The position numbers and the translations under genes are program-made. From the NCBI GenBank assembly GCA_021805985.1, contig JAJZDN010000009.1, positions 1 through 64,000 of the forward strand: a stretch of DNA of 64,000 nucleotides. Direction: 5' to 3'. Source of the DNA: Planctomycetota bacterium. Lineage in GTDB: Bacteria > Planctomycetota > Phycisphaerae > WQYP01. Below, piece by piece: positions 1 through 64,000 of the stretch. The first letter of the stretch is position 1; the number at the start of each line of letters is the position of its first letter. The notes below the pieces were generated by a model that was given only the letters and a program-made list of their open reading frames with translations, had not been told where the DNA came from and did not search any database.

Positions 1-765
1 GTTGATAAACAACGGTGCGTCCGGTGAATCCTGCGTCATGATGGTTTTTCTCTGATCCATATACTTGGCAAGGGCACCAATGGCGGTTTGCCCGACGGGG
101 CTTACTCGTTCCTTCTTGCCCTTGCCGCGCACTTTAAGAACGCCGCCAACGGTATCCAGATCATCGACATTCAAGCCAACAAGTTCGCTGACGCGCAGGC
201 CGGAGGAATAAATCACTTCCAGCATCGCTTTATCGCGCGATCCGAGAATATCTGAATCATCTGGAGTTTGCAGCAACCGTGTCACCTGTTCCTCGGTCAT
301 GAATTTGGGAAGGCGTTTGTCGAGTTTTGGCGTACGGATACTAAGCATCGGATTATTACCGGTCAGGCCGCGCTTATTAAGAAACTTAAAGAAACTGCGA
401 AGCGTGGCCAGCTTGCGCGCGACCGTGGCTTTGGAGTAGTTATGCTCCCGCATGTGCTGAAGATAACGCCGCACATCTTCTGCATTTGCGTTCAACAGCA
501 ATTTCTCAACAACCTGCGGGGCCGGTTCATCGGGATGATCGCCCTGCTTACTCTGCATTTCCCGTGAGAGATTCACCGCCGCGTTGCCCGACGCGGGCTG
601 GGACAGCAGGACGCTGGTGGGAATATCCTGGGCACCGGCGAGGAACAATCCGAATTGCCGTAAATCCGCACCGTAACATTTACTGGTGTAGGTGGAGAAA
701 TGGCGCTCAAACTGAAGATAACCGAGAAAGTCCTGCACCTGCTGGGGTATTGTATGCGTGTCCAT
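1..765 (-). CDS. Tyrosine recombinase, XerC/XerD type (partial, C-terminus beyond window)
   Basis: This is a site-specific recombinase of the family that resolves chromosome dimers at dif. The first 255 codons are present and the 3' part runs off the left edge. The N-terminal SAM-like core-binding domain is interrupted by an acidic, Gln/Pro-rich insertion at about residues 55-95. It is followed by the start of the catalytic domain with SSGLRVSEL (first catalytic Arg) and VRGKGKKER (catalytic Lys). The HxxR, His/Trp and Tyr motifs lie outside. I chose ATG at 765 because the PQQVQDFLGYLQFER segment is the usual Xer N-terminus and a GGAG lies upstream. In-frame ATG codons at 807 and further upstream remain possible. 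XerC, XerD and a mobile integrase cannot be separated without the C-terminus; a housekeeping Xer is most likely. Confidence 0.88.
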   Translation of the reverse strand, partial: MDTHTIPQQVQDFLGYLQFERHFSTYTSKCYGADLRQFGLFLAGAQDIPTSVLLSQPASGNAAVNLSREMQSKQGDHPDEPAPQVVEKLLLNANAEDVRRYLQHMREHNYSKATVARKLATLRSFFKFLNKRGLTGNNPMLSIRTPKLDKRLPKFMTEEQVTRLLQTPDDSDILGSRDKAMLEVIYSSGLRVSELVGLNVDDLDTVGGVLKVRGKGKKERVSPVGQTAIGALAKYMDQRKTIMTQDSPDAPLFIN

Positions 766-1159
766 AAATTTAATCGCTCCAAGGTCGGCTGCGGTGGGTC
801 CAATCATCCCGGAAAGGCCCGCTGCGGGTATCGACCGTATGTTTGTACTGTTTATGAGCCCCATCCATTCAGGCTCAACCCGTTCATTTTCGCTTTCACG
901 GCTAATCAAGCCCCACGAATCACCACAGCCCCTTGTCGGATGGCCCGTGCAGAAGCCCGACAGCTTCTGATCGTGGGATCGGTTTGATAACCGTATCCAT
1001 GCTTGTTTATCGGCAATTAACTTGAAATGGATGAGATACAATCGACAAAGTAGTCGCGGGTTTTCCGGATATAGGACGCTTTGGGCACTTAAAGGACCCC
1101 CCGACGGCAAAAATACGTCCCGGCTCGGTGGAGAAAAATATTAACGCATCCTATTTATT

Positions 1160-1187
1160 AAAAAAAACCGCAATCGCCCTAATTGCG
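1160..1187 (-). terminator. Rho-independent terminator after the FlgI-like gene
   Basis: On the minus strand a perfect 6-bp stem (CGCAAT / ATTGCG) with a 7-nt loop is followed by G and eight U residues. It lies about 50 bp past the stop codon of the FlgI-like lipoprotein gene and ahead of the Xer gene, so it probably ends the upstream transcript. The stretch 766-1159 between this site and the Xer start holds no recognisable gene. Confidence 0.75.
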
Positions 1188-1234
1188 AAAACCATGGATC
1201 GTGGCTCAATATTTGGCGCAATGGATGAAGCCAA

Positions 1235-3106
1235 CTATTTTCCAGGAACTTCGCCTGGCAAGCCGGTGGAATACGTCATGGACCCCGCGCCGGTGGTTTG
1301 GGCGGGCTGGGTAGCGGAAGATGTAACGTTGACCGTGCTGTGGCTTGGGCGAGGCTGGTTCATGGACGCAAACATCGCGCGACTTTGATCGGTCATTTTC
1401 TCGAGGCGAAACTTGGCATTCAACTCGCCGGTTTGACACATGGTGTACAGCATCGTTACCAGCCGCTGATACGAGATTGCAATATAAGGTTCCTTGGGAT
1501 TAAATTTTGGGGAGAATGGATCAGGTGCAGTAGCTAGAGCGGTAATCACTGCCGGTAATTGCGGCTTGCAGGATAACTGAACGACCTTATGGGTTAACGG
1601 GTCCCGATAGTATAAAAGGACCGGGTAAGCTGCCTTGGCACCGGTGGCGGTGGCCGTGGGCATCGGATAATTGACCGTTAAGGCGCCGCGCGGACTGATA
1701 TACAGCGTCCCCGGTACCAGCGCGGGAACCTTGCCAATAATTGCAATCTGGGGAAGCCGATGCGATGTAACATATAGAAGCGAGGACGTATTAGCGGGCA
1801 ATACACTCATGAGGAACCGGCCAAAAAAGGGTTGACGGTAAAGGTGCGTTGAGTGAATTTTGGCCAGCCCGCGCCATGCCAATATTTTTAATCCGGGGCT
1901 GCCGGACCGCAGCAGCTTTGAATAGGCCAACGTGGCATTCACCCGATCGCCACAGCGTGCCAAGTCACGAATCGCGGTTCGCTGGAACGGACTTTTAGAA
2001 TCGACGGCATATTTCGCCAGCACTGAAATAGCATCTTCGTCACCGATAAAGCTTCCAGCCAGCACGGTGAAGAACCGCACAGCGCTTTGCGGGGAATTAT
2101 AATGCAATCGGAGCAGAGGAACGATCGGGCGGCCCAGTTGCTCCAGAGCCAGGGCGATTCGATTATCCGGCGCATTGGAATCTCGCAGTGAGTTAATAAG
2201 CACCGCCGCTTGAGAATGCGCGAACCCGGGCATATTACGTTGCAGATACAAAGCCATGACCCGACGGACAAACCGCGCGGGATGGCGCTGATATTTTTTG
2301 GGAACCCGCAAACGGATCAGCATATCGTTTTCGGCGGCCGCAACCGGAGGAAAGCCGCCGAAGCGTTCGTTAATAATGCGTTCAACCAAGGCGCTGATCC
2401 GGTAAGAGGGGCTGTAAAGTTCCAACAGAACCGGCAGGCTGTGGGTAACAATTCCCCCGCCCAGAACGCGGCCGTTGCGGATAATTTCCGAGGGCTTTTT
2501 TAGGGTACCCATGGAACTAAACGGATTGGAGAAAACCGGGCCCATCCCGCGGCCAATGGAAGTGGTCTGTGAAACTTTACGAATGTGCGTACGTAACGGC
2601 ACGGGCCAGAGCAGGCCATTTTCCAGATTGGTCGTCGCGGTTCCAGACAAGGCGGTAACATACAGATCAAAATGCGTTCCCGCTGTCGCCATCGGTGGAA
2701 TAGCGCCTTCGACGAATACGGCGGCCACTTGCCGCGAATTTAGAATGCGGTTGGGATCATATTGCTGGGTTCCGCGGCTTAGATATCCAGCGCCGTTTTT
2801 AAGCAGACGATTGGCCAGAAGGCTGCGGATTCCTGGAGGCATTTCACCGCTGCCGGTATTGGGAAGATTGGCCACAGCCCCCCACCCGCGCACGATGATC
2901 GGGCTGTCATACGATAGTGCTGCAACGGAACGAATCGTTCCCCGCAGCGCAGGATAAATCGACGGCTTGATATGCAAGTCCTGAAGCGAAATGACGGGTT
3001 GTTTGGGCCGTTTAGGTTGATTCGAGCAGGCAACCAGAGCCAGAAAAGCTATTCCGCTAAGAGCCGCCAGCATGGGCAGAGTTTTACGATTCATTATTTT
3101 CAACAT
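1235..3106 (-). CDS. FlgI-like (flagellar P-ring domain) lipoprotein with HEAT-like region
   Basis: This is a predicted 623-aa exported lipoprotein. The N-terminus carries a hydrophobic stretch ending in a lipobox-like FLALVACS. From about residue 55 to 220 the pattern resembles the P-ring protein FlgI: PIIVRGWGAVANLPNTGSG, then NSRQVAAVFVEGAIPP and GTHFDLYVTALSG, equivalent to the 'VAAVMVTAELPPFA..G..IDV.VS..GDA' region of FlgI. Residues of about 320-440 read as HEAT-like helical repeats. The C-terminus is Ser/Thr/Gln-rich and low in complexity. ATG 3106 is preferred (AAGGG eight bases upstream) over GTG 3115. There are no flagellar genes nearby, and the protein is far longer than FlgI (about 365 aa), so a role in a flagellum is not implied. 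It is probably an envelope protein that reuses the fold. The function is unknown. Confidence 0.75.
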   Translation of the reverse strand: MLKIMNRKTLPMLAALSGIAFLALVACSNQPKRPKQPVISLQDLHIKPSIYPALRGTIRSVAALSYDSPIIVRGWGAVANLPNTGSGEMPPGIRSLLANRLLKNGAGYLSRGTQQYDPNRILNSRQVAAVFVEGAIPPMATAGTHFDLYVTALSGTATTNLENGLLWPVPLRTHIRKVSQTTSIGRGMGPVFSNPFSSMGTLKKPSEIIRNGRVLGGGIVTHSLPVLLELYSPSYRISALVERIINERFGGFPPVAAAENDMLIRLRVPKKYQRHPARFVRRVMALYLQRNMPGFAHSQAAVLINSLRDSNAPDNRIALALEQLGRPIVPLLRLHYNSPQSAVRFFTVLAGSFIGDEDAISVLAKYAVDSKSPFQRTAIRDLARCGDRVNATLAYSKLLRSGSPGLKILAWRGLAKIHSTHLYRQPFFGRFLMSVLPANTSSLLYVTSHRLPQIAIIGKVPALVPGTLYISPRGALTVNYPMPTATATGAKAAYPVLLYYRDPLTHKVVQLSCKPQLPAVITALATAPDPFSPKFNPKEPYIAISYQRLVTMLYTMCQTGELNAKFRLEKMTDQSRAMFASMNQPRPSHSTVNVTSSATQPAQTTGAGSMTYSTGLPGEVPGK

Positions 3107-3202
3107 TTTCAGCACCCTTGCAGGCCCGTTTTTTCCGCGTAAAAGCGCTAGAGCCGATTCCCGGTAGCATAACCCCGTGATGGCGGAAATGCCAAGGAAA
3201 TG

Positions 3203-3703
3203 TTAACGAAAATTATTAAATTGGACTGGAACTTCCGGGGGCTTGGCTCGTAAATCTGCCATGACCGCCTGCAGGTCATCCTTTTTGGCTCCGGTAACCC
3301 GTAGAGATTCCCCTTGAATACTGGCATTGACCTTTAAGCCCAGGTCCTTGATTCGCTTTTGCAGAGCCTTGGCAGTTTCGCGATCAATTCCGCTTTTGAG
3401 TTTAATTTTTTGCCGGACGGTATTGTGCGTTGCGGATTCCAGTTTCTGTTTATCCAGACTTCTGGGATCAACCCCGCGCTTGACCATTTTGGATATAAGC
3501 ACCTGGAACACCGCATCAAGTTGCGTTTCATCATCCGCGGTAACGGTCAGGAGTTTTTCCTTTTTATCCAATTCGGAAATGGCAGATGCTGAACCGCGAA
3601 AATCAAAGCGCGTCACAATTTCCTTTTGCGCCTGTACCACAGCATTGTCGAGTTCCTGAAGATTAACTTCATTGACAATATCAAATGATGAGTCTGATGC
3701 CAT
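3203..3703 (-). CDS. yajQ: YajQ family nucleotide-binding protein (UPF0234/DUF520)
   Basis: At 166 aa this is the usual YajQ length. It shows the N-terminal SSFDIVNEVNLQELDNAV segment, the RFDFRGS motif, KLLTVTADDE, and the C-terminal SIQGESLRVTGAKKDDLQ and VQFNNFR ending that are typical of the family. YajQ proteins have two ferredoxin-like domains and bind nucleotides; cyclic-di-GMP binding is known for some members (such as the Xanthomonas one). An AGGAG sits just before the ATG. It lies downstream of hisG and the small membrane protein on the same strand. Its biological role here cannot be read from the context. Confidence 0.93.
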   Translation of the reverse strand: MASDSSFDIVNEVNLQELDNAVVQAQKEIVTRFDFRGSASAISELDKKEKLLTVTADDETQLDAVFQVLISKMVKRGVDPRSLDKQKLESATHNTVRQKIKLKSGIDRETAKALQKRIKDLGLKVNASIQGESLRVTGAKKDDLQAVMADLRAKPPEVPVQFNNFR

Positions 3704-3773
3704 AAAAATACTCCTTATTAATAATTGCCAGCCTACCGCTGCGACCGCCGGGGAAACCAGTCTGGTTCAAGCG

Positions 3774-4076
3774 TTACCACCCGCGGTATTTAATACTATC
3801 CGAAGGCATTGTTTTGCGGAAAAAAAACCGGTATATCGGCCCAATAACAGCCGCGATGACCAGCGTCCAGATCACCGCCAGCAGGACGTATTTTGCCCAA
3901 TCCGGATCTTCCGGCACCGCAACCAGTCCGCTGCTGCCAAGTCTTACCGGTTGGACCGCCCCCGACGCCGTACTTAAAAAAGCCAGTAACATCCCGCCGG
4001 TGGCCAGGGCCAAAAGACAGCGATGAACCAGCTTACGGTTTGCTGTAGAACAACGGTCCGTGCGTGATATCGTCAT
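3774..4076 (-). CDS. Small membrane protein, unknown function
   Basis: This 100-aa protein has an N-terminal hydrophobic segment (about residues 20-40, ending in an Ala-rich possible signal cleavage site). A second hydrophobic helix at about 62-82 (YVLLAVIWTLVIAAVIGPIYRF) is followed by basic residues. It therefore looks like a secreted-then-anchored or two-pass inner-membrane protein. Its ATG overlaps the hisG stop codon by four bases (ATGA), so it is probably translated by coupling to hisG. No family is recognised. The overlap and the clear membrane pattern make it likely to be a real gene. Confidence 0.6.
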   Translation of the reverse strand: MTISRTDRCSTANRKLVHRCLLALATGGMLLAFLSTASGAVQPVRLGSSGLVAVPEDPDWAKYVLLAVIWTLVIAAVIGPIYRFFFRKTMPSDSIKYRGW

Positions 4077-4957
4077 GTGATTACCTTGTTGAGCGGATAG
4101 CTGATCAGCCCTGTGGCACCGGCTCTTTTGAGCATAGGAATGATCTCGCGCTCCAGTTTTTCTTCCAGGATGACTTCTACGGCAATCCAGGACCCGTCGG
4201 CCAACGCCGAGATCGTGGGTGATTTTTCCGCCGGCAGTATCTTGAGCACCGCCTCAAGTTTTTCTTTGGGCGCATTAAGTTTCAGCCCGATTTTTTCTCT
4301 GGCGTTAATGGCCCCTTGCAGCAACAAGGCAATATTCTCAATTTTTTCGCGCTTAAGTGGATCCTTCCAGGCTTTGTGGTTGGCGATTAAACGCGTGGTG
4401 CTGGTAAGCAGCGTATCAACAATGCGAAGATTATTAGCGCGGATCGACGAGCCGGTTTCGGTAATATCAACAATGGCGTCAAGCAGGCGGGCCTTTACTT
4501 CCGTAGCTCCCCAACTGAATTCCACTCGCACCGGGATATTGCGTTCCAGAAAATACTGCCGGGTAACATTAACCAGTTCCGTGGCAATAACGCCGTCGCG
4601 CAGATCTTCCGGGCCTTTGACCGAAGATTCCTGCGGAACCGCGAGAACCCAGCGTGCAGGCCGACTGGTGGCCTTGCTGTAAACCAGCTCGGCAACCTCA
4701 TGGACGTCCGATTTGTTTTCCTTAATCCAGTCCGAGCCGGTCAGCCCGACATCGATGACATTTTCTTCCACATACCGGGACATCTCCTGAGCGCGAAAGA
4801 GAACCACTTCAATGGTGGGATCATCAATGGATGGAAAGTAGCTGCGGTCGTTGATGGAAATCCGCCAGCCGGCTTTGGCGAAAAGATCAACGGTGGCATT
4901 TTCCAGGGAACCCTTGGGAATGCCAAGCCGGAGGATATTTGAGGAGGGCTTTAACAT
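4073..4957 (-). CDS. hisG: ATP phosphoribosyltransferase, long form
   Basis: HisG catalyses the first step of histidine biosynthesis: ATP plus PRPP gives phosphoribosyl-ATP. At 294 aa this is the long form, which has its own C-terminal ACT-like regulatory domain (from about residue 215, through AEKSPTISALADGSWIAVEVI) and works without HisZ. The LRLGIPKGSLENATVDLFAKAG start, DVGLTGSDWIKE and the PRPP-binding region around DAIVDITETGSSIRANNLR are characteristic. The long form is usually feedback-inhibited by histidine (family knowledge). The start has a GGAG upstream. No other his genes are in the window. The gene is followed with a 4-bp overlap by a small membrane protein. Confidence 0.95.
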   Translation of the reverse strand: MLKPSSNILRLGIPKGSLENATVDLFAKAGWRISINDRSYFPSIDDPTIEVVLFRAQEMSRYVEENVIDVGLTGSDWIKENKSDVHEVAELVYSKATSRPARWVLAVPQESSVKGPEDLRDGVIATELVNVTRQYFLERNIPVRVEFSWGATEVKARLLDAIVDITETGSSIRANNLRIVDTLLTSTTRLIANHKAWKDPLKREKIENIALLLQGAINAREKIGLKLNAPKEKLEAVLKILPAEKSPTISALADGSWIAVEVILEEKLEREIIPMLKRAGATGLISYPLNKVIT

Positions 4958-5022
4958 GTATAACTCCAGAGCGATTGCGACAGTGCCGGAAAATAAGTGT
5001 GCCCAGTACCGCCAATGATCCG

Positions 5023-5838
5023 TTACTTACCTTTCCCGGCGCGATGCTTCGTCTTGGCGGGATGCTTGGCCGTCACAGCCGCAGATTTCCCGCCAGCAGG
5101 CTTTGCCGGGGCATGGCTTACGGGGTGCGGTTCAGGCGGCTGGACTTTTGCAGGGGGTGTAGCCGTGGACGCACTGACCGTCGGGGGCGCAAGGATGGGA
5201 GAAGGAATCTTGGCGGCTTTGGGCCAGACTTTCGGTGCCCACTCATCAATTTCCTTCCGCACGCCATGATGGAATTTCAACATTTCGCCAGCCCGGATGT
5301 GCTTCTCGAGAACGTGCTGCATTTCCGGAATATTAGTCTCGGCAGGAAAGCATTCTTTACTGATCAGCCAGAGCTGTAATTTGGTATCCACCGGGGCGGC
5401 TGAAACGTCAAAACATTCCAGAGCCACAACCGCTTCAACATAGGAATTCATACCCGCCAGCGTTTGCAGATATTTACGGATATCCGCTTTTTTCATCGCG
5501 TGCAGCCCATCGAGGCTCATCTGATGTTCGCGGTCAAAGATCGATTGAAGTGTGCGATGGAGCATGGCACAACGCGCTTCAGCAAAGGGGTAGCGCACTC
5601 CCAGTGAAGCGGCCAGTTCAATAGCCGGCGTCACACGCAGTTCGTTAAAATCCACAACCGAACTCATAATGCGCGTTTCCGCAGACAGCAAGCGCCCGGA
5701 ATCGCAATCAAATTCCAGAAACGCGCGCACCAGCCGCGGCAGCGGTTCGAGTTTTTCAGCATGGCCTGCCGGTCCGGCCTTAATAAGCCGTTTGATTATC
5801 TTGTTCAGCGCGTCCAGATTGGGACCCGATTTACTCAT
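5023..5838 (-). CDS. Degenerate HhH-GPD (endonuclease III-like) protein with Pro/Ala/Lys-rich tail
   Basis: This 271-aa protein's central part (about residues 75-190) resembles the helix-hairpin-helix DNA glycosylase fold: IRKYLQTLAGMNSYVEAVVAL corresponds to the 'L..LPGVG..TA..VL' hairpin, and SAAPVDTKLQLWLI to the 'FPVDTHV.R' strand with its conserved Asp. The Lys that serves as the nucleophile in bifunctional members (GVGRKTA) is absent here, and no C-terminal Cys cluster of a [4Fe-4S] site is seen. Residues about 205-271 are low-complexity Pro/Ala/Lys and probably disordered or nucleic-acid binding. It sits between rbfA and hisG, 17 bp after rbfA, so it is probably cotranscribed with the nusA-infB-rbfA operon. 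Assignment to the fold is by pattern only; enzymatic activity is doubtful. Confidence 0.6.
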   Translation of the reverse strand: MSKSGPNLDALNKIIKRLIKAGPAGHAEKLEPLPRLVRAFLEFDCDSGRLLSAETRIMSSVVDFNELRVTPAIELAASLGVRYPFAEARCAMLHRTLQSIFDREHQMSLDGLHAMKKADIRKYLQTLAGMNSYVEAVVALECFDVSAAPVDTKLQLWLISKECFPAETNIPEMQHVLEKHIRAGEMLKFHHGVRKEIDEWAPKVWPKAAKIPSPILAPPTVSASTATPPAKVQPPEPHPVSHAPAKPAGGKSAAVTAKHPAKTKHRAGKGK

Positions 5839-5855
5839 AGCAACCTCAATATTAA

Positions 5856-6260
5856 TTACGTGGAACTCTCGGGAGTTTCAGCGGAAGGATTTTCTATCCC
5901 GCCGGGGGTAGTGTCTGGCTCCTTGCCGGCGGCCGCATCCAGAGCCTTGAGCACTTCGGCCTGACGTTTTAAGGATTCATCCAGCAGAAACGACAGGCGC
6001 GGTGCATAACGAATTTTCATACCGTCCGCCACGTGCTTTTGTATTACACCGCGTGCGGAATTCAACCCGCTCATGACCGTTGATTCCGGCCGATCGGATA
6101 AAATACTTATATACACGCGTGCTTCGCGCAAATCCGGCGAAACCGAAACGCGCGTGACGCTTAGCAGCCCGTTGACCCGTGGATCGGATAATTCTCGCAG
6201 GATCGCCTCGCTGACCAGACGGCGAACCTGTGATTCAACTTTCTGCTGCCTGATACTCAT
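5856..6260 (-). CDS. rbfA: Ribosome-binding factor A
   Basis: RbfA is a small KH-type protein needed for late maturation of the 30S subunit and 16S rRNA 5' processing. The 134-aa product carries the family pattern: RQQKVESQVRRLVSEAILRE, SDPRVNGLLSVTRVSVSPDLREARVYIS and RYAPRLSFLLDESLKR. The last 25 residues form an acidic/Ser/Thr tail not found in the core. It follows infB by 95 bp in the conserved nusA-infB-rbfA order. Confidence 0.95.
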   Translation of the reverse strand: MSIRQQKVESQVRRLVSEAILRELSDPRVNGLLSVTRVSVSPDLREARVYISILSDRPESTVMSGLNSARGVIQKHVADGMKIRYAPRLSFLLDESLKRQAEVLKALDAAAGKEPDTTPGGIENPSAETPESST

Positions 6261-6355
6261 TGGATCTATTTCCAGTTCGCCAAGCCGGGATATTGCCTGT
6301 CACGTCACAGCCCTGCGTCAGCCGCTTTTGATGCGGCAGCAATAACCCCATATTC

Positions 6356-9307
6356 TTAAAGGGTTCTTGCAACATCCACGGTCTTATACGCTTCCAACCG
6401 GTCGCCGATTTTTATATCATCGTAACCGGTCACTTTAATACCGCATTCCAACCCACTGCGAACTTCACGCACGTCATCCTTAAATCGCTTCAGTGATTCC
6501 AAGGCGAGGTTTTCCACGACCACTACGCCGTCGCGAATTAAGCGGTATTTGTTATTACGCTGCAAAACGCCGTCGGTGACCATACAGCCGCCGATATTGC
6601 CCAGGCGACCAACGCGAATAACCTGCCGGATTTCCGCGTGACCCAGGGATTGCTCCTGCTGCTCAGGTGACAACATGCCGCCCAAGGCCTTGCGAATATC
6701 GTCGGTTATTTCATAAATCACACGATAAAGCCGTATTTCCACCTGCAACTGCTCGGCCAGTTTTCGCGCCGCTTCATCCGGCACCACTGAGAAGCCAACG
6801 ATAATCGCACTGGAAGCATCGGCTAAAAGTACATCGCTTTCGGAAATACCACCTACCGCCGCGTGCAGCAATTTTACCTGCACTTCATCAGAAAGTTCTT
6901 CGGTCATCGTCTTTTTCAAGACATCGACTGACCCCTGCACATCGGCTTTAAGAATCATATTGAGTTCTTGAACTTTATCGCGTTTGATGGTGTCGAAGAG
7001 ATTATCCAGTGTAACTTTGTGCCGCCGGATAATCTCCTGCTGACGATCCGTCTGGGCACGCTCCTGCGCCATGGCTTTAGCCTGGGCCGGATCATCCACC
7101 ACATACATGGAATCTCCGCCCACGGGCACATCATCCAAGCCAATAACCTCCACGGGCATGGCCGCGCCCGCCTCGGTGATGCTGTGGCCCTTGTCATCGA
7201 GTAATTGCCGCACCCGGCCGGAGGAAGGACCACAGACAATGGAATCACCAATTCGCAAGGTACCGTTGCGTATAATGACGCGTGCTACAACACCGCGCAG
7301 CGGATCCATAAATGCTTCCACCACGGATCCGCGGGCCGGCATATCGCTGGCGGCTTTTAATTCACGCAGTGTCGCCACGTAGTCCAGATATTCAATAAGT
7401 TCTTTAACGCCGGTGCCAGCGACAGCGCTGGTGCGGACGACTTCAACATCACCGCCCCACTCCGCCGGATTCAGTCCGTGCTCGGCCAATTGGCCTAAAA
7501 CACGATTCGCATTGGCTTCGGGTTTATCAATTTTATTCAGGGCCACGACGATGGGTACATTGGCCGCTTTGGCGTGGCTGATGGACTCAACGGTTTGCGG
7601 CATCACGCCGTCATCCGCCGCTATTACAAGCACCACAACGTCCGTGACATTTGCTCCGCGAGCACGCATCGCCGTAAAGGCCTGGTGGCCCGGCGTATCA
7701 AGGAAGGTAACGCGTTTGGCCTTGCCATCAGATCCGGTGATGGTCACCGTATAAGCGCCGATATGCTGCGTGATACCTCCCGCCTCACCGGCCGCGACAT
7801 TACTGGATCGGATTTTATCTAACAGGCTGGTCTTTCCATGATCGACGTGGCCCAGCACCGTAACAATGGGCGGGCGGAGCGTTTTTTCTGCCGCCAGCTC
7901 GCGCTGAGCATATTGGCGTTCCATGGCCATGAAGAGCGATTCTTTTTCTTTAATCAGCAGTTCAACGCCATATTCCAGAGCGAGCAACTGTGCCGCGGAA
8001 ATTTCGATGGGCTGATTGACCGTGGTCATGGTACCGTGTTCCATGAGCTTTTTGAGCAGATCGCTGGCTTTCACACCTAATAATTCAGAAAGTTCCCGTG
8101 CGGTTACCGGCGGAGTCACTGAAATAGAGCTGGGCCGCTGATATTCAACATGGGTGGATTGTTCGCGCTGTTGCGACTTATTTAAGGCACGACGATGGGC
8201 GCGGAGCTTGCCGCCCGTCGCGGAAGCCAGACGTTCTGCGCGATCCACCAAATCAGCGTCTGTCCAGTAACCAGCGGCCAGTTCAGGGCCGGCGGCGGCG
8301 GTGCGACCAGTTGCACTGCGCACGTTGCGTCCGCCTTTGCGCCGGGGAGAATGTCCTTCTTCATCGTCGCTGCGTTCGGTTTGATGGCGTCCCTTATTAC
8401 GGCCGGAGAAACTGCCGCCTCCGGGTTGCCGATCCGACATCGGGCCACCCGCCGAGGGGCCGGGTGCCGGACGCGGTCGCGGCCTTGGAGCCGAGACAGG
8501 TTCCGGAGCTTCCACGCGCACCACTTTCGGGCCTTGTAGCTGAGCTGGAGTGGGCACATTGCGCGGGCCAACTGGCGTGACAACCAATTTTGCTACCACA
8601 TTAGGTACGCCACGGGCCGTAACTTTCACCACCGGCTTGACCGGCTTGACCGGAGCTACGGGCGCTACGGGCGCAGGCGGAACAGCTTTGACGGGTACTG
8701 TCGGCTGGGCCGTAGCAGCACCATCGGAACCATCGGCAACGGCGGCAGCTTGATCTTGAGCCGATGCGTCCGTTGCCACGGCGTGGGATGAGCGGCGTTT
8801 ATGAGCGTCGGAGGCAACGGGGCTTTCTTCCGTTATGACGTGTGACTGCTGCGAATCCGCCTCGGAAACTTCCGGTACGGGCAGCGTATCGATAGTATCA
8901 GTATCTGAATCACCGTGAGATATATCCGATTCCTGGATATCGGATGTATCGGCGGTTTCGACGGCCACGCCGCCATCTGGATTGTTGTTATCCGGTGAGG
9001 AATTCTCAGAGGCGGGTTTGCGTCCGCGCCGTCCTGGTTTGCGTGCGGTGCCATCCGTGGTCGTGGACTTGGGGCGGCCTACGCGAGCCTTTTTCACCTT
9101 TTCCACATCCACATGCGCGGTTCGCTCAACCGCGGTTGTGGGTGAAGTGGTGCTGAACCATTCGCGAATGGTAGCGGCCAGCCCCACACTGACGGCGCTA
9201 AGGTGGCTGTCGATTTTGGGAACGCCTTCCGCTTCACACTTGGCGATGATAGCTTTGCTGTCAACACCAAGCTCGCGGGCAATCTGGAATACTTTCTGTG
9301 GTCGCAA
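6356..9307 (-). CDS. infB: Translation initiation factor IF-2
   Basis: IF-2 is the GTPase that places fMet-tRNA on the 30S subunit and promotes subunit joining. The protein has 983 aa. An IF2_N helical domain lies at 1-50. A long disordered region at about 55-385 is rich in Pro/Ala/Val/Arg. A second IF2_N-like domain is at about 402-450. The G domain follows, with GHVDHGKT at 486-493, DTPGH near 537 and NKID near 591, then the beta-barrel and fMet-tRNA-binding domains to the end. The start codon is TTG at 9307 with GGGAG six bases upstream; no closer ATG fits. It lies 66 bp after nusA and 95 bp before rbfA. Confidence 0.98.
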
Positions 9308-9373
9308 TGAAAACTCCCGTAAAGCGGAATGCCGGACAAACTATTGAGCTTGCCCGGTCTCGCCGGCGTCTGG

Positions 9374-10762
9374 TCAATTTGATGACGCCGGTTCTGATGC
9401 ATCAATACCTTGAGCCTCAGCTTGTCCTGTACCGGCGTCGCCCGTTAATTCTGGATGTTCTGACGGGCTTTCCGATGCGGTCGGATCCCCGGTCGATTCT
9501 CCGGTTGAATCCCCGGTCGATTCCGTGCTTGAATCCGAGGTCGTAGCAGCATCCGCCGCCAGAAGAGCCTCCTGCTTGGCCGCCTCGGCATCGGCAATTT
9601 TCCGAGCCTTGTCTTCTTCTTCAACCCGTTTGCCGGCCTCGCGGCCTACATCAATGACCTGTTGGGCAAACTCCTCTGTAAGCTCAAGCTCTTTGACCAG
9701 AGGTTCAGCCCCAACTTCCTGCAAATCGCGCAGGTCAATAATTCCCAGCGCCACTAGACGATCTATAAATTTATCGTCCACGCCCTCAATGGTTCGCATG
9801 GCTTTTTCCAGATCATCCAAGCCCTTGCTGTACTCGCCGGGTGTAAGAATATCAATATCCCAACCGGTTAATCGGGCGGCTAAACGAACATTTTGTCCGC
9901 GTTTGCCGATGGCCAGGGAAAGTTGAGTTTCATTGACCACAACCGTGGCACGACCCAACTCAAAATTCAGAGAAATTTCGACAATTTCCGCAGGCTTAAG
10001 CGAATTGGTAATCAACACCTGAGAAGATTCGTTCCAGCGAACGATATCAATTTTCTCACCACCGAGTTCATCGACAATATTTTTAATGCGGCTGCCACGA
10101 ACGCCAACGCAGGCACCTACGCAATCCACCTTTGTATCAATGGATGATACGGCTATTTTGGTTCTATAGCCGGCTTCACGCGCCAAGGCCTTTACTTCAA
10201 TAATTTTTTCCTGAACTTCCGGCACTTCCAGTTCAAAGAGGCGGCGGATGAAGTCCGGGTGCGATCTGGATAACACAATTTTTACATGGTTGCCCACATC
10301 GCGTACTTCCAGAACCAGGCAGCGTATGCGTTCTCCCACATGATGGGTTTCCCCAGGAATTTGCTCGCTTTTTGGCAGGAACCCTTCGCAGCGTCCCAGG
10401 TTGATGGATAACGCATTGCCTTCCACCCGGGCCACAGCACCGGTGATGATCTGCCCTTGCCGATCGGCAAATTCTTCCAGAATGCTGCCGCGCTCATCTT
10501 CACGAATTTTCTGAATTAAAACCTGCTTGGCAGTCTGGGCTGCGATTCGACCGAATTCGCGGTAATCAATGAGCGTGCCGTTTTTATTTACTTGAATATC
10601 ACCCGTCATGCGGTCGATGGAGCAGGCCACATCCTCGGCCTCGCCGTAAAATTTCCGGGCTGCGGAATGCAGAGACATTTCGATATCATTAAAGATGGAT
10701 TCCTTCTCGATATTTTTATCACGAGCGATGGAGTCTACAATTCTTAAGAGTTCCTGATTCAT
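9374..10762 (-). CDS. nusA: Transcription termination/antitermination factor NusA
   Basis: NusA binds RNA polymerase and nascent RNA and controls pausing, termination and antitermination. The 462-aa protein has the N-terminal polymerase-binding domain (1-125), an S1 domain (about 130-195) and two KH domains (about 205-345, with CVGVRGSRIKNIVDELGGEKIDI and LAIGKRGQNVRLAARLTGW). A helix-hairpin-helix segment (about 350-390) then leads to an acidic tail. The last 65 residues are made of short repeats of Ser, Thr, Gly, Asp and Glu, encoded by a small DNA repeat. This gene heads the nusA-infB-rbfA cluster. RimP, often upstream in other bacteria, is absent here. Confidence 0.97.
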   Translation of the reverse strand: MNQELLRIVDSIARDKNIEKESIFNDIEMSLHSAARKFYGEAEDVACSIDRMTGDIQVNKNGTLIDYREFGRIAAQTAKQVLIQKIREDERGSILEEFADRQGQIITGAVARVEGNALSINLGRCEGFLPKSEQIPGETHHVGERIRCLVLEVRDVGNHVKIVLSRSHPDFIRRLFELEVPEVQEKIIEVKALAREAGYRTKIAVSSIDTKVDCVGACVGVRGSRIKNIVDELGGEKIDIVRWNESSQVLITNSLKPAEIVEISLNFELGRATVVVNETQLSLAIGKRGQNVRLAARLTGWDIDILTPGEYSKGLDDLEKAMRTIEGVDDKFIDRLVALGIIDLRDLQEVGAEPLVKELELTEEFAQQVIDVGREAGKRVEEEDKARKIADAEAAKQEALLAADAATTSDSSTESTGDSTGESTGDPTASESPSEHPELTGDAGTGQAEAQGIDASEPASSN

Positions 10763-11228
10763 AATCTACTTGACCTCAATTCTTGCGAAATTCGCGCCGC
10801 CAAGATCCTGCACATAAAGCGTGCAATCCCCCGGAACGGCAACAAGTCCGCCGGTTTTATGCGATCTCCGGCTGTACTTTAGCCGTAAATAGCGCCGTCA
10901 CACCACATGCGGTGTGATCTGGATCAAGGTTCAAGACACGTTTGAAATGTCAACCTTGCAGACCCACCATAAGGGTGACTGCAGCCGGGTATACCACGGC
11001 AGCGCGAGGTTGTCACCCTCACGCTGCGACATAATTTAGCTCAATAGCATGCATAACGCTACGCACCTGAACAAAACCACCGGCTTCCAGCACGGAAACG
11101 CCAATCGTCCCGAATCTGGAATACAGTATTATAACCCCTTGCGAAAATTACACAAATTGGCCGGTAGCGCGAAAGTGCGCCGAAGCGCGGCAATATTCCC
11201 GCCCCACCCACATCCGTGCCGATAAACC
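10763..11228 (-). other. Non-coding region upstream of nusA with several hairpins
   Basis: I see no gene in this stretch. On the nusA-sense strand there are potential stems: a perfect 7-bp hairpin around 10908-10927 (TCACACC / GGTGTGA with a 6-nt loop), and a two-part stem at about 10927-10960 (CAAGGTT / AACCTTG enclosing GACA / TGTC). CACC / GGTG lies near 10970. They may form a structured 5' leader for nusA, which in other bacteria is often autoregulated, but no known riboswitch was recognised. The outer part (about 11185-11228) grades into a dispersed repeat. Confidence 0.35.
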
Positions 11229-11287
11229 TCACAAAGCCGCCGGCTCTGCCGGTGGTGGAGCGCACCTTGATCGCACCCCGCTGCCGC
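11229..11287 (+). repeat. 59-bp dispersed repeat, copy 1
   Basis: This block is nearly identical to 31058-31116 in the same orientation; I count about five differences. It contains the palindrome GCCGCCGGC-TCT-GCCGGTGG. Weaker similarity extends to the left (CAATATTCCCGCCCC here, CAGTATTTCCGCCCC at the other copy). Shadow reading frames in both places share a peptide only because of this DNA repeat. Each copy lies at the edge of an accessory region. Confidence 0.8.
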
Positions 11288-11361
11288 CGACGAGGAGTTC
11301 GTGTCACGCAGGCGTCCCGCCAGCCACTACGAGGAGTTAGAAGTTAGAAGAGTTTGTAGCG

Positions 11362-11399
11362 CAGGCGTCTCGCCTGCCTCGTGCCGACAGGATGTCGGC
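11362..11399. repeat. Paired palindromes (intergenic hairpin repeat)
   Basis: There are two adjacent perfect hairpins: GCAGGCG-TCT-CGCCTGC (11362-11378) and CCGACA-GGA-TGTCGG (11385-11399). They lie between the nusA leader and the phosphatase-like gene and have no U-tract. They look like a REP-type intergenic element rather than a terminator. The rest of 11288-11558 shows no gene. Confidence 0.5.
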
Positions 11400-11558
11400 G
11401 TTAGTGGCACATCCCGGCGGGCGGGCAAGCCAACAGCCTCCAGAATTTTTAGAGGTGCTTTTCGCGCGGACAACAACTGTCCGCGGCAGGGTGTAGCATG
11501 ACACTTGAACGGTGTGGCCAATGGGGCTGCACGAGGAAACCTTTGAGAAAGGAACGCT

Positions 11559-12005
11559 ATGAAAGTCCATGTTTTCACCCGTAAACAAATCGAAGCCGGC
11601 ATACCGATCAAGCCGGCGTATGTCGTGATTTCAATCCGCAACGCGGGCGAGCCGCTGGCCAAGGTCAAAAAGCAGCCCGGCCTGCAAGATGTCCTGTACC
11701 TGGCATTCAGCGGTATCGACCCGGCCCACGGTGCCCGGCTGGGACGGAAAATTAAGTATTTCACACCTGCCCAGGCCAATAAGATCTGTGCATTCGTCCA
11801 GCGGCACAAAGCCGATGTCGGGGCCTTCGTGGTTCACTGTGAAAAGGGCACGGCCCGCAGTCCGGCGGTAGCCGCGGCAGTCAGCGAAGCGCTGGGAATG
11901 AGCGCGAAGCGATTCTGGAAAACCCACGCACCGAGCCAATACGTATTCAAGGTCTTGTCCGACGCCTTTCAACGAAAGGCCGTGGCGCCACAAAATGGTG
12001 AGTAA
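11559..12005 (+). CDS. Small tyrosine/dual-specificity phosphatase-like protein
   Basis: This 148-aa protein carries the cysteine-phosphatase signature HCEKGTARS at about residues 92-100, fitting HC-x5-R-S. It is preceded by a hydrophobic strand (VGAFVVH) and followed by a helix rich in Ala, as in the P-loop of dual-specificity phosphatases. The general-acid Asp normally found on a preceding loop could be in AFSGIDPAHG (about residue 55), but this is uncertain. A GAAAGGA ribosome binding site precedes the ATG. Similar small phosphatases occur on phages and mobile elements. It lies at the left end of an accessory region and is followed by genes with a defence character; its substrate is unknown. 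Confidence 0.65.
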   Translation: MKVHVFTRKQIEAGIPIKPAYVVISIRNAGEPLAKVKKQPGLQDVLYLAFSGIDPAHGARLGRKIKYFTPAQANKICAFVQRHKADVGAFVVHCEKGTARSPAVAAAVSEALGMSAKRFWKTHAPSQYVFKVLSDAFQRKAVAPQNGE

Positions 12006-12098
12006 AGGTAGGTGAGAGAAGCACGGGTCTTTATACCCAATGGAGTTCGCATGAAATTTGTCGCTACAGGAGCTTTTCCTAAATTTTGAAAGGGTATT

Positions 12099-12440
12099 AT
12101 GAAATCCAAAAGAACCAGCATCGTGGATAAACTGGCCGCCAAATACAAAAAAGAACTAGCCCAGGCCCAGCAGCAGGAGTACAAAAACGACTTGAAACTC
12201 GCCTCTTCCTACGAAACCGATCTGTGGCTGTTTCAAAAATGGGCATATCGCGTCGGCAGGGGCTGGTACGGCTTTTCGCTGGGGAACATTCCCCACGTCT
12301 GGCGATTCATTCTGGACGACTTCCTGAACTGGATCGAAAAACAGCAGCCAGACTTTGAAATTCACCAAGTCAAGATGAAATTTTACCAGTTAAGATTATA
12401 TCTCGGCACCAGAACAGATTTGCTGATCCCCGACAAATAA
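12099..12440 (+). CDS. Hypothetical protein, 113 aa
   Basis: I do not recognise a family. The N-terminal 40 residues are strongly charged and Gln/Lys-rich (probable helix or coiled coil). The rest is aromatic-rich (FQKWAYRVGRGWYGFSLGNIPHVWRFILDDFLNWI) without a transmembrane pattern. The ATG follows GAAAGGGT by four to six bases. It lies between the phosphatase-like gene and the UDG-like gene on the same strand. The stretch 12441-12611 after it holds a GC-rich palindrome (GCCGGCTCCGCCGG) and no gene. Confidence 0.5.
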   Translation: MKSKRTSIVDKLAAKYKKELAQAQQQEYKNDLKLASSYETDLWLFQKWAYRVGRGWYGFSLGNIPHVWRFILDDFLNWIEKQQPDFEIHQVKMKFYQLRLYLGTRTDLLIPDK

Positions 12441-12611
12441 ATCCGCGCCGAGATTTCCAAGCTGCAAGACCTATTGCGCCTGCGCGAATGCACCGAACGG
12501 CGCGTACGGCCGGAGCGGAAAGGGGCCGGAAAAGCGGCACAAAATTGACGCCGGCTCCGCCGGTTGACGGTCGTTGGATGGATAGGTACGGTAACACACC
12601 ACAGTGGTATA

Positions 12612-12670
12612 TGTGGCAATGCACGTTTTCCCCCGCGTGCGTCTGCCCCACAATTTTCGCGGGGAGAGGA
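12612..12670 (+). promoter_or_regulatory. Candidate pseudoknot leader RNA, copy A
   Basis: A 7-pair stem (ATGCACG 12619-12625 with CGTGCGT 12636-12642) closes a 10-nt loop that begins TTTTCCCC. The loop can pair with GGGGAGAG at 12661-12668, which is also the ribosome binding site region of the gene starting at 12679; two of these eight pairs would be G-U. This gives an H-type pseudoknot able to hide the Shine-Dalgarno sequence. A second copy lies at 13474. The structure is inferred by hand from two copies. Confidence 0.45.
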
Positions 12671-12678
12671 CAACGGTA

Positions 12679-13389
12679 ATGGTTAAAAAAGACGAACTCG
12701 AAGCATTGGAGGATCGCGTAAACAGACAATTGGCGGCGAGAGCAAAAGCCGAGGGCATGAAAGACGACCCGATCACAGACGGCGTCGTCAACATTGATGA
12801 GTACATCGCCTGTTCGCCAAGGATGCCCTGGGTACTACGGGAGCCTTGGGAAACCCCCGACACGGATGAAGCTGTCGGGGGATGGAGCCTGACGCAGGAA
12901 TTACTTGCCCAGGGAAGGGTCGCTGATAATAAAGGTGCATTGCCCCCTATTGCGTATGTGACTTATTCGGTGCTAAATTGTTTCCCACCCTGCCAAGACA
13001 TTCCCTATTTAACGGAGAGTCCGGAAGTTCGTGGGGCGCTACGAAAAATTGCTTATATGAATGTGAAAAAATTTCCCAACGTAAAGAAGCCCGGTAATAA
13101 AATAGCGTACGCCCCTGATATCAAAGAGTTTTATTGCAGATATAGGGATATTTTGCTGGATCAGATAGCCACTATTGATCCTCATATCGTAATATTTGGT
13201 GGCACCCGCCCTTTGTTCACCCAAGACCTCGGGCTTACAGACAACTTGCTTTCACGGCGTGGATCTGTGGCCTTTTGCCGTCAAGGCCAGCGATTGTATA
13301 TTGAGGCACACCATCCCGCCCAACGGACGATAACAAAATCGCAATACGTTGATGACATTGCTTCCCTCATAAAGACCGAATGGCACTAA
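12679..13389 (+). CDS. Uracil-DNA-glycosylase-superfamily-like protein
   Basis: The protein has 236 aa from ATG 12679 (GGAGAGGA just upstream); an upstream in-frame start at 12604 would run through the leader hairpin and is less likely. After a charged N-terminal helix, the order of elements recalls the UDG fold: PWVLREPWETPD (motif near the active-site loop), GGWSLTQELL, KIAYMNVKKFPNVKK (strand followed by a turn as in 'INLKK.PG'), DPHIVIFGGT (central strand) and IEAHHPAQR near the C-terminus (the HP-S/A motif). No catalytic assignment is made. It is separated by 153 bp from a GmrSD-like nuclease gene, and both carry the same leader, so they may act together in defence. Fold assignment is by pattern and remains tentative. 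Confidence 0.5.
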   Translation: MVKKDELEALEDRVNRQLAARAKAEGMKDDPITDGVVNIDEYIACSPRMPWVLREPWETPDTDEAVGGWSLTQELLAQGRVADNKGALPPIAYVTYSVLNCFPPCQDIPYLTESPEVRGALRKIAYMNVKKFPNVKKPGNKIAYAPDIKEFYCRYRDILLDQIATIDPHIVIFGGTRPLFTQDLGLTDNLLSRRGSVAFCRQGQRLYIEAHHPAQRTITKSQYVDDIASLIKTEWH

Positions 13390-13473
13390 CACAGGAAACA
13401 ATGAATGGATAGCACATCGATAATTTGCGTTACTTGGACGCATAAATATGATGGTGCCCACATTTAGAAAATC

Positions 13474-13542
13474 TGTGGCAACGCACGTTTTCCCCGCCGT
13501 GCGTTCGGCCGCTTCAGCGAAGCGGGGAAAAGGAGCCAACAC
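13474..13542 (+). promoter_or_regulatory. Candidate pseudoknot leader RNA, copy B
   Basis: 28 of the first 31 bases match copy A at 12612. Stem 1 is ACGCACG (13481-13487) with CGTGCGT (13498-13504). Its 10-nt loop TTTTCCCCGC (13488-13497) is perfectly complementary to GCGGGGAAAA (13522-13531), which is followed directly by GGAG and the GTG start at 13543. A competing local hairpin, CCGCTTC (13509-13515) with GAAGCGG (13519-13525), would free part of the loop, so the leader could switch between two forms. Confidence 0.5.
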
Positions 13543-15456
13543 GTGAACATCCCAGCAGAAAAGCCGTCGACCTTTGGGTCAATCTTTTTCCCCGAGGGCC
13601 GCACCATCTCCGTTCGGGTGCCGGATTACCAGCGAGCCTATTCTTGGGATTGGAAGCAGATCGAGTTGTTCATTGGGGACCTCATAAAATATCAAGGCTC
13701 CGGCAAAGGGTATTATTTCGGCCATTTCATCGCAGAGAAGGTCGGTGGGGACACCGAAGAGCGGTGGGAAATCGTGGATGGCCAGCAACGCATCACCACG
13801 TTCGTGCTGTTCTTGATGGCCTGTCGTTCCCTCTCCCCGTCAGGCCATTCCGCCTATTCCATGATCCAGCGGTTCTCGACGGTGAGCTACGATGCTAAAT
13901 CGCTTGAAAGCATGGGCGACGGCAGCCGCATGAGCAACTTTTTGGACGCTAACAAAAACTTCGGCCCCAAAAACCCGCCCTCGGACAAGGATGTCATCGA
14001 GGGCTTGGGGTTGTCGGAAGATGAGTTCACCAGTTCCCAGAGGAGGATGGCATTCGCCTTACTTCACTTTCGCCACGCGTTTCTGGATGGCAAGCTGAAG
14101 GAGAGCGAAATCGAGGGCTATATCGGCGTGATTATGAATGCCCACTGCTCCCGTGACCTTGCCCCGGACAAGTCGGTTGCGGTCAATATCTTCGAAATGC
14201 ACAATACCCGCGGCGTTCCGCTCACGACCGTGGAAATCATAAAGGCCACGCTCATGAAATACGTCTATGATCACCCCGGCGGCGATTCCGATTCGGAGGT
14301 GAAGAAAATTCAGACCGAATTCGGCGAGATCTACCGGATGGAAGAGCGCCTAGCCGCGGGCAGTTTCCGCGGGGAAATAACGATGGACCAACTCCTCCGC
14401 CTGCACCTTCGCGTCGTTGACGATGGGACGAAGAAGAAAGCATCTGAATTTGATTCCCCGGCCCTCAACGCCAACGCCGACGCGCTCGTCGCGTACGTTG
14501 ACGGAAAGCTCGGGGAATTGGGCCCGGCTGGCGGCGTCAAGTACGCCCGCGATTTAGCAAGGGAATTCAAGAAGTCCGTGCGGATCGTCAGCGAAACCCT
14601 GCCCGGGTGGGATAAGAAAGACCCGCTGGTGGGAGACGTTATGATTCTGGACCGGGATCCAAGCTGCCAGTTTTTCCTGATCATCTGCCGCCGCCTAGAG
14701 GAGGCAGCCGACCAAGCCAACGGCCGCCTGGGCAGCGGCTCGCTTCTGCTCTGGGAGAGACTACTTTTTACTCGTGACTTTCACGATGAGTACCACGGGC
14801 TCTGGTACAGGGATAACTTTCCGGCTTTGTATGAGAGTTGTGGGCTGAACGAGGCGCAGATCGCCGAAACCCTCAGGTGCTATTTGGAGAACGGGTTCCG
14901 TCCGGAGCGGACCAAGGGACTTCAGTCGATCGTGGCCGCGTTTTTGGAGAAGAACAAGGAACGCGTCCTAAATGGCGCCTTTGACTGGCGCGGGCCCAAG
15001 ATGACCTATACGATCTACAAATACGAGGTCAGCAACCGCGCCAATATCCGTGACGTCATGAAGGGCTATTCAATGGAACATATCTTGCCCCAGGAGTGGA
15101 AATGGGAGTGGGTCGAGGCCGAGGATGTGCCCCCGAAAAAATTGTCGAAAGCTGAGCAGGAAGGCGTTCAGCGGAAGATTGGCTCTTACATCAACGGTAT
15201 CGGAAATCTGTTACTGCTGACGCCGGGTGAGAATGCGTCCCAGGGCAACCGGCACCCTGCGACCAAGGATTATGGGAACAAAAAAGGAGGGTCCTACGAA
15301 GAGCACGGCGAGAATCGGGAAAAGTGGAGGTCGTCGGCGAACTGGGAAAACCTTATCCAGGAACGTGGTAATAAAATATACGATTTCATGCTTAAATATT
15401 TCCTCGACGCACCGGCAAGTTCCAGCGGGGCCGAAGCTGGGGACGGGAATGCTTGA
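13543..15456 (+). CDS. GmrSD-type DUF262/DUF1524 protein (type IV restriction-like)
   Basis: This 637-aa protein has the architecture of GmrSD-family nucleases. An N-terminal DUF262 (ParB/Srx-like NTPase) domain shows VPDYQRAYSWDWKQIELFIGDL, YFGHFI and IVDGQQRITTFVLFL at about residues 24-95. A C-terminal DUF1524 HNH-type domain shows MEHILPQEW (about 505-513), then NGIGNLLLLTPGEN. GmrSD cuts DNA with glucosylated hydroxymethylcytosine; SspE uses the same architecture and senses phosphorothioate. Which modification is recognised here cannot be told. The start is GTG with AGGAG eight bases upstream. The gene has higher GC than the housekeeping genes and sits alone with the UDG-like gene, consistent with a horizontally acquired defence cassette. 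Confidence 0.85.
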   Translation: MNIPAEKPSTFGSIFFPEGRTISVRVPDYQRAYSWDWKQIELFIGDLIKYQGSGKGYYFGHFIAEKVGGDTEERWEIVDGQQRITTFVLFLMACRSLSPSGHSAYSMIQRFSTVSYDAKSLESMGDGSRMSNFLDANKNFGPKNPPSDKDVIEGLGLSEDEFTSSQRRMAFALLHFRHAFLDGKLKESEIEGYIGVIMNAHCSRDLAPDKSVAVNIFEMHNTRGVPLTTVEIIKATLMKYVYDHPGGDSDSEVKKIQTEFGEIYRMEERLAAGSFRGEITMDQLLRLHLRVVDDGTKKKASEFDSPALNANADALVAYVDGKLGELGPAGGVKYARDLAREFKKSVRIVSETLPGWDKKDPLVGDVMILDRDPSCQFFLIICRRLEEAADQANGRLGSGSLLLWERLLFTRDFHDEYHGLWYRDNFPALYESCGLNEAQIAETLRCYLENGFRPERTKGLQSIVAAFLEKNKERVLNGAFDWRGPKMTYTIYKYEVSNRANIRDVMKGYSMEHILPQEWKWEWVEAEDVPPKKLSKAEQEGVQRKIGSYINGIGNLLLLTPGENASQGNRHPATKDYGNKKGGSYEEHGENREKWRSSANWENLIQERGNKIYDFMLKYFLDAPASSSGAEAGDGNA

Positions 15457-15643
15457 ACACGGCATTGAATCCGGGTCATTAGTGCCGGGGCACAACCGCC
15501 CAATTTGCGCAAATGAATCCGAACTCCTCGCTCGGTGGCGGCTGGAATAATCCTCTCCGCGCCCGTGTGTTGAGTGCTTGCTGCGTGGACAAGAAATGCC
15601 TGCGGCGCGGGCTGTCGTGGCGGCACGAACACCTCGACCACGA

Positions 15644-15778
15644 TTACGCCGAACATCCGCGCTGGCTGGGCCGCAAGTCAACGAGGCCTTTCACGCTGGC
15701 GAAATTGACCACCGCAAGCGCTTCGCGGGCGTGGGCGAGCATTTGCCGTGCGCAAACTAATGGATCATGCCGCGACAT
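15644..15778 (-). pseudogene. Truncated HEPN (HepT/DUF86) toxin remnant
   Basis: Reading from ATG 15778, the 44-codon frame begins MSRHDPLVCARQMLAHAREAL, which matches the N-terminal helix of HepT-type HEPN ribonucleases. It then departs into unrelated sequence and stops at 15644. HepT proteins are about 110 aa long and carry the catalytic RX4-6H motif near the C-terminus; that part is missing. The start overlaps the end of the MNT gene by 14 bp, the usual MntA-HepT operon arrangement. So the toxin half of a HEPN/MNT pair has been lost by deletion or insertion at about 15700. The stretch 15457-15643 contains no other recognisable gene. Confidence 0.65.
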
Positions 15779-16064
15779 AGATCGGCTCCGCTTCGTCCAG
15801 CACGTTCTGGCGGAAATAGGGGCTTAGGTCTGCGGCGGTATTCAGGTCTACCCGCCGTCCGAGGATGGTTGACAGTTGGTCCTGCATGGCGAAGAAGGCC
15901 AGCCCCGGCTGATGCCCAGGCTCGAATTCCACCAGCACATCCACATCGCTTGCAGCAGTGAAGTCAGGCCGTAGAACGGACCCGAAGAAGGCGAGGCGGC
16001 GGATATGGCTCCGGCGGCAGAATGCTGCAATTTCGCTTGTCGGTATGTTGAGTCCAGCAACCAT
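15765..16064 (-). CDS. MNT-domain nucleotidyltransferase (MntA-like antitoxin)
   Basis: This 99-aa minimal nucleotidyltransferase has the signature FFGSVLRPDFTAASDVDVLVEFEP, i.e. GS-x10-D-x-D, at about residues 30-50. MntA proteins inactivate the partner HEPN toxin by adding AMP groups to a tyrosine near its active site (known for the MntA/HepT pair). I chose ATG 16064; the longer frame upstream reads through a DNA repeat and is spurious. The partner gene directly downstream is truncated, so this antitoxin appears to be an orphan. Confidence 0.8.
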   Translation of the reverse strand: MVAGLNIPTSEIAAFCRRSHIRRLAFFGSVLRPDFTAASDVDVLVEFEPGHQPGLAFFAMQDQLSTILGRRVDLNTAADLSPYFRQNVLDEAEPIYVAA

Positions 16065-16163
16065 GGCACGCACCTGTTTTTTACTGCGAACAAATATAAC
16101 CGCGCACCACATGTTGGCCAAGCAGGCAATCGACAAGCAGTCGGCAGACCCGGGTTCCGGTTT

Positions 16164-16525
16164 GAGTGACCGCCGGGTTGCGACGGCGTGATTTTCGGCG
16201 TCGCCCGGCCGCATCGTGTGATAGAGCACCGTCGTGATAAGCCGGTGGTTGGTTGGCGGCATCGGATCGACCACCGGATTACCATCCGGTGCTATCGGGG
16301 CGCGGCGCGTCATGGAGCGTCGTGGTGGTAACCCGGTGGTTGGTTGGCGGCATTGGATCAACCACCGGATTACCATCCGGTGCTATCGGGGCGCGTCGCG
16401 TGATAGGCCGCCGCGGTGGTAACCCGGTGGTTGCTTGGCGGCATTGGATCAACCACCGGATTGCCATCCGGTGCTATCGGGGTGCATCGTGTGATAGAGC
16501 ACCGTGGTGATAACCTGGTGGTTGG
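16164..16525. repeat. 91-bp tandem repeat array, member of a dispersed repeat family
   Basis: Units begin with the CCGGTGGTTGGTTGGCGG motif at 16242, 16333 and 16424 and, degenerate, at 16514, giving a period of 91, 91 and 90 bp. Each unit holds a 10-bp inverted repeat (CCGGTGGTTG ... CAACCACCGG) and an 8-bp hairpin (CACCGGAT-TACC-ATCCGGTG). The left flank (16164-16241) matches 20724-20801 and, inverted, part of 56.66-56.82 kb. The array lies between the MNT gene and the PAP2 gene. No protein is encoded: 91 is not a multiple of three, and the frames drift. Confidence 0.85.
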
Positions 16526-16638
16526 TCATTGACATCCGACGCCATCCGCGCCATCATCCGGGCTGGAGCGTCAGCGTGGCTGGTGCGCCGGATGCCTGTC
16601 CGTGTAATGGACCGGGCGTCGTATTTAAGAGGTTATTA

Positions 16639-17352
16639 ATGAGCCAATCCCATGACGAATTTCCCGCACTTTGGCGGCACCCCGCCCCGGTTCAGTTTGA
16701 TTCCAAGTGGCCGCGGTGGGCTAAATTTCTGGTGGTGATCATCGCCATCGCTATCGCGTTTGTTGTGGACAAACCGGTCGGGCAGTGGGCGTTGGGAAAT
16801 CCCATTAAATTCAAATCGGATATCAATCTTGAAATGATCATGCTCATGCAATGGGGACAGTGGACGTGTTCCGTGCTGGTCATTATTGCTGTGGCGTTGC
16901 TGGATAAACAGGGGCGGAAAAAGGCTATTGCTTTGGCCGTGGGGTGTATTTGCGCTGTGGCCGTATGTTATCTGATTAAGGGTGTGTGCGGCCGCGCCAG
17001 GCCGTGGGTTCTCACGCAGGGCAAGTACGGCTTTTTTGGCCCCGCGTATGGCTTTGCCTCCGCGGCCTACCAGTCCTTCCCTAGCGCTCATACCAGTGGG
17101 GCCTTTGCACTCACAGCAGGATTATCATGGTTTTACCCGCGCGGCCGAGCTTTATTTTATGGTTTAGCGTTGGATGTCGCATTTCAGCGGGTGATCCGCC
17201 ATGATCATTATCCATCCGATGTTATCGCCGGAGCCTTATTGGCTGTGACCATTGTGCGCAGTGTGCTGGCCTGCAGCTGGCCGGGCCGCCTGATCGCCGC
17301 GATGCCCACCCCGTGGCAAAAGTGGATTTTTACGGATAACCCCCCGCAGTGA
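16639..17352 (+). CDS. PAP2-superfamily membrane phosphatase
   Basis: This 237-aa integral membrane protein has about five hydrophobic helices (roughly residues 25-45, 75-95, 102-122, 155-175 and 190-215). It carries the three PAP2 motifs: KGVCGRARP (K-x6-RP), PSAHTSG (variant of PSGH) and RVIRHDHYPSD (R-x5-H-x3-D). Enzymes of this family remove phosphate from lipid phosphates such as undecaprenyl pyrophosphate, phosphatidate or lipid A. The substrate is not clear here. ATG 16639 has AAGAGG six bases upstream; the longer frame from 16504 enters the repeat array and is rejected. No operon partner is apparent. Confidence 0.88.
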   Translation: MSQSHDEFPALWRHPAPVQFDSKWPRWAKFLVVIIAIAIAFVVDKPVGQWALGNPIKFKSDINLEMIMLMQWGQWTCSVLVIIAVALLDKQGRKKAIALAVGCICAVAVCYLIKGVCGRARPWVLTQGKYGFFGPAYGFASAAYQSFPSAHTSGAFALTAGLSWFYPRGRALFYGLALDVAFQRVIRHDHYPSDVIAGALLAVTIVRSVLACSWPGRLIAAMPTPWQKWIFTDNPPQ

Positions 17353-17395
17353 ATCTCCGTACGCGGTATGCAATCGAAAACTGTCGGTAAAAACA

Positions 17396-17887
17396 ACCGC
17401 GGATTTCGCTGATTACGCGGATAAAAACCGGGCTGCGGCCTTATTAGAGCAGAATTTAGAGAGTTGAAAGTAGAGCAAATTCGGCTGGCACAAAAGAGAC
17501 CGTGAAAATAACCGCGGATTTCGCTAATCACGCGGATAATCGCCGGGCTTTAACCTCTTGAGGCCTCCATGCGCATTACGCATAGCGCCGCTTAATAAAT
17601 GTCGTGGCAATCAGAACTACTTTTTTCCGACGCCAATACCGCAACGATCCGGAACCAGTCTGCGCTATTGCGGCTTGAGGATGGAAAGGCGACAGTTGAC
17701 CGCGGAAGTCAATCGCCTATCCGCGTAATCCGCGCAATCTGCGGTCTTTTTCCAACCCATTGAAAATGCTAGCTACGTCCCCGTTTCGCTCGGCGACATT
17801 TATCAAGCGGCGCTATGCGCACTTCGTGGGGATGTACCCGAGCATGGAATCCAACCATTTATCCGCGCAATCCGCGTAATCCGCGGT
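17396..17887. repeat. Four copies of a 27-bp repeat (two direct, two inverted)
   Basis: Copies at 17396-17422 and 17511-17537 read ACCGCGGATTTCGCT-ATTACGCGGAT-like. Copies at 17719-17745 and 17861-17887 are their reverse complements (ATCCGCG-AATCCGCG-AATCTGCGGT). Spacing is irregular (115, 208 and 142 bp), so it is not a CRISPR array. The inverted copies could fold a large stem over the region. The whole stretch 17353-18004 has no gene that I can support. Confidence 0.8.
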
Positions 17888-18004
17888 CTTTCTACGGTGT
17901 ATTTTGAATTCCATACCGCGTGCCGAGACCTCAGGGTGGATCCCCCTCCAAAACCGCATCTTCCGGATTTCTTGCTGTGACGGAGTCCCGGAAGGCCGGG
18001 GGAC

Positions 18005-18038
18005 AAAAAAAGGGTCGATCCCCGCGGATCGACCCTTT
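18005..18038 (-). terminator. Strong rho-independent terminator of the glutamine synthetase gene
   Basis: A perfect 13-bp stem (18009-18021 with 18026-18038; AAAGGGTCGATCC with its complement) has a 4-nt loop. On the minus strand the stem and run-out give seven U residues. It lies 28 bp downstream of the glutamine synthetase stop codon. Confidence 0.9.
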
Positions 18039-18065
18039 GACTTTTACTGCTTTCAACGAAATGCC

Positions 18066-20261
18066 TTATTTGATAAACAGCATTTCACGGTACGTCGGCA
18101 ACGGCCAGAGGTCGTCGGAAACGATGGTCTCCAGGAGATCGCCGGCTTGCCGAACGGCGTTCATGGCAGGAATTAGTTTATCTAGCGAATACTTGGCATG
18201 GGCCAGCGTATCACCGGCGGCGTGATGATCAGAATGATGCGTTAGTGCATCGGTTTTTTTCTGCATGTCACTGATGGATGTTGCCAGGCCGACGAGCATT
18301 TTTTCCTGTTCCGCCAGAGCCGCCGCCGGAACTCCTGCTGCCTTGGCCGCCCCGATGGACTTGCCGACATTTTTCTGATATTCCAAAGCTGCTGGAATAA
18401 TCATGGTCTTGGCGATCACCGTGGTCATCTGCACTTCGATGTTGATCGTCTTGACATATTTTTCCAGATAGATTTCATAGCGGCTGTGAACTTCACGTTC
18501 CGTAAGTACCTTGTACTTGCCGAACAGCTCTACGGCTTCTTTGGAAATCAGATGGGGAACGGCATCAACGGTGGTTTTCAGATTTGGCAGGCCGCGTTTT
18601 TCGGCTTCTTTGTGCCATTCTTCCGAATAGCCGTTGCCGTTGAAAATCACGCCCTTATTTTCTTTGATCACCGCGGCCAGCAATTCCTGTACGGACTTGT
18701 TGAAATCCTTGCCGGCCTTGTGGTCGGCTTCCAGTTTGCCGGCGATGTAATCAAGGGATTCGGCGACGATGGTATTGAGCACCGTGTTGGGTGTGGCAAC
18801 GGATTGCCCCGACGACACTGCACGGAATTCAAATTTGTTGCCGGTGAAGGCGAACGGTGAGGTACGGTTACGATCTCCGGCATCACGCGGCAGCTTGGGA
18901 AGTACGGTCACGCCGACTTCCATGTGGCCGCCCTTCTTGGTGCTCTTGGCACCACCGGCTTCAATTTGCGTGATGATGTCCTGCAACTGATCGCCAAGAT
19001 AAATGGAGATGATCGCGGGCGGCGCTTCATTGGCCCCCAGACGATGATCATTTCCCGCCGAGGCGATTGCTACTCGCAGCAGAGCGGCATGTTTATTAAC
19101 CGCCCGGATAACCGCGGCACAAAATACCAGGAACTGGGCGTTTTCATGCGGCGTATCACCGGGGTTGAGTAAATTTTCCCCGGTATCGGTGGCCATGGAC
19201 CAGTTGTTGTGCTTACCGGAACCATTGACGCCGGCAAACGGCTTTTCATGCATCAGACATGCCAGGCCGTATTTCTCGGCAACGCGACGCAGCGTTTCCA
19301 TCGTGAGCATCTGATGGTCGTGAGCCAGATTGCTGTTCTCAAAAATCGGGGCGATTTCATATTGGGCGGGTGCCACTTCATTGTGGCGAGTTTTTACCGG
19401 CACGCCCAGTTTGTAAAGTTCCTGTTCCGCTTCCAGCATGCAGGCCAGAACGCGTTCGGGAATGCTGCCAAAATAGTGATCTTCCATTTCCTGACCCTTG
19501 GGCGGTTTGGCCCCAAACAGGGTGCGGCCGGCATTGATCAGGTCCGGGCGGGCAAAATAGAAATTGCGGTCGATGAGGAAATATTCCTGTTCCGGGCCAA
19601 CGGTGGTAAATACTTTTGTGGCACTGTGATTGCCAAAAAGTTTCAGCACCCGCATGGCCTGGATGGAGAGCGCTTCCATGGAGCGCAGGAGCGGGGTTTT
19701 TTCATCCAGTGCTTCCCCGGTCCATGAAACAAACGCGGTGGGAATAACCAGAGCCGTGCCGTTGGGGTTTTCTAAAATATAAGCCGGACTTGTAGGGTCC
19801 CAGGCGGTGTAGCCGCGGGCCTCAAAGGTGGCCCGGATGCCGCCGGAGGGGAAAGATGAGGCATCAGGTTCGCCCTGAACCAGTTCCTTACCGGAAAATT
19901 CGAGCATCGCGCCGCCGTCCTCGGTGGGCGCGACAAAACTGTCATGTTTTTCAGCGGTAACGCCGGTTAACGGGTGAAAAATATGGGTGTAGTGGGTAGC
20001 GCCTTTTTCCACGGCCCAATCCCGCATGGCCGCCGCCACCACATCCGCGATGGTGGGATCCAGCGCCAGACCCTTTTTAATGGTCTGTTGCAGTTTTTTG
20101 AATACCGGCTTGGGCAAGCGGGCTTTCTGGACTTCTTCATTAAACACATTACTGGCGAAAATTTCCTTAACGGTCTTTTCCTTGAAATTTACGCGTGGTG
20201 GAATGGTTCGGAAGTTGGTTAGTGCGACTACCGCCGCATGACGAGCATTTGATGCACCCAT
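18066..20261 (-). CDS. glnN: Glutamine synthetase type III
   Basis: This enzyme makes glutamine from glutamate, ammonia and ATP. At 731 aa it is of the GSIII type, much longer than GSI (about 470). Typical GSIII segments are [68 protein letters not shown] (with the catalytic-site Glu residues), [13 protein letters not shown] and [22 protein letters not shown] chose ATG 20261, with AGGAG upstream; the frame continues to 20369 but lacks conserved sequence there. The gene is monocistronic: a strong terminator follows and over 700 bp of repeat-rich DNA precedes it. No PII or ammonium transporter gene is nearby. Confidence 0.97.
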
Positions 20262-20711
20262 AACTGAAAGACTCCTGTAGAAAAGCGACTCACGACTATC
20301 CGCCGAAAAATTCAAAGCGGCTCCTTTCGGGAAAGGCGGCCATTTTACCCGACACCGCAAAACTGGCAATATAAAGCATCCGAATTCTTGAGCGAACCAA
20401 CAAATGCGTCATTTTTGGGCATTTCCAATCCGCCGGTTTTGATTGCAAAAGATTCAAAGCCCTCCGATTGACCTTTCCCAATCACCCTTAACGCGAAACT
20501 CCGCGTTCCGCGCCGAAATACATCCCAATGCTGATAAAAGCATCAGAAAGACCTTTCAGATTATTATAATGCAAGCAGCGTGCCGATGGTGAAACTGGAG
20601 TTTATTTTTATTCTTATGCTTAATTTGAATGCACAGGAAATTAAACCCGCCAATCTACGCCCGCTTTTTAAGCAGTCCCTGTGCGACCAGACGGCCTGAG
20701 CCCGGCCAGCA

Positions 20712-21058
20712 AGGAGCCGGTCCAAGTAACCGCCGGGTTGCGACCGCGTTATTTTTGGATTGCTGGCGGCGCATCGCGTGACAGAGCACCGTGGTGATAA
20801 CCCGGTGGTTGGTTAGCGGGCCGAGGTTACGGGTTACGGGGGACAGGTTGCACGGGGCGTAATTGCAGTATTATCAGTACATTCGGAGATTGGAACCTAG
20901 AACCTGGAATCTGGAATCTGGAATGTCGAACGTACTGCCAATACTGATAATACTGAATGTACAGCCAATACTTGTCCCCTGTAACCCGTAACCTGTAACC
21001 CGTAACCCCATCCGCCCCGGCGGCACGGGATCAACCACCGGATTGCCATCGGGTGCTA
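20712..21058. repeat. Dispersed repeat copy interrupted by a long palindromic insertion
   Basis: The left part (20712-20819) aligns with 16164-16259 and, inverted, with 56.7-56.8 kb. The right part (about 21013-21058) continues the same repeat (GATCAACCACCGG, then GATTGCCATCGGGTGCTA). Between them sits an unrelated element at about 20820-21012. Its arms, 20825-20845 (GGTTACGGGTTACGGGGGAC) and 20973-21007, are imperfect inverted repeats, with further pairing around AGTATTATCAGTA and TACTGATAATACT. Thus one element is nested in another. The repeat ends within the aroDE stop codon (TAG from CTA at 21056-21058). No gene is visible from 20262 to 21055. Confidence 0.75.
20901..20924. repeat. 24-bp repeat, inverted relative to 44279-44302
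   Basis: This is an exact reverse complement of 44279-44302; it consists of AACC followed by tandem TGGAATC units. It forms the loop of the palindromic element at 20.82-21.01 kb. Confidence 0.8.
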
Positions 21059-22651
21059 ATCGCGCGCCATCGCCGCTTCTGCCGCAACGCGCATAACGCT
21101 CAACGGTGCAGATTTGCCCGTGAAGCCCTGAAACTGGACCACTGCCTGGCGTACCAGCATCTCCAGGCCCTCAATAGTCTGGGCACCTTGTTTTGCCGAA
21201 ATATCCAGAAAACGTGTTCGCCGCGGATTATAAACTGTGTCAAAAACCACCATGGTGGAATTAATGACCGTCATATCATCTACCGGAGTGGTTTTGACAT
21301 GAGGGGACATGCCCGCCGGCGTACAATTGATGACTACACTGCAATTCGTTTTACTAAATTCATCCAGCAGCGCTGCCGACACATGGCCGATTTTTCCGTT
21401 GAATTCATACGCCAGTTCCTGGGCACGCTTCAGTGTGCGGTTGTACACCACCACCGTCGCTCCCAGGGAGGCCATGCCCGCAACCATGGCTCGTGCCGCT
21501 CCGCCCGCGCCCAGCACGGCCACACGTTTGAATGCCAGGTCGGTTAAATTCCAGCCCGTGGCGGCACGCATGGCTTCGATGGCTCCATACCAGTCAGAAT
21601 TGGTGCCGGCAACCGAACCATCAGATGAAAAATAAAGCGTATTAATAACCCCGATGCGGGCCGAGGTCTCATCCAGCATACCCACAGAGCTTTCCAGATA
21701 CCGTGCCGCATGGGCCTTGTGAGGAATGGTGACGCTGGCACCGCGAAAATTTAAATCTCGCAGGCCACGCAGGGCATTAACCGTAGCGCAGAATGCCTCA
21801 TATTCCGGTGCAATGGGCAGCGGCACATACACGCCCGGAAAGCCAACGGAATGAAAACCCGCGTTGTGTATCATCGGGCTGATGGAATGCGATACCGGCC
21901 ACCCCATGACACCGTACACGAGGGAGTTTCGCACTTGGCTTTTGAAATGGTAGGTGTGAATCAAATCTGTAATCGTCGGTTGGCCGGGAGCGGTTGTAGC
22001 GCCGCCTGCAGGAATGGCAAAGGTGAAGGCAGCATTGTATTTAGCGGCCAGAACCCGCGTGATCAGCCCCGCTTCACCCATGGCAATAATCACCAACGGT
22101 TGTCTGACAGCTTTCGGCAGTTCCTCATACAAGCGAAACGCCTCCAACGCTTCAACCAGATTTTCCGCTTGATAGGCGGCTTTGATAATACATGCCGGTG
22201 ATATCTCGGCCATGGCAGTCAGGCGCTGCTGCAAATCCGGCGGACGGGAGGAAAAATCATGCGTGGACAGAATTAACTTCGGCCTGCCTGAATTATCTGT
22301 GGGATCTTTTGCCAGCAAGGGCACCGCCTGGGCGACAAATTCAGGATTTTTTTGCCAGGTGGCATACTCGATATCCACGTACTGCGGTTTCAGCCGGCAG
22401 GCGTGAAGAATCAAATTTAGCCGATCCGTTTCGGATCCGGAAAATAGTCCGCCCTCTGCTTTGGCGCGAACCGTGACGATAATCGGCTTGCAACGTATCT
22501 CAGGGCGACCGAGGAGGGCTTCAATAATTTCTCGATTGGCCTGGTCACAGCGCAGCTCAATGATATCGGCGCCTTGTTTCACAGCGTCGGCCATTTGCGG
22601 TAACACCGCATCAACGGACTGAACGAATATGGGCGCAACGATATCGGTCAT
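21056..22651 (-). CDS. aroDE: Fused 3-dehydroquinate dehydratase (type I) / shikimate dehydrogenase
   Basis: This 531-aa bifunctional enzyme covers the third and fourth steps of the shikimate pathway. Residues 1-235 form a type I dehydroquinase with the catalytic His in ILSTHDFSS (His131) and the Schiff-base Lys in CIIKAAY (Lys157). Residues about 243-531 form shikimate dehydrogenase: YGVMGWPVSHSISPMIHNAGF (shikimate-binding Ser pair), SVTIPHK (catalytic Lys), GTNSDWYGAI (Asp), the NADP-binding GAGGAARA and NRT motif, and NCTPAGM. The same fusion order is known in plants, chlamydiae and planctomycetes. It is last in a leftward gene run and overlaps nfo by 4 bp (ATGA). The stop codon lies in a dispersed repeat. 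Confidence 0.96.
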   Translation of the reverse strand: MTDIVAPIFVQSVDAVLPQMADAVKQGADIIELRCDQANREIIEALLGRPEIRCKPIIVTVRAKAEGGLFSGSETDRLNLILHACRLKPQYVDIEYATWQKNPEFVAQAVPLLAKDPTDNSGRPKLILSTHDFSSRPPDLQQRLTAMAEISPACIIKAAYQAENLVEALEAFRLYEELPKAVRQPLVIIAMGEAGLITRVLAAKYNAAFTFAIPAGGATTAPGQPTITDLIHTYHFKSQVRNSLVYGVMGWPVSHSISPMIHNAGFHSVGFPGVYVPLPIAPEYEAFCATVNALRGLRDLNFRGASVTIPHKAHAARYLESSVGMLDETSARIGVINTLYFSSDGSVAGTNSDWYGAIEAMRAATGWNLTDLAFKRVAVLGAGGAARAMVAGMASLGATVVVYNRTLKRAQELAYEFNGKIGHVSAALLDEFSKTNCSVVINCTPAGMSPHVKTTPVDDMTVINSTMVVFDTVYNPRRTRFLDISAKQGAQTIEGLEMLVRQAVVQFQGFTGKSAPLSVMRVAAEAAMARD

Positions 22652-23601
22652 TTCTTTGCTTTCTTTTTTGTCGAAGCTGTTTTGATGAGCACGCCTTTGC
22701 GGGCCGGCTTTGCTATGGCAGTTTCCAGCGGTTCAAGAATCAACATTTCGCCGCGTTCCAGTGCCTGCAAAACGCCCAGATTAATGAGATCCCACGGCCG
22801 GCCATCTGCGGCTATTTCTTTGGGCGTTTCCATGATTTTTGGAATCTTTTGAAAAACCGGCGTCTGGCACACATAGCGAAACGCCTCAAGGCCGATCATG
22901 CCACGACCGATGTGGGTGTGACGGTCCACTCGGGAACCCTGCGGCTTGCGGCTGTCATTGAGGTGCATAACACGTAAGTGCTTCAACCCGATGATGCGGT
23001 CAAATTCCGCAAAGCTTTGCGCCACGCCATCGGGTGTAGAAATGTCATAGCCTGCAGCAAAAATGTGACAGGTGTCCAGGCATACTCCCATTAGGTCGGG
23101 ATTCCGTACGGCCGCGAAAATATCACGCAAATGCTCAAACCTCCATCCCAGCGACGTGCCCTGCCCCGCTGTGGTTTCCAAACAGATGATTGTTGAGCCG
23201 TGTGGGTCACGGTCCAGAACCTCATGCAGGGAAGCGGCAATGCGGGCAATGCCTTCCGCCTCCCCCGCACCGCCGTGCGCTCCTGAATGGGTTACCAGAT
23301 ATTGAATTCCCAACGTATGGCATCGCTGAAGCTCTAAGGCGAAGCTGTGAATGCTTTTCTGTCGCAGTTCTTCATTGCCTGAAGCCAGGTTCGTCAGATA
23401 CGAATCATGGGCCACAATGTGCTTAAATTTCGCCTTTTTTACCTCTGCCCGAAACTGCTCAATGACATCAGGCTGCAACGGCGGCGACGCCCATTGCTGC
23501 TGATTGCGGGTAAAAATCTGCACGGTCTGCAAACCGAGTTCCTGCGCCTCGACTACCGCCTTATATAAACCGCCGGCGACGGACAAATGCGATCCATACA
23601 T
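22648..23601 (-). CDS. nfo: Endonuclease IV (AP endonuclease)
   Basis: This enzyme cuts DNA 5' of abasic sites in base-excision repair; it is a TIM-barrel enzyme with three zinc ions. The protein has 317 aa. Recognisable parts are GSHLSVAGGLYKAV, QIFTRNQQQW, HDSYLTNLAS, LVTHSGAHGGAGEAEG, ICLETTAGQG, GVCLDTCHIFAAGYD, HLNDSRKPQGSRVDRHTHIGRG and the C-terminal METPKE, which together supply the zinc-ligand His, Glu and Asp residues. The last 30 residues are a Lys/Ala-rich tail. The ATG touches the stop codon of the preceding aldolase gene, and the end overlaps aroDE, so the three are translationally linked. Confidence 0.96.
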   Translation of the reverse strand: MYGSHLSVAGGLYKAVVEAQELGLQTVQIFTRNQQQWASPPLQPDVIEQFRAEVKKAKFKHIVAHDSYLTNLASGNEELRQKSIHSFALELQRCHTLGIQYLVTHSGAHGGAGEAEGIARIAASLHEVLDRDPHGSTIICLETTAGQGTSLGWRFEHLRDIFAAVRNPDLMGVCLDTCHIFAAGYDISTPDGVAQSFAEFDRIIGLKHLRVMHLNDSRKPQGSRVDRHTHIGRGMIGLEAFRYVCQTPVFQKIPKIMETPKEIAADGRPWDLINLGVLQALERGEMLILEPLETAIAKPARKGVLIKTASTKKKAKK

Positions 23602-24513
23602 CTAGGCCGCCGCCTTTTCAAACACGCCCACCCATTCCATGAATTTTTGCCGAATCTGCTCTACTGCCTGTGCACGGTCAATTTTGCCTGACCGCAAATC
23701 AACGATCGACTGCAAAAAGCTGGAGCGCCCCACCGCAAAACCAATGAAGCCGGGAACCGCCGCCGCAGTTGTCAGCCATTGAATTACCTTCGCCTCATTT
23801 TCCCCGCGCCCCAGGATAATGCAGCCGACGTTATCACGTCCGCCCCGCCGGGCTGTCGCGGCGATCGTGCGACAATCTTCGGGGCGATCCAAGCCTTCAA
23901 TTTTCCAGACATCCGGTTCCACGCCACGATTTTGCAATTCTTCAATGGCCTGCTTCATCAGGGCCGGCCGCAGCTTAAGATCGTACGCGTGGACATCGCC
24001 ACCCACCTGCTGCAATTGCGATTTTTCAGCGGGAACCAGCAGCTCAAACATGAAATGGCGTTTAGTTTCCGCAAGATAATCGCCAAGCGTTTTCAAACGC
24101 TTGGTTTGTACCGCGTTCATGGCTGCATCCCCCTGGGGATTGTAGCGCACCAGAACTTTGGCAAATGTCGGATTGAACTTTGCAATATGCTCCTTAAACG
24201 CCGGACCATATTCAAAATCAAAATCATGCTGGCCGCTTTTTTCAGTAGATAAGCAGGTGATAAAACCGTGCGAACGAGCTTCTTCAAGGATGGCGGCGCC
24301 AAATTCCTCATCCACCAGCAGTCCGGCTTTGTCCGCCGACACACCCGCCGCGATCGCGGCTTTGAAGCCGCCGTAAATCACAGCTTTGCTCTGCGCAACG
24401 TCATCAATCTGGGCGGGCGTCATAGGTTCGTGGTAGCCGAAAACTTCGGATCCGTAGGAATGCCGATGATCAAAAGGCAAAATATAAAGACGTTTGCTGT
24501 AACCACCCATCAT
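23602..24513 (-). CDS. DUF2090 aldolase-family protein (IolC C-terminal domain-like)
   Basis: This 303-aa TIM-barrel protein is of the type found as the C-terminal domain of some myo-inositol IolC kinases (DUF2090) and related to sugar-phosphate aldolases such as LacD. Visible motifs are ILPFDHRHSY, GLLVDEEFGAAI, STEKSGQHDFDFEYG, FAKVLVRYNPQGD and IILGRGENEAKV. The Lys in the KVLVRYNP strand is a candidate Schiff-base residue (inference). It lies downstream of pgi, tal, zwf and gnd, so a substrate that is a phosphorylated sugar or sugar acid is plausible, though no inositol genes are present. An AGGAG precedes the first ATG. Confidence 0.75.
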   Translation of the reverse strand: MMGGYSKRLYILPFDHRHSYGSEVFGYHEPMTPAQIDDVAQSKAVIYGGFKAAIAAGVSADKAGLLVDEEFGAAILEEARSHGFITCLSTEKSGQHDFDFEYGPAFKEHIAKFNPTFAKVLVRYNPQGDAAMNAVQTKRLKTLGDYLAETKRHFMFELLVPAEKSQLQQVGGDVHAYDLKLRPALMKQAIEELQNRGVEPDVWKIEGLDRPEDCRTIAATARRGGRDNVGCIILGRGENEAKVIQWLTTAAAVPGFIGFAVGRSSFLQSIVDLRSGKIDRAQAVEQIRQKFMEWVGVFEKAAA

Positions 24514-24556
24514 AGAATTTCTCCTGTAAAAGCAGACGGCAGGCCTGCTGGTTCCA

Positions 24557-26218
24557 TCAGGCTTTGTCGTGCCGATACCGGCGCATTAAAGCGTTGGTGG
24601 AACTGTCATGCTTCAAACCGGAATCATCCGGGGCCGCCAATTCCGCGGCAATTTTTTTCGCCAGCACTTTTCCTAGTTCTACGCCCCATTGATCAAAGGA
24701 ATCAATGGAAAATATCACGCCTTGCGTAAATACCGAATGTTCATAAAGCGCTATAAGCGCGCCGAGAATTTCCGGCGTCAATTGTTTTGCTAAAATGACA
24801 TTGCTGGGGCGGTTGCCATCAAAAGTCCGGTGTGGAACCAGCCATTCAACGGTCCCTTCCTGCCGGACCTGCGCCTCGGTTTTCCCGAACGCCAGGGCCT
24901 CGGCCTGGGCAAAGACATTGGCCATCAGCAGATCATGATGATTTCCCAAAGGATTCAGCGACTGGGCAAAACCAATGAAATCACAGGGGATTAACTTGGT
25001 GCCCTGGTGAATTAATTGATAGAACGAATGCTGGCCGTTGGTTCCCGGCTCACCCCAGTAGATAGGCCCGGTTTCATAATCCACACGATGGCCCGTCAGG
25101 GTGATACTCTTGCCGTTGGATTCCATGGTAAGTTGCTGCAGATAGGCGGGGAACCGTTTGAGATATTGATCATACGGCAAAACGGCTACGGTTTGTGCGC
25201 CAAAGAAATTGTTATACCAAACCGACAAAAGCCCCATGATGACCGGCATGTTGCGTTCCAGAGGGGCCGTGCGGAAATGCGTGTCCATAGAGCGAAAGCC
25301 CGAAAGCAGACGCGCAAAATTGTCCGGCCCCACGGCCAGCATGGTCGATAAGCCGATCGCGGAATCCATGGAATATCGCCCGCCCACCCAATCCCAGAAT
25401 CCAAACATATTGGCGGTATCAATGCCAAACGCGGTAACTTCCTTGGCGTTGGTGGAAACGGCCACAAAATGTTTGGCGGTATGCGAGGGATCTTTCGCGG
25501 CGGCCAGCAGCCAAGCCCGGGCGGTATGGGCGTTGGTCATGGTTTCCAGCGTGGTGAACGTTTTCGATGAAATAATAAACAGGGTTTCATCGGGTGACAG
25601 GTCACGGGTGGCCTCGGAAAAATCTGTCCCGTCGATGTTGGAGACAAAACGAAACGTCATTTCGCGCCGCGAATAATGCCGCAACGCCTCATACGCCATC
25701 ACGGGGCCTAAATCCGATCCACCAATACCGATGTTGATCACATTGCGTATGGGCTTGCCGGTAAACCCCTTCCACTCCCCGGACCGCACCCGGCTGGCAA
25801 ACGCCGCCATGCGGTCCAATACCTCATGCACTTCGGGTACCACATTATGCCCGTCAGAAAGATAACTGTCGGTACGTGCCGATCGCAGGGCCACATGCAG
25901 CACCGAACGATTCTCTGTGATATTGATTTTTTCACCGGCAAACATCGCCGCGATATGTTCCGGCACCCCAGATTGCCGGGCCAGATCCAGCAGTAGCGTG
26001 AGCGTCTCATCGGTGATCCGATTTTTGGAATAATCCAAGAATAAGCCCGCGGCTTCGGCGGTGAATTTGTTCGCCCGCCCGGGATCGGCGGTAAACAGAT
26101 CACGAAGATGCAGCGCACTGGCGGTTTCAAAATGCTTGGTCAGTGATTGAAATGCCGGCCGGTTGGTCAGCGGGATGGCCATTTTAGGGTCAACGGCTGG
26201 GGCGCTGGATGCAGACAT
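24557..26218 (-). CDS. pgi: Glucose-6-phosphate isomerase
   Basis: Pgi interconverts glucose 6-phosphate and fructose 6-phosphate. The protein has 553 aa from ATG 26218, chosen because GGAG is six bases upstream; the extra 23 residues of the longer frame are not conserved. Family signatures include [56 protein letters not shown], and the C-terminal [20 protein letters not shown]. The catalytic Glu lies around TMESNGKS and the His in [18 protein letters not shown]. It lies 31 bp after transaldolase in the pentose phosphate cluster. Confidence 0.97.
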
Positions 26219-26249
26219 AGGTAACTCCATAAAAGGTTGCATGGGGAAA

Positions 26250-27356
26250 TTAAGACGCTGCGGCAAGGGCGGAACTCTTGCGGCCAACTACTGTCATTAG
26301 ATCAGTCCACGATTTCACAAATGATTCAGCCCCTTCCTTCTGAAGCTGTGCCGCGAGCTGGTCAATCGTAAAGCCTGCCTGGGCGGCCTGCTGAAGAATG
26401 TTATCGGCGTTGGTGACATCCGTGGTCATGGGCGATCCCAGCTTGCCGTGATCGGCAAACGCCAGAAGCGTTTCTTCCGGCATGGTATTCACCGTATCAG
26501 GTGCCGCCAGAGCATTAATGTAAAACGTATCGGGCGCGGAAGGGTCTTTGGTTCCGGTGCTGGCCCAGAGCAACCTTTGCGGCATGGCACCACCGGCGAT
26601 CAGCTTTTTCCACGGCTCACTGGCAAGCAGATCTCGATAGGCTTTATAGATTTTATACCCTACCGCAACGCCGAGTTTATTACGCAGCGAATCTGGCGAT
26701 TTTCCCATGATGGCTTTGTCCCAGCGACTTATAAACACTGACGCCACGGACGCCACACGCGGATTGAGCTTCGCGGCGATGCGCCGCTGAATTCCGCGCG
26801 TGTAGGCCTCGGCGGCGGCCACATATTGCTGAGGAGAAAAAAGCAACGTGACATTCACCGGAATCCCGCTGAAAATTGCTTCTTCAATGGCGGGAATGCC
26901 TTCTTTTGTGCCGGGAATTTTTATAAATAAATTGGGACGCTTAGCCCGGCCGAACAGATCCTTGGCGGCGGCCAGTGTATTAGCAGTGTCATAAGCCAAC
27001 AGCGGCGATACTTCAAGGGATACAAAACCATCCACACCGGACGTCTGATCATATACCGGTCTAAATAAATCCGCCGCACCTTGTAAATCTTCAATGGCTA
27101 AACCGAAGAAAATCGCCTCTGGCGATGTGGTGCCCTCATCATGCGCAGTCCGGATGGCGGTATCATAAAAATCATATTTACTGATGGCGTGATCAAAAAT
27201 AGTCGGATTGCTGGTAAGCCCCGTGACCGAAAGTTCGGAAATGTAACGCTTGAGCGTGCCGCTGGTAAGTAGCTTTCTTGTGATGTTGTCCAACCATAAG
27301 CTTTGCCCCATATTATGCAGGAGGGTTGTAGGCGATGAGGTTTTGTTCGTAGTCAT
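26250..27356 (-). CDS. tal: Transaldolase
   Basis: This enzyme moves a dihydroxyacetone unit between sugar phosphates in the non-oxidative pentose phosphate pathway. The protein has 368 aa from ATG 27356, with AAAGGTG upstream; the longer frame to 27431 is not supported. It is of the long bacterial type often found beside pgi: [53 protein letters not shown] (Schiff-base Lys), VNVTLLFS and [13 protein letters not shown]. Downstream is pgi and upstream zwf with a 163-bp gap, so transcription may restart here. Confidence 0.95.
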
Positions 27357-27519
27357 AGTTGCACCTTTCCAAAGAGCCGAGTGTTTTTTAACCGAGCCAG
27401 CGATTTGAATGAAGATCGGCCACGACGTCATTCAACCCGCTTACTTTATTCTATCACTGTTACAATTCCAGGGAAACATTTCTTATCCGACAAAAAAGCC
27501 AGCCCATGCCTCTGCCTGC

Positions 27520-28908
27520 CTATGCATCCGGGTCGTCCGGTTCATCCCGCGGATCATGCCATGTGCAACCTTGCTGCAGCAAATCCTGCGCTTGCTTAGG
27601 CCCCCATGTTCCGGGGGCGTAAACCTCAACGGGTGTCGGGTTGCCCAAAATGGGATCGACAACTCGCCATGCTTCTTCGACTTGGTCTTCCCGGGCAAAA
27701 AAATCTGCTTTTCCGGCAGCCGCATCAAGCAAAAGCCGCTCGTACGGTTCCATTTCATCATGCGGATGGCGTTGGGCGATGAGTTCCACGCTGGTTCCCT
27801 CTAGCGCCTCGCCAATTTTTTTTACCCGCACGCCCATAGCTAACACCACCTCCGGACTTACCCGAAATCTTATATGGTTGGGTCGCCCGATATTGGCCTC
27901 ACGAAAAACGCGCTGAGGCGGCTTTTTAAAATCAACAATAATTTCCGTGCATGATACCGGCAGACACTTGCCCACCCGGACGTAAAACGGCACGTCCGCC
28001 CAACGCCAGGAATCAATCCATAAGCGCACGGCCGCAAATGTTTCTACCGTTGAATCCTTTGCCACGCCTTTTTCTTCCAGGTAGCCGGCAAATTGTCCAC
28101 GTACCACATCGGCCGGTGTCAGCGTGCGCACCAGCGTCAGCGCCTTGGCCCGTTCATCACGCAGCGGTTCACCTTCGCCTGCGGGCGGTTCCATCGCCAG
28201 GCACGCAATCAACTGCATGATATGATTTTGCAGAACATCCCGTATCGCCCCGGCCTCCTCATAAAAACGCCCCCGCCCCTGCACGCCCATCGTCTCCGCC
28301 ATCGTGATCTGCACGGAGGCTACATAATTGCGGTTCCACAACGGCTCAAGAACCGCATTGGCAAACCGTGAATACAAAAGGCTTTGCACCGGCTCCTTCC
28401 CCAGATAATGGTCGATGCGAAAAATAGCATCTTCGGGAAAATATTCCCGCAGAGTGGCATTAAGTTCACGCGCTGAAGCCAGACTTCGCCCAAATGGCTT
28501 TTCCACCACAATGCGTGCACCTTGATTGCATTGCGATTTTGCCAAGCCTTCGCCCACGGTCGCAAACATGCTCGGAGGAATAGCCAGATAGTGCATGGGA
28601 TGTTTTGCCCCATCCAGCGTGCGGCGTAATTCCTGAAATGTTTCCGGTGACTTATAATCGCCGTCAACATATTTGAGCAACGAAAAAAGCTTTTTAAGTG
28701 CCTCGGGATCAGCGCCGCCGTGTTCATCCAAACTCGCTTTGGCCCGCGCCTTAAACTGCTCCAGATTCCAACCCTGTTTAGCCACACCGATGACGGGCAT
28801 ATTCAAGCGCCCATGCCGAATCATGGAGTGCAACGATGGAAAAATTTTCTTGTACGCCAGGTCCCCGGTCGCACCGAAAAACACCAACGCATCCGCGTGA
28901 TCTACCAC
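27520..28908 (-). CDS. zwf: Glucose-6-phosphate 1-dehydrogenase
   Basis: Zwf oxidises glucose 6-phosphate to 6-phosphogluconolactone and feeds the oxidative pentose phosphate pathway. The 462-aa protein has the nucleotide-binding [27 protein letters not shown], and the active-site [15 protein letters not shown] (substrate-binding His and Lys), then [10 protein letters not shown]. The start is GTG 28908 with AGGAG seven bases upstream. Pgl (lactonase) is not in the window. The gene lies 45 bp after gnd on the same strand. Confidence 0.97.
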
Positions 28909-28953
28909 AGCCCAACTCCTGACAAAATAATAGCCGCCCCGCCAAAAAGCCCC

Positions 28954-29970
28954 TCAAGCCCCCTTTTCCACGTGTCCTCCGAACTCAAAACGCATGGCTG
29001 ATAATAGCCGGTCCGCAAATTCCGCCTCCCCGCGTGACGCGAACCGCTCATAAAGTGCTGCACTTAATACCGGAACGGGAACCGATTCATCAATCGCCGC
29101 CGCAATGGTCCATCGACCCTCACCCGAATCGGAAACGCGCCCGGCGAATTTTTCCATGCCGGGATCTTTGGCCAAGGCAATAGCCGTCAAATCCAGCAAC
29201 CATGAACCAATAACCGATCCGCGCCGCCACACTTCCGCCACATCCGGTAAATTCAGATCATACTGATAATACTCCGGATTGCTTAAGGGCGACGTTTCCG
29301 CGTCCATCTGTTGTTTGTCTTTACCGGCGTTGGCGTGCTTGAGAATATTAAGCCCCTCCGCATACGCTGCCATAATGCCATATTCAATGCCGTTATGGAC
29401 CATTTTTACAAAATGGCCCGCCCCATGCGGACCGCAATGCAGATATCCATTTTCCGCCGGACTTATTGGCTTATTTTCCCGCCCGGGCGTGCGTGCCGCG
29501 GCCTTCGCTCCCGGTGCCAGCGTGGCCAAAATTGGATCAATATGCTTAACAATTTCCGTTTCCCCACCGATCATCAGACAATAGCCGCGCTCCGATCCCC
29601 ATACGCCGCCGGATGTTCCAACATCCACATAATGAATCGTGCGATTTTTAAGTTCCCTGGCCCGGCGAATATCGTCGTGATAATAGGAATTTCCGCCATC
29701 GATGATGATGTCCCCCGCTTCCAGCAAGGGTGCAATCTTTTCCAGTGTTGCATCCACCACGCCGGCGGGAACCATCAGCCACACCGCGCGAGGTTTGGCG
29801 AGTTTCTGCACAAATTCTTCTAAAGTTTTGGCACCAACTGCACCTTTGGCCTGCAGATCATCCACGCTTTTTGCATTCACATCATGCACGATGCAACGGT
29901 GGCCCCCCGCCATAAGCCGATGCACCATATTGGCCCCCATACGCCCCAATCCAATCATGCCGATTTCCAT
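28954..29970 (-). CDS. gnd: 6-phosphogluconate dehydrogenase, decarboxylating (short form)
   Basis: This enzyme converts 6-phosphogluconate to ribulose 5-phosphate with release of CO2. At 338 aa it is the short type, distinct from the 470-aa E. coli form. Motifs include the N-terminal Rossmann GLGRMGANMV, WLMVPAG, DIIIDGGNSYYHDD, VDVGTSGGVWGSERGYCLMIGG, GHFVKMVHNGIEYG (catalytic Lys and His-Asn) and GEGRW. The short type is often NAD-preferring (family knowledge); the cofactor was not tested here. It lies 80 bp after the HAD hydrolase gene and 45 bp before zwf. Confidence 0.95.
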   Translation of the reverse strand: MEIGMIGLGRMGANMVHRLMAGGHRCIVHDVNAKSVDDLQAKGAVGAKTLEEFVQKLAKPRAVWLMVPAGVVDATLEKIAPLLEAGDIIIDGGNSYYHDDIRRARELKNRTIHYVDVGTSGGVWGSERGYCLMIGGETEIVKHIDPILATLAPGAKAAARTPGRENKPISPAENGYLHCGPHGAGHFVKMVHNGIEYGIMAAYAEGLNILKHANAGKDKQQMDAETSPLSNPEYYQYDLNLPDVAEVWRRGSVIGSWLLDLTAIALAKDPGMEKFAGRVSDSGEGRWTIAAAIDESVPVPVLSAALYERFASRGEAEFADRLLSAMRFEFGGHVEKGA

Positions 29971-30050
29971 TGCTAATTCCTTTTCGTAAAAATATACTGC
30001 CGCCCCGGCACCCCCTTAGGCTCGCCGGACCAGTGTGAGATTCCTTGCTG

Positions 30051-30884
30051 TTATCCTGCTGACGCAAGAATATATTTTTCCACCGCTATGGCAAAACCTT
30101 CCTCTTCATTGGATTTTGTCACACGCCGCGCGGCCCGCTTTACCGGCGCGTCCGCATTCCCCATAGCGATGGATAAACCGCTATGGGCAAACATCAGCAC
30201 GTCATTGGGCATATCTCCAATTGTGGCAATGCGCGATGCCGGCAAGTTAAACTCCTTCGCCAGACGCAGCGCCACCCCGCCCTTGTTGGCACCCGGATGC
30301 GTCACATCCAGATAATAGGGTTGGGAACGCGTGGCCGATACATGATCACCGAATTGCCCTTGAGCATCCGTTTCCGCACGCGCTACGGCTTTAAGATCAT
30401 CACTGACGCCCACAATTTTTACGACATTGTCCAGCACGTCATCAAACGTACTGACGATTTTCGGCTTGAATTTCACCGTCCAGGATTCTTTGTCCACGTG
30501 CGGGCCATGTGCAGAAAGTGCAAACCAGTCATTGCCGCGATAAATCCATACATCCAGGTGATGATCTGTAAGAGTCTTGACCACCTGCCCGGCCACATCG
30601 GCCGGCAGCACTTTCTGATCAATAATGGATAAATCCGGTTTGACAAAAAGGCCGCCGTTAAATGCGGATATAGGCGTGGTAATATTGAGCGGTTTAATGA
30701 GCATCTCCATGCCCAGCGGCGGCCGGCCGCTGGTAATGGCAAATTTAATTCCCGCATCCTTTAAATGCGCCACCGCTGCGATGGCACGGGGTGTAAGCAC
30801 CTTATCCTGCGTTACCAATGTGCCATCAACATCGGCAATCAATAACTGGATTGTTTCCGGTTTTTCTCCGCGGCCCGCTTGCAT
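30051..30884 (-). CDS. HAD-superfamily phosphatase, Cof/IIB type
   Basis: Cof-type HAD hydrolases dephosphorylate sugar phosphates and related metabolites. The protein has about 277 aa. The motifs are ADVDGTLV (nucleophile and acid Asp), AITSGRPP, ALRLAKEFNLPASRIATIGDMPNDVLMF (motif III Lys region and motif IV GDxxND) and a IIB cap domain in between. The start is uncertain: ATG 30884 is given, but TTG 30893 or GTG 30890 are close and none has a clear ribosome binding site. It heads the gnd-zwf-tal-pgi run and may act on an intermediate of that pathway (inference). Confidence 0.87.
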   Translation of the reverse strand: MQAGRGEKPETIQLLIADVDGTLVTQDKVLTPRAIAAVAHLKDAGIKFAITSGRPPLGMEMLIKPLNITTPISAFNGGLFVKPDLSIIDQKVLPADVAGQVVKTLTDHHLDVWIYRGNDWFALSAHGPHVDKESWTVKFKPKIVSTFDDVLDNVVKIVGVSDDLKAVARAETDAQGQFGDHVSATRSQPYYLDVTHPGANKGGVALRLAKEFNLPASRIATIGDMPNDVLMFAHSGLSIAMGNADAPVKRAARRVTKSNEEEGFAIAVEKYILASAG

Positions 30885-31057
30885 AACCACCAACTTTCTC
30901 TGGAACCATTCTGGCCAGTTGCTAATCGGTCAATGTTCTGCCTCCCCAACCCCCTGCATCGTAGAACCTTCAACCGCGATATGCAAGTAAAGCGCTCCAC
31001 CGTGACGCAATCTCGGCACAGCAGTATTTCCGCCCCGCGCAACCGCGTAGACAGACT

Positions 31058-31116
31058 TCACAAAGCCGCCGGCTCTGCCGGTGGTGGAACTCACCCTGAT
31101 CGCACCCCGCTGCCGC
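31058..31116 (+). repeat. 59-bp dispersed repeat, copy 2
   Basis: This matches 11229-11287 with about five differences, in the same orientation. It lies in the otherwise non-coding stretch 30885-31166, where I see no gene. Confidence 0.8.
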
Positions 31117-31166
31117 TGGACCAAACGGTGCGATTTGCCCCCCAAGGGAACCGCCTTGCCAGAATA

Positions 31167-32495
31167 TCAACCATACCGCGAAAGAAACCGTCTTCGCGCA
31201 TGGATGATGGGCTGGGCAATGCTGCGGTGCAGCCGAATGTACCAACTGCGTTGATTTGCCCGCTGAAAATCCTCGGGCGAACAGATGTGTGCCGCCAGTC
31301 GCGTTTTGTGTTTGTAAAAATGGTACCAGTCCTCTTTTTGCAACCGGTGTAAAATCCAGCGGGCCAGCAAATTGTCTCTCTGGCCATGCCGACAAAAAAA
31401 GGAAATCTGAAAATCAATCAGATAGGGTTTGCTATCCGTTCCGAAAAGAATATTTTCCCGCTTATTGGTATCCACATACGCAATATGCCGCGCATGGATG
31501 GCTTTCAGAAGCGTTTCCAGGCGATTAAAAAAATCCGCCCCCGGTGCGAATTCCGGTTTCAGATCATCCCCTGGTATAAATTCATGAACATATCCTGTTA
31601 GCCCAAGTTCCCCCATAAATGCCGGCACCCCCTCCAGCCCATCCAATGCCCTGAAAACCGCAATTTCATGCCGCGCTACAATTCCTCCCAACCACTTCAT
31701 CGGCACGCCGAAGAGCGGAAATGTCCGCTGCAATTTAACCACCGCTTGCTGCGGCACTCGCTGCTTACCGCTCTGGCCACCACCCGTATTGGCCCCATCG
31801 CCGACCCGCTGATAAAGCCCCGTGGCCGCAAAAAAATCATGCTTAAAAAGCTTCACAAACTCAAACCTGCACCCCATAGCCATTACCGCCCGAGGCAAAT
31901 GCCCATACCCCAACGCAAAAAACGACGCCGGCGCCCGCCGCCCCTCCGTAGATTCCCCCTCGGCCTGTTGCCAAGCACCGGACTCAAACTCATTTTGCAA
32001 AACGGCAAGCCAATCGGCACCGCAGCCCTTGCAAACACTAGCCAGGCAGTCCATATTCCAATGCAGGCCGGAAGCCTTGTCAGTTAAAAATTCCTGCAAT
32101 CCTCCCCACCCTGTTCGATCTTCAAATTGCCCAATGCTTTCACCGGTTCGAGTTAACATTTCCGAGATTACTGGTCGCAATGAAGCCAAACCCCCAATCG
32201 GACCTTCACTATGTGGCAGTAAGGCTCCGGGAAATGAAGCAACCCTAACAAATTCTTTCTCACAAAACGTCACGCTACTGCCGAAAATCTCCTCGGGTGT
32301 CAATCTAAGTGCTTGGCACAGGCGGAGCACCTCCACGAGGTCAAAGCACGTCCATATCTCCGTGTCCACGCCCTCCAGGTCGTAGTAACTCGGTTTATTA
32401 AGACCCATCGCGGCAGCCACGGTCGCGTGGTCCAAGCCCAGAGCCACTCGCCTTTTCTGGATTATCGCCGAGGGTAATACGACTTCATTGGACAT
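31167..32495 (-). CDS. HTH (XRE-type) - lipopolysaccharide-kinase-like fusion protein
   Basis: The protein has 442 aa from ATG 32495. Residues of about 5-75 form an XRE-type helix-turn-helix (IIQKRRVALGLDHATVAAAMGL, then LVEVLRLCQALRLTPEEIFG). Residues of about 100-180 look like a second helical domain of the same style (LDHAT-like start missing, ending WNMDCLASVCKGCGADWLAVLQ). Residues of about 215-440 match a planctomycete protein-kinase-like family related to Kdo/WaaP kinases: VVKLQRTFPLFG (Lys), HARHIAYVDTNKRENIL (catalytic loop, Asp kept) and YLIDFQIS (DFG equivalent). A DNA-binding part fused to a kinase-like part is unusual. The ribosome binding site is weak (GGAG lies over 20 bases upstream). 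The longer frame to 32759 is not convincing. Confidence 0.6.
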   Translation of the reverse strand: MSNEVVLPSAIIQKRRVALGLDHATVAAAMGLNKPSYYDLEGVDTEIWTCFDLVEVLRLCQALRLTPEEIFGSSVTFCEKEFVRVASFPGALLPHSEGPIGGLASLRPVISEMLTRTGESIGQFEDRTGWGGLQEFLTDKASGLHWNMDCLASVCKGCGADWLAVLQNEFESGAWQQAEGESTEGRRAPASFFALGYGHLPRAVMAMGCRFEFVKLFKHDFFAATGLYQRVGDGANTGGGQSGKQRVPQQAVVKLQRTFPLFGVPMKWLGGIVARHEIAVFRALDGLEGVPAFMGELGLTGYVHEFIPGDDLKPEFAPGADFFNRLETLLKAIHARHIAYVDTNKRENILFGTDSKPYLIDFQISFFCRHGQRDNLLARWILHRLQKEDWYHFYKHKTRLAAHICSPEDFQRANQRSWYIRLHRSIAQPIIHARRRFLSRYG

Positions 32496-32662
32496 TTTTT
32501 GTCTCACACATTTCGCTCCGGATAATGATACCTTGAGCCATCCAAGCCATAAAGCCGCCCCCCACTTCCCGAAACCCGACAGCCCCGGTACTTCCTTGGC
32601 GAGGAGACCTTCGCAGGATGGAAAACCTCGCGCTCGAATGGCAGACGTGGGACGGTGTTCGA

Positions 32663-33786
32663 TTACCTTGCTTTCGCCTGGAACCACGCCGGAGGTGTCT
32701 GTGAGAAAAACGGAATCGCCATAGCCTCCAGATTCCGAAGGCGCATTGGCCATGGCCATTGCCGCGAATCGGCATAACCAACGGCTCCTGCAGAGACCGC
32801 ACGGCCAGCGGCGTTAAACAGCAACGCCCTCTCGCCGAACCGTCCACTGGCAAAATATAATAGCCTGCCATTTTTCAGTCGCACCCAAACCGCCGGACCG
32901 CTCCGGAAGTACGATAGGTTCAGCAGGAGCGTGAGCCAGACTGCCTGGCCTACACTGTGGGCCCGCCGTATATCACCGCCGGTCACATCCAGCGACTGCC
33001 GCACGATCTGTATATCTGTCAGCGTTGACAGACGACGGATTAAAGTCGCGCGGATGATTCGTTTGGCCTGTGAACCCGAAAGTCCAATACGGGCCAGCGC
33101 CCGCTCACACAAATTGGGATGCGATCGCCTCCCACTCTCTCCGAGTCCCGCTGCGAATTCCAGATAGCCCCGCGGATTTAGGAGGCCTACGGCCGGTGCC
33201 CAATCCAACTCAAAACGGGGGTAGTAAATATGGACGCCGGAAATACGGACAATGGGCTTCCTCGGCACCGTGTGTACCACAATTACACGGCATGTGGCGG
33301 GAACGGAAAAGAAGCCTTTTCTATGTGCATCGACGATCTCAATAATACCGACAGGTCGCTGCCCGACACCCCGAAGCGTATATGCTGGATGTGAGCTTAA
33401 TAAGATAGCGTTGCCCTTGGCACCGTTGGTGCTCCCCTGACCTAGCGGTAAAAAAGACACGCTGCGAATGACGGGATCGGCTCCCGACCAATCCAGCCCG
33501 ATGCACCACGGGAGCAGCGGTACATCGAAAGACCAATCTGGAAGGCGCAGCTGCACCCCCGTGCGATTTCTTTTCTGCAAGGCAAGGAATATGGATCGAG
33601 GGGGGCCTCCCCAGAGGCGCTGGTGCCACGCCGGTGACGCGGCGATGGCTTCGTAGAAACGCTGCCCTATCGAGGGGCGAGGCCAAAACGCCCATACCGT
33701 AAGGCCCCCACCGTTGCGACCGCGAAACCGATCGCAGCAGCGGTCCTCCGGTCTCGGAGGGGCCGTCCTAAAATTTTGTCAGCCAT
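32663..33786 (-). CDS. Membrane-anchored protein of unknown function, apparently frameshifted
   Basis: The intact downstream frame (32663 to about 33790, no ATG) encodes a long globular region with many Arg and Trp residues (e.g. PAWHQRLWGGPPRSIFLALQ and PLLPWCIGLDWSG). A separate frame from ATG 33786 begins MADKILGRPLRDRRTAAAIG. The two frames join if one base is added in the G run that is C5 at 33705-33709 on the plus strand. The joined N-terminus then gives a short basic segment and one transmembrane helix (AAAIGFAVATVGGLTVWAFW) followed by PRPSIGQRFYEAI. A single-pass membrane protein of about 375 aa is therefore likely to be the ancestral product. It is either a real indel, a sequencing error, or slippage at the G run. 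The family is not recognised. The gap 32496-32662 to the next gene shows nothing clear. Confidence 0.55.
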
Positions 33787-33870
33787 AATTTGTCGCCTCA
33801 GTTTTACGGGAAATGCGTTATTTCTGCACCCCGCCGGAACACTTCGCCTTTGCACAGCGCACTTGAACCC

Positions 33871-34503
33871 CTATATCCCGCTCCTGTTTCTATTCATCTT
33901 TTCAAGTCGGCGGCGGTATAAGCGCGCATAGTAACCAGGGGAATGATTTACCCACGAAATGTATGACCGTGCTTCACTGCCCGGCGGCAGGTATCCAGCA
34001 ATCTTTTGCCCAATGTCCTCGACCTGAAGGTCGGAAAATCTCAGCCCTATAACTCCCATCTTCGACCAAAATTTGCCCCACACGGCAATCCTAAGGTCGT
34101 ACCCCCCACGGTGTCGAGAGAGATTGGAGAACTGATAACATACCGGGCCGCCTCCTTCGACATCGGGGAGGGTCATTTGGGAAACCCCCGTGAAGGCAAT
34201 CCGCGTTCGGAAATCTTTGCGGCAAATCTCCACCTCCGGCAACCGCAGCCTTCCCCGCTCAATGTAAATCGCGTTAATCGCATAGACGTTTCGAAATACC
34301 AGGGTCACGTGACGCGATCCCAGTTGGATGCCGCGAAATAAAATTTCGCCATCGTGGAACACGTCCCTGGCGAACGTTGCGTAAGCCCGATCCTTTGCGG
34401 TGAACCGACTCCTATCGAGGTGTTCGAAATATCTGGCCTCTCGGAGGACAGACTCATAAGAACTCCTCGCGTTCGTGCCACGGCTGAATTTCAGTAAACG
34501 CAT
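33871..34503 (-). CDS. Hypothetical protein, 210 aa
   Basis: I recognise no family. There is no signal peptide or membrane helix. The sequence is rich in Arg, Tyr and aromatic residues; the middle (about 45-150) reads as beta-strand-rich (GIQLGSRHVTLVFRNVYAINAIYI, GYDLRIAVWGKFW). The C-terminus is very basic (YYARLYRRRLEKMNRNRSG). ATG 34503 has AGGAG ten bases upstream. It precedes the frameshifted membrane protein by 84 bp on the same strand and is probably cotranscribed with it. Confidence 0.55.
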   Translation of the reverse strand: MRLLKFSRGTNARSSYESVLREARYFEHLDRSRFTAKDRAYATFARDVFHDGEILFRGIQLGSRHVTLVFRNVYAINAIYIERGRLRLPEVEICRKDFRTRIAFTGVSQMTLPDVEGGGPVCYQFSNLSRHRGGYDLRIAVWGKFWSKMGVIGLRFSDLQVEDIGQKIAGYLPPGSEARSYISWVNHSPGYYARLYRRRLEKMNRNRSGI

Positions 34504-34553
34504 CCGACGGGTACTCCTAAATAGTGCGATAAAAGCACCCCAAGAACCGAAAC

Positions 34554-34600
34554 GGGGACGCCTCTATCTATTCCATTTTACGCCTCCTGAGGGGCGTCCC
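34554..34600. repeat. Imperfect palindrome, REP-like
   Basis: GGGGACGCCTC at 34554-34564 pairs with GAGGGGCGTCCC at 34589-34600 with a small bulge, around a 24-nt loop. No U-tract follows. It lies in the 570-bp non-coding stretch between the 210-aa gene and rpsT. Confidence 0.5.
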
Positions 34601-34892
34601 TTGGTCGTTCTTTTAAAGAATATTGTATTCTCCAAATTGAACTTTACCACCATCTGGCGCAGGCATCAGCCCTTGACACAAATGCGATTCTGCTGCGGCT
34701 TCCGCCGCCAAGCGGCCGCTAACGAGAAACGGTATACTCATCACCGGCATTGAAGCGTCCTGTGGCGGCCCAACCAAACGGCTCGCCCCTGTCGCAAGGG
34801 GGCGACTTGCAAGTCTCCTACATCATGGAGCCAGGCAATAACCTGGCATGGGCAGCCAACTACTTCCTTAAACCCGCCACGCCCCGCCAAAG

Positions 34893-34936
34893 CGGACATT
34901 TTAACTTTGGTTAAGTACCGGACATTTTAACTTTGG
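34893..34936 (+). mobile_element. Possible vestigial insertion-sequence end (two direct repeats)
   Basis: CGGACATTTTAACTTTGG occurs twice, at 34893-34910 and 34919-34936, 26 bp apart. Multiple short direct copies of a GGACATTT-type motif are typical of the termini of some IS21-like elements (family knowledge, from memory). No transposase gene is present, so at most a solo end remains. The repeats lie just upstream of the probable rpsT promoter. Confidence 0.35.
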
Positions 34937-34959
34937 CTTGACAACTGCCAACACAACAC

Positions 34960-34988
34960 TTGCGTGGGGCGGCGAATGGTGGGATACT
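34960..34988 (+). promoter_or_regulatory. Probable sigma70-type promoter of rpsT
   Basis: TTGCGT at 34960-34965 and GATACT at 34983-34988 are separated by exactly 17 bp, about 85 bp before the rpsT start. The match to consensus is moderate (four of six at each element). Confidence 0.4.
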
Positions 34989-35074
34989 ACTGAATTATCG
35001 CCACCGAGGTAGAAAGCCATCGGGTGTAGGCGGAGCTGTAGTAGATATTTGAAGGTAATCTAAGGAGCACTTAA

Positions 35075-35347
35075 GTGGCACATTCCCTCTCGGCCAAGAA
35101 ACGAATTCGGCAGACTGCCAAGCGTCGTCTGCGCAACCGCGACCGTAAGAAAATTGTTCGCGTGGAAATCAAGAAAGTCACTAGCGCCCTGGCGAAGAAG
35201 GACGTTACCGAAACACAGACCGCCGTCAAGGATGCTATTAAGATCCTGGACCGCATGGCCTCACGCAAAACCCTGCACCCCAACACCGTGGCGCGCCGCA
35301 AAAGCAGCATGATGCGCAAGCTCAATGCGCTGAAAACCGGTAAATGA
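35075..35347 (+). CDS. rpsT: 30S ribosomal protein S20
   Basis: S20 binds 16S rRNA early in small-subunit assembly. The 90-aa basic protein has the family pattern AHSLSAKKRIRQTAKRRLRNR, then AIKILDRMASRKTLHPNTVARRKSSMMRKLNAL. The start is GTG at 35075 with AAGGAG upstream; a non-ATG start of this gene is common and can limit expression. The stop codon overlaps the next start by four bases (ATGA). Confidence 0.96.
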   Translation: MAHSLSAKKRIRQTAKRRLRNRDRKKIVRVEIKKVTSALAKKDVTETQTAVKDAIKILDRMASRKTLHPNTVARRKSSMMRKLNALKTGK

Positions 35348-35946
35348 ATGATGATCTTCCAGATCGGCTCACAGTGCCCCCGGCAACGGGACTGGAAGAA
35401 AGTTTTGTTTCACGAGCGGGCTTAAAGTTAAGTGCTGCGCTAAGAAGCTTTTCGCTGAATGTCACGGGCCTGGTTGCCGCCGACTTGGGAAGCAACGTCG
35501 GCGGATTTGTTGACTGCCTGCTGCGCAATGGCGCTACGAAAGTTTACGCCATTGACACCGGTTACGGGGTGCTGGCCTGGACACTTCGCAAAAATCCCCA
35601 CGTCGTGGTCATGGAACGTCAGAACGCTCTACATACAAAACTGCCGGAATTGGTAGATATTGTTACCATTGACACGGGCTGGACACGACAGTCTAAAATT
35701 CTTCCTGCCGCGCGAGTGCTCCTGAAGCCCACCGGCGTTATTGTTACGCTGATTAAACCTCATTACGAATCACAAATCGCAAAAATCCAGCGCGGCGTGC
35801 TGACGCCGGAACAGTCACACGCGGAATTATCCCGTGTCATTTCCGACATTCAACAAAACGGATGGGCGGTGGAGGGAATTATCCCTAGTCCGATCGTCGG
35901 ACAAAGCGGCAATATCGAATATCTGGCGATGCTCAGAATGCACTAA
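35344..35946 (+). CDS. TlyA/FtsJ-like rRNA methyltransferase without S4 domain
   Basis: This 200-aa protein of the FtsJ (RrmJ) fold, as in the TlyA family of 2'-O-methyltransferases, starts with FVSRAGLKLSAALRSFSL. The SAM-binding AADLGSNVGGFVDCLLRNGATKVYAID and GYGVLAWTLR follow, then VVVMERQNA and LIKPHYES. TlyA proteins normally carry an N-terminal S4 RNA-binding domain of about 60 aa; here only about 20 residues precede the SRAGLKL motif, so that domain is missing. The gene overlaps rpsT by 4 bp, which links it to ribosome production. Confidence 0.8.
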   Translation: MNDDLPDRLTVPPATGLEESFVSRAGLKLSAALRSFSLNVTGLVAADLGSNVGGFVDCLLRNGATKVYAIDTGYGVLAWTLRKNPHVVVMERQNALHTKLPELVDIVTIDTGWTRQSKILPAARVLLKPTGVIVTLIKPHYESQIAKIQRGVLTPEQSHAELSRVISDIQQNGWAVEGIIPSPIVGQSGNIEYLAMLRMH

Positions 35947-35960
35947 TGGATGCCCTGGCG

Positions 35961-36965
35961 TTACTGAATATACAAATATTCCACGCGTGGCTTAAGCAAC
36001 TCATAAATCAGATGCGGGCTAAGCTGCATTTTGGGCTGGCTTGCCGCGGCCTGTGCGTTGATGAAATTCAGAAGACTCGCCGGCCGATGAAACTCAACAA
36101 CCGTGGGATTATAAATGCCTGCAAGCTTGGCGGCCGCGTGATATGCCGCGGATAAATAACCGATGTGATCGACCAATCCGAGTTTCAGCGCCTGCGTCGC
36201 GGGCCAGATTTTCCCATTGGCCACTTTGGTGATGGGCACCTTCAGGTGCGTGGATCGTCCGGTCTGAACAATATTGATAAAACGGGCGGCGTCGGTGTTG
36301 AGCATATTGATCAGATAGGCTTTTACTGCCGGGGTGTACGTGGAAAACGGTGACCCGGCCTCTTTCCAGACCGCAGCCGAACTGGTGAGAAACTCGGGTG
36401 TAACGCCAATTTTTTTCATTAAATCGGTCACCTGGAATCCCGGCATCATAACACCAATGCTGCCCACGATGCTGGTTGGTTCCGCAAAAAGCTGCTGCCC
36501 CGCCATGGAAATATAATAACCGCCGCTGGCATCCAAGGCTCCCATACTCACAACAATGGATTTTCCATCGGAGCGAAGTCTTTGGACGGCATGGTAAATC
36601 TCGTCTGCGTCGGTCACGCCGCCGCCGGGCGAATCTACGCGCAGGACCACAGCCTTGATAGTCGTATCACGATCAATCGCCCGGAGTTGGGCGGTAACTG
36701 ATTTTACCATCGAGCCATCCACCAGGCCGCTGATATGCACCAATGCAATCTGATCCGAGCTGCCCCGACGGACAACCCTCATTTCTAATTGATCCGACGG
36801 CATGAATCCAGTCTTCAAGGATAGCGTGCCCGCCAAAGCCAACAATAACACCACATTGGCCGCCACAGAAAGCAAAAGCAGAATAATCAGAAGAGCCTTG
36901 AAAACAGGATTGGATTTAGGCTCGACGTTCTGATAAACAACTGCCGGTGGTGACGATTGACTCAT
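35961..36965 (-). CDS. sppA: Signal peptide peptidase SppA
   Basis: SppA is a membrane-bound serine protease that degrades remnant signal peptides. The protein has 334 aa (short, 36K type). One transmembrane helix lies at about residues 21-48. The protease domain has VVLRVDSPGGGVTDADEI, the catalytic Ser in DASGGYYIS (about Ser147) and the general-base Lys in VWKEAGSPFS (about Lys201), then GKIWPATQALKLGLVD. It converges on the TlyA-like gene, with 14 bp between stop codons. The ATG has an adequate upstream GGAG. Confidence 0.93.
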   Translation of the reverse strand: MSQSSPPAVVYQNVEPKSNPVFKALLIILLLLSVAANVVLLLALAGTLSLKTGFMPSDQLEMRVVRRGSSDQIALVHISGLVDGSMVKSVTAQLRAIDRDTTIKAVVLRVDSPGGGVTDADEIYHAVQRLRSDGKSIVVSMGALDASGGYYISMAGQQLFAEPTSIVGSIGVMMPGFQVTDLMKKIGVTPEFLTSSAAVWKEAGSPFSTYTPAVKAYLINMLNTDAARFINIVQTGRSTHLKVPITKVANGKIWPATQALKLGLVDHIGYLSAAYHAAAKLAGIYNPTVVEFHRPASLLNFINAQAAASQPKMQLSPHLIYELLKPRVEYLYIQ

Positions 36966-37045
36966 GGATATACTCCGGAAGACTTCATTTATTATTTCCC
37001 GGCGTTGCGGGAAACAAGCTATACATCAGTTTGACTGAATCGACC

Positions 37046-37801
37046 TCAAGTCAAATTCATCTTCTTAATATTGTGCAGGGATTCGGCAATGATGTCGAGT
37101 GGGGAAGCGCCATAGCACTCATCCTGTTCCACGATCAGCCAGGGAATGCCGGCGGTTTTGGCGGCCCGGAAAATAGCGGACCAGTCTAGAATGCCCGTCC
37201 CGACAGGAGCAAACTTTTTTTCTTCCCCGGCGGTCATATCTTTTATGTGCATAAGCCCAATGCGACCGGCATAACGCTTGATATATTCCACGGGATCTTC
37301 TCCAGCATACTGTATCCAGAACGTATCAGGCTCCCATTGGAGACTCCGCCCATCAGCGGCTCGCAACAGGATATCAAGGCCCGTCACGCCATCATATTTT
37401 TTCATTTCAAAATCATGATTATGGTAGCCCAGGATCATACCGCGCTCACGGGCTTTAGCACCGGCATCGGATAACAACCCGCCTAAGGCCGTCCAGTCGT
37501 GGGCTGTCTGACACCGCTCGGGCGACACATAAGGAACAGTAAGGTGATCAACACCGACTTCACTGTAATAATCCAGAACCTCATCGAGCTCTGATTCAAT
37601 TTGCTCCAGGCTCACATGCACACCGACAACGCAGAGGCTCATGGTTTCCAAGCGACTTTGCAGATCTTCAGCCCGCATGATGCCGCGCACATCTGTGAGT
37701 TCCACACCGGCGTAACCCAGAGCCGCAATTTTACGCAAGGTGCCCCAGAAATCACTGGTCATCTGATCGCGCAGAGTGTACGTTTGGACCGCTATACGCA
37801 T
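37046..37801 (-). CDS. Sugar phosphate isomerase/epimerase family protein (xylose isomerase-like TIM barrel)
   Basis: This 251-aa TIM barrel of the AP-endonuclease-2/xylose isomerase-like family starts AVQTYTLRDQMTSDFWGTLRKIAALGYAGVELTDV. It continues with DHLTVPY, MILGYHNHDFEM (metal-binding His/Asp region), LQWEPDTFWIQYAGEDPVEYIKRYAGRIGLMHIKDM and the final LIVEQDECYG. Such enzymes act on sugars, inositols or hydroxypyruvate. The substrate is unknown. AAGGAG precedes the ATG. It lies 80 bp upstream of sppA on the same strand with no evident functional link. The divergent gap 37802-38069 shows no further gene. Confidence 0.88.
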   Translation of the reverse strand: MRIAVQTYTLRDQMTSDFWGTLRKIAALGYAGVELTDVRGIMRAEDLQSRLETMSLCVVGVHVSLEQIESELDEVLDYYSEVGVDHLTVPYVSPERCQTAHDWTALGGLLSDAGAKARERGMILGYHNHDFEMKKYDGVTGLDILLRAADGRSLQWEPDTFWIQYAGEDPVEYIKRYAGRIGLMHIKDMTAGEEKKFAPVGTGILDWSAIFRAAKTAGIPWLIVEQDECYGASPLDIIAESLHNIKKMNLT

Positions 37802-38069
37802 GGGAAGCTCCTTATTAGTGGTTCAGCCAAAGAGCATCATACCGGATTTTGGCCGAAATTCCTCAACCCCCGGCTGCGTATTTTCCACGTTTTCGGATAA
37901 ATTTCGGATTTGAATAAATTTTCCGTCCCTTGACCGGAGTTCCGGCGTATAGTTACCATGCGGATTCCAGTGGCGTGTGCGAAGAACAAAAGCGACGACA
38001 CCGGATTGATTGCCCGGGCGGAAAATTGGAATTCCGCGGGTTTATGTTCGTCTGATCAGGTGATTTTTC

Positions 38070-40301
38070 ATGCACACGCGATCTGGTGTTAAAGCCTTTG
38101 GGGCTAATCGGGGAATGCTGGCGGGACTTTTGGCCTTGGCAGCCCTGATACTTCTAACGAGTTATGTGGCGGCGACATCTCAAACAGTGGCGGCCGCACC
38201 GGCCGCCATGATTCTTGGCGCATCACCTGCCGAAAGCTATGCCGAGAAGGTCAGCACGTTGATCCACTCGCAGAATCTGGCGGCGTTGGCGGCGTTGTCG
38301 CCTGCGGCTCCGGCAACAACGGATGCGGCAATGATCAACCACTGGCGGCAGGCCTATGTAAATACGATGGCCAAGGCCCGTGTGGCGAATCAAGGGTATT
38401 ATAAAAAGTGGCTGGCGACGGGAAAGAAGGATTTTAAGGCAAAAAACTTGATTCCTGCTTTTGAGTATATGCTCACGGCCTATGGATTTTCAACGGATAA
38501 AACCGCTTTTAAAAAGCAGCCTTGGGTTGGCACGCTGACGGCAGAAATTGCCGCCAAAGCGGCGCAATTTGACAAGCAGCATCGATGGCTGGAATCCTTA
38601 CAGCTCTATAACCAGCTTAACACCATGTACCGCATTTCCCGGAAGTATCATCGTGATTTGCACCGGGTGATTCGCCGCACCATGTTGCTGGCAACCTATA
38701 CACCTAAAGAATTTTTTGCTATGCAGGCCAAACTGGCCAAAGACCATGCCTTCAAAAAGCCATCGACCACCCCCAAGCCGAAAATCAAAGAGGAGCAACA
38801 GAACCAAGCTCCTGTCTATTCCCGATGGCAGCACACGGTAAAAGGCATTCATCAGGATATGCTTGTAGAGTCGCTGGAAATTACCGAACACGACTGGGTG
38901 TTACCTATCACCTACAATACGCTGCTGACCGGCGGCTTGCATTTGGTGAAACTCATGGCCGATACGCCGATGCTGGGCGATACATTTCCCGATTTAAAGC
39001 AGACCGCCCGGCGCGATCAATTTGTCTCGGAAATCAATACGCTTCTTAAACGCACAACTTCCACCAAACCCATTGACTCTCTGGGCATGATTCGCCTCTG
39101 GAGTGAACTGGTGACCATGAACCAGAGCACTGTGAAATTGCCACTGCCTGTGCTAATTAAGGAATTTACCGAAGGGTGCATGGAAAAGACTGATAAGTTC
39201 ACCATGCCGTTCTGGCCCAGTCAGGTACAGGGCTTTAATAAGGAAATGGAGGGACAGTTCGGCGGCGTGGGCATACAGATCCGCATGGAAAATGGCCTCT
39301 TGCAGGTGGTTTCACCCCTTAGCGGCACCCCCGCTTACAAAGCTGGTATCCAGGCCGGTGATATGATTGTCACCGTGGACGGGCAGAACATGATGGGGCT
39401 GGGCCTCAACACGGTAGTTCGCAAAATCATGGGAAAGCCGGGCACCAAAGTGGTTCTGGGCATTCGCCGGGGCACCGATCCCAAACTACTGATTTTCCAT
39501 CTTAAGCGTGCGATTATTCACGTTCGTTCAATTAAAGGCTTCGCCCGTAATCCGGCCACTGGAAAGTGGCGATTTATGATTGACCCCAAAGAAGGCATTG
39601 CGTACGTCCGGGTAACGCAGTTTCAGGCGGATACCGCCCAACAGTTAAAGAAAGTTCTCAAACGGTTGCTCACAGAGCACATGCACGGACTTATTATCGA
39701 TCTCCGCTATAACCCCGGCGGATACCTGGATACCGCCGTGCGCATGTGCAATATGTTTATCAGTCAGGGGACAATACTTTCCACCCGCGGCCGCACCGCG
39801 CAGCCTGAGGCCTGGTCGGCCCAGGGTTCCCCGCTGATTCCACCGAATATGCCGGTCATTCTGGTAGTCAATCAGGATAGCGCCAGTGCCTCGGAAATTT
39901 TCAGCGGGGCCATGCGGGATCACCACCGTGCGCTGATCGTAGGCCACCGGACGTATGGCAAAGGGTGCGTGCAAAATGTGATCCCCATCGGAGAAAATAA
40001 TACCGCGGAATTCAAACTCACCGAACAGTATTATTATCTGCCCGATGGCGAGTGCATCCAACGGCAACCCCACGCCCGTGTATGGGGTGTAAAACCCAAT
40101 GTCTCAGTCTGGTTTTCGCCGCTGCAATTACAGGAGTTGCAGGCAACGTGGTTGAATGATGATCTGATTGCCAGCCCCGGCAAAGCCTCTGCGAAGGCCA
40201 GCCCCTTTGCGTTTAAGGTGCCACCGCAAAAGGTGTTTGATACACAACTGGACACTGCAGAACTATTAATGAAGTTGCAACTGGTAAAGTATTATCATTA
40301 A
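38070..40301 (+). CDS. Carboxy-terminal processing protease (S41 family, PDZ)
   Basis: The protein has 743 aa. A signal peptide occupies about residues 1-45 (GLLALAALILLTSYVAATS). An N-terminal helical region of about 340 aa is unusually long for the family. A PDZ domain lies at about 395-470 (GVGIQIRMENGLLQVVSP, AGIQAGDMIVTVDG). The peptidase domain has GIAYVRVTQFQ, LIIDLRYNPGGYLDTAV, NQDSASASEIFSGAMRDH (catalytic Ser near 605) and the Lys in TYGKGCVQ (near 630). Ctp proteases trim or degrade periplasmic proteins. The gene is preceded by an AGGTGA and followed at 40 bp by a small membrane protein gene. Confidence 0.93.
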   Translation: MHTRSGVKAFGANRGMLAGLLALAALILLTSYVAATSQTVAAAPAAMILGASPAESYAEKVSTLIHSQNLAALAALSPAAPATTDAAMINHWRQAYVNTMAKARVANQGYYKKWLATGKKDFKAKNLIPAFEYMLTAYGFSTDKTAFKKQPWVGTLTAEIAAKAAQFDKQHRWLESLQLYNQLNTMYRISRKYHRDLHRVIRRTMLLATYTPKEFFAMQAKLAKDHAFKKPSTTPKPKIKEEQQNQAPVYSRWQHTVKGIHQDMLVESLEITEHDWVLPITYNTLLTGGLHLVKLMADTPMLGDTFPDLKQTARRDQFVSEINTLLKRTTSTKPIDSLGMIRLWSELVTMNQSTVKLPLPVLIKEFTEGCMEKTDKFTMPFWPSQVQGFNKEMEGQFGGVGIQIRMENGLLQVVSPLSGTPAYKAGIQAGDMIVTVDGQNMMGLGLNTVVRKIMGKPGTKVVLGIRRGTDPKLLIFHLKRAIIHVRSIKGFARNPATGKWRFMIDPKEGIAYVRVTQFQADTAQQLKKVLKRLLTEHMHGLIIDLRYNPGGYLDTAVRMCNMFISQGTILSTRGRTAQPEAWSAQGSPLIPPNMPVILVVNQDSASASEIFSGAMRDHHRALIVGHRTYGKGCVQNVIPIGENNTAEFKLTEQYYYLPDGECIQRQPHARVWGVKPNVSVWFSPLQLQELQATWLNDDLIASPGKASAKASPFAFKVPPQKVFDTQLDTAELLMKLQLVKYYH

Positions 40302-40340
40302 AGCCGCATACGTGATGGCGAAATAATGGAGAACGTGGTT

Positions 40341-40577
40341 ATGAATCGCCGACGCATTATTGGAAATATCGTAAGCGGAATAATGGCCCTGCTGACCGCT
40401 GTCGCCACGCTTTATTTAAGCATCCACTATCTGGCCAAGCCCCATGGCTGGATTGATTGGATGGTGCAACTTTCCGGTGCTGCGACAACTGCGATCATTA
40501 TTTTCTTCCTGACCTGGGGCCACTTCCAGAAAACGCCGGTTGCGCCCGCGCAAGATAACTCCGCGCAAGCCAATTAG
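40341..40577 (+). CDS. Small two-helix membrane protein
   Basis: This 78-aa protein has two hydrophobic helices (about residues 6-27 and 38-60) and a short soluble tail. ATG 40341 is chosen over 40326 because GGAG lies nine bases upstream of it. No family is recognised. It follows the Ctp protease by 40 bp and may share its transcript. Confidence 0.55.
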   Translation: MNRRRIIGNIVSGIMALLTAVATLYLSIHYLAKPHGWIDWMVQLSGAATTAIIIFFLTWGHFQKTPVAPAQDNSAQAN

Positions 40578-40698
40578 CCCACCATTAGGCATTAACGGAC
40601 TGATCATTGTGCTAAGAGCCTGAATTCACGGCAATGACCGAGGGAACCTTGTGCGGATAACTGCCCCGTTCTGATGGTGCAGTAATTTCCCCGGGCGC

Positions 40699-40728
40699 TT
40701 GAGTTCTCGGGCACTTCGGTGCGATAAT
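40699..40728 (+). promoter_or_regulatory. Probable promoter of purQ-recJ-rpiA
   Basis: TTGAGT (40699-40704) and GATAAT (40723-40728) lie 18 bp apart, about 26 bp before the purQ start codon. Both hexamers match the sigma70 consensus well (TTGAGT four of six, GATAAT five of six). Confidence 0.55.
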
Positions 40729-40754
40729 GCGCCAAGTTGGAAAAGGATCGCTTC

Positions 40755-41570
40755 ATGGAATCATCAACTGTCCGAGTGCTGCTGCTGAGAACGGCCGGTA
40801 CGAATTGTGATAAAGAACTGGCTCTGGCTTTTCAGCGGGCTGGTGCCAAAGTAGAGACGCTGCATATCCACCGCCTGCTGGCCGAGCCGGGGCAATTGAC
40901 CGACTACCAAATCTTGGGCTTTCCGGGCGGCTTTTCATACGGGGATGATATTGCCAGCGGGAAAATTCTGGCCAATGAATTGCTGCATCATCTGCGTCAG
41001 CCCTTGGAACAATGGGTGCGCGATGGCAAAATGATTCTGGGCGTATGCAATGGGTTTCAAGTTCTGGTCAAGGCCGGCTTGCTGCCGGGACCGCTGCCGC
41101 AGTTGGAGCCCGCAGACATATTTACTACCACCCTGACGCATAATTCCCAAGCCCGCTTTGAGGATCGCTGGGTTCGCCTACAATCTCAATCATCTGTTTG
41201 CAAATGGATAGAATCGGGTAAATCTCTGCTGTTGCCGGTGGCTCATGGAGAAGGACGATTTGCGGTGCGCGATCAGGCGATCATGGACGCATTGGAAGCC
41301 AATGATCAAATTGTCTTGCGTTACGTTTGCGAAAATGGAAAGCCCGCGAAAGATTTTCCAGACAATCCCAATGGGAGTGCCGGAGCCATTGCCGGAATAT
41401 GTGATACCACGGGACGGATTTTAGGGCTTATGCCTCATCCGGAGCGGTTTATTAATATCCGACAGCACCCGTTCTGGACGCGACAGGACGGTGCGGCCAT
41501 ACCGGATGGTCTGCAATTATTTGAAAATGCAGTTAAATATGTTCATAGTTCCATGGCCATGAGCGTGTAA
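40755..41570 (+). CDS. purQ: Phosphoribosylformylglycinamidine synthase, glutaminase subunit PurQ
   Basis: PurQ frees ammonia from glutamine for PurL in purine biosynthesis. The protein has 271 aa from ATG 40755 (GGA eight bases upstream; the longer TTG frame from 40737 is less likely). The class I amidotransferase domain has GGFSYGDDI, the nucleophile Cys in LGVCNGFQVL (about Cys98) and MPHPERF at the C-terminus (His and Glu). It is a clustered neighbour of recJ and rpiA; purL and purS are not in the window. Confidence 0.95.
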   Translation: MESSTVRVLLLRTAGTNCDKELALAFQRAGAKVETLHIHRLLAEPGQLTDYQILGFPGGFSYGDDIASGKILANELLHHLRQPLEQWVRDGKMILGVCNGFQVLVKAGLLPGPLPQLEPADIFTTTLTHNSQARFEDRWVRLQSQSSVCKWIESGKSLLLPVAHGEGRFAVRDQAIMDALEANDQIVLRYVCENGKPAKDFPDNPNGSAGAIAGICDTTGRILGLMPHPERFINIRQHPFWTRQDGAAIPDGLQLFENAVKYVHSSMAMSV

Positions 41571-41612
41571 CAACCGCGGTTTTACCAACACCAGGACACG
41601 GAGGTCAACACT

Positions 41613-43436
41613 TTGAGCACTTCAACACGAATTCCGCATAGCTTCCTCAAACGGCAATGGAATTTGCCGCAAACGGTGGTCGATAGTCAGCAGGTTAGTG
41701 CCCTGTCTCGCAGCCTTGGCCGTCACCCGTTGACCGCCCGGCTGCTGCTGGCACGGGACATGGGAAATCCGGATTGTGCCCGACAATTTCTGGAGCCGGA
41801 ATTCAAGAATATTCTCTCCCCGCAGAGCATTCCCGGTATGGACGCTTGCGCAGAGCTGGTGGCCCAGGCGATAAAACAGAAGGACAAAATCACCGTTTAT
41901 GGTGATTACGACGTGGACGGAATAACCGGCACCACAATGCTGCATCGCCTGCTTACGGCCGCCGGCGCGGACTTTGATACCTATATCCCCCATCGAATTG
42001 ACGAAGGCTATGGATTATCCATTGATGCGGTAAAAGATATTGCCCAGCGCGGCACACGCCTCTTACTGACCGTAGATTGCGGCATTACCGCTGTAGAGGC
42101 CGTGCAGGCCGGACGCGAAGCCGGTATGACTATCGTCATCACCGATCATCATGAATATGAGGCATCCTTGCCGCCGGCGCATGCTATTGCCCACCCGCGG
42201 TTGCACGGATGTGCGACCGGGAATACCCAATTATGCGGGGCCGGTGTGGCGTACAAACTGGTCTGGGCCATCGCGGTAAGGCTGTGCGGTTCAGATAAGC
42301 TTACACCCACATATCGCGATATGTTGATTGATTTTACTGCCTTGACGGCTCTGGCCACGATAGCGGACGTGGTGCCACTGCAGGACGAAAATCGCATCCT
42401 GGTCAGTTACGGCTTAAAGCAATTATCACGATGCAATATGGCCGGCATCAAAGCGCTGATCCGTGTCGCCGGATTTGAAAATCGCAGCATTGATGGTACG
42501 GCGGTGGGATTTTCGCTGGCACCTCGGCTTAATGCGGCCGGAAGAATGGGCCATGCGAATATGGCCGTCGAACTGCTGACCACAGAGGAAAGCGCCCGCG
42601 CCGATGAACTGGCTGAATATCTGGAGACTAAAAACAAGGAACGCCAGAACACAGAGCGGAAAATAACCGCGGAAGCTATAGAGTTTGTCCGGCAGTTGCC
42701 GCAGCTTCCCGCGGCGCTGGTGCTGTGCCAACGGCACTGGCACTCCGGCGTGGTGGGAATTGTGGCCGCCCGGCTGGTGGATCACTTCAACCGCCCCGCC
42801 TTTGTGCTGACGGATGATGGAACCACCATCAGCGGCAGCGGGCGCAGCATTCCCGGTTTTGCCCTGCATGAAGCCGTTGCGCATTGCCGCGATCTGTTAA
42901 TAAGCGGCGGCGGCCATGCGGCGGCAGCGGGCATAAAAATGCACACCGCACAACTCGATGCGTTTACCCGAAAATTTTGCGCCTATGCCGCAGAGGTGCA
43001 ACCCGCCGACGGCCTGACGCCGTGTTTTAAAATTGATGGGGAACTGGAACCTTCCGATATTGATTGTCAGGCCTTCAGTGAATTGGAAGCAATGGCTCCC
43101 TTTGGCTGCGGCAATACGAAGCCCAAACTTCTCATTCGCAATGTTCAGGTTGCCGTACCTCCACGCCGCATGGGCGCACGCGGCACGCATATGATGCTGC
43201 AACTGAAAATAAACGACCGCCGTTTCCGCGCTGTGGGATTTGGATTAGGCGATGCTGAACCGCTGCTGACGGTCGGAATGATGCTTGACCTGGTGGTCCA
43301 TGCCAGTGTGAGTCATTATTACCAGCAGCCGCAGGCCGAACTGCATATTATTGATTTTTCCCGTAGCGACGGTCAGTCTCTGCATGGTGAAAATACGGTG
43401 GCGGAAGCGGCTGATGTAGTGTTGACGAAGTTGTAA
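41613..43436 (+). CDS. recJ: Single-stranded-DNA-specific exonuclease RecJ
   Basis: RecJ is a 5'-3' exonuclease in recombination and mismatch repair. The 607-aa protein carries the DHH-family motifs: YGDYDVDGITGT (about 97-108), VDCGITAVEAV, DHHEYE (about 175) and the C-terminal DHHA1 domain with SGRSIPGFALHEAVAHC and SGGGHAAAAG, followed by an OB-like domain (about 470-590). The start is TTG at 41613 with a strong GGAGG. It lies 43 bp after purQ and 35 bp before rpiA. Confidence 0.95.
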   Translation: MSTSTRIPHSFLKRQWNLPQTVVDSQQVSALSRSLGRHPLTARLLLARDMGNPDCARQFLEPEFKNILSPQSIPGMDACAELVAQAIKQKDKITVYGDYDVDGITGTTMLHRLLTAAGADFDTYIPHRIDEGYGLSIDAVKDIAQRGTRLLLTVDCGITAVEAVQAGREAGMTIVITDHHEYEASLPPAHAIAHPRLHGCATGNTQLCGAGVAYKLVWAIAVRLCGSDKLTPTYRDMLIDFTALTALATIADVVPLQDENRILVSYGLKQLSRCNMAGIKALIRVAGFENRSIDGTAVGFSLAPRLNAAGRMGHANMAVELLTTEESARADELAEYLETKNKERQNTERKITAEAIEFVRQLPQLPAALVLCQRHWHSGVVGIVAARLVDHFNRPAFVLTDDGTTISGSGRSIPGFALHEAVAHCRDLLISGGGHAAAAGIKMHTAQLDAFTRKFCAYAAEVQPADGLTPCFKIDGELEPSDIDCQAFSELEAMAPFGCGNTKPKLLIRNVQVAVPPRRMGARGTHMMLQLKINDRRFRAVGFGLGDAEPLLTVGMMLDLVVHASVSHYYQQPQAELHIIDFSRSDGQSLHGENTVAEAADVVLTKL

Positions 43437-43471
43437 ACTCTTTTACCGATATCGAATTAAAAGGATGCTCA

Positions 43472-44209
43472 ATGACGCAAGCCACCAGAATTGCCACCCC
43501 GGAACAATTGCACGCCATTGGAGCCATGGCAGCGGAGCTTATTACCAGTGGACAGGCAGTAGGTCTGGGCAGCGGCAAGGCATCCCATGCGTTTGTAAAA
43601 ATGCTGGCCCGGCGCGTCCGGGAAAATGGCTTGAATATTATCGGTATTCCCACCTCTGAATCCACAGCCCGCCTGGCCAGAGAACTGGGCATACCGTTGG
43701 GCAGCCTGGAAAATATCACGCGCCTGGACATTGCCGTGGATGGCGCCGATGAAGTTGACCCCACGCTGAACCTTACTAAGGGCGGAGGCGGTGATTTACT
43801 GCGGGAAAAAGTTATCGCGTCCATTGCGCAGCGTTATGTGGTGGTGGTGGGCCAGGAAAAGCTGGTGGAACATATAGGCTCGCGCTTCCCGGTTTTTGTC
43901 GAAGTGGTAGAATTCGCCATGCCGGCGGTTATTCGCGCCTTGGCCGCTCTCGGGGCTACCACCACGCCGCGCATGACCGCGGACGGTAAACTTTTCCGCA
44001 CCGATAACAGCAATCCCCTGCTGCACGCCCGCTTTGATCCATCCGATGCGCAACTCCTGCAACCGGCAATTCTGGATCAGACCATACGCAATATTCCCGG
44101 CACCATTGAAACCGGTTTATTTCTCAACAAAGCGGACGAAGTGCTGGTAGCGAACTTTGACGGCACAGTACAGACGCTGCACCGCGGGGGCGGCTTAGGA
44201 CGCAGTTAG
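43472..44209 (+). CDS. rpiA: Ribose-5-phosphate isomerase A
   Basis: RpiA interconverts ribose 5-phosphate and ribulose 5-phosphate. The 245-aa protein has GLGSGKASHAFVKML, IPTSESTARLARELGIP, DIAVDGADEVDPTLNLTKGGGGDLLREKVIA (catalytic Asp, Lys and Glu residues) and TDNSNPLLHARF. It completes, together with zwf, gnd and tal elsewhere in the window, most of the pentose phosphate pathway. GGA precedes the ATG. Confidence 0.96.
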   Translation: MTQATRIATPEQLHAIGAMAAELITSGQAVGLGSGKASHAFVKMLARRVRENGLNIIGIPTSESTARLARELGIPLGSLENITRLDIAVDGADEVDPTLNLTKGGGGDLLREKVIASIAQRYVVVVGQEKLVEHIGSRFPVFVEVVEFAMPAVIRALAALGATTTPRMTADGKLFRTDNSNPLLHARFDPSDAQLLQPAILDQTIRNIPGTIETGLFLNKADEVLVANFDGTVQTLHRGGGLGRS

Positions 44210-44230
44210 GAGTTGGGAGTTAGAAGGCGG

Positions 44231-44302
44231 AATCGCCAAGGGCGATTGGCGAGCAAAATATTAGCGCACTTCCGGAAAATTCCAGATTCCAGATTCCAGG
44301 TT
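44231..44302. repeat. Intergenic hairpin plus inverted copy of the 24-bp repeat
   Basis: AATCGCC-AAG-GGCGATT (44231-44247) is a perfect 7-bp hairpin that can also shift to CGCCAA / TTGGCG. Positions 44279-44302 are the exact reverse complement of 20901-20924. The stretch 44210-44454 between rpiA and the UreF-like gene has no other gene. Confidence 0.7.
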
Positions 44303-44454
44303 TCCCCGTGCACCGCCTTAAGCGATGCTTGCTGGGTGCCACAAATCCCACCTTTTGCAACCGCGCGGCAATTCGCCCACTTCAGAAGAATTGTTATTGT
44401 GATCTACCGATTTGATACGATACAATCATATAAAGCAAGGGAGAAAACGAGCGA

Positions 44455-45138
44455 GTGTATGGCACTGAACCGGAGATTCAGGCGTTGAATTTACTTGGTC
44501 TGATGCAATTGGTTGATTCCGCCCCCACCATCGGCGGCTACGCCCAATGTTTTCAAATTAATGATCTGGCCCGGCGCGGGCTGTTGCGGTCGGAGGAGCA
44601 GATTGTTGAACTTCTTGAGGCCGGTTTAAAGTCGTCGATTGGCCCCAGTGATGGCGTGGCTGTTGGCTGGGCGTTTAAAGCGGCGCGACTTGGAGATTTG
44701 GCAGAGTTGCCGCAACTGGCATCGTGCTTATCCGGACCGCAGATGCCGGCGGATATTCGAGCGGCCTCACTGGAATGGGGGGCACATCTTTGGGAACTTT
44801 CACGACGCTGGGACTGGGCCCAAGCCATGCACGGTCAGGTAGATTCTTTGGCACCGCCCACCGATTTGCATCACGCCATGGCCTTTGGCACCCTGGTAAG
44901 CGAAACCACTGCCCAGGAAATTCGAGCCATTGCCATGTGTCTGTTCAGTGCGGCTAAAGCGATGATCCGTGCAGCGGTCACCGCGCTTCCCCTGGATGAA
45001 ACGGTGGTGTTAAAACTGCTCTCGCGACTGCAACCGGAAATTACCGACATGGCGTATCACTATGCCGCCTGCCGCCCGGAAACAATTCACGCGATTTCGC
45101 CAGCCAAGGTTGTAGCTTCACTGGTGGACCGATGGTAA
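44455..45138 (+). CDS. UreF-like protein, orphan
   Basis: This 227-aa protein resembles the urease accessory protein UreF over most of its length: LLGLMQLVDSAPTIGGYAQCFQINDLARRGLL corresponds to 'LLQLASPALPVG.FSYS.GLE..V..G', DIRAASLEWGAHLWEL to 'R....MG..LL.L', and HHAMAFGTLVSETTAQEIRAIAMCLFSAAKAMIRAAVTALPLDET to the helix with AFG, Y/AxN and the 'PLGQT' turn. No urease structural gene or other accessory gene (ureA-E, ureG) is visible in the window. It may serve a distant urease operon or another nickel enzyme (inference). GTG start with GGGAG upstream; it converges on dnaE with 5 bp between stops. Confidence 0.65.
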   Translation: MYGTEPEIQALNLLGLMQLVDSAPTIGGYAQCFQINDLARRGLLRSEEQIVELLEAGLKSSIGPSDGVAVGWAFKAARLGDLAELPQLASCLSGPQMPADIRAASLEWGAHLWELSRRWDWAQAMHGQVDSLAPPTDLHHAMAFGTLVSETTAQEIRAIAMCLFSAAKAMIRAAVTALPLDETVVLKLLSRLQPEITDMAYHYAACRPETIHAISPAKVVASLVDRW

Positions 45139-45143
45139 GGTAT

Positions 45144-48773
<3,630 letters not shown>

Positions 48774-48808
48774 GCGGTGCGTCTCCGTGGTGAATGTAAC
48801 TTGGGATG

Positions 48809-48837
48809 ATTATAACGCCTCAAGCGACCTTCTAAAA
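48809..48837 (-). promoter_or_regulatory. Possible -10 element of dnaE
   Basis: On the minus strand a perfect TATAAT lies at 48814-48809, 35 bp before the dnaE ATG. The hexamer 17 bp upstream (TTTTAG, 48837-48832) is a weak -35. The divergent kdsB gene starts at 48930. Confidence 0.35.
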
Positions 48838-48929
48838 ACTGCGGATGAAACAAACCGGAAAATTGCTGCGCGGGGCAGTTTCGGATATACCGTTGCTCTG
48901 GAAATTGAAGCTTTAGGAAAGGCTGTGCT

Positions 48930-49694
48930 TTGTCCAGTTTAATTGTCATCCCCGCTCGCTATGATTCCACCCGACTGCCCGGCAAGCCCTTACTTCGGCA
49001 AACCGGGAAATATCTTATTGAGCATGTCTACGAGCAGGCCTTGAAAACCAAACGCGCCTCGGCGGTGGTCGTGGCCACCGATGACCGGAGGATTGCGGAC
49101 GCCGTGCGTGAATTTGAAGGGCAGGTTGTCTTAACTTCTGCAGATCATCAATCCGGAACCGATCGCATCGCTGAAGTTGCCGCCATGAAGGATTTTGCCC
49201 ATTTTGACACCATCGTCAACGTCCAGGGGGATGAGCCGGAAATTGATCCAAATTTGATTGACGCCCTGATTCGCCTGTTGGAAAAGACGGACGTGCAAAT
49301 GGCTACCGCGGCTGCTCCCTTTGACAATGCCACGGAAATTGCGAATCCGGGTATCGTCAAAGTCGTCATCGATCAGCGCCGCTTCGCCATGTATTTTTCC
49401 CGCAGTGTGATTCCCCATGATCGTGACGGACAAACGGCAGGTGCCGGCGCGTTAATGCTCGCGGGATTGTATCGGAAGCATCTGGGCATTTACGCTTATC
49501 AGAAAAAATTTCTGCTGCAACTTGCCCTGTCCGAGCGGTGCGAACTGGAAAAGCTGGAAAAACTCGAACAATTGCGAGCGCTGTATCTGGGAGCCAAAAT
49601 TATTGTCCATGACACGCCGCAGGCCCATCATGGCATTGATACACCGGAAGATTATGAAGCTTTTGTACGGCGGTACGCCGGCGAAGGGCCTTGA
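48930..49694 (+). CDS. kdsB: 3-deoxy-manno-octulosonate cytidylyltransferase
   Basis: KdsB makes CMP-Kdo for the inner core of lipopolysaccharide. The 254-aa protein starts SSLIVIPARYDSTRLPGKPLL and has VVATDDRRIADAV, SGTDRIAEVA, VNVQGDEPEIDPNLID, YFSRSVIPHDRDG, LGIYAYQKKFL and LEQLRALYLGAKI. The start codon is TTG with AGGAAAGG upstream. Its presence supports a Gram-negative outer membrane with Kdo. The 254-aa length is normal for the family. It lies 76 bp before pyrG. Confidence 0.95.
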   Translation: MSSLIVIPARYDSTRLPGKPLLRQTGKYLIEHVYEQALKTKRASAVVVATDDRRIADAVREFEGQVVLTSADHQSGTDRIAEVAAMKDFAHFDTIVNVQGDEPEIDPNLIDALIRLLEKTDVQMATAAAPFDNATEIANPGIVKVVIDQRRFAMYFSRSVIPHDRDGQTAGAGALMLAGLYRKHLGIYAYQKKFLLQLALSERCELEKLEKLEQLRALYLGAKIIVHDTPQAHHGIDTPEDYEAFVRRYAGEGP

Positions 49695-49770
49695 GTTTTC
49701 TGGAATTTTTGCCACCAGATTTTCCCTAATGAGCATTATCGATTATCCTACTATTTTCATGAGGTCTGCG

Positions 49771-51555
49771 ATGAATAATGAAACCCAACCTGACCTGCTG
49801 GCCTCGGTGGGCCACGCCACACAGGATACTGAATTTTACACTCCCTTCCCCGAAGGCTATGAGAAAGGCCGCACCAAATATGTGGTGGTCCTTGGCACTG
49901 TGATGAGCGGACTGGGTAAAGGCATTTTCAGTTCCAGCCTGGCCAAGATTCTTAAAGACAAGGGCCTGCGCGTCGCCCCCATTAAAATGGAAGGCTACCT
50001 GAACATTGACTCCGGCACGCTTAATCCATTTCGGCATGGCGAGGTTTTCGTCCTTGATGACGGCATGGAAACGGACATGGATTTGGGCACCTATGAACGT
50101 ATGCTCGATGAAAATCTGTCTCGCGCCAATTTCACCACCAGCGGGCAGATTTTTACGCGCATTCTCGAGCGCGAACGCCATGGTAAATATCTGGGCCGTG
50201 ATGTGCAGATGATTCCCCATGTCACCGGTGAGGTTAAAACGACCTTGCGCGAGCTGGCAATAAAATCCAAGGCCGATCTGGTATTTGTAGAAGTCGGCGG
50301 GACCGTGGGCGATTATGAAAACGGCTATTTTATTGAAGCAGTGCGTGAACTGGCATACGAAGAAGGCGAGGATTCCGTATGTGTGGTGGCGTTAACGTAC
50401 ATCATTGAACCACAATCACTGGGCGAGCAGAAATCCAAAGCAGCACAGCTTGGCCTGCGACAGGTCATGCAGACGGGCCTGCAGCCGGATATTATTGCGT
50501 GCCGCTGCCCGTCACCGGCAACGGAAAAAGTGCGGCAAAAAATCTCCATGTTCAGCAATGTGCCCATGCGTCGAGTATTTTCCATGCACGATCTGCCCAG
50601 CATTTATCTGGTGCCGGAAATGTTGCGGGAAGCCGGGATGGACCGCGAGGTTCTGACCCTTTTAAATCTTCATGAGCGCGTCAACCAGCGCATGGAAGAT
50701 CAGGCCCGTCGCCGGTGGCAACACTATGTCGATAAACTCCTTGAACCGACGGAAAAATCTGTCACCATTGCGCTGGCGGGAAAATACGCTGCCTTGCGCG
50801 ATGCCTATGCCAGTATCGACAAGGCCCTGGAACATTGCGGCGTAAATCTCGGATGCAAAATTCATATTCAATGGCTGGACACCACGGAAATTAATTCTCG
50901 GAATGTCGCGGATATTCTGCGTGGATGCCACGGTATCATCGTTCCTGGAGGATTTGGATCCCGCGGGACGGAAGGCAAAATTGAATGTGTCCGTTTCGCG
51001 CGGGAACGCCAGGTTCCCTATCTGGGAATTTGCCTGGGATTCCAGATGGCTGTGGTGGAATTCGCACGCAATGTCTGCAAACTTGAAGATGCCAACAGCA
51101 CCGAATTTGAACCCAATTGTCGCCATCCGGTCATTGATATTCTGCCGGAGCAGAAGAAAATTGAGGGCCTTGGCGGCAATATGCGCCTGGGTGGAAAAGA
51201 TGTGATCCTGCAACCAGGCAGCGGCGTTTCAGCTCTCTACGGCAATGTAGATCAAATTCGCCTGCGCTTCCGCCACCGGTATGAAGTCGAACCGCGGTAT
51301 ATTGAAACGCTTACCAAGCACGGCCTGATTTTCAGCGGCCACGCCCCCCATCAACCCATCATGCAGATGCTGGAATTGCCACCGGACGTACACCCGTACT
51401 TTTACGCCACCCAAGCCCACCCCTGCCTGACCAGCCGCCCATTAACGCCAGATGCTATGTTTTTGGGACTAGTTAGCGCCGCCTTGCAGCGTGCCTACCC
51501 GCAACAGGAATTGCCCAGCGTCCAAAGCCAGACTGCTGTCGCCACCGCAAGGTAA
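49771..51555 (+). CDS. pyrG: CTP synthase with altered amidotransferase triad
   Basis: This enzyme makes CTP from UTP, ATP and glutamine. The 594-aa protein has a 34-residue N-terminal extension, then KYVVVLGTVMSGLGKGI (P-loop-like, 37-52), GYLNIDSGTLNPFRHGEVFVLDDG, VEVGGTVGDYENGYFIEA and, in the C-terminal glutamine amidotransferase domain, YLGICLGFQM with the nucleophile Cys421. The final triad reads AHPCLTSRP (His550-Pro-Cys552) where the family has His-Pro-Glu. So the Glu of the Cys-His-Glu triad is replaced by Cys. The start at ATG 49771 has GAGG seven bases upstream; the frame continues to 49522 but overlaps kdsB and is not used. Confidence 0.93.
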   Translation: MNNETQPDLLASVGHATQDTEFYTPFPEGYEKGRTKYVVVLGTVMSGLGKGIFSSSLAKILKDKGLRVAPIKMEGYLNIDSGTLNPFRHGEVFVLDDGMETDMDLGTYERMLDENLSRANFTTSGQIFTRILERERHGKYLGRDVQMIPHVTGEVKTTLRELAIKSKADLVFVEVGGTVGDYENGYFIEAVRELAYEEGEDSVCVVALTYIIEPQSLGEQKSKAAQLGLRQVMQTGLQPDIIACRCPSPATEKVRQKISMFSNVPMRRVFSMHDLPSIYLVPEMLREAGMDREVLTLLNLHERVNQRMEDQARRRWQHYVDKLLEPTEKSVTIALAGKYAALRDAYASIDKALEHCGVNLGCKIHIQWLDTTEINSRNVADILRGCHGIIVPGGFGSRGTEGKIECVRFARERQVPYLGICLGFQMAVVEFARNVCKLEDANSTEFEPNCRHPVIDILPEQKKIEGLGGNMRLGGKDVILQPGSGVSALYGNVDQIRLRFRHRYEVEPRYIETLTKHGLIFSGHAPHQPIMQMLELPPDVHPYFYATQAHPCLTSRPLTPDAMFLGLVSAALQRAYPQQELPSVQSQTAVATAR

Positions 51556-51586
51556 TTATGCCCTATCTAGCCAGTGCACCGAGCAG

Positions 51587-51688
51587 CCCACAATTCTGCG
51601 GCTGCTGGATTGCTGAATTGTGGGTTGGCGAGACAGACCGCGCGCATCGGCCCGCCATTTTCCCCTTGCGCCCCACGAAGGGAAAATG
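51587..51688. terminator. Two hairpins between convergent pyrG and pspA
   Basis: CCCACAATTC (51587-51596) pairs perfectly with GAATTGTGGG (51615-51624). CATTTTCCCCTT (51656-51667) pairs with AAGGGAAAATG (51678-51688) with one bulged C. Neither is followed by a clear U-tract on either strand, so function as a bidirectional terminator is only likely from position. Confidence 0.4.
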
Positions 51689-51710
51689 TCGATGGAAACC
51701 TGTGCGCCCG

Positions 51711-52433
51711 TTATCCCGAAGGCAGTTGTTTGGTTTGACCAATTTCGCCCTTCAGGCGGGCCAAGTCGGCATCCACGCCAGAACTGGCTCGCAGAGCATC
51801 CAGATCGCGTTCCGTTTTTGTGCGGCCGTCAACACCGTCATTTAACACGCCGGCGTCGGTCAGCGACTCCATGGCATCGGCCCGCGACTGCATTTGATTG
51901 GTTTTGTCCTTGGCACGTTGCAGTGCATCGCCCACGTTGCCCAGTTGGCTGCCTATGCCAGCCAAGCTTTCATTCACAGTCACCTGTGCCTTCGCAGCAT
52001 CATACTGGCTCTTCATCACTTCTTTTTGCGTGCGGAATTGGTCAATGCGGTCTTCAAGCTGCTTCTCATAAGTAATGAGTTTCTGGCTTTGCGCCGCGAC
52101 GTGTTCACTGGCCTCTTTCAGCGTTACCGCCTTCTGATCCGCTGACTGCTTTTCCGTCAGCGCGGCTTTGGCCAGATCCTCTCGCCCGGCCTGCAAAGCC
52201 ATGCGCGCATCATTTTCTGCCCGGTGGGAGTCGCTTTCTGCACCAAGCATTTGCCGCTCCAGTGTCTTTTGTTCGGTGACCACATCAGCCAGATGCCGCT
52301 TGGTCTCCTGCAGAGCACTCAACATTTTTTCATACGATAAATCAAGGGCCTCATCAGGATTTTCCGCACTGTTCAAAAACTTGTTGACCTTGGCCTCAAT
52401 AATTTCAGCGGCCCGGCGAAACATGTTACTCAT
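51711..52433 (-). CDS. pspA: PspA/IM30 family protein
   Basis: This family forms oligomeric scaffolds on damaged inner membranes. The 240-aa protein is almost entirely helical coiled coil, beginning MFRRAAEIIEAKVNKFLNSAENPDEALDLSYEKM, as PspA does. It then has AKAALTEKQSADQKAV and an extended heptad pattern, and ends with a Gln/Ser/Gly tail. It is last in the operon after two YbjQ-type genes. No PspF or sigma54 promoter was recognised. Confidence 0.88.
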   Translation of the reverse strand: MSNMFRRAAEIIEAKVNKFLNSAENPDEALDLSYEKMLSALQETKRHLADVVTEQKTLERQMLGAESDSHRAENDARMALQAGREDLAKAALTEKQSADQKAVTLKEASEHVAAQSQKLITYEKQLEDRIDQFRTQKEVMKSQYDAAKAQVTVNESLAGIGSQLGNVGDALQRAKDKTNQMQSRADAMESLTDAGVLNDGVDGRTKTERDLDALRASSGVDADLARLKGEIGQTKQLPSG

Positions 52434-52474
52434 CGCAAAACTCCTGTGTCGACTGTTATTTTATCTCAACAATG

Positions 52475-53323
52475 TTAATCGTTTACTGGTATGACAATCT
52501 GGGGAGAGGCCGGTTCCGGAATCAGGGCCTTATCCTCAATAGGTTTAACAGCCGTGCCTACAGCAAAAAATTCAATCACGTGCGGTTGCCAGTTATGCGA
52601 CCCTTCGTGCAATTGTACGCCCACCACGCCATCGGCACCGGCTTCTTTCGCCTCATTTTGCATGCGTTCCATGGCCAGTTCACGGGCGTCATACATCGCC
52701 TGGGTAAATTGTGTAATTTCCACATTCTGCCCCAGGTTACCCATGGATTTAAACACCCCCTGATGCGCGACATGGTACACACATGATCCCATCACCATCG
52801 CCAACGGACGGTGGCCCGCCCGAAGCAGCATCCAGAAATCCTGCCCGGAAAGATCCGAGGTAAACGGCATGCCTTTCGGCCCTTTAAAGCCGGGGTGGCC
52901 GGCACTGTGCGATATGGCGGTACCGATGGCCATGAACTCTAAAATATCGCTGTCCCATCCCAACCGTTTAACCTCCAGCCGCACGCCTACCACGCCGTCA
53001 GCCATGAGGGCCAATGCCTCCTGTTCCATGCGTGTCATGGCCAGTTCCCGCGCCTGATACATGGCCTGGGAGATCACATTTAATTCCTGATTTTGTCCCC
53101 ATGAGCCATACTGAATTCCCACGTGATAGATACACGAGCCAACCACCAGCCCCAGAGGTTCAAAGCCGGCTTCGCGCACCATGAGAAATTCATTAACGGA
53201 TAAATCCGAGGTAAATATGCCGCCACTCTGGCCCGCTTCACGCAGCCCCTGCAAGCGCTCCAAGGCGTGTTTGGGAAGCCCGGCCAACGCCGGATTTACC
53301 TGTGTGCCTGCTTCGTCCGCCAT
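52475..53323 (-). CDS. Tandem YbjQ-family (UPF0145) protein, second copy
   Basis: The protein has 282 aa with two YbjQ-like domains. Each shows the family signatures: 'lvvGsciYHVG', 'AMYQARELAMTRMEQEALALMADGVVGVRLEVKRLGW', 'FMAIGTAI' in the first (about residues 55-165), and 'VMGSCVYHVAHQG', 'AMYDARELAMERMQNEAKEAGADGVVGVQLHEGS', 'FFAVGTAV' in the second (about 180-275). Single-domain YbjQ proteins are pentameric with a conserved Cys/His pocket. It directly follows the other tandem YbjQ gene (start adjacent to its stop) and lies 41 bp before pspA. Confidence 0.8.
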   Translation of the reverse strand: MADEAGTQVNPALAGLPKHALERLQGLREAGQSGGIFTSDLSVNEFLMVREAGFEPLGLVVGSCIYHVGIQYGSWGQNQELNVISQAMYQARELAMTRMEQEALALMADGVVGVRLEVKRLGWDSDILEFMAIGTAISHSAGHPGFKGPKGMPFTSDLSGQDFWMLLRAGHRPLAMVMGSCVYHVAHQGVFKSMGNLGQNVEITQFTQAMYDARELAMERMQNEAKEAGADGVVGVQLHEGSHNWQPHVIEFFAVGTAVKPIEDKALIPEPASPQIVIPVND

Positions 53324-54235
53324 TTAGATAATCTCCTTTTCTGTAGGCATTACCGGTGTCATTTTTCCGTCGCTGACGCTGAATACGGGTTTTAATTTCA
53401 GTGATATGTGCCGCCCGGGTTCATGCAGCACCGCCGTCCCGAAAGCAATATGCCGCCCCAGAAATCTCTGCCGCGGATCATTTTCCGCTGACTCGCCACG
53501 CAACAATTCCGAAAATTGCACCCGAGCCAGAACGCCCGTACCGATTCGCGCGGCATCGCTGGCCAGTTGGCCTATTGCCGCACGGCGAATATCGGTCATA
53601 AAATCGGATAACTCACGCAATTCCTGATTCCACCACGTGCCCTGCCCGGACGCATTTCTCGATGAATAATGCCAATTATAGTGCGCTCCAATCGCCAAAC
53701 CTACCGGCAATATTCCTGATTCCATTAACCGCGCAAACTCCAACGCCGAAACGGTCGCGATCACGGGCGTGCGCGGGGTTGCCAGCCCGGCAATACGCAC
53801 TGCTGTACCCATCACGGCATAATCCATTTGATCGTCACCCGTGCCTTCCATGCGCGTCGCAGTCATCTTGACATCCACCACCGCGTTTGCACCCATGAGC
53901 GTCGCTTCTTGCTGCATACGGCCAATGGCTGTATGCCAGCCGTCATAATGTCCGCGCGTCCAGGAATAGCCGTAATGGTACCAGCAATTTCCTGAAACCA
54001 TTCCCAGTGGATGAATGCCGTGAGATCTTTGCGCCAGCAAGGCCCCCACCGAACCTGTGGATATCCAAGGCAACTTCCCGGACCTGGTATCAGCGAGGCG
54101 TTGTTTGACAAAATCCGGCAAGGTCTGATTCGTTAGTGCCGTGTCCCACGCATAATTGCGAGCCTGCTGCTGGGCCTGATGCTGCCGCTGATCGGGATCG
54201 GAATTCTGTCCTAATATGCGGCCTAACAGTGACAT
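53324..54235 (-). CDS. Tandem YbjQ-family-like protein, first copy
   Basis: This 303-aa protein has about 50 N-terminal residues rich in Gln, followed by two diverged YbjQ-like domains. The first has GMVSGNCWYHYGYSWT, RMQQEATLMGANAVVDVKMTAT and YAVMGTAV. The second has GLAIGAHYNWHYSS, IGQLASDAARIGTGVLARVQFSE and HIAFGTAV. It is more diverged than its neighbour and adds Trp/Tyr-rich loops. Its stop codon directly precedes the ATG of the next gene, so both are translated together. Confidence 0.72.
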   Translation of the reverse strand: MSLLGRILGQNSDPDQRQHQAQQQARNYAWDTALTNQTLPDFVKQRLADTRSGKLPWISTGSVGALLAQRSHGIHPLGMVSGNCWYHYGYSWTRGHYDGWHTAIGRMQQEATLMGANAVVDVKMTATRMEGTGDDQMDYAVMGTAVRIAGLATPRTPVIATVSALEFARLMESGILPVGLAIGAHYNWHYSSRNASGQGTWWNQELRELSDFMTDIRRAAIGQLASDAARIGTGVLARVQFSELLRGESAENDPRQRFLGRHIAFGTAVLHEPGRHISLKLKPVFSVSDGKMTPVMPTEKEII

Positions 54236-54349
54236 GGCAGATCCCTTTTAACAGGAGCCGTGGCGGTTTTTGGTCTTTTTCAAACAATTCCAAGAAACTC
54301 TATAGTGGGATTTATAGCGACAATCGCATCGGCTTGCAACACACTTTGT

Positions 54350-54736
54350 TTAATTCATCAAAAATTCATGCAAAATACTTTGCGCGCCGGCCATATGGGC
54401 GGACATGGCTCCAAGTTCCTTATTCAAGCTTGAAAGCCACTCCGGCAGTTGCAATTCTTCGTTTTTTAACACAATGCCCCGCACTTCATTACACCGACTT
54501 AATTGCAGACCATGGCCCGAATTATCCAGCACAAATCGGTTGGCCCCCAGGTGAATCGTAATCCCCACCACGTGCTGCGTTTTTGCAAACAACGAATCCT
54601 TCTTCCGATGCACCTGCACCTGCCCCGGAAGAGATTGCTCCAACCGCGTGGCAAACGCTTCAAGAAATGCTTTAATATCGCGTTCCGCACGGCGCAGAAA
54701 AGCCGCATGAAGATCAAATGCTCCAACTTCTTCCAT
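54350..54736 (-). CDS. Hypothetical protein at head of the PspA-YbjQ run
   Basis: The protein has about 128 aa and no clear family. The N-terminal half is amphipathic helix (AERDIKAFLEAFATRLEQSLPG). The middle is a beta-like segment with a hydrophobic core (VVGITIHLGANRFVLDNSG). The C-terminal 40 residues are helical (LPEWLSSLNKELGAMSAHMAGAQSILHEFL). ATG 54736 has GAGG twelve bases upstream; the frame can start at GTG 54748. It lies 114 bp before the first YbjQ gene on the same strand and may be part of that operon. Confidence 0.55.
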   Translation of the reverse strand: MEEVGAFDLHAAFLRRAERDIKAFLEAFATRLEQSLPGQVQVHRKKDSLFAKTQHVVGITIHLGANRFVLDNSGHGLQLSRCNEVRGIVLKNEELQLPEWLSSLNKELGAMSAHMAGAQSILHEFLMN

Positions 54737-54863
54737 AAAGATTCGCACCTCGCAGTGAGTTTACACAATCCTCTGCTGATGAATTATAAGCGCATCGACG
54801 CGATCGCAACAACGGCACATTTGGTAGATTCAGTAATTTCAGTAGTTACAGGGCCTTGTCTAT

Positions 54864-56375
54864 TTATTTTTGCAGCATTTTATTTTCGTGCCGATGGTGC
54901 CAGTAGGCTTCAATTTGTTCCAGTGTTTTGCCTTTTGTTTCCGGCAGCACCAGCAGCACAAACAGGAAACTTATCAACGAACAGCCCGAATAAATGAAGT
55001 ACGTGACGGTAAGCCCCACACTGTGTTTCAACATTGGAAACGTCTGGGCCACCACATAAATGGCGATCCACAAGGTTAATATCCCCACCGACGCGGCACG
55101 TCCGCGGATGCGGGCGGGGAATATTTCAGAAATGATGATCCACGGCATCGGTCCCATGGCCATGGCAAAGGCCGCGATAAATGTCAGAATGCTGGTGATG
55201 AGAATCAGGACCTGCCCGTGACTGAAATGCACTACCATCGAATGCACCGCGTGGCCGTGGACCATCGTCGTTACTGATTCGCGATTGGCGAATGCAAAAA
55301 TCAATCCTACCGATGCCAGCGCTACAACCTGTATCGCCGTTCCAATCGCCAGCAGCAATTTGCGTCCAGCTTTATCGACAAAACCCACAGCTATAAACGT
55401 GAAGGCCAGATTGACCATTCCAACCAAAGCGGTTGAGCCGAAGGCATTGGTCGTTTTCATTCCCGCCGCCTCAAATACGCGCGGAGCATAATAAATAATG
55501 GAATTGATGCCGCTGAATTGTGAAAATACCGCCAGGAATAGCGCGATCGTCAACGGCAGGCTGTAGCGCGGCGTGAATAATTCAGAAAATCGGCCCTCTT
55601 CCTGAGCAGCCATTTCTTTTACGGCTTTAATTTCCCGATCCGCCCCCGCGGAACCGATAAAGCCGGTGAGAATATGCCGCCCCCGCTGCTCCTGATTGTT
55701 AATCACCAGCCAGCGAGGACTTTCCGGTACCGCCAGAATCATCACTAGAAACAGCAACGCCGGTAATGTTTCCGATCCCAGCATCCAGCGCCAGCCCATG
55801 GTTTGATTCCAGTTCATACCCGCCAGATGATGGGCCGCATTGATATGATTTCCCGCGTTGAGAATAAAGTAATTCACCCAATACACCACGGCAATACCAA
55901 TGACAATGCCCAACTGGAATAACGATCCCAGCCGCCCGCGATGGCGCTCCGGGGAAATTTCCGCAATATACACCGGAGCAACCATGGAAGAAGCGCCAAT
56001 CGCCACTCCGCCGATGATGCGGGCCAGCACCAGTTGCAGCAAGGATTGCGGGATGGCCGAAAGCACGCCGGATATCGCGAAGAGCACCGCACAGACAATT
56101 AATAACTTCTTGCGTCCGAACCGATCCGCCAATGTCCCGGCAAACATGGCACCGGGCACCGCCCCCAATTCCAGACACGCGATTGCGAAACCCAATTGCG
56201 TGTTGCTTAAATGAAAATACGTTTGCAGATATCCCTGAATGCCCGACGCCACGCCGGTATCGTATCCGAACAGCAGCCCGGCCAAAGCGGCGGCTGCTAC
56301 CGCAAAAACAATCGGCCCCATACCAGGCACCGACGCCGGCAAAGCACCATTTTCCATACCAGAAGTTTCACGCAT
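54864..56375 (-). CDS. Sugar-porter family MFS transporter
   Basis: This 503-aa major facilitator of the sugar porter family (XylE/GalP/GLUT) has twelve predicted helices. Family signatures are GLLFGYDTGVASGIQGYL (first helix), DRFGRKKLL (A-type loop), IGGVAIGASSMVAPVYIAEISPERHRGRL, PESPRWLV, QFSGINSIIYYAPRVFEAAG, VDKAGRKLL and PETKGKTLEQIE at the C-terminus. Such proteins import hexoses or pentoses with protons. ATG 56375 has GGAGA eight bases upstream; the longer frame to 56657 reads through a mobile-repeat element and is rejected. It is downstream of the GH130-like gene on the same strand. Confidence 0.93.
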   Translation of the reverse strand: MRETSGMENGALPASVPGMGPIVFAVAAAALAGLLFGYDTGVASGIQGYLQTYFHLSNTQLGFAIACLELGAVPGAMFAGTLADRFGRKKLLIVCAVLFAISGVLSAIPQSLLQLVLARIIGGVAIGASSMVAPVYIAEISPERHRGRLGSLFQLGIVIGIAVVYWVNYFILNAGNHINAAHHLAGMNWNQTMGWRWMLGSETLPALLFLVMILAVPESPRWLVINNQEQRGRHILTGFIGSAGADREIKAVKEMAAQEEGRFSELFTPRYSLPLTIALFLAVFSQFSGINSIIYYAPRVFEAAGMKTTNAFGSTALVGMVNLAFTFIAVGFVDKAGRKLLLAIGTAIQVVALASVGLIFAFANRESVTTMVHGHAVHSMVVHFSHGQVLILITSILTFIAAFAMAMGPMPWIIISEIFPARIRGRAASVGILTLWIAIYVVAQTFPMLKHSVGLTVTYFIYSGCSLISFLFVLLVLPETKGKTLEQIEAYWHHRHENKMLQK

Positions 56376-56447
56376 TGAAATATCTCCATCAGTGAACGCA
56401 TGGTTATCCGAACACTTAAATTCCCAGACCCTTATGTCACGACCACC

Positions 56448-56818
56448 AGGAGCCTGTCCGAGTAATGGCCGGGATTGCGATGGGGCTGAAATGTCCCGTA
56501 TGCGCGGCGGAGGATCGAGCCGACTCTTAATAATGAGTCTGCGAGATCCGACAACAAAGCAGACGGGGCATTTCAGGCCCACCCGCAGGGCGGTGTGCTT
56601 TTTGGCCCCCCTCTGCGGCGCGGCTCCTCGGAGTACCATCCGTGTCAGGTACGCCATCGTCGCCGTTTCTTGTGGAGCACCGGATGGTTAATCCGGTGGT
56701 TGATCCAGTGTCGCCAACACACCACCGGGTTATCACCACGGTGCTCTATGACGCAACGATGTCCCGACAAGCCAAAAATCACGCCGTCGCAACCCGGCGA
56801 TTACTCGGACAGGCTCCT
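56448..56818. mobile_element. MITE-like 371-bp element with 19-bp perfect inverted ends
   Basis: AGGAGCCTGTCCGAGTAAT at 56448-56466 is matched exactly in reverse complement at 56800-56818. With three mismatches the terminal repeat extends to about 33 bp. No reading frame of transposase size lies inside. The right half (56660-56818, minus strand) belongs to the same repeat family as 16164-16525 and 20712-21058, where the end motif AGGAGCC is also seen at 20712. The right end abuts the GH130-like stop codon and the left end is 73 bp upstream of the transporter start. A target-site duplication was not identified. Confidence 0.55.
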
Positions 56819-57941
56819 AGGCGACCGCCATGCCCACTACAGTATCCGCTCCACCATAAAAAAGAAACCATTTATCTTTAAACCAGGCCAACCCTTCAAT
56901 GAAGGTGGTGCCTGCTTTGTATTGTCCTGTTTTTTCCCATGGTTCCTCGGGCCAGAAAAATGGCTCCGAGGGTCGATAAAGCAACTGAGCTGGATTATCA
57001 CCGGAAAATAACGCCTGCCCTGCGGAATATTGCCGCGCCGGAATCTTTGGGCCGCGGCTTATTTTGCCATCGCTCATGCCATTAAAGAAAAACACGATGC
57101 CGGCTGGTGTCATCAGAGCCGGCGGCCCAGATTCCGTCAACCATGAATCAAAATGCCCCGGCTTATTTTTGGGCAGCACACACAAGGGCTTGCCCTCCGC
57201 ATCTAAAACCGGGGTCCAGTGAATTAAATCTTTCGAGTATGCCAGATAGGTTTGCCCCAGAGTATGCCAATACATCCAATAGCGGCCTCGGATTTTGGCA
57301 GCAAGAATATGAGATCCGACTTTCTGCGTAACAATCGCGCCGGATTTACACCACGTATTTGCAAAGCGCCCCTTATACGCTTCACGAAACACCGGCCCGT
57401 GATGTGTCCAATGCGTCAAATTCTTTGACGTTGCCACGCCCAACCGCGCCACCTTGCGATTCCACATGGTAAATGTGATCACAAAAGTTCCATCCGCCAC
57501 CTGAACGATGCGCGGGTCCTCGCAACCGCCCGGCCACTCATCTTTCTGCCACCGCCCCGAGTGGGGATACAGCACTGGATGCGGCAGTATTGTAAAATCA
57601 ACACCATCAGAACTTTCCGCCAAGCCTACGCGGCTGGTATATCCGCCAATATCATCGCCGTGTTCTCCTTCCGCACGGAATAGCACATACAACTTATGAT
57701 TCCACGCTATCGCCGCCGGGTTAAACGCATGTGCAAATTCCCAATGTGAAAGACCATGCGTGTCAGGATCGGTAAACACCGAACTGGGATTGGGCCTGAT
57801 AATCGGCTGGCCATCTGCCGGCCGCACAAAAGGCCCGATTCGCCAAGATCCAGACGCTGCGGCGGAATATCCCACGTGTTGTTCAAAAAGGGATCCTGCG
57901 CCGGCTGCCCCAACCAGCATCACAAATGTCCTTCGATTCAT
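56817..57941 (-). CDS. GH130-like glycosidase/phosphorylase, exported
   Basis: This 374-aa protein has an N-terminal NRRTFVMLVG twin-arginine-like signal (residues 2-11), followed by a short hydrophobic stretch. The rest reads as a five-bladed beta-propeller of glycoside hydrolase family 130: FNPAAIAWNHKLYVLFRAEG, GGCEDPRIVQVADGTFVITFTMWN (with the Glu-Asp of the active site), WTHHGPVF, SGPPALMTPAGIVFFFNGM and FLFYGGADTVVGMA at the end. GH130 enzymes phosphorolyse or hydrolyse beta-mannosides. The substrate is not known. GAGG precedes the ATG. It is transcribed after the GH130-like gene at 60054 and before the sugar transporter. Confidence 0.75.
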   Translation of the reverse strand: MNRRTFVMLVGAAGAGSLFEQHVGYSAAASGSWRIGPFVRPADGQPIIRPNPSSVFTDPDTHGLSHWEFAHAFNPAAIAWNHKLYVLFRAEGEHGDDIGGYTSRVGLAESSDGVDFTILPHPVLYPHSGRWQKDEWPGGCEDPRIVQVADGTFVITFTMWNRKVARLGVATSKNLTHWTHHGPVFREAYKGRFANTWCKSGAIVTQKVGSHILAAKIRGRYWMYWHTLGQTYLAYSKDLIHWTPVLDAEGKPLCVLPKNKPGHFDSWLTESGPPALMTPAGIVFFFNGMSDGKISRGPKIPARQYSAGQALFSGDNPAQLLYRPSEPFFWPEEPWEKTGQYKAGTTFIEGLAWFKDKWFLFYGGADTVVGMAVA

Positions 57942-58069
57942 AATTATTTACCTCAAAAACGACCGATAAGTCTAGACAACTTTATACTAAAACGAATCTC
58001 GCGACAGTCATCAATGCTGCCACATCGCAGCAATTCCATATTACAACACCAGCACGCGTCGCGATGCCC

Positions 58070-59821
58070 TTAAGGTTCTCCCGCTTGGCCATGGAGATAA
58101 TCAATAACACGGCCATTTACCAATGTTTGATGCGTACGGTAAGACACCTTTCCTTCGGCGGGAGTATAGACCAGTACTACTGCCGAACGGGCGGGTACTG
58201 ATACTGCTGCAGTCCCGCACACATCCCGCGCAATAAACGTGCCGGTAATGGTGTCATACAGGTCTACTTCATCAGATCCCACATTGAGTTCCACCACCCT
58301 CGCTTGCGCGTACGGATTATAAAACAGAAAGGTGGGATAGCCCGCAGGCGCGGCGGTGTCGGTAGCGCGAAGATTTATTTGGAGTACACCACGGACGTTG
58401 GTTTTCTCAATCAGCGACCCCAGCACACCTATGTAAACGCCGCCGTAAAGGCAATAATTGGTCGCTCCAGGGTGGCGGCGGAATCCGTTATATCCAGGGT
58501 CTAGGAACGTTTTGTTATCACCTGTGGCGATCAGCGGTTGTCGCGGATTGTCGCGGTGATATTTAAGCCCTTCGTATGAAATCAATGATTCGCCCAACGG
58601 CCACCCGGGATCGCTCTGGCGGGCCGCAGGGTGAAACTTACCAAAGAATAAGCGGCTCGCGTTGGCGGCGTTTAATATCCATTTGCCCATCGCGTTCGCG
58701 TAACGCTGATCGTATCGAGCCACCGGTGCCAAGGCCCACATTTGGGTGGCGGTTTCCATGAAAAAGGCATAACCACCGACACCCCACGGACGCCAAGGGG
58801 GACAATTCACAGCGCCTACCAAACCAAAAACATCCTGATCATCCCAACGGGCGTCCTCTATACCCCAAGTTGGCCGAGCACCATAGCGGCTGAAGCACCA
58901 ATCCAGAAATTTCCCAACCGGATAATGGGTCCCCGCCTCGGCGTTCATACGGGCCGCAGCGATTGCACCGAATGGCGTGAGTACCTCGTAACTCGGATTT
59001 TCAGATGCAGGCAGACCCGAGAGATACTCCATACAGGCTTTGGCGGCGCGGAGGAAAGCCGCGTCATGCCAGCGATGCCACGCCATATACTCCACCCAGG
59101 CGATGCCGGATGCCATGTTCGGCTCGCGCCACTTTCCGTTGTAGACCGGCCGCATGGTTGAAAAATTGAAGCCCGTATAGTTAAAGTCATAGCGACCGTC
59201 GGGCTTCTTAAAATGCGGTACCGCCTCCGCCCAGGAGCGGGCGGTCGCACGGCACATCTCAGCAAGCCTTTTCTCGGCTGGATACCGCGCTGAAATGGCG
59301 GCGGCTGTGATATCCGGAAATACCGTATACCACGCAGTTGCCTGCGGATTAGTGGAGGCAAAGTTATTGCCGAATAAACCATGCCCTACAGATGGATCAT
59401 AAAAGCGCTCTAGGAGTCGCACATAGTCAACGGTGCCGTCCGACAAGTTTCTCCCCAGGAGCGTTGCACCCCATACGGCTCCCATGTCCGTAAGGGCTTG
59501 GGCCGAGGATCGCGTATCTGGCACCGTGCTCAGATACGCCGGCATGACGAAGCCTGTCGGTTGGCCAATTGGATTGTAAACAAGGTGTATCAGCGGCAAA
59601 AAGGGTCCATGAGCAGCCGGGTTGAACGCCACCGCGTAAAATTGGCGTCCGGTACCTAACCAGTTCCTCATGTAGTACGGTCGCGGCAAACTGGGCATAT
59701 GGCGAATCGATGGAATCGAATCTTGGGATTCAGCCCCAGCGTGGACCATTCCGCACCAGATGCATTGTGCCACGAGTGCTACCGCGGCCAACGTATTACA
59801 TGACTTAATGCTGATTGCCAT
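58070..59821 (-). CDS. Large exported protein, paralogue of the PEP-CTERM protein at 61375
   Basis: The protein has 583 aa with an N-terminal signal peptide (TLAAVALVAQCIWCGMVHAG). It is homologous over nearly its whole length to the protein at 61375-63102, sharing GFNFS-M-P-YNG-WREP-MASGIAW, PSYEVL-PFG and YEGLKYH-like segments. The helical repeat pattern (AKACMEYLSGLPAS, AMGKWILNAANASRLFFG) recalls (alpha/alpha)6-barrel glycoside hydrolases and lyases. No family is named. It lacks the PEP-CTERM anchor. It lies between two GH130-like genes and probably acts with them on a polysaccharide (inference). GGAG lies seven bases before the ATG. Confidence 0.65.
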   Translation of the reverse strand: MAISIKSCNTLAAVALVAQCIWCGMVHAGAESQDSIPSIRHMPSLPRPYYMRNWLGTGRQFYAVAFNPAAHGPFLPLIHLVYNPIGQPTGFVMPAYLSTVPDTRSSAQALTDMGAVWGATLLGRNLSDGTVDYVRLLERFYDPSVGHGLFGNNFASTNPQATAWYTVFPDITAAAISARYPAEKRLAEMCRATARSWAEAVPHFKKPDGRYDFNYTGFNFSTMRPVYNGKWREPNMASGIAWVEYMAWHRWHDAAFLRAAKACMEYLSGLPASENPSYEVLTPFGAIAAARMNAEAGTHYPVGKFLDWCFSRYGARPTWGIEDARWDDQDVFGLVGAVNCPPWRPWGVGGYAFFMETATQMWALAPVARYDQRYANAMGKWILNAANASRLFFGKFHPAARQSDPGWPLGESLISYEGLKYHRDNPRQPLIATGDNKTFLDPGYNGFRRHPGATNYCLYGGVYIGVLGSLIEKTNVRGVLQINLRATDTAAPAGYPTFLFYNPYAQARVVELNVGSDEVDLYDTITGTFIARDVCGTAAVSVPARSAVVLVYTPAEGKVSYRTHQTLVNGRVIDYLHGQAGEP

Positions 59822-60053
59822 TCTTACCGCTCCACCTACGGAACCGCCCCGAGTCTTCAGTTGTCACCGTAAAGGGCAGCCTACGCTCCAGCCACCGCAA
59901 TACCAACATAACCGCTATGCTCCATTCGACAATTCCATTTCGTGCAAATCTCTTGCCTTTTTATGCCAGCCATCACCTTTGCTTCGCCCAAGTCGTTGGA
60001 CGATTGCGATCGGCCTGGTTGTGGCCGCTGGCCAGCCGGAACGGCGACTCCAG

Positions 60054-61277
60054 TTATTTTTCGGGCATAACCACGCGCGCTGTCGCCAGACACGTGTAGT
60101 ATTCACTGCCGCCATAGTACATCCACCATTTACCCGCATGTCGAGTCAAGCCGGTAAAAAATATACAATCTGAAAAAGTGGAGACCAGCTTTTTCGGATC
60201 GGTTGCGGAGAAACCGTGCTCGTAGGGAATTTTTGGATTTGCCGCAAGCGTTGGTTTTGGCAAATACGATACAACTCCGGTCAAGTTTTTTTTCGAGAGC
60301 AAGACCTCCCCAATGGCGTAAAAGTTGCCAGTAAAGTTGCCGCCGGTGAACAGAATGATGTTATTGGGGTGGGCCTTGTCGTAATTGGCAAGCGCAAAAC
60401 AGGTCTCACCACCCGGAAAATTTATGGTGGTCTTTGCGGATTTCCAATGCACCATATCCTGCGAATACGCCATTCTGCCATTGTCGAGGTACATGACAAA
60501 CTTACCGTTGATCCGCACTGCACGGTTGTGCGGATTCACCACCACCGCACCATTACGATAGACATGTTTCGCGTGCGGGAAAAGAATACCCAACCGCTTC
60601 CAGTGAATCAGATCGTTGGACGTGGCCTCAAACTCGCCATTAATTTCCTTATCGCTCTGATCCTTCCAATACCATTGATTGCAAAACAGGTAATAAGTAC
60701 CGTGGTATTTGGCCACGCACACATCCTCATAGCTATACTGTTTGTATTTTCCATGACGAAACAATCCGCTGTGCGTTCTGATCTTCTTAAAATGAATGCC
60801 ATCCGGGCTGGTAGCAATGCCGATGTCGCAAATATACGGCACTGGCGGTGAATACGGACGCTCGCCGCGATAAATATAATAAAATGTTCCGTGGCGAACA
60901 ATGATCGCTCCGTTATGCACGCCTCCGCCCAAATGTCCGCAGTCCCATGCACCCGGCGTCGGGGAAAGCACCGGATTGTGCGCGTACTTGGTAAACGGCC
61001 CGATAGCCCAGGGATATTTTTTGAACACGTGGCGAGGAACCACCAGATTGCGCGGAAAATTTCCCCACCACCGTTTTGTACTGTAGGATTGATCTTTCCA
61101 CGTTTTAAGAGCGTTCGAGGTGGGGAATTGCCACGGGAAAAATCCGGGCGGCACCTTGGTTTTACCGGCGGCGGAACCGGCCGGAAGGCCATAGCCCACA
61201 GCTAACGCACAAACGATAAATGCAACGATTCGGAATCCCGGAATTGATAATTGCCGGATAGAAAAATCCATTTGCAT
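60054..61277 (-). CDS. GH130/GH43-like exported beta-propeller protein
   Basis: This 407-aa protein has an N-terminal signal peptide (IVAFIVCALAVGYGLPAGSAA). The propeller part has PFTKYAHNPVLSP, GGGVHNGAIIVRHGTFYYIYRGE, GIATSPDGIHFKKI, YSYEDVCVAKYHGTYYLFCNQWYW, NGRMAYSQDMVHWKSA and WWMYYGGSEYYTCLATA. The ED of the YEDV segment and the YYGGSE ending correspond to GH130 positions, but the overall match is weaker than that of the gene at 56817. ATG 61277 is preferred (GGAG nine bases upstream); ATG 61271 is an alternative. Confidence 0.7.
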   Translation of the reverse strand: MQMDFSIRQLSIPGFRIVAFIVCALAVGYGLPAGSAAGKTKVPPGFFPWQFPTSNALKTWKDQSYSTKRWWGNFPRNLVVPRHVFKKYPWAIGPFTKYAHNPVLSPTPGAWDCGHLGGGVHNGAIIVRHGTFYYIYRGERPYSPPVPYICDIGIATSPDGIHFKKIRTHSGLFRHGKYKQYSYEDVCVAKYHGTYYLFCNQWYWKDQSDKEINGEFEATSNDLIHWKRLGILFPHAKHVYRNGAVVVNPHNRAVRINGKFVMYLDNGRMAYSQDMVHWKSAKTTINFPGGETCFALANYDKAHPNNIILFTGGNFTGNFYAIGEVLLSKKNLTGVVSYLPKPTLAANPKIPYEHGFSATDPKKLVSTFSDCIFFTGLTRHAGKWWMYYGGSEYYTCLATARVVMPEK

Positions 61278-61374
61278 ATTTTGATACTCCGTCACAAAAT
61301 TCACCGTTGTTTTATTTCCAACGGATAGGCCACAGATTATGATTCTGATTGCACCGGGAATTTGGAACACCAGT

Positions 61375-63102
61375 TCATGACGCCCGTCGCCGCCGTGCCA
61401 GCAGCAGACCAAGGGCACCGGCGACAGCCAGCAACGGCAATGTGGCTGTTTCCGGCACGGCAGCTACCGGGATATAAGAGAGCACTGACGCAGAACCGCC
61501 CGCAAGGTCAAAGGACGTATTTCCGCTCACGTCCATGGCGATGTAGCTGTTAAGTACCGAATCAAAAATATTCACTGGATTGGCTCCCACATTGATACCC
61601 ACGGTTTCCGCGAATGAATATGGATTATAAAATAGAAACGTTGGCGTTGACACACCCTTGGCGAGCGGAGAATCTGTGACGTTTAAATTAAATTGCAGGA
61701 TTCCGGACACGTTCGTTGTCCTTACCATCGAACCAAGAACGCCAACATAAACGGCCCCATACAAACCGAACTCGGTACTTGGCGAGGACGCATCGCCCGT
61801 CGCCAAGAGAGGCTGTGTCGAGGTGTTCAACTGGTACTTGAGTCCCTCGTAGGAAACAAGAGATTGCTGGTTCCAGCCCGGATTGCTTTGGTTCGGTGCA
61901 TAATTTCCGTAGAACAACCGCATTGCGTTGGCAGCATTGAGCATCCATCGACCCAGCGCCGTCGCATACTGAGGATTATATTTAGCAACGGGAGCCAGAG
62001 CCATCATCTGTGCTGCCGTCTCCATATAGAACGCGTATCCACCCGTCGTCGATGATGGACTGCTTACCTGCCCCACCAAGCCAGAAACGTCCTGGCCGCC
62101 CCAGTTCGCGGCCTCGACGCCCCATCCCGGCCGATTGGGGTTGTAATTGCTGAAGTTCCAGGCCAATAATTTATCAACCGGATAGTTTGTACCAACTGTC
62201 GCGTTCATCTCCGCTGCGGCAAGCGTTCCGAATGGAGCAAGAACCTCGTAGCTAGGATTACTGGACGCAGGAAGCGACACAAGATAGCTCATCGCATCTT
62301 TTGCCGTCTGGAGAAATGCAGGATTCCCAAAGCGAAGATATGCGGAGTATTCCAGCCACGCAATACCCGATGCCATATCGGGTTCTCGCCAAGAACCGTT
62401 GTACGTCGGCTGCATGGCTGAAAAATTAAAGCCAGTATAATTAAAATTATATCCGCTGGTGGTGGCAAAGTTACCAACCGCTTTGCTCCAAGACATCGCC
62501 GTGTCGTAAGACATGGCGGCCAAGCCGGTTTCAGAAGCATAGCGATCGGACACCCCTTGAGCGAGAATATCAGGAAACAGCGTATACCAAGCGGTTAGCT
62601 GAGGATCAGCCGAGTGGATGTTATTGCCGAACACCCCCGACGCCAGATTAGGGTCAAAAAATTGGCCCAGCATCCCCGCGTAGTCAACCGCTTTGGTACC
62701 CCCACTGGGCACGTAGCTAGACATGTTCGTACCCATCATTGTAGCGCCCAGCACCACCCCCATATCCGTCAATGCCTGCGTGGATTGAATATTGTAGGTA
62801 CCGCTTGACTGGACATAAGCTGGTAAGCCGAATTCTACCGGCTGGCCGCTGGAGTTGTCAGCGAATTGCATCAACGGAAGGTAGCTGCCGGAGGCCGTCG
62901 GATTGAGTGCAAGTTGATAAAAGCCAGCAGCAACCTGATTCCAATCGGGCATCTGATAGGTCTGGGGAATTGTCGGCATCGTACTGAGTTCTCCCGGGAA
63001 TGTCTGTGCGACTGACCGACCTTGCGCCTGCTGCGCCGCTAACGGAAGGCATATCGCGACATATACCGCCATTTTTACGATGATATCTCCTCGGTTAGGC
63101 AT
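61375..63102 (-). CDS. PEP-CTERM-anchored exported protein
   Basis: The protein has 575 aa with a signal peptide (KMAVYVAICLPLAAQQAQG). The body is homologous to the protein at 58070. The C-terminus ends VPETATLPLLAVAGALGLLLARRRRAS: a PEP motif variant, one hydrophobic helix and an Arg cluster. This is the PEP-CTERM sorting signal recognised by exosortase (EpsH/XrtA type), which anchors or processes proteins at the outer surface. The helical pattern suggests an (alpha/alpha)6 fold, as for its paralogue. GGAG precedes the ATG. No exosortase gene is in the window. Confidence 0.8.
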   Translation of the reverse strand: MPNRGDIIVKMAVYVAICLPLAAQQAQGRSVAQTFPGELSTMPTIPQTYQMPDWNQVAAGFYQLALNPTASGSYLPLMQFADNSSGQPVEFGLPAYVQSSGTYNIQSTQALTDMGVVLGATMMGTNMSSYVPSGGTKAVDYAGMLGQFFDPNLASGVFGNNIHSADPQLTAWYTLFPDILAQGVSDRYASETGLAAMSYDTAMSWSKAVGNFATTSGYNFNYTGFNFSAMQPTYNGSWREPDMASGIAWLEYSAYLRFGNPAFLQTAKDAMSYLVSLPASSNPSYEVLAPFGTLAAAEMNATVGTNYPVDKLLAWNFSNYNPNRPGWGVEAANWGGQDVSGLVGQVSSPSSTTGGYAFYMETAAQMMALAPVAKYNPQYATALGRWMLNAANAMRLFYGNYAPNQSNPGWNQQSLVSYEGLKYQLNTSTQPLLATGDASSPSTEFGLYGAVYVGVLGSMVRTTNVSGILQFNLNVTDSPLAKGVSTPTFLFYNPYSFAETVGINVGANPVNIFDSVLNSYIAMDVSGNTSFDLAGGSASVLSYIPVAAVPETATLPLLAVAGALGLLLARRRRAS

Positions 63103-63182
63103 TCTAGCGCTCCAAATGAAAGCTCGGCCCGTGACAGGGAATTAAAAAAGTCGGAAATATTTGCGACTGCACAGTATTACTT

Positions 63183-64000
63183 TTACTGATTCAGGCAGTT
63201 GTACGCCTTGAGGCCACCAGACTGAATCCCAGCGGCATGGCCGTCAAAGAATACGGCGTTAGCCGTCCCAGTTGATTGGTAAGGGGTGACGAAGTTGACC
63301 GTCATGTTTCCATGCCGATAACGTAAACCACTACCGTTCCCATTAGGATAATCAAAGTTTGTTGTCGTGGCCGGGATGGGACCGCCCGGCGGAACAACCT
63401 CTGTGATCGGTACGTTCGATTGAAAACCACCGAAATATGAGGGACTTGGCCACCAATTAAAGGCGGTCCAACACCCGGTGTCAAACACCTGATTGGCATC
63501 GCCAATCGCCACCAGATGAGTCGGATTTTTAATATTAGACACCCGTACGAACGCGGGAATTCCACCCGTGGCTGCTGTACCGCCGTACCCTCCCGCAAAA
63601 CTCCAACCGAAACCATTTGGATTTGAGGCATAGGACAGTCCAAAGAGATAGTGAATAGGAATCGGCAGCACCGGATCTTGAAATAGGGCCTGAAACTTCG
63701 CTGCGACAACACTGTCGTTTGCCCCCTGGGTTGCATTCGTTGGATTGGCGTATTGTTGATAAACACCCAGAGGCGGGCTACTGGTATACCAGTCGAAGAG
63801 AATATCCGACCAATTCGTGTTGTAGGTCCAGCTGACATAGTTCGACGGCGTGAATCCCTTGTTAGCATCCGAGTACTCTATCGTCAACTGGCCGAGTGTT
63901 CTCAACCGACTCAGACAGGATATACTCAGGGCGTCCGCCCTTGCTAGCGCGAGCGCTGGGAGAAGAAGAGCAATCAGCAGGGCGATAATCGAAATCACCA
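63183..64000 (-). CDS. Prepilin-like (H-X9-DG) protein, partial
   Basis: The N-terminus lies beyond the window. The visible part begins with the hydrophobic VISIIALLIALLLPALALARADAL typical of type IV pilin-like and type II secretion pseudopilin-like proteins after the GF(T)LIE cleavage site. About 270 residues follow. The C-terminus has RYRHGN and, near the end, NAVFFDGHA, fitting the H-X9-DG domain known from planctomycetes. These proteins are cleaved by prepilin peptidase and are often present in many copies per genome. It lies 81 bp before the PEP-CTERM gene on the same strand. Confidence 0.8.
   Translation of the reverse strand, partial: VISIIALLIALLLPALALARADALSISCLSRLRTLGQLTIEYSDANKGFTPSNYVSWTYNTNWSDILFDWYTSSPPLGVYQQYANPTNATQGANDSVVAAKFQALFQDPVLPIPIHYLFGLSYASNPNGFGWSFAGGYGGTAATGGIPAFVRVSNIKNPTHLVAIGDANQVFDTGCWTAFNWWPSPSYFGGFQSNVPITEVVPPGGPIPATTTNFDYPNGNGSGLRYRHGNMTVNFVTPYQSTGTANAVFFDGHAAGIQSGGLKAYNCLNQ

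Follow-up and report, generated by a model that had tools for sequence, protein, structure and literature searches.

The preQ1-I, preQ1-II and SAM-II riboswitches are short H-type pseudoknots in which the second helix ends at or overlaps the Shine-Dalgarno sequence. The RNAs of type III toxin-antitoxin systems (ToxI, CptI and TenpI) are pseudoknot RNAs located directly upstream of a defense-type gene, arranged as tandem repeats with a terminator and a ToxN-like endoribonuclease gene behind them. The leader that we describe here has features of both. Like the riboswitches, it would form a short H-type pseudoknot at the Shine-Dalgarno sequence; however, its stem 1 is longer, it precedes nuclease genes rather than genes for metabolic enzymes, and it has no match in Rfam. 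Like the type III RNAs, it is a putative pseudoknot RNA just before a defense-type gene, but it is single, with no tandem repeats, and the genes behind it are unrelated to each other and do not belong to those endoribonuclease families. A scan of the window (the whole 64-kb stretch of DNA analyzed here) found no terminator-like site between leader and gene on the + strand. In contrast to REP/RAYT-type repeats, which are present in high copy number, in both orientations and mostly away from 5' UTRs, the leader occurs 0-4 times per genome and in one orientation relative to the gene. An integron attC site is marked by R'/R'' boxes and comes with an integron integrase; the leader lies 5' of genes and includes a promoter and a Shine-Dalgarno sequence. 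The WYL-domain regulators BrxR and CapW act on DNA at the promoters of defense islands (PMC9122589, PMC9122601, PMC9122588). The leader would share with them the control of diverse defense genes, and a WYL gene is found in several leader islands, whereas the element itself is an RNA leader. Comparative genomics has identified candidate structured RNA motifs upstream of genes by conservation and covariation (PMC2864571), and the leader was found likewise.

Based on our results, we conclude that the leader is a real RNA family, apparently undescribed and limited, as far as we have searched, to one family of Planctomycetota. A literature search found no motif tied to restriction genes of Planctomycetota, and there may be a description elsewhere. 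Our main reading, to which we assign a probability of about 60%, is that these cis-acting RNA leaders form a new family and control the translation of a defense-gene regulon by means of a pseudoknot that occludes the Shine-Dalgarno sequence.

The window contains two copies, A and B, each in front of a different gene and at the positions reported in a preliminary description of this DNA. The features are listed below in window coordinates; the bit scores given are partly by construction, as A and B belong to both of our covariance models, R1 and R2.

11163..16524, no strand assigned: inserted island of 5.4 kb that holds the two leaders with their genes and is missing in four congeners
11559..12005, + strand: small DUSP-like phosphatase gene (weak Pfam match; homologues in many leader loci)
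12564..12592, + strand: candidate promoter of copy A, weak (TTGACG-17-TACGGT), from alignment to the promoters of other copies
12611..12672, + strand: leader RNA, copy A (model R2, 56.8 bits)
12613..12616, + strand: 5' strand GTGG of the outer stem of copy A, partner CCAC at 12648-12651 (sequence; family permutation p ~0.004)
12619..12642, + strand: stem 1 and loop of copy A, 12619-12625 with 12636-12642, loop 12626-12635 TTTTCCCCCG (sequence; family covariation)
12658..12668, + strand: predicted pseudoknot 3' strand of copy A, overlapping the Shine-Dalgarno region (duplex with its own loop, -13.0 kcal/mol)
12679..13389, + strand: open reading frame of 236 aa that follows copy A (UDG-like, from motif reading only)
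13424..13452, + strand: candidate promoter of copy B (TTTGCG-17-TATGAT), aligned with the TATAAT-bearing promoters of L047, L048, L049 and L053
13473..13535, + strand: leader RNA, copy B (model R2, 67.7 bits)
13475..13478, + strand: 5' strand GTGG of the outer stem of copy B, partner CCGC at 13509-13512 (sequence; family permutation test)
13481..13504, + strand: stem 1 and loop of copy B, 13481-13487 with 13498-13504, loop 13488-13497 TTTTCCCCGC (sequence; family covariation)
13522..13531, + strand: predicted pseudoknot 3' strand of copy B, GCGGGGAAAA (duplex with its own loop, -17.2 kcal/mol)
13532..13535, + strand: Shine-Dalgarno sequence GGAG of the GmrSD gene, 7 nt before its GTG start (sequence)
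13543..15456, + strand: GmrSD-type (type IV restriction) gene after copy B, 637 aa (Pfam GmrSD_N 4.2e-30, GmrSD_C 2.8e-10)

A direct-repeat search aligned 12609-12642 with 13471-13504 (88% match over 34 nt), and the window has exactly two occurrences of the 21-nt core GTGGCAANGCACGTTTTCCCC, compared to 0.01 expected from shuffles. Each copy has the 7-pair stem 1 and the 10-nt loop beginning with TTTTCCCC that had been reported, and each loop is complementary to a strand at or directly before the Shine-Dalgarno sequence (GGGGAGAG at 12661-12668 in A; GCGGGGAAAA at 13522-13531 in B). As had also been noticed, differences between the copies preserve pairing: stem 1 has T-G in one copy and C-G in the other, and stem 2 likewise has U-A and U-G. 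No 3' strand from another copy pairs better with the loop of A than does its own, and in B the Shine-Dalgarno GGAG is flush with the pseudoknot helix. The hairpin at 13509-13525 that was proposed to compete in copy B does exist, but it has no counterpart in the other copies and thus provides no family-wide switch. The preliminary description had named a simple recent duplication as the finding that would count against it. We looked for such a duplication and saw none: A and B are only 54% identical over 110 nt that include the promoter, and each is closer to copies elsewhere (for B, L044 at 66%; for A, L044, L045 and L046 at 57%), which rules out a recent local origin of one from the other.

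The covariance-model search that had been proposed uncovered many further copies upstream of diverse defense-type genes, with compensatory changes in stem 1. Searching 28 genomes of the order with the 21-nt core, two mismatches allowed, yielded two new sites (L007 and L008) in other genera of the same family, and the reversed pattern, used as a control, yielded none. The whole arrangement, including the GGGGAA strand, is present at both sites, and L008 has one more copy. Model R1, built from four sequences (A, B and the two relatives found by pattern), produced 19 further matches in the same genomes (E 2e-13 to 0.1). Model R2 was built from 21 copies and gave 23 matches, all with E <=7e-7 (the next best in those genomes had E 0.026); most of the 23 were used to train R2, and the independent evidence is therefore the R1 search. 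In total, the 23 leader matches, all on the sense strand, are in 11 of the 28 genomes, of one Planctomycetota family, although two of them (G014:C18 and C95) have the same sequence, lie at the ends of contigs and may represent a single locus. There are 0-4 strong matches per genome, and 1-4 in each genome that has the leader.

Outside this family, covariance and pattern searches gave nothing convincing in 397 genomes of the class, 392 genomes of the phylum and viral contigs, using a first-look filter and stricter settings that weak copies can escape. In a pattern scan of genome contigs, the genuine matches were all in metagenome bins of Planctomycetota. The earlier suggestion of a mobile or selected control element for defense-type genes is supported, but the element is confined to one planctomycete family and is not widespread. 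Rfam gave no match at curated thresholds across the whole window, nor when the leaders of seven related loci were searched with E values up to 1 allowed.

Several candidates were rejected. In the window's own genome, two pattern matches (C4 and C57) are inside coding genes and a third (C190) lacks the rest of the element. Matches in viral contigs look like coding sequence without the element, and a stricter pattern gave none. Matches in the class (L074-L078; E 2.5e-4 to 5e-3) are GC-rich hairpins, most of which match the model incompletely and lack a convincing second strand. Pattern matches outside the planctomycetes (L094-L097 and L099-L101) were discarded on the same grounds. Two leader copies (L059 207-271 and L103 5124-5186) are degenerate: they have kept the upstream block and are followed by very short reading frames.

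Evidence for RNA structure is strongest in stem 1. In an alignment of 21 copies made with MAFFT without regard to structure, seven of the nine pairs of stem 1 are changed on both sides, with 22 double-changed cells compared to 9.4 in shuffles, and none of 500 shuffles reaches the covariation score. Stem 1 is paired in 83.6% of cells, compared to 14-52% when it is slid by 1-3 columns, and RNAalifold recovers the same stem unprompted. Examples of swaps are CG in place of GC at columns 11-31 (L052a, L052b and L059) and GC in place of AU at columns 8-34 and 9-33. Self-complementarity in 15 non-redundant copies, judged by permutation, is significant for both stem 1 (p<5e-5) and the outer GTGG/CCAC stem (p 0.004).

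Stem 1 is also an inverted repeat of 7-9 bp, and such a repeat could function as DNA, either as an operator or as a recombination site for the swapping of cargo genes. The island is an insertion, tandem leader-cargo units exist, and the comparison of G-U with A-C in the stems does not discriminate the RNA strand and so is not decisive for RNA. However, the half-sites change together (TGC/GCA versus CCC/GGG) and no single operator sequence is kept, pairing of the loop with the Shine-Dalgarno strand would be needless in an operator, and the 3' end of the cargo showed no second site. The element is found in one orientation, always between promoter and start codon, and in only 1-4 copies per leader-bearing genome. 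We therefore regard a DNA-level element as distinctly improbable.

The pairing of the loop with the downstream strand, which would complete an H-type pseudoknot, is supported by conservation and by permutation (p ~0.01), more weakly than stem 1. Without any fixed register, duplex energies are better when a loop is paired with the 3' strand of the same copy than with permuted partners (p 0.011; 15 non-redundant copies). In the alignment, helix 2 is paired in 79% of cells, a level that shuffles equal; there are 5 double-changed pairs versus 2.6 in shuffles (14/500) and 13 pair types versus 10.3 (20/500). Helix 2 covaries little because the loop hardly varies. The first U of the loop is paired in 9 of the 21 copies and the following bases are paired in most, which would suit a pseudoknot whose first loop is short and whose helix 2 has 6-7 pairs. 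In 17 of the 21 copies, stem 1 has a greater predicted stability than helix 2 by itself, and folding energies are unexceptional (z 0.4 to -1.3), as computed by minimum-free-energy folding, which takes no account of pseudoknots.

This architecture raises the question of a true riboswitch, in which the pseudoknot would serve as an aptamer and its small-molecule ligand (perhaps a nucleotide altered during phage infection) would close or open the Shine-Dalgarno sequence. An H-type pseudoknot overlapping the Shine-Dalgarno sequence is the design of several small riboswitches (preQ1, SAM-II), and the presence of one leader on unrelated genes would fit a regulon that follows a signal. Conserved unpaired positions are few, however: by column entropy they are two or three U's in loop 1 and a loosely kept AUCAUUUUU in loop 3. 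In addition, the cargo offers no metabolic clue, and leaders within a genome are often more alike than those that precede the same cargo; a constant ligand would not call for this. We consider a small-molecule aptamer unlikely.

The surroundings of the leader are those of a 5' untranslated region. All copies are on the sense strand between a promoter-like block and a start codon, and in most intact copies the annotated start is 0-16 nt past the matched core. The block, TTGAC..TTGGATGCG..TATAATGATGCC, is present upstream of most copies and is sigma-70-like by comparison, with about 14-23 nt from the end of the -10 box to the stem. It is clearest in L044, L046-L050 and L053 and poor in A, L056 and L058. 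A strict promoter scan of the window called neither A nor B, and the claim of a promoter is thus one of comparison among copies. Similarity between copies fades upstream of the -35 region and ends at the start codon. In most copies the Shine-Dalgarno sequence adjoins or overlaps helix 2; in L045 and L050 it is not flush with it.

Another explanation is that the stretch encodes a leader peptide (NTG-GAA-ATG-CAC-GTT-TTC...) and is kept for its coding or for translational coupling. Its first codon is GTG, TTG or ATG in 20 of 21 copies, the frame is mostly open, and the stop codon of the frame in B overlaps the GTG at which the gene starts. Variation is not in excess at third positions, however (entropy 0.84, 0.98 and 0.91 at positions 1-3), indels of 1 nt break the frame in several copies, the relation of the frame to that of the gene varies among copies, and there is no consistent Shine-Dalgarno sequence ahead of it. 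A conserved peptide is very hard to reconcile with this pattern, and we find it the least credible of the explanations considered.

The 20 intact genes behind leaders are not related to one another, and most are restriction-type or repair-type genes. In addition to the GmrSD gene of the window, Pfam identifies Mrr_cat in L043b and L046 (L049 is 80% identical to L046, and L048 is a sub-threshold Mrr), PDDEXK_4 in L045 and L050, and an AAA_5 McrB-like protein followed by McrC in L056. In three islands the first leader gene encodes a DnaJ-type zinc finger of 49-53 aa (L043 6085-6246, L047 4086-4235 and L052 7681-7830). The next large gene is GmrSD or PDDEXK_4 in L047 and L052, and the zinc finger of L043 is followed by a second leader, this one with an Mrr gene. 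One of the zinc fingers has a weak, below-cutoff match to the anti-TRAP protein RtpA (E 4e-4). The gene after copy A was labeled UDG-like in the preliminary description; this label comes from motif reading, and Pfam, NCBIfam and PDB sequences gave no match. A leader gene in a congener (L051b) does match the Pfam UDG superfamily, and BLASTP between the two was non-significant. An AlphaFold model of the gene after copy A, made without an alignment, was discarded (pLDDT 36). Library matches were likewise absent for its counterparts in L044 and L051a, the GIY-YIG-like genes of L052b and L059, and the L053/L055 family, and the labels of these genes are motif readings or were left blank. Three leader matches have no intact cargo (L103, the second L059 site and L054).

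Many of the leaders are located in islands with a shared organization. Nine loci have one order: a WYL regulator (where the contig reaches it), a double AAA+ ATPase that resembles IetA (partial in L053), a DnaQ-like exonuclease, and one or two leader-cargo units, with a DUSP-like and/or GxxExxY gene between ATPase and exonuclease in most. The island AAA+ gene is present in 10 of 11 leader genomes and in 3 of 17 others (Fisher p 0.0003, an optimistic value since the genomes are related). The order WYL, IetA-like AAA+, DUSP/GxxExxY and DnaQ-like recurs in L043 (394-5746), L045, L047, L048, L051, L052, L056, L059, L106 and L108, and is possibly an undescribed defense system. In four sister genomes, nusA adjoins a PAP2 phosphatase gene at the position where the window has 11163-16524. 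No recombinase was identified among the main genes of this insertion. At its right edge (16210-16526) there are 3.5 tandem copies of a 91-bp unit with an internal inverted repeat. Elsewhere in the window's genome, the WYL gene (G000:C70:6564-7505) has one in-frame TAA, and there are two near-identical conjugation-type clusters (L003 and L004, in G000:C4 and C57), TraG/VirD4-like and VirB11-like by reading.

The leader is not obligatory in these islands, as a UDG homologue in L108 and a GmrSD gene in L106 occupy the island position without one. Leader similarity often tracks the genome rather than the cargo. For example, the leaders of L048 and L049, in one genome, are 85% identical and their cargo about 24%, whereas the leaders of L049 and L046 are 64% identical and their cargo 80%. 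The leaders of L047 and L053 (73%), in one genus, have unrelated cargo. Exceptions occur, for example the 78% identity of the L044 and L046 leaders across genera. The leader thus does not simply travel with one gene; plausible explanations are local co-adaptation and conversion.

Similarity by genome is what local co-adaptation predicts if the leader is the site for a protein or antisense RNA encoded in the island (the 53-aa DnaJ-type zinc finger, the WYL protein or another) that represses or activates the set. This proposal is a version of our main reading with the trigger named. WYL and AAA+ genes co-occur, and in three islands a leader precedes the zinc finger gene itself. However, zinc fingers are found in some islands only, known WYL proteins of defense islands act on DNA, and shared descent or gene conversion could also produce similarity within a genome. 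We consider such a factor possible, if still doubtful. As a trigger, a local island-encoded factor is slightly favored over a metabolite or the general state of the cell because leaders are similar within genomes.

In our reading, each copy is a unit of ~110-120 bp. Its elements would be a short 5' end, a hairpin, a loop and a Shine-Dalgarno strand, usually with a sigma-70-like promoter of its own. The hairpin would have up to 9 pairs (7 in A and B) and a 4-pair outer stem, and its loop, UUUUCCCC, would pair with CGGGGAAA, which overlaps the Shine-Dalgarno sequence or lies just before it. The resulting H-type pseudoknot would have a loop 1 of ~2 U, a helix 2 of 6-7 pairs and a loop 3 of ~10-16 nt, and the G-rich strand that pairs with the loop (GGGGAAAA) would be protected in it. 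Since helix 2 adjoins or overlaps the Shine-Dalgarno sequence in most copies, the folded leader should hinder 30S binding, and most likely it would bar the 30S subunit from that sequence and keep translation of a dangerous nuclease-type gene low. A common signal or trans-acting factor would open the leader and permit translation. We infer both the translational repression and that the leader is subject to regulation at all. Because unrelated genes of one genome carry the leader, they would form a restriction-type regulon in mobile defense islands.

We speculate, more tentatively, that the leader is an RNA sensor (a riboswitch or bound by a factor) that responds to infection and coordinately de-represses modification-dependent nucleases and glycosylases in mobile defense islands. 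This bolder idea is more doubtful than not, and if true, it would be the first dedicated class of RNA leaders for anti-phage genes. The leader is a small RNA, and its trigger is open to testing in vitro. How restriction-type genes are regulated is a long-standing question, as such enzymes can kill their host. The shared regulators of defense islands described so far are mainly DNA-binding proteins, for example those of the WYL type (PMC9122601). A portable promoter and RNA leader on unrelated nucleases would add a layer of RNA to this control, and the leader would serve as a sequence tag for new defense genes in these genomes.

Follow-up and report, generated by a model that had tools for sequence, protein, structure and literature searches.

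How did a palindrome of about 204 bp come to lie inside a copy of a dispersed repeat? This question is raised by a locus in the window, that is, the whole stretch of 64,000 nucleotides analysed here (contig JAJZDN010000009.1, positions 1 to 64,000, Planctomycetota bacterium, assembly GCA_021805985.1). The window belongs to contig C74 of G000, the genome of the uncultured host, which is a 4.68-Mb draft with 197 contigs and 95.5% completeness. A split copy of the repeat is located between aroDE and a glutamine-synthetase-like gene, at positions 20713-21058 (Table 1). An earlier note, made from the letters alone, had described a palindrome nested in a copy of the dispersed repeat, and this description was borne out. 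Its estimate of ~190 bp for the insert was corrected to ~204 bp, because window positions 20814 and 21019 abut in the related genome G007 in the BLAST comparison. The right arm of the surrounding hairpin supplies the stop codon of aroDE (21056-21058; TAG|CACC), and the same fused end is found in G007.

Table 1. Positions in the window of the nested palindrome, its host repeat and the neighbouring genes. D, host repeat; H, hairpin; A and B, shells of the insert; C, its loop.
Feature	Positions	Strand	Basis or remark
Tandem array of H hairpins, empty loops	16210..16526	+	91-bp period, 3.5 copies
Glutamine-synthetase-like gene	18066-20369	minus	
Left part of truncated D (MITE-like), reaching left arm of H	20713..20811	+	comparison with complete copies
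D terminal repeat GGAGCCGGTCCAAGTAACCGCCGGG	20713-20737	+	TIR pattern match, 3 mismatches
Hairpin H, left arm GAGCACCGTGGTGATAACCCGGTGGTTG	20784..20811	+	exact left-arm pattern match, 1 of 83 in genome
Duplicated target, left copy AGCGG (consensus GGCGG)	20815..20819	+	comparison with empty loops
Inserted palindrome, ~204 bp including one duplicated-target copy	20820..21018	+	flanks abut in G007; borders common to other filled loops
Outer shell A, left arm: heptads GGTTACG GGTTACG GGGGACA GGTTGCA	20825..20852	+	sequence, inverted repeat
Inner shell B, left arm: 9-nt words (CAG-N6)	20859..20884	+	inverted repeat, fold
Loop C: TGGAATC heptads, 4.9 copies	20891..20924	+	Tandem Repeats Finder
Inner shell B, right arm (TACTGCCAATACTGATAATACTG...)	20932..20971	+	inverted repeat, fold
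Outer shell A, right arm: TGTCCCC TGTAACC CGTAACC TGTAACC CGTAACC	20973..21007	+	sequence, inverted and tandem repeats
Insert right border CCATCCGCCCC	21008..21018	+	alignment of inserts
Duplicated target, right copy GGCGG	21019..21023	+	sequence, G007 comparison
Hairpin H, right arm; last bases are part of aroDE stop	21029..21056	+	pattern match, 2 mismatches; translation
aroDE	21056-22651	minus	shikimate dehydrogenase and 3-dehydroquinate dehydratase
Complete 369-bp D, H loop empty	56449..56817	-	inverted TIR pair 369 bp apart; sequence

The insert had been described as an imperfect inverted repeat with a TGGAATC loop, and it turned out to be so: its arms are 79-87% paired around the heptads of the loop. 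Three inverted-repeat pairs were found, namely 20811-20848/20970-21007 (79%), 20825-20847/20978-21000 (87%) and 20859-20879/20942-20962 (86%), and GTAACCC heptads occupy 20981-21008 in the right arm. The ends of the insert are GCCGAGGTTACGG and CCGTCCGCCCC. Terminal inverted repeats are absent at these very ends, where GCCGA... and ...CCGTCCGCCCC are not inverted copies, and the inverted arms start 5 and about 11 nt inside. The 289-nt hairpin folds as DNA with -72.7 kcal/mol (z -7.8) and as RNA with -133.3 (z -7.6), and none of 200 shuffles reached so low a value in either case. There is no sign that the insert codes for anything. The word TAACCCGTAACC occurs, with at most one mismatch, 4 times in the window against 0.21 expected, all within the palindrome. 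Other copies, which had been proposed as a check, are abundant in G000, where BLAST gave 69 places and exact TAACCCGTAACC was found 47 times against once in the reversed control.

The "dispersed repeat" named in the earlier note is a real repeat, and it is itself an inverted repeat whose loop serves as the insertion site. Complete D is 369 bp long, begins with GGAGCCTGTCCGAGTAAT and ends with ATTACTCGGACAGGCTCC, and has TA-like flanks; TA was found beside the 11 complete copies 6 times on the left, 8 times on the right and 4 times on both sides. There are 92 D ends in G000 (at most 3 mismatches; 0 in the reversed control). Among them, 17 inverted pairs of GGAGCCTGTCCGAGTAATNGCCGGG (at most 3 mismatches) lie 45-370 bp apart, so that D has terminal inverted repeats. 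With the same ends, D occurs in size classes of 45-54 bp (4 copies), 277-278 bp (6) and 362-370 bp (7), and the 369-bp and 277-bp forms differ by a block of 92 bp, hairpin H, which the longer one has in addition. A length of 45-370 bp and 92 ends agree with short, non-autonomous elements in many dispersed copies. No inverted pair of D ends 0.38-4 kb apart, as an autonomous D would have, was found among the 92 ends of G000, which is a draft, and drafts often break at insertion sequences (IS). We regard D as a non-autonomous, MITE-like family, not tied to any named family.

The loop of H is conserved and 13 nt long (GTTGGCGGCACTG). Searching G000 for its arms (at most 3 mismatches) gave 83 left and 71 right arms, while reversed controls gave 0. 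Pairing of these arms yielded 35 empty loops of 11-13 nt and 4 filled loops of 136-217 nt; two further spacings (98 and 105) belong to neighbours in tandem arrays. By looser matching in the window and 60 fetched stretches, which were picked by matches and are thus neither a random sample nor independent, 80 left arms led to 49 empty loops (11-14 nt), 6 filled loops and 25 cases without a right arm within 330 bp; among these 25 are truncated copies as well as some filled loops whose right arm is damaged (e.g. L094, minus strand). The uninterrupted copies reported at 16.2-16.5 kb are real and form the tandem array of Table 1. Other tandem arrays of H are located at G000:C3:4740-5870 (~153-bp period), C33:102577-102900, C88:51790-52310 and C116:22300-22570 (~91 bp).

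Relatives provide both states of the same sites. The empty site that had been asked for exists at aroDE in G007, a genome of the same genus as G000, where the same D copy follows aroDE and its loop, filled in G000, is uninterrupted (GGTTGGTTGGTGGCACTGGATC). The opposite direction was seen for G007:C77 (filled) versus G000:C71 (empty), with five bases, GGCGG, common to the two flank alignments; contig C77 of G007 contains a 2,052-bp stretch identical to JAKBCC010000047.1 (Planctomycetota bacterium isolate ZJ5.bin40). G007:C179 is filled and G000:C113 empty, and G007:C172 is filled as far as the contig end, with G000:C115 empty. In all, four orthologous sites that are filled in one genome and empty in the other, one of which runs into a contig end, reveal precise insertion with target duplication: 5-bp GGCGG at one and 4-bp GCGG at the window's. 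The note's GCGG at both borders is present at 20816-20819 and 21020-21023. Its reading as a target-site duplication stands for the cleanest pair with 5 bp, GGCGG, and holds imperfectly at the window copy, where the 5' side reads AGCGG. These orthologous sites show, in both directions, that the palindrome entered the loop of H always at the same point and that 4-5 bp were duplicated. Two other sites gave partial comparisons: at C158, where A may lie outside H, relatives match only one flank of the query, and at C175 (rpmF) the array is absent in G006, whose left neighbour differs.

These pairs bear on the idea that the composite, D with H and A inside, transposes as a unit and that filled copies never entered existing H loops. 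Several filled copies do have extra letters left of the border in common (TCCTGCGG, G000:C5 and C42), as this idea would have it. Nevertheless, it is contradicted at the four loci (one cut by a contig end), where both species have the repeat with H and differ in the insert alone. Composite transposition could still explain part of the other copies, and overall we consider it improbable.

The aroDE site itself has a patchy history. It lacks D in G002, G004, G005, G006 and a fragment of G003, and G001 gave no aroDE match. Identities over aroDE and its flanks fit ((G000,(G005,G006)),G007),(G002,G004). D is present there in G000 and G007, yet G005 and G006, which are closer to G000, lack it, a pattern that calls for loss, recombination or transfer. 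This distribution would count against simple vertical descent of D at aroDE, not against insertion into the loop. It also matters for the view that the hairpins are kept for a role in RNA, for example by terminating transcription of aroDE and genes like it or by stabilising their 3' ends. Such a role might fit the z of -7.6 for the predicted fold on the aroDE strand and the fact that the copy begins at the aroDE stop codon. However, where the site can be read in relatives, a repeat of this kind is missing after aroDE in 5 of 6, the Rfam search of the window gave 0 matches at the gathering score, and neither state shows a sign of being preferred, so that a retained RNA function seems doubtful. 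Selfish or neutral accumulation is the parsimonious reading.

To describe the build of the insert, nine inserts were aligned, five from G000, three from G007 and one from G006; truncated inserts, those without a recognisable right arm and those with another shell (e.g. L365) were left out. The right border CC[G/A]TCCGCCCC is found in all nine and the left border GGGCCGAGGTTACGG is exact in seven of them, while the left border differs in L089 at 12731 (GGGGACCAGG). Within the same shell, two unrelated cores were found: core E in 7 of 9 inserts and core B/C in 2 of 9 (the window's and C116:33730). Core E consists of short hairpins, in C5 together with reversed GGAGTTA heptads. For the orthologous pair G006:C44 and G000:C116:36068, shell A is present in both and the cores are different, which is the main reason for favouring exchange by recombination through the common arms. 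Further to the earlier note, then, the host repeat is MITE-like with three size classes, and the insert is modular.

The shells consist of words of 7 or 9 nt that are repeated in tandem and inverted between the two arms. We counted successive arms of one word at most 300 bp apart (words A, B, C, E and F) over 273,036 bases, comprising the window and 60 match-chosen stretches: the G-rich arm came first in 39 cases, the C-rich arm in 3, and 44 had the same direction. This polarity, and the inverted tandem words themselves, would suit shells that grew in place by hairpin-primed or template-switching synthesis with slippage copying 7-9-nt words, no insertion being involved. The same shell, cores and borders at unrelated loci in three species, as well as the target duplication, speak against it; growth in place is an unlikely origin of the insert, and it may account for variation in heptad number. 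Over all word pairs (n=23), 10 were nested, 10 side by side and 3 crossing; one nested row, at L094, arises artificially from tandem copies next to each other. Nesting is no commoner than side-by-side order, which indicates that the concentric order belongs to the H-loop sites and is not a general rule.

Similar words occur outside the H loops. Two contigs, L092 (G000:C87:1-18275) and L087 (G000:C133:1-10950), contain dense arrays of 7- and 9-nt words (GGAGTTA, TGGAACC, GGATCAC, ATTATTC, CAGTAATTG) alternating with short GC hairpins, and they look like a repeat-rich region of its own. In the window, degenerate GGAGTTA-type and reversed TGGAATC heptads surround a short hairpin at 44202-44298, behind a gene end.

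We consider it likely that the locus consists of layered non-autonomous palindromes: D with its H came first, shell A then entered the H loop, and a founder insertion was copied among H repeats while cores were swapped. The shell A palindrome (GGTTACR heptads), surrounding one of the two unrelated cores E or B/C, entered the H loop at GGCGG with duplication of 4-5 bp, as the filled and empty orthologous sites show. The founder insertion would have been made by an enzyme acting in trans, and loops are probable targets, presumably by being single-stranded while the hairpin is extruded. From one founder, copies would then have reached other H repeats, chiefly by way of the 70-80 dispersed H arms, which would recombine or undergo gene conversion with one another; in the same manner, the A arms could have let cores be exchanged. 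Spread by recombination between repeat arms is favoured but unproven, and repeated insertion at one preferred site would also give identical borders.

This last point leads to the strongest alternative, in which every filled loop arose separately, by targeted insertion through a recombinase or transposase with specificity for the hairpin itself or for the sequence of the H loop, as is the case for some IS and REP palindromes. It would account for the single insertion point in the nine aligned inserts, for the 5-bp duplication, and for right-loop variants that retain their own letters past the border (GGCGGCA, GGCGACA), as local insertion would leave; several IS are described, in the available text of PMC1525189, to insert specifically into REP elements. 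On the other hand, no candidate enzyme was found, and among the 92 D ends there are no inverted ends 0.38-4 kb apart. G000 has seven Y1 transposase domains, at C58, C6, C137, C157, C64, C172 and C116:12065, and words A, B, C, E, F, H and D were found near none of the seven loci in fetched flanks of about 1.5 kb. A link to RAYT (REP-associated Y1 transposase) is thus not supported. We hold independent targeted insertion to be quite possible, with chances somewhat short of even.

For the distribution of these elements, the insert was searched in 61 genomes and matched 10 of them: all 8 of the genus, 2 of 20 from other genera of the family and 0 of 33 from other families of the class. The D/H query likewise matched 10 of 28 genomes (genus 8 of 8, other genera of the family 2 of 10, other families 0 of 10). 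Outside the genus, G024 has a single weak insert match (E 6.6e-4). G023 has weak matches on C37 and strong ones on C126 (1-3000), and the latter is 99.9% identical to G000:C195 over 2,987 bp; with such a near-identical contig, the strong matches were read as misbinning and not counted as spread beyond the genus. The same holds for G004:C66 (24700-26000), which is 99.9% identical to G000:C154 over 1,300 bp. By blastn, the insert had no match in the phage and plasmid collections, and the H arm had 0 matches in the viral contigs.

The heptads alone reach much further. The heptad triple GTAACCYGTAACCYGTAACC was found in at least 118 stretches from many phyla, and viral contigs contain it in 51 stretches. 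An inverted partner lies no more than 300 bp away at 9 of the 80 heptad-triple loci listed, two of the 9 being from ZJ5.bin40, and a Chloroflexi MAG (JAERMM010000166.1, L188 2570-2690) has inverted GGTTACA with TGTCCCC heptads, in which TGTCCCC joins TGTAACC as in the window's A arm. These cases indicate that inverted heptads are not unique to this genus. One might go further and imagine a dedicated process which recognises exposed hairpin loops and adds shells of 7- and 9-nt words, giving up to five or six layers (D ends, D body, H, A, B, C), and which also lies behind the heptamer repeats of several other phyla; we give this idea little credence.

Several known systems resemble parts of this structure. 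Like the bacterial MITEs Correia/NEMIS, ERIC/IRU and RUP, as described in the available text of PMC2229807, D is short, non-coding and dispersed, with inverted ends, a long hairpin and TA-like termini. An internal block distinguishes the 155-bp from the 107-bp form of the Correia element (same text), and the 369- and 277-bp forms of D parallel them. Compared by description, D differs from those MITEs in the second, modular palindrome in its hairpin loop, and the word "nested" occurs 0 times in the portion of that source available (PMC2229807). REP/BIME elements, as far as the accessible part of PMC1525189 describes them, are also palindromic repeats serving as specific landing sites for another element; their guests are full insertion sequences with a transposase, whereas the guest here is a non-coding palindrome of ~130-205 bp. 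REP-associated systems (TnpA-REP) have a linked Y1 transposase gene flanked by the palindromes, whereas the seven Y1 loci of G000 are free of these repeats within the flanks of about 1.5 kb. Besides, the mobile GC clusters of yeast mitochondria (PMC4478555, partial text) are likewise short, mobile and palindromic; they merge and shuffle, and recombination through their flanks exchanges them. They belong to another domain of life, have other sequences and target AG, and according to the same partial text their units merge, (PMC4478555), while here one palindrome occupies a fixed point in another's loop.

Short tandem heptamer repeats are also known from cyanobacteria, where they are called STRR. 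Heptamer tandem repeats are described with TAACTGA in Beggiatoaceae (PMC4679880) and with GGGNATC in Xanthomonas and Nostoc (PMC4692102). The words studied here are like them in being tandem, 7 nt long, intergenic and present in many copies, to judge from the accessible parts of both sources. The published heptamers are, in those parts, direct repeats (with one indirect repeat in Maribeggiatoa), whereas here several words are inverted as the arms of one palindrome (PMC4679880, PMC4692102). For nested palindromes of such a kind in Planctomycetota, we recognised no description in the literature when titles and the beginnings of abstracts were searched. Nested MITEs and mosaic palindromes are already known, and the modular palindrome inserted in the loop inside D is a new variant.

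In conclusion, the palindromes of this bacterial genus appear to be stacked one within another, in the manner of Russian dolls. Filled and empty orthologous sites make the order of events readable, from the host locus to D and then to the palindrome, with cores exchanged later, and they make loop-targeted insertion and palindrome exchange measurable within one bacterial genus. As the heptamers here are arms of mobile palindromes, they give the heptamer repeats of bacteria, noted long ago but unexplained, a tangible context.
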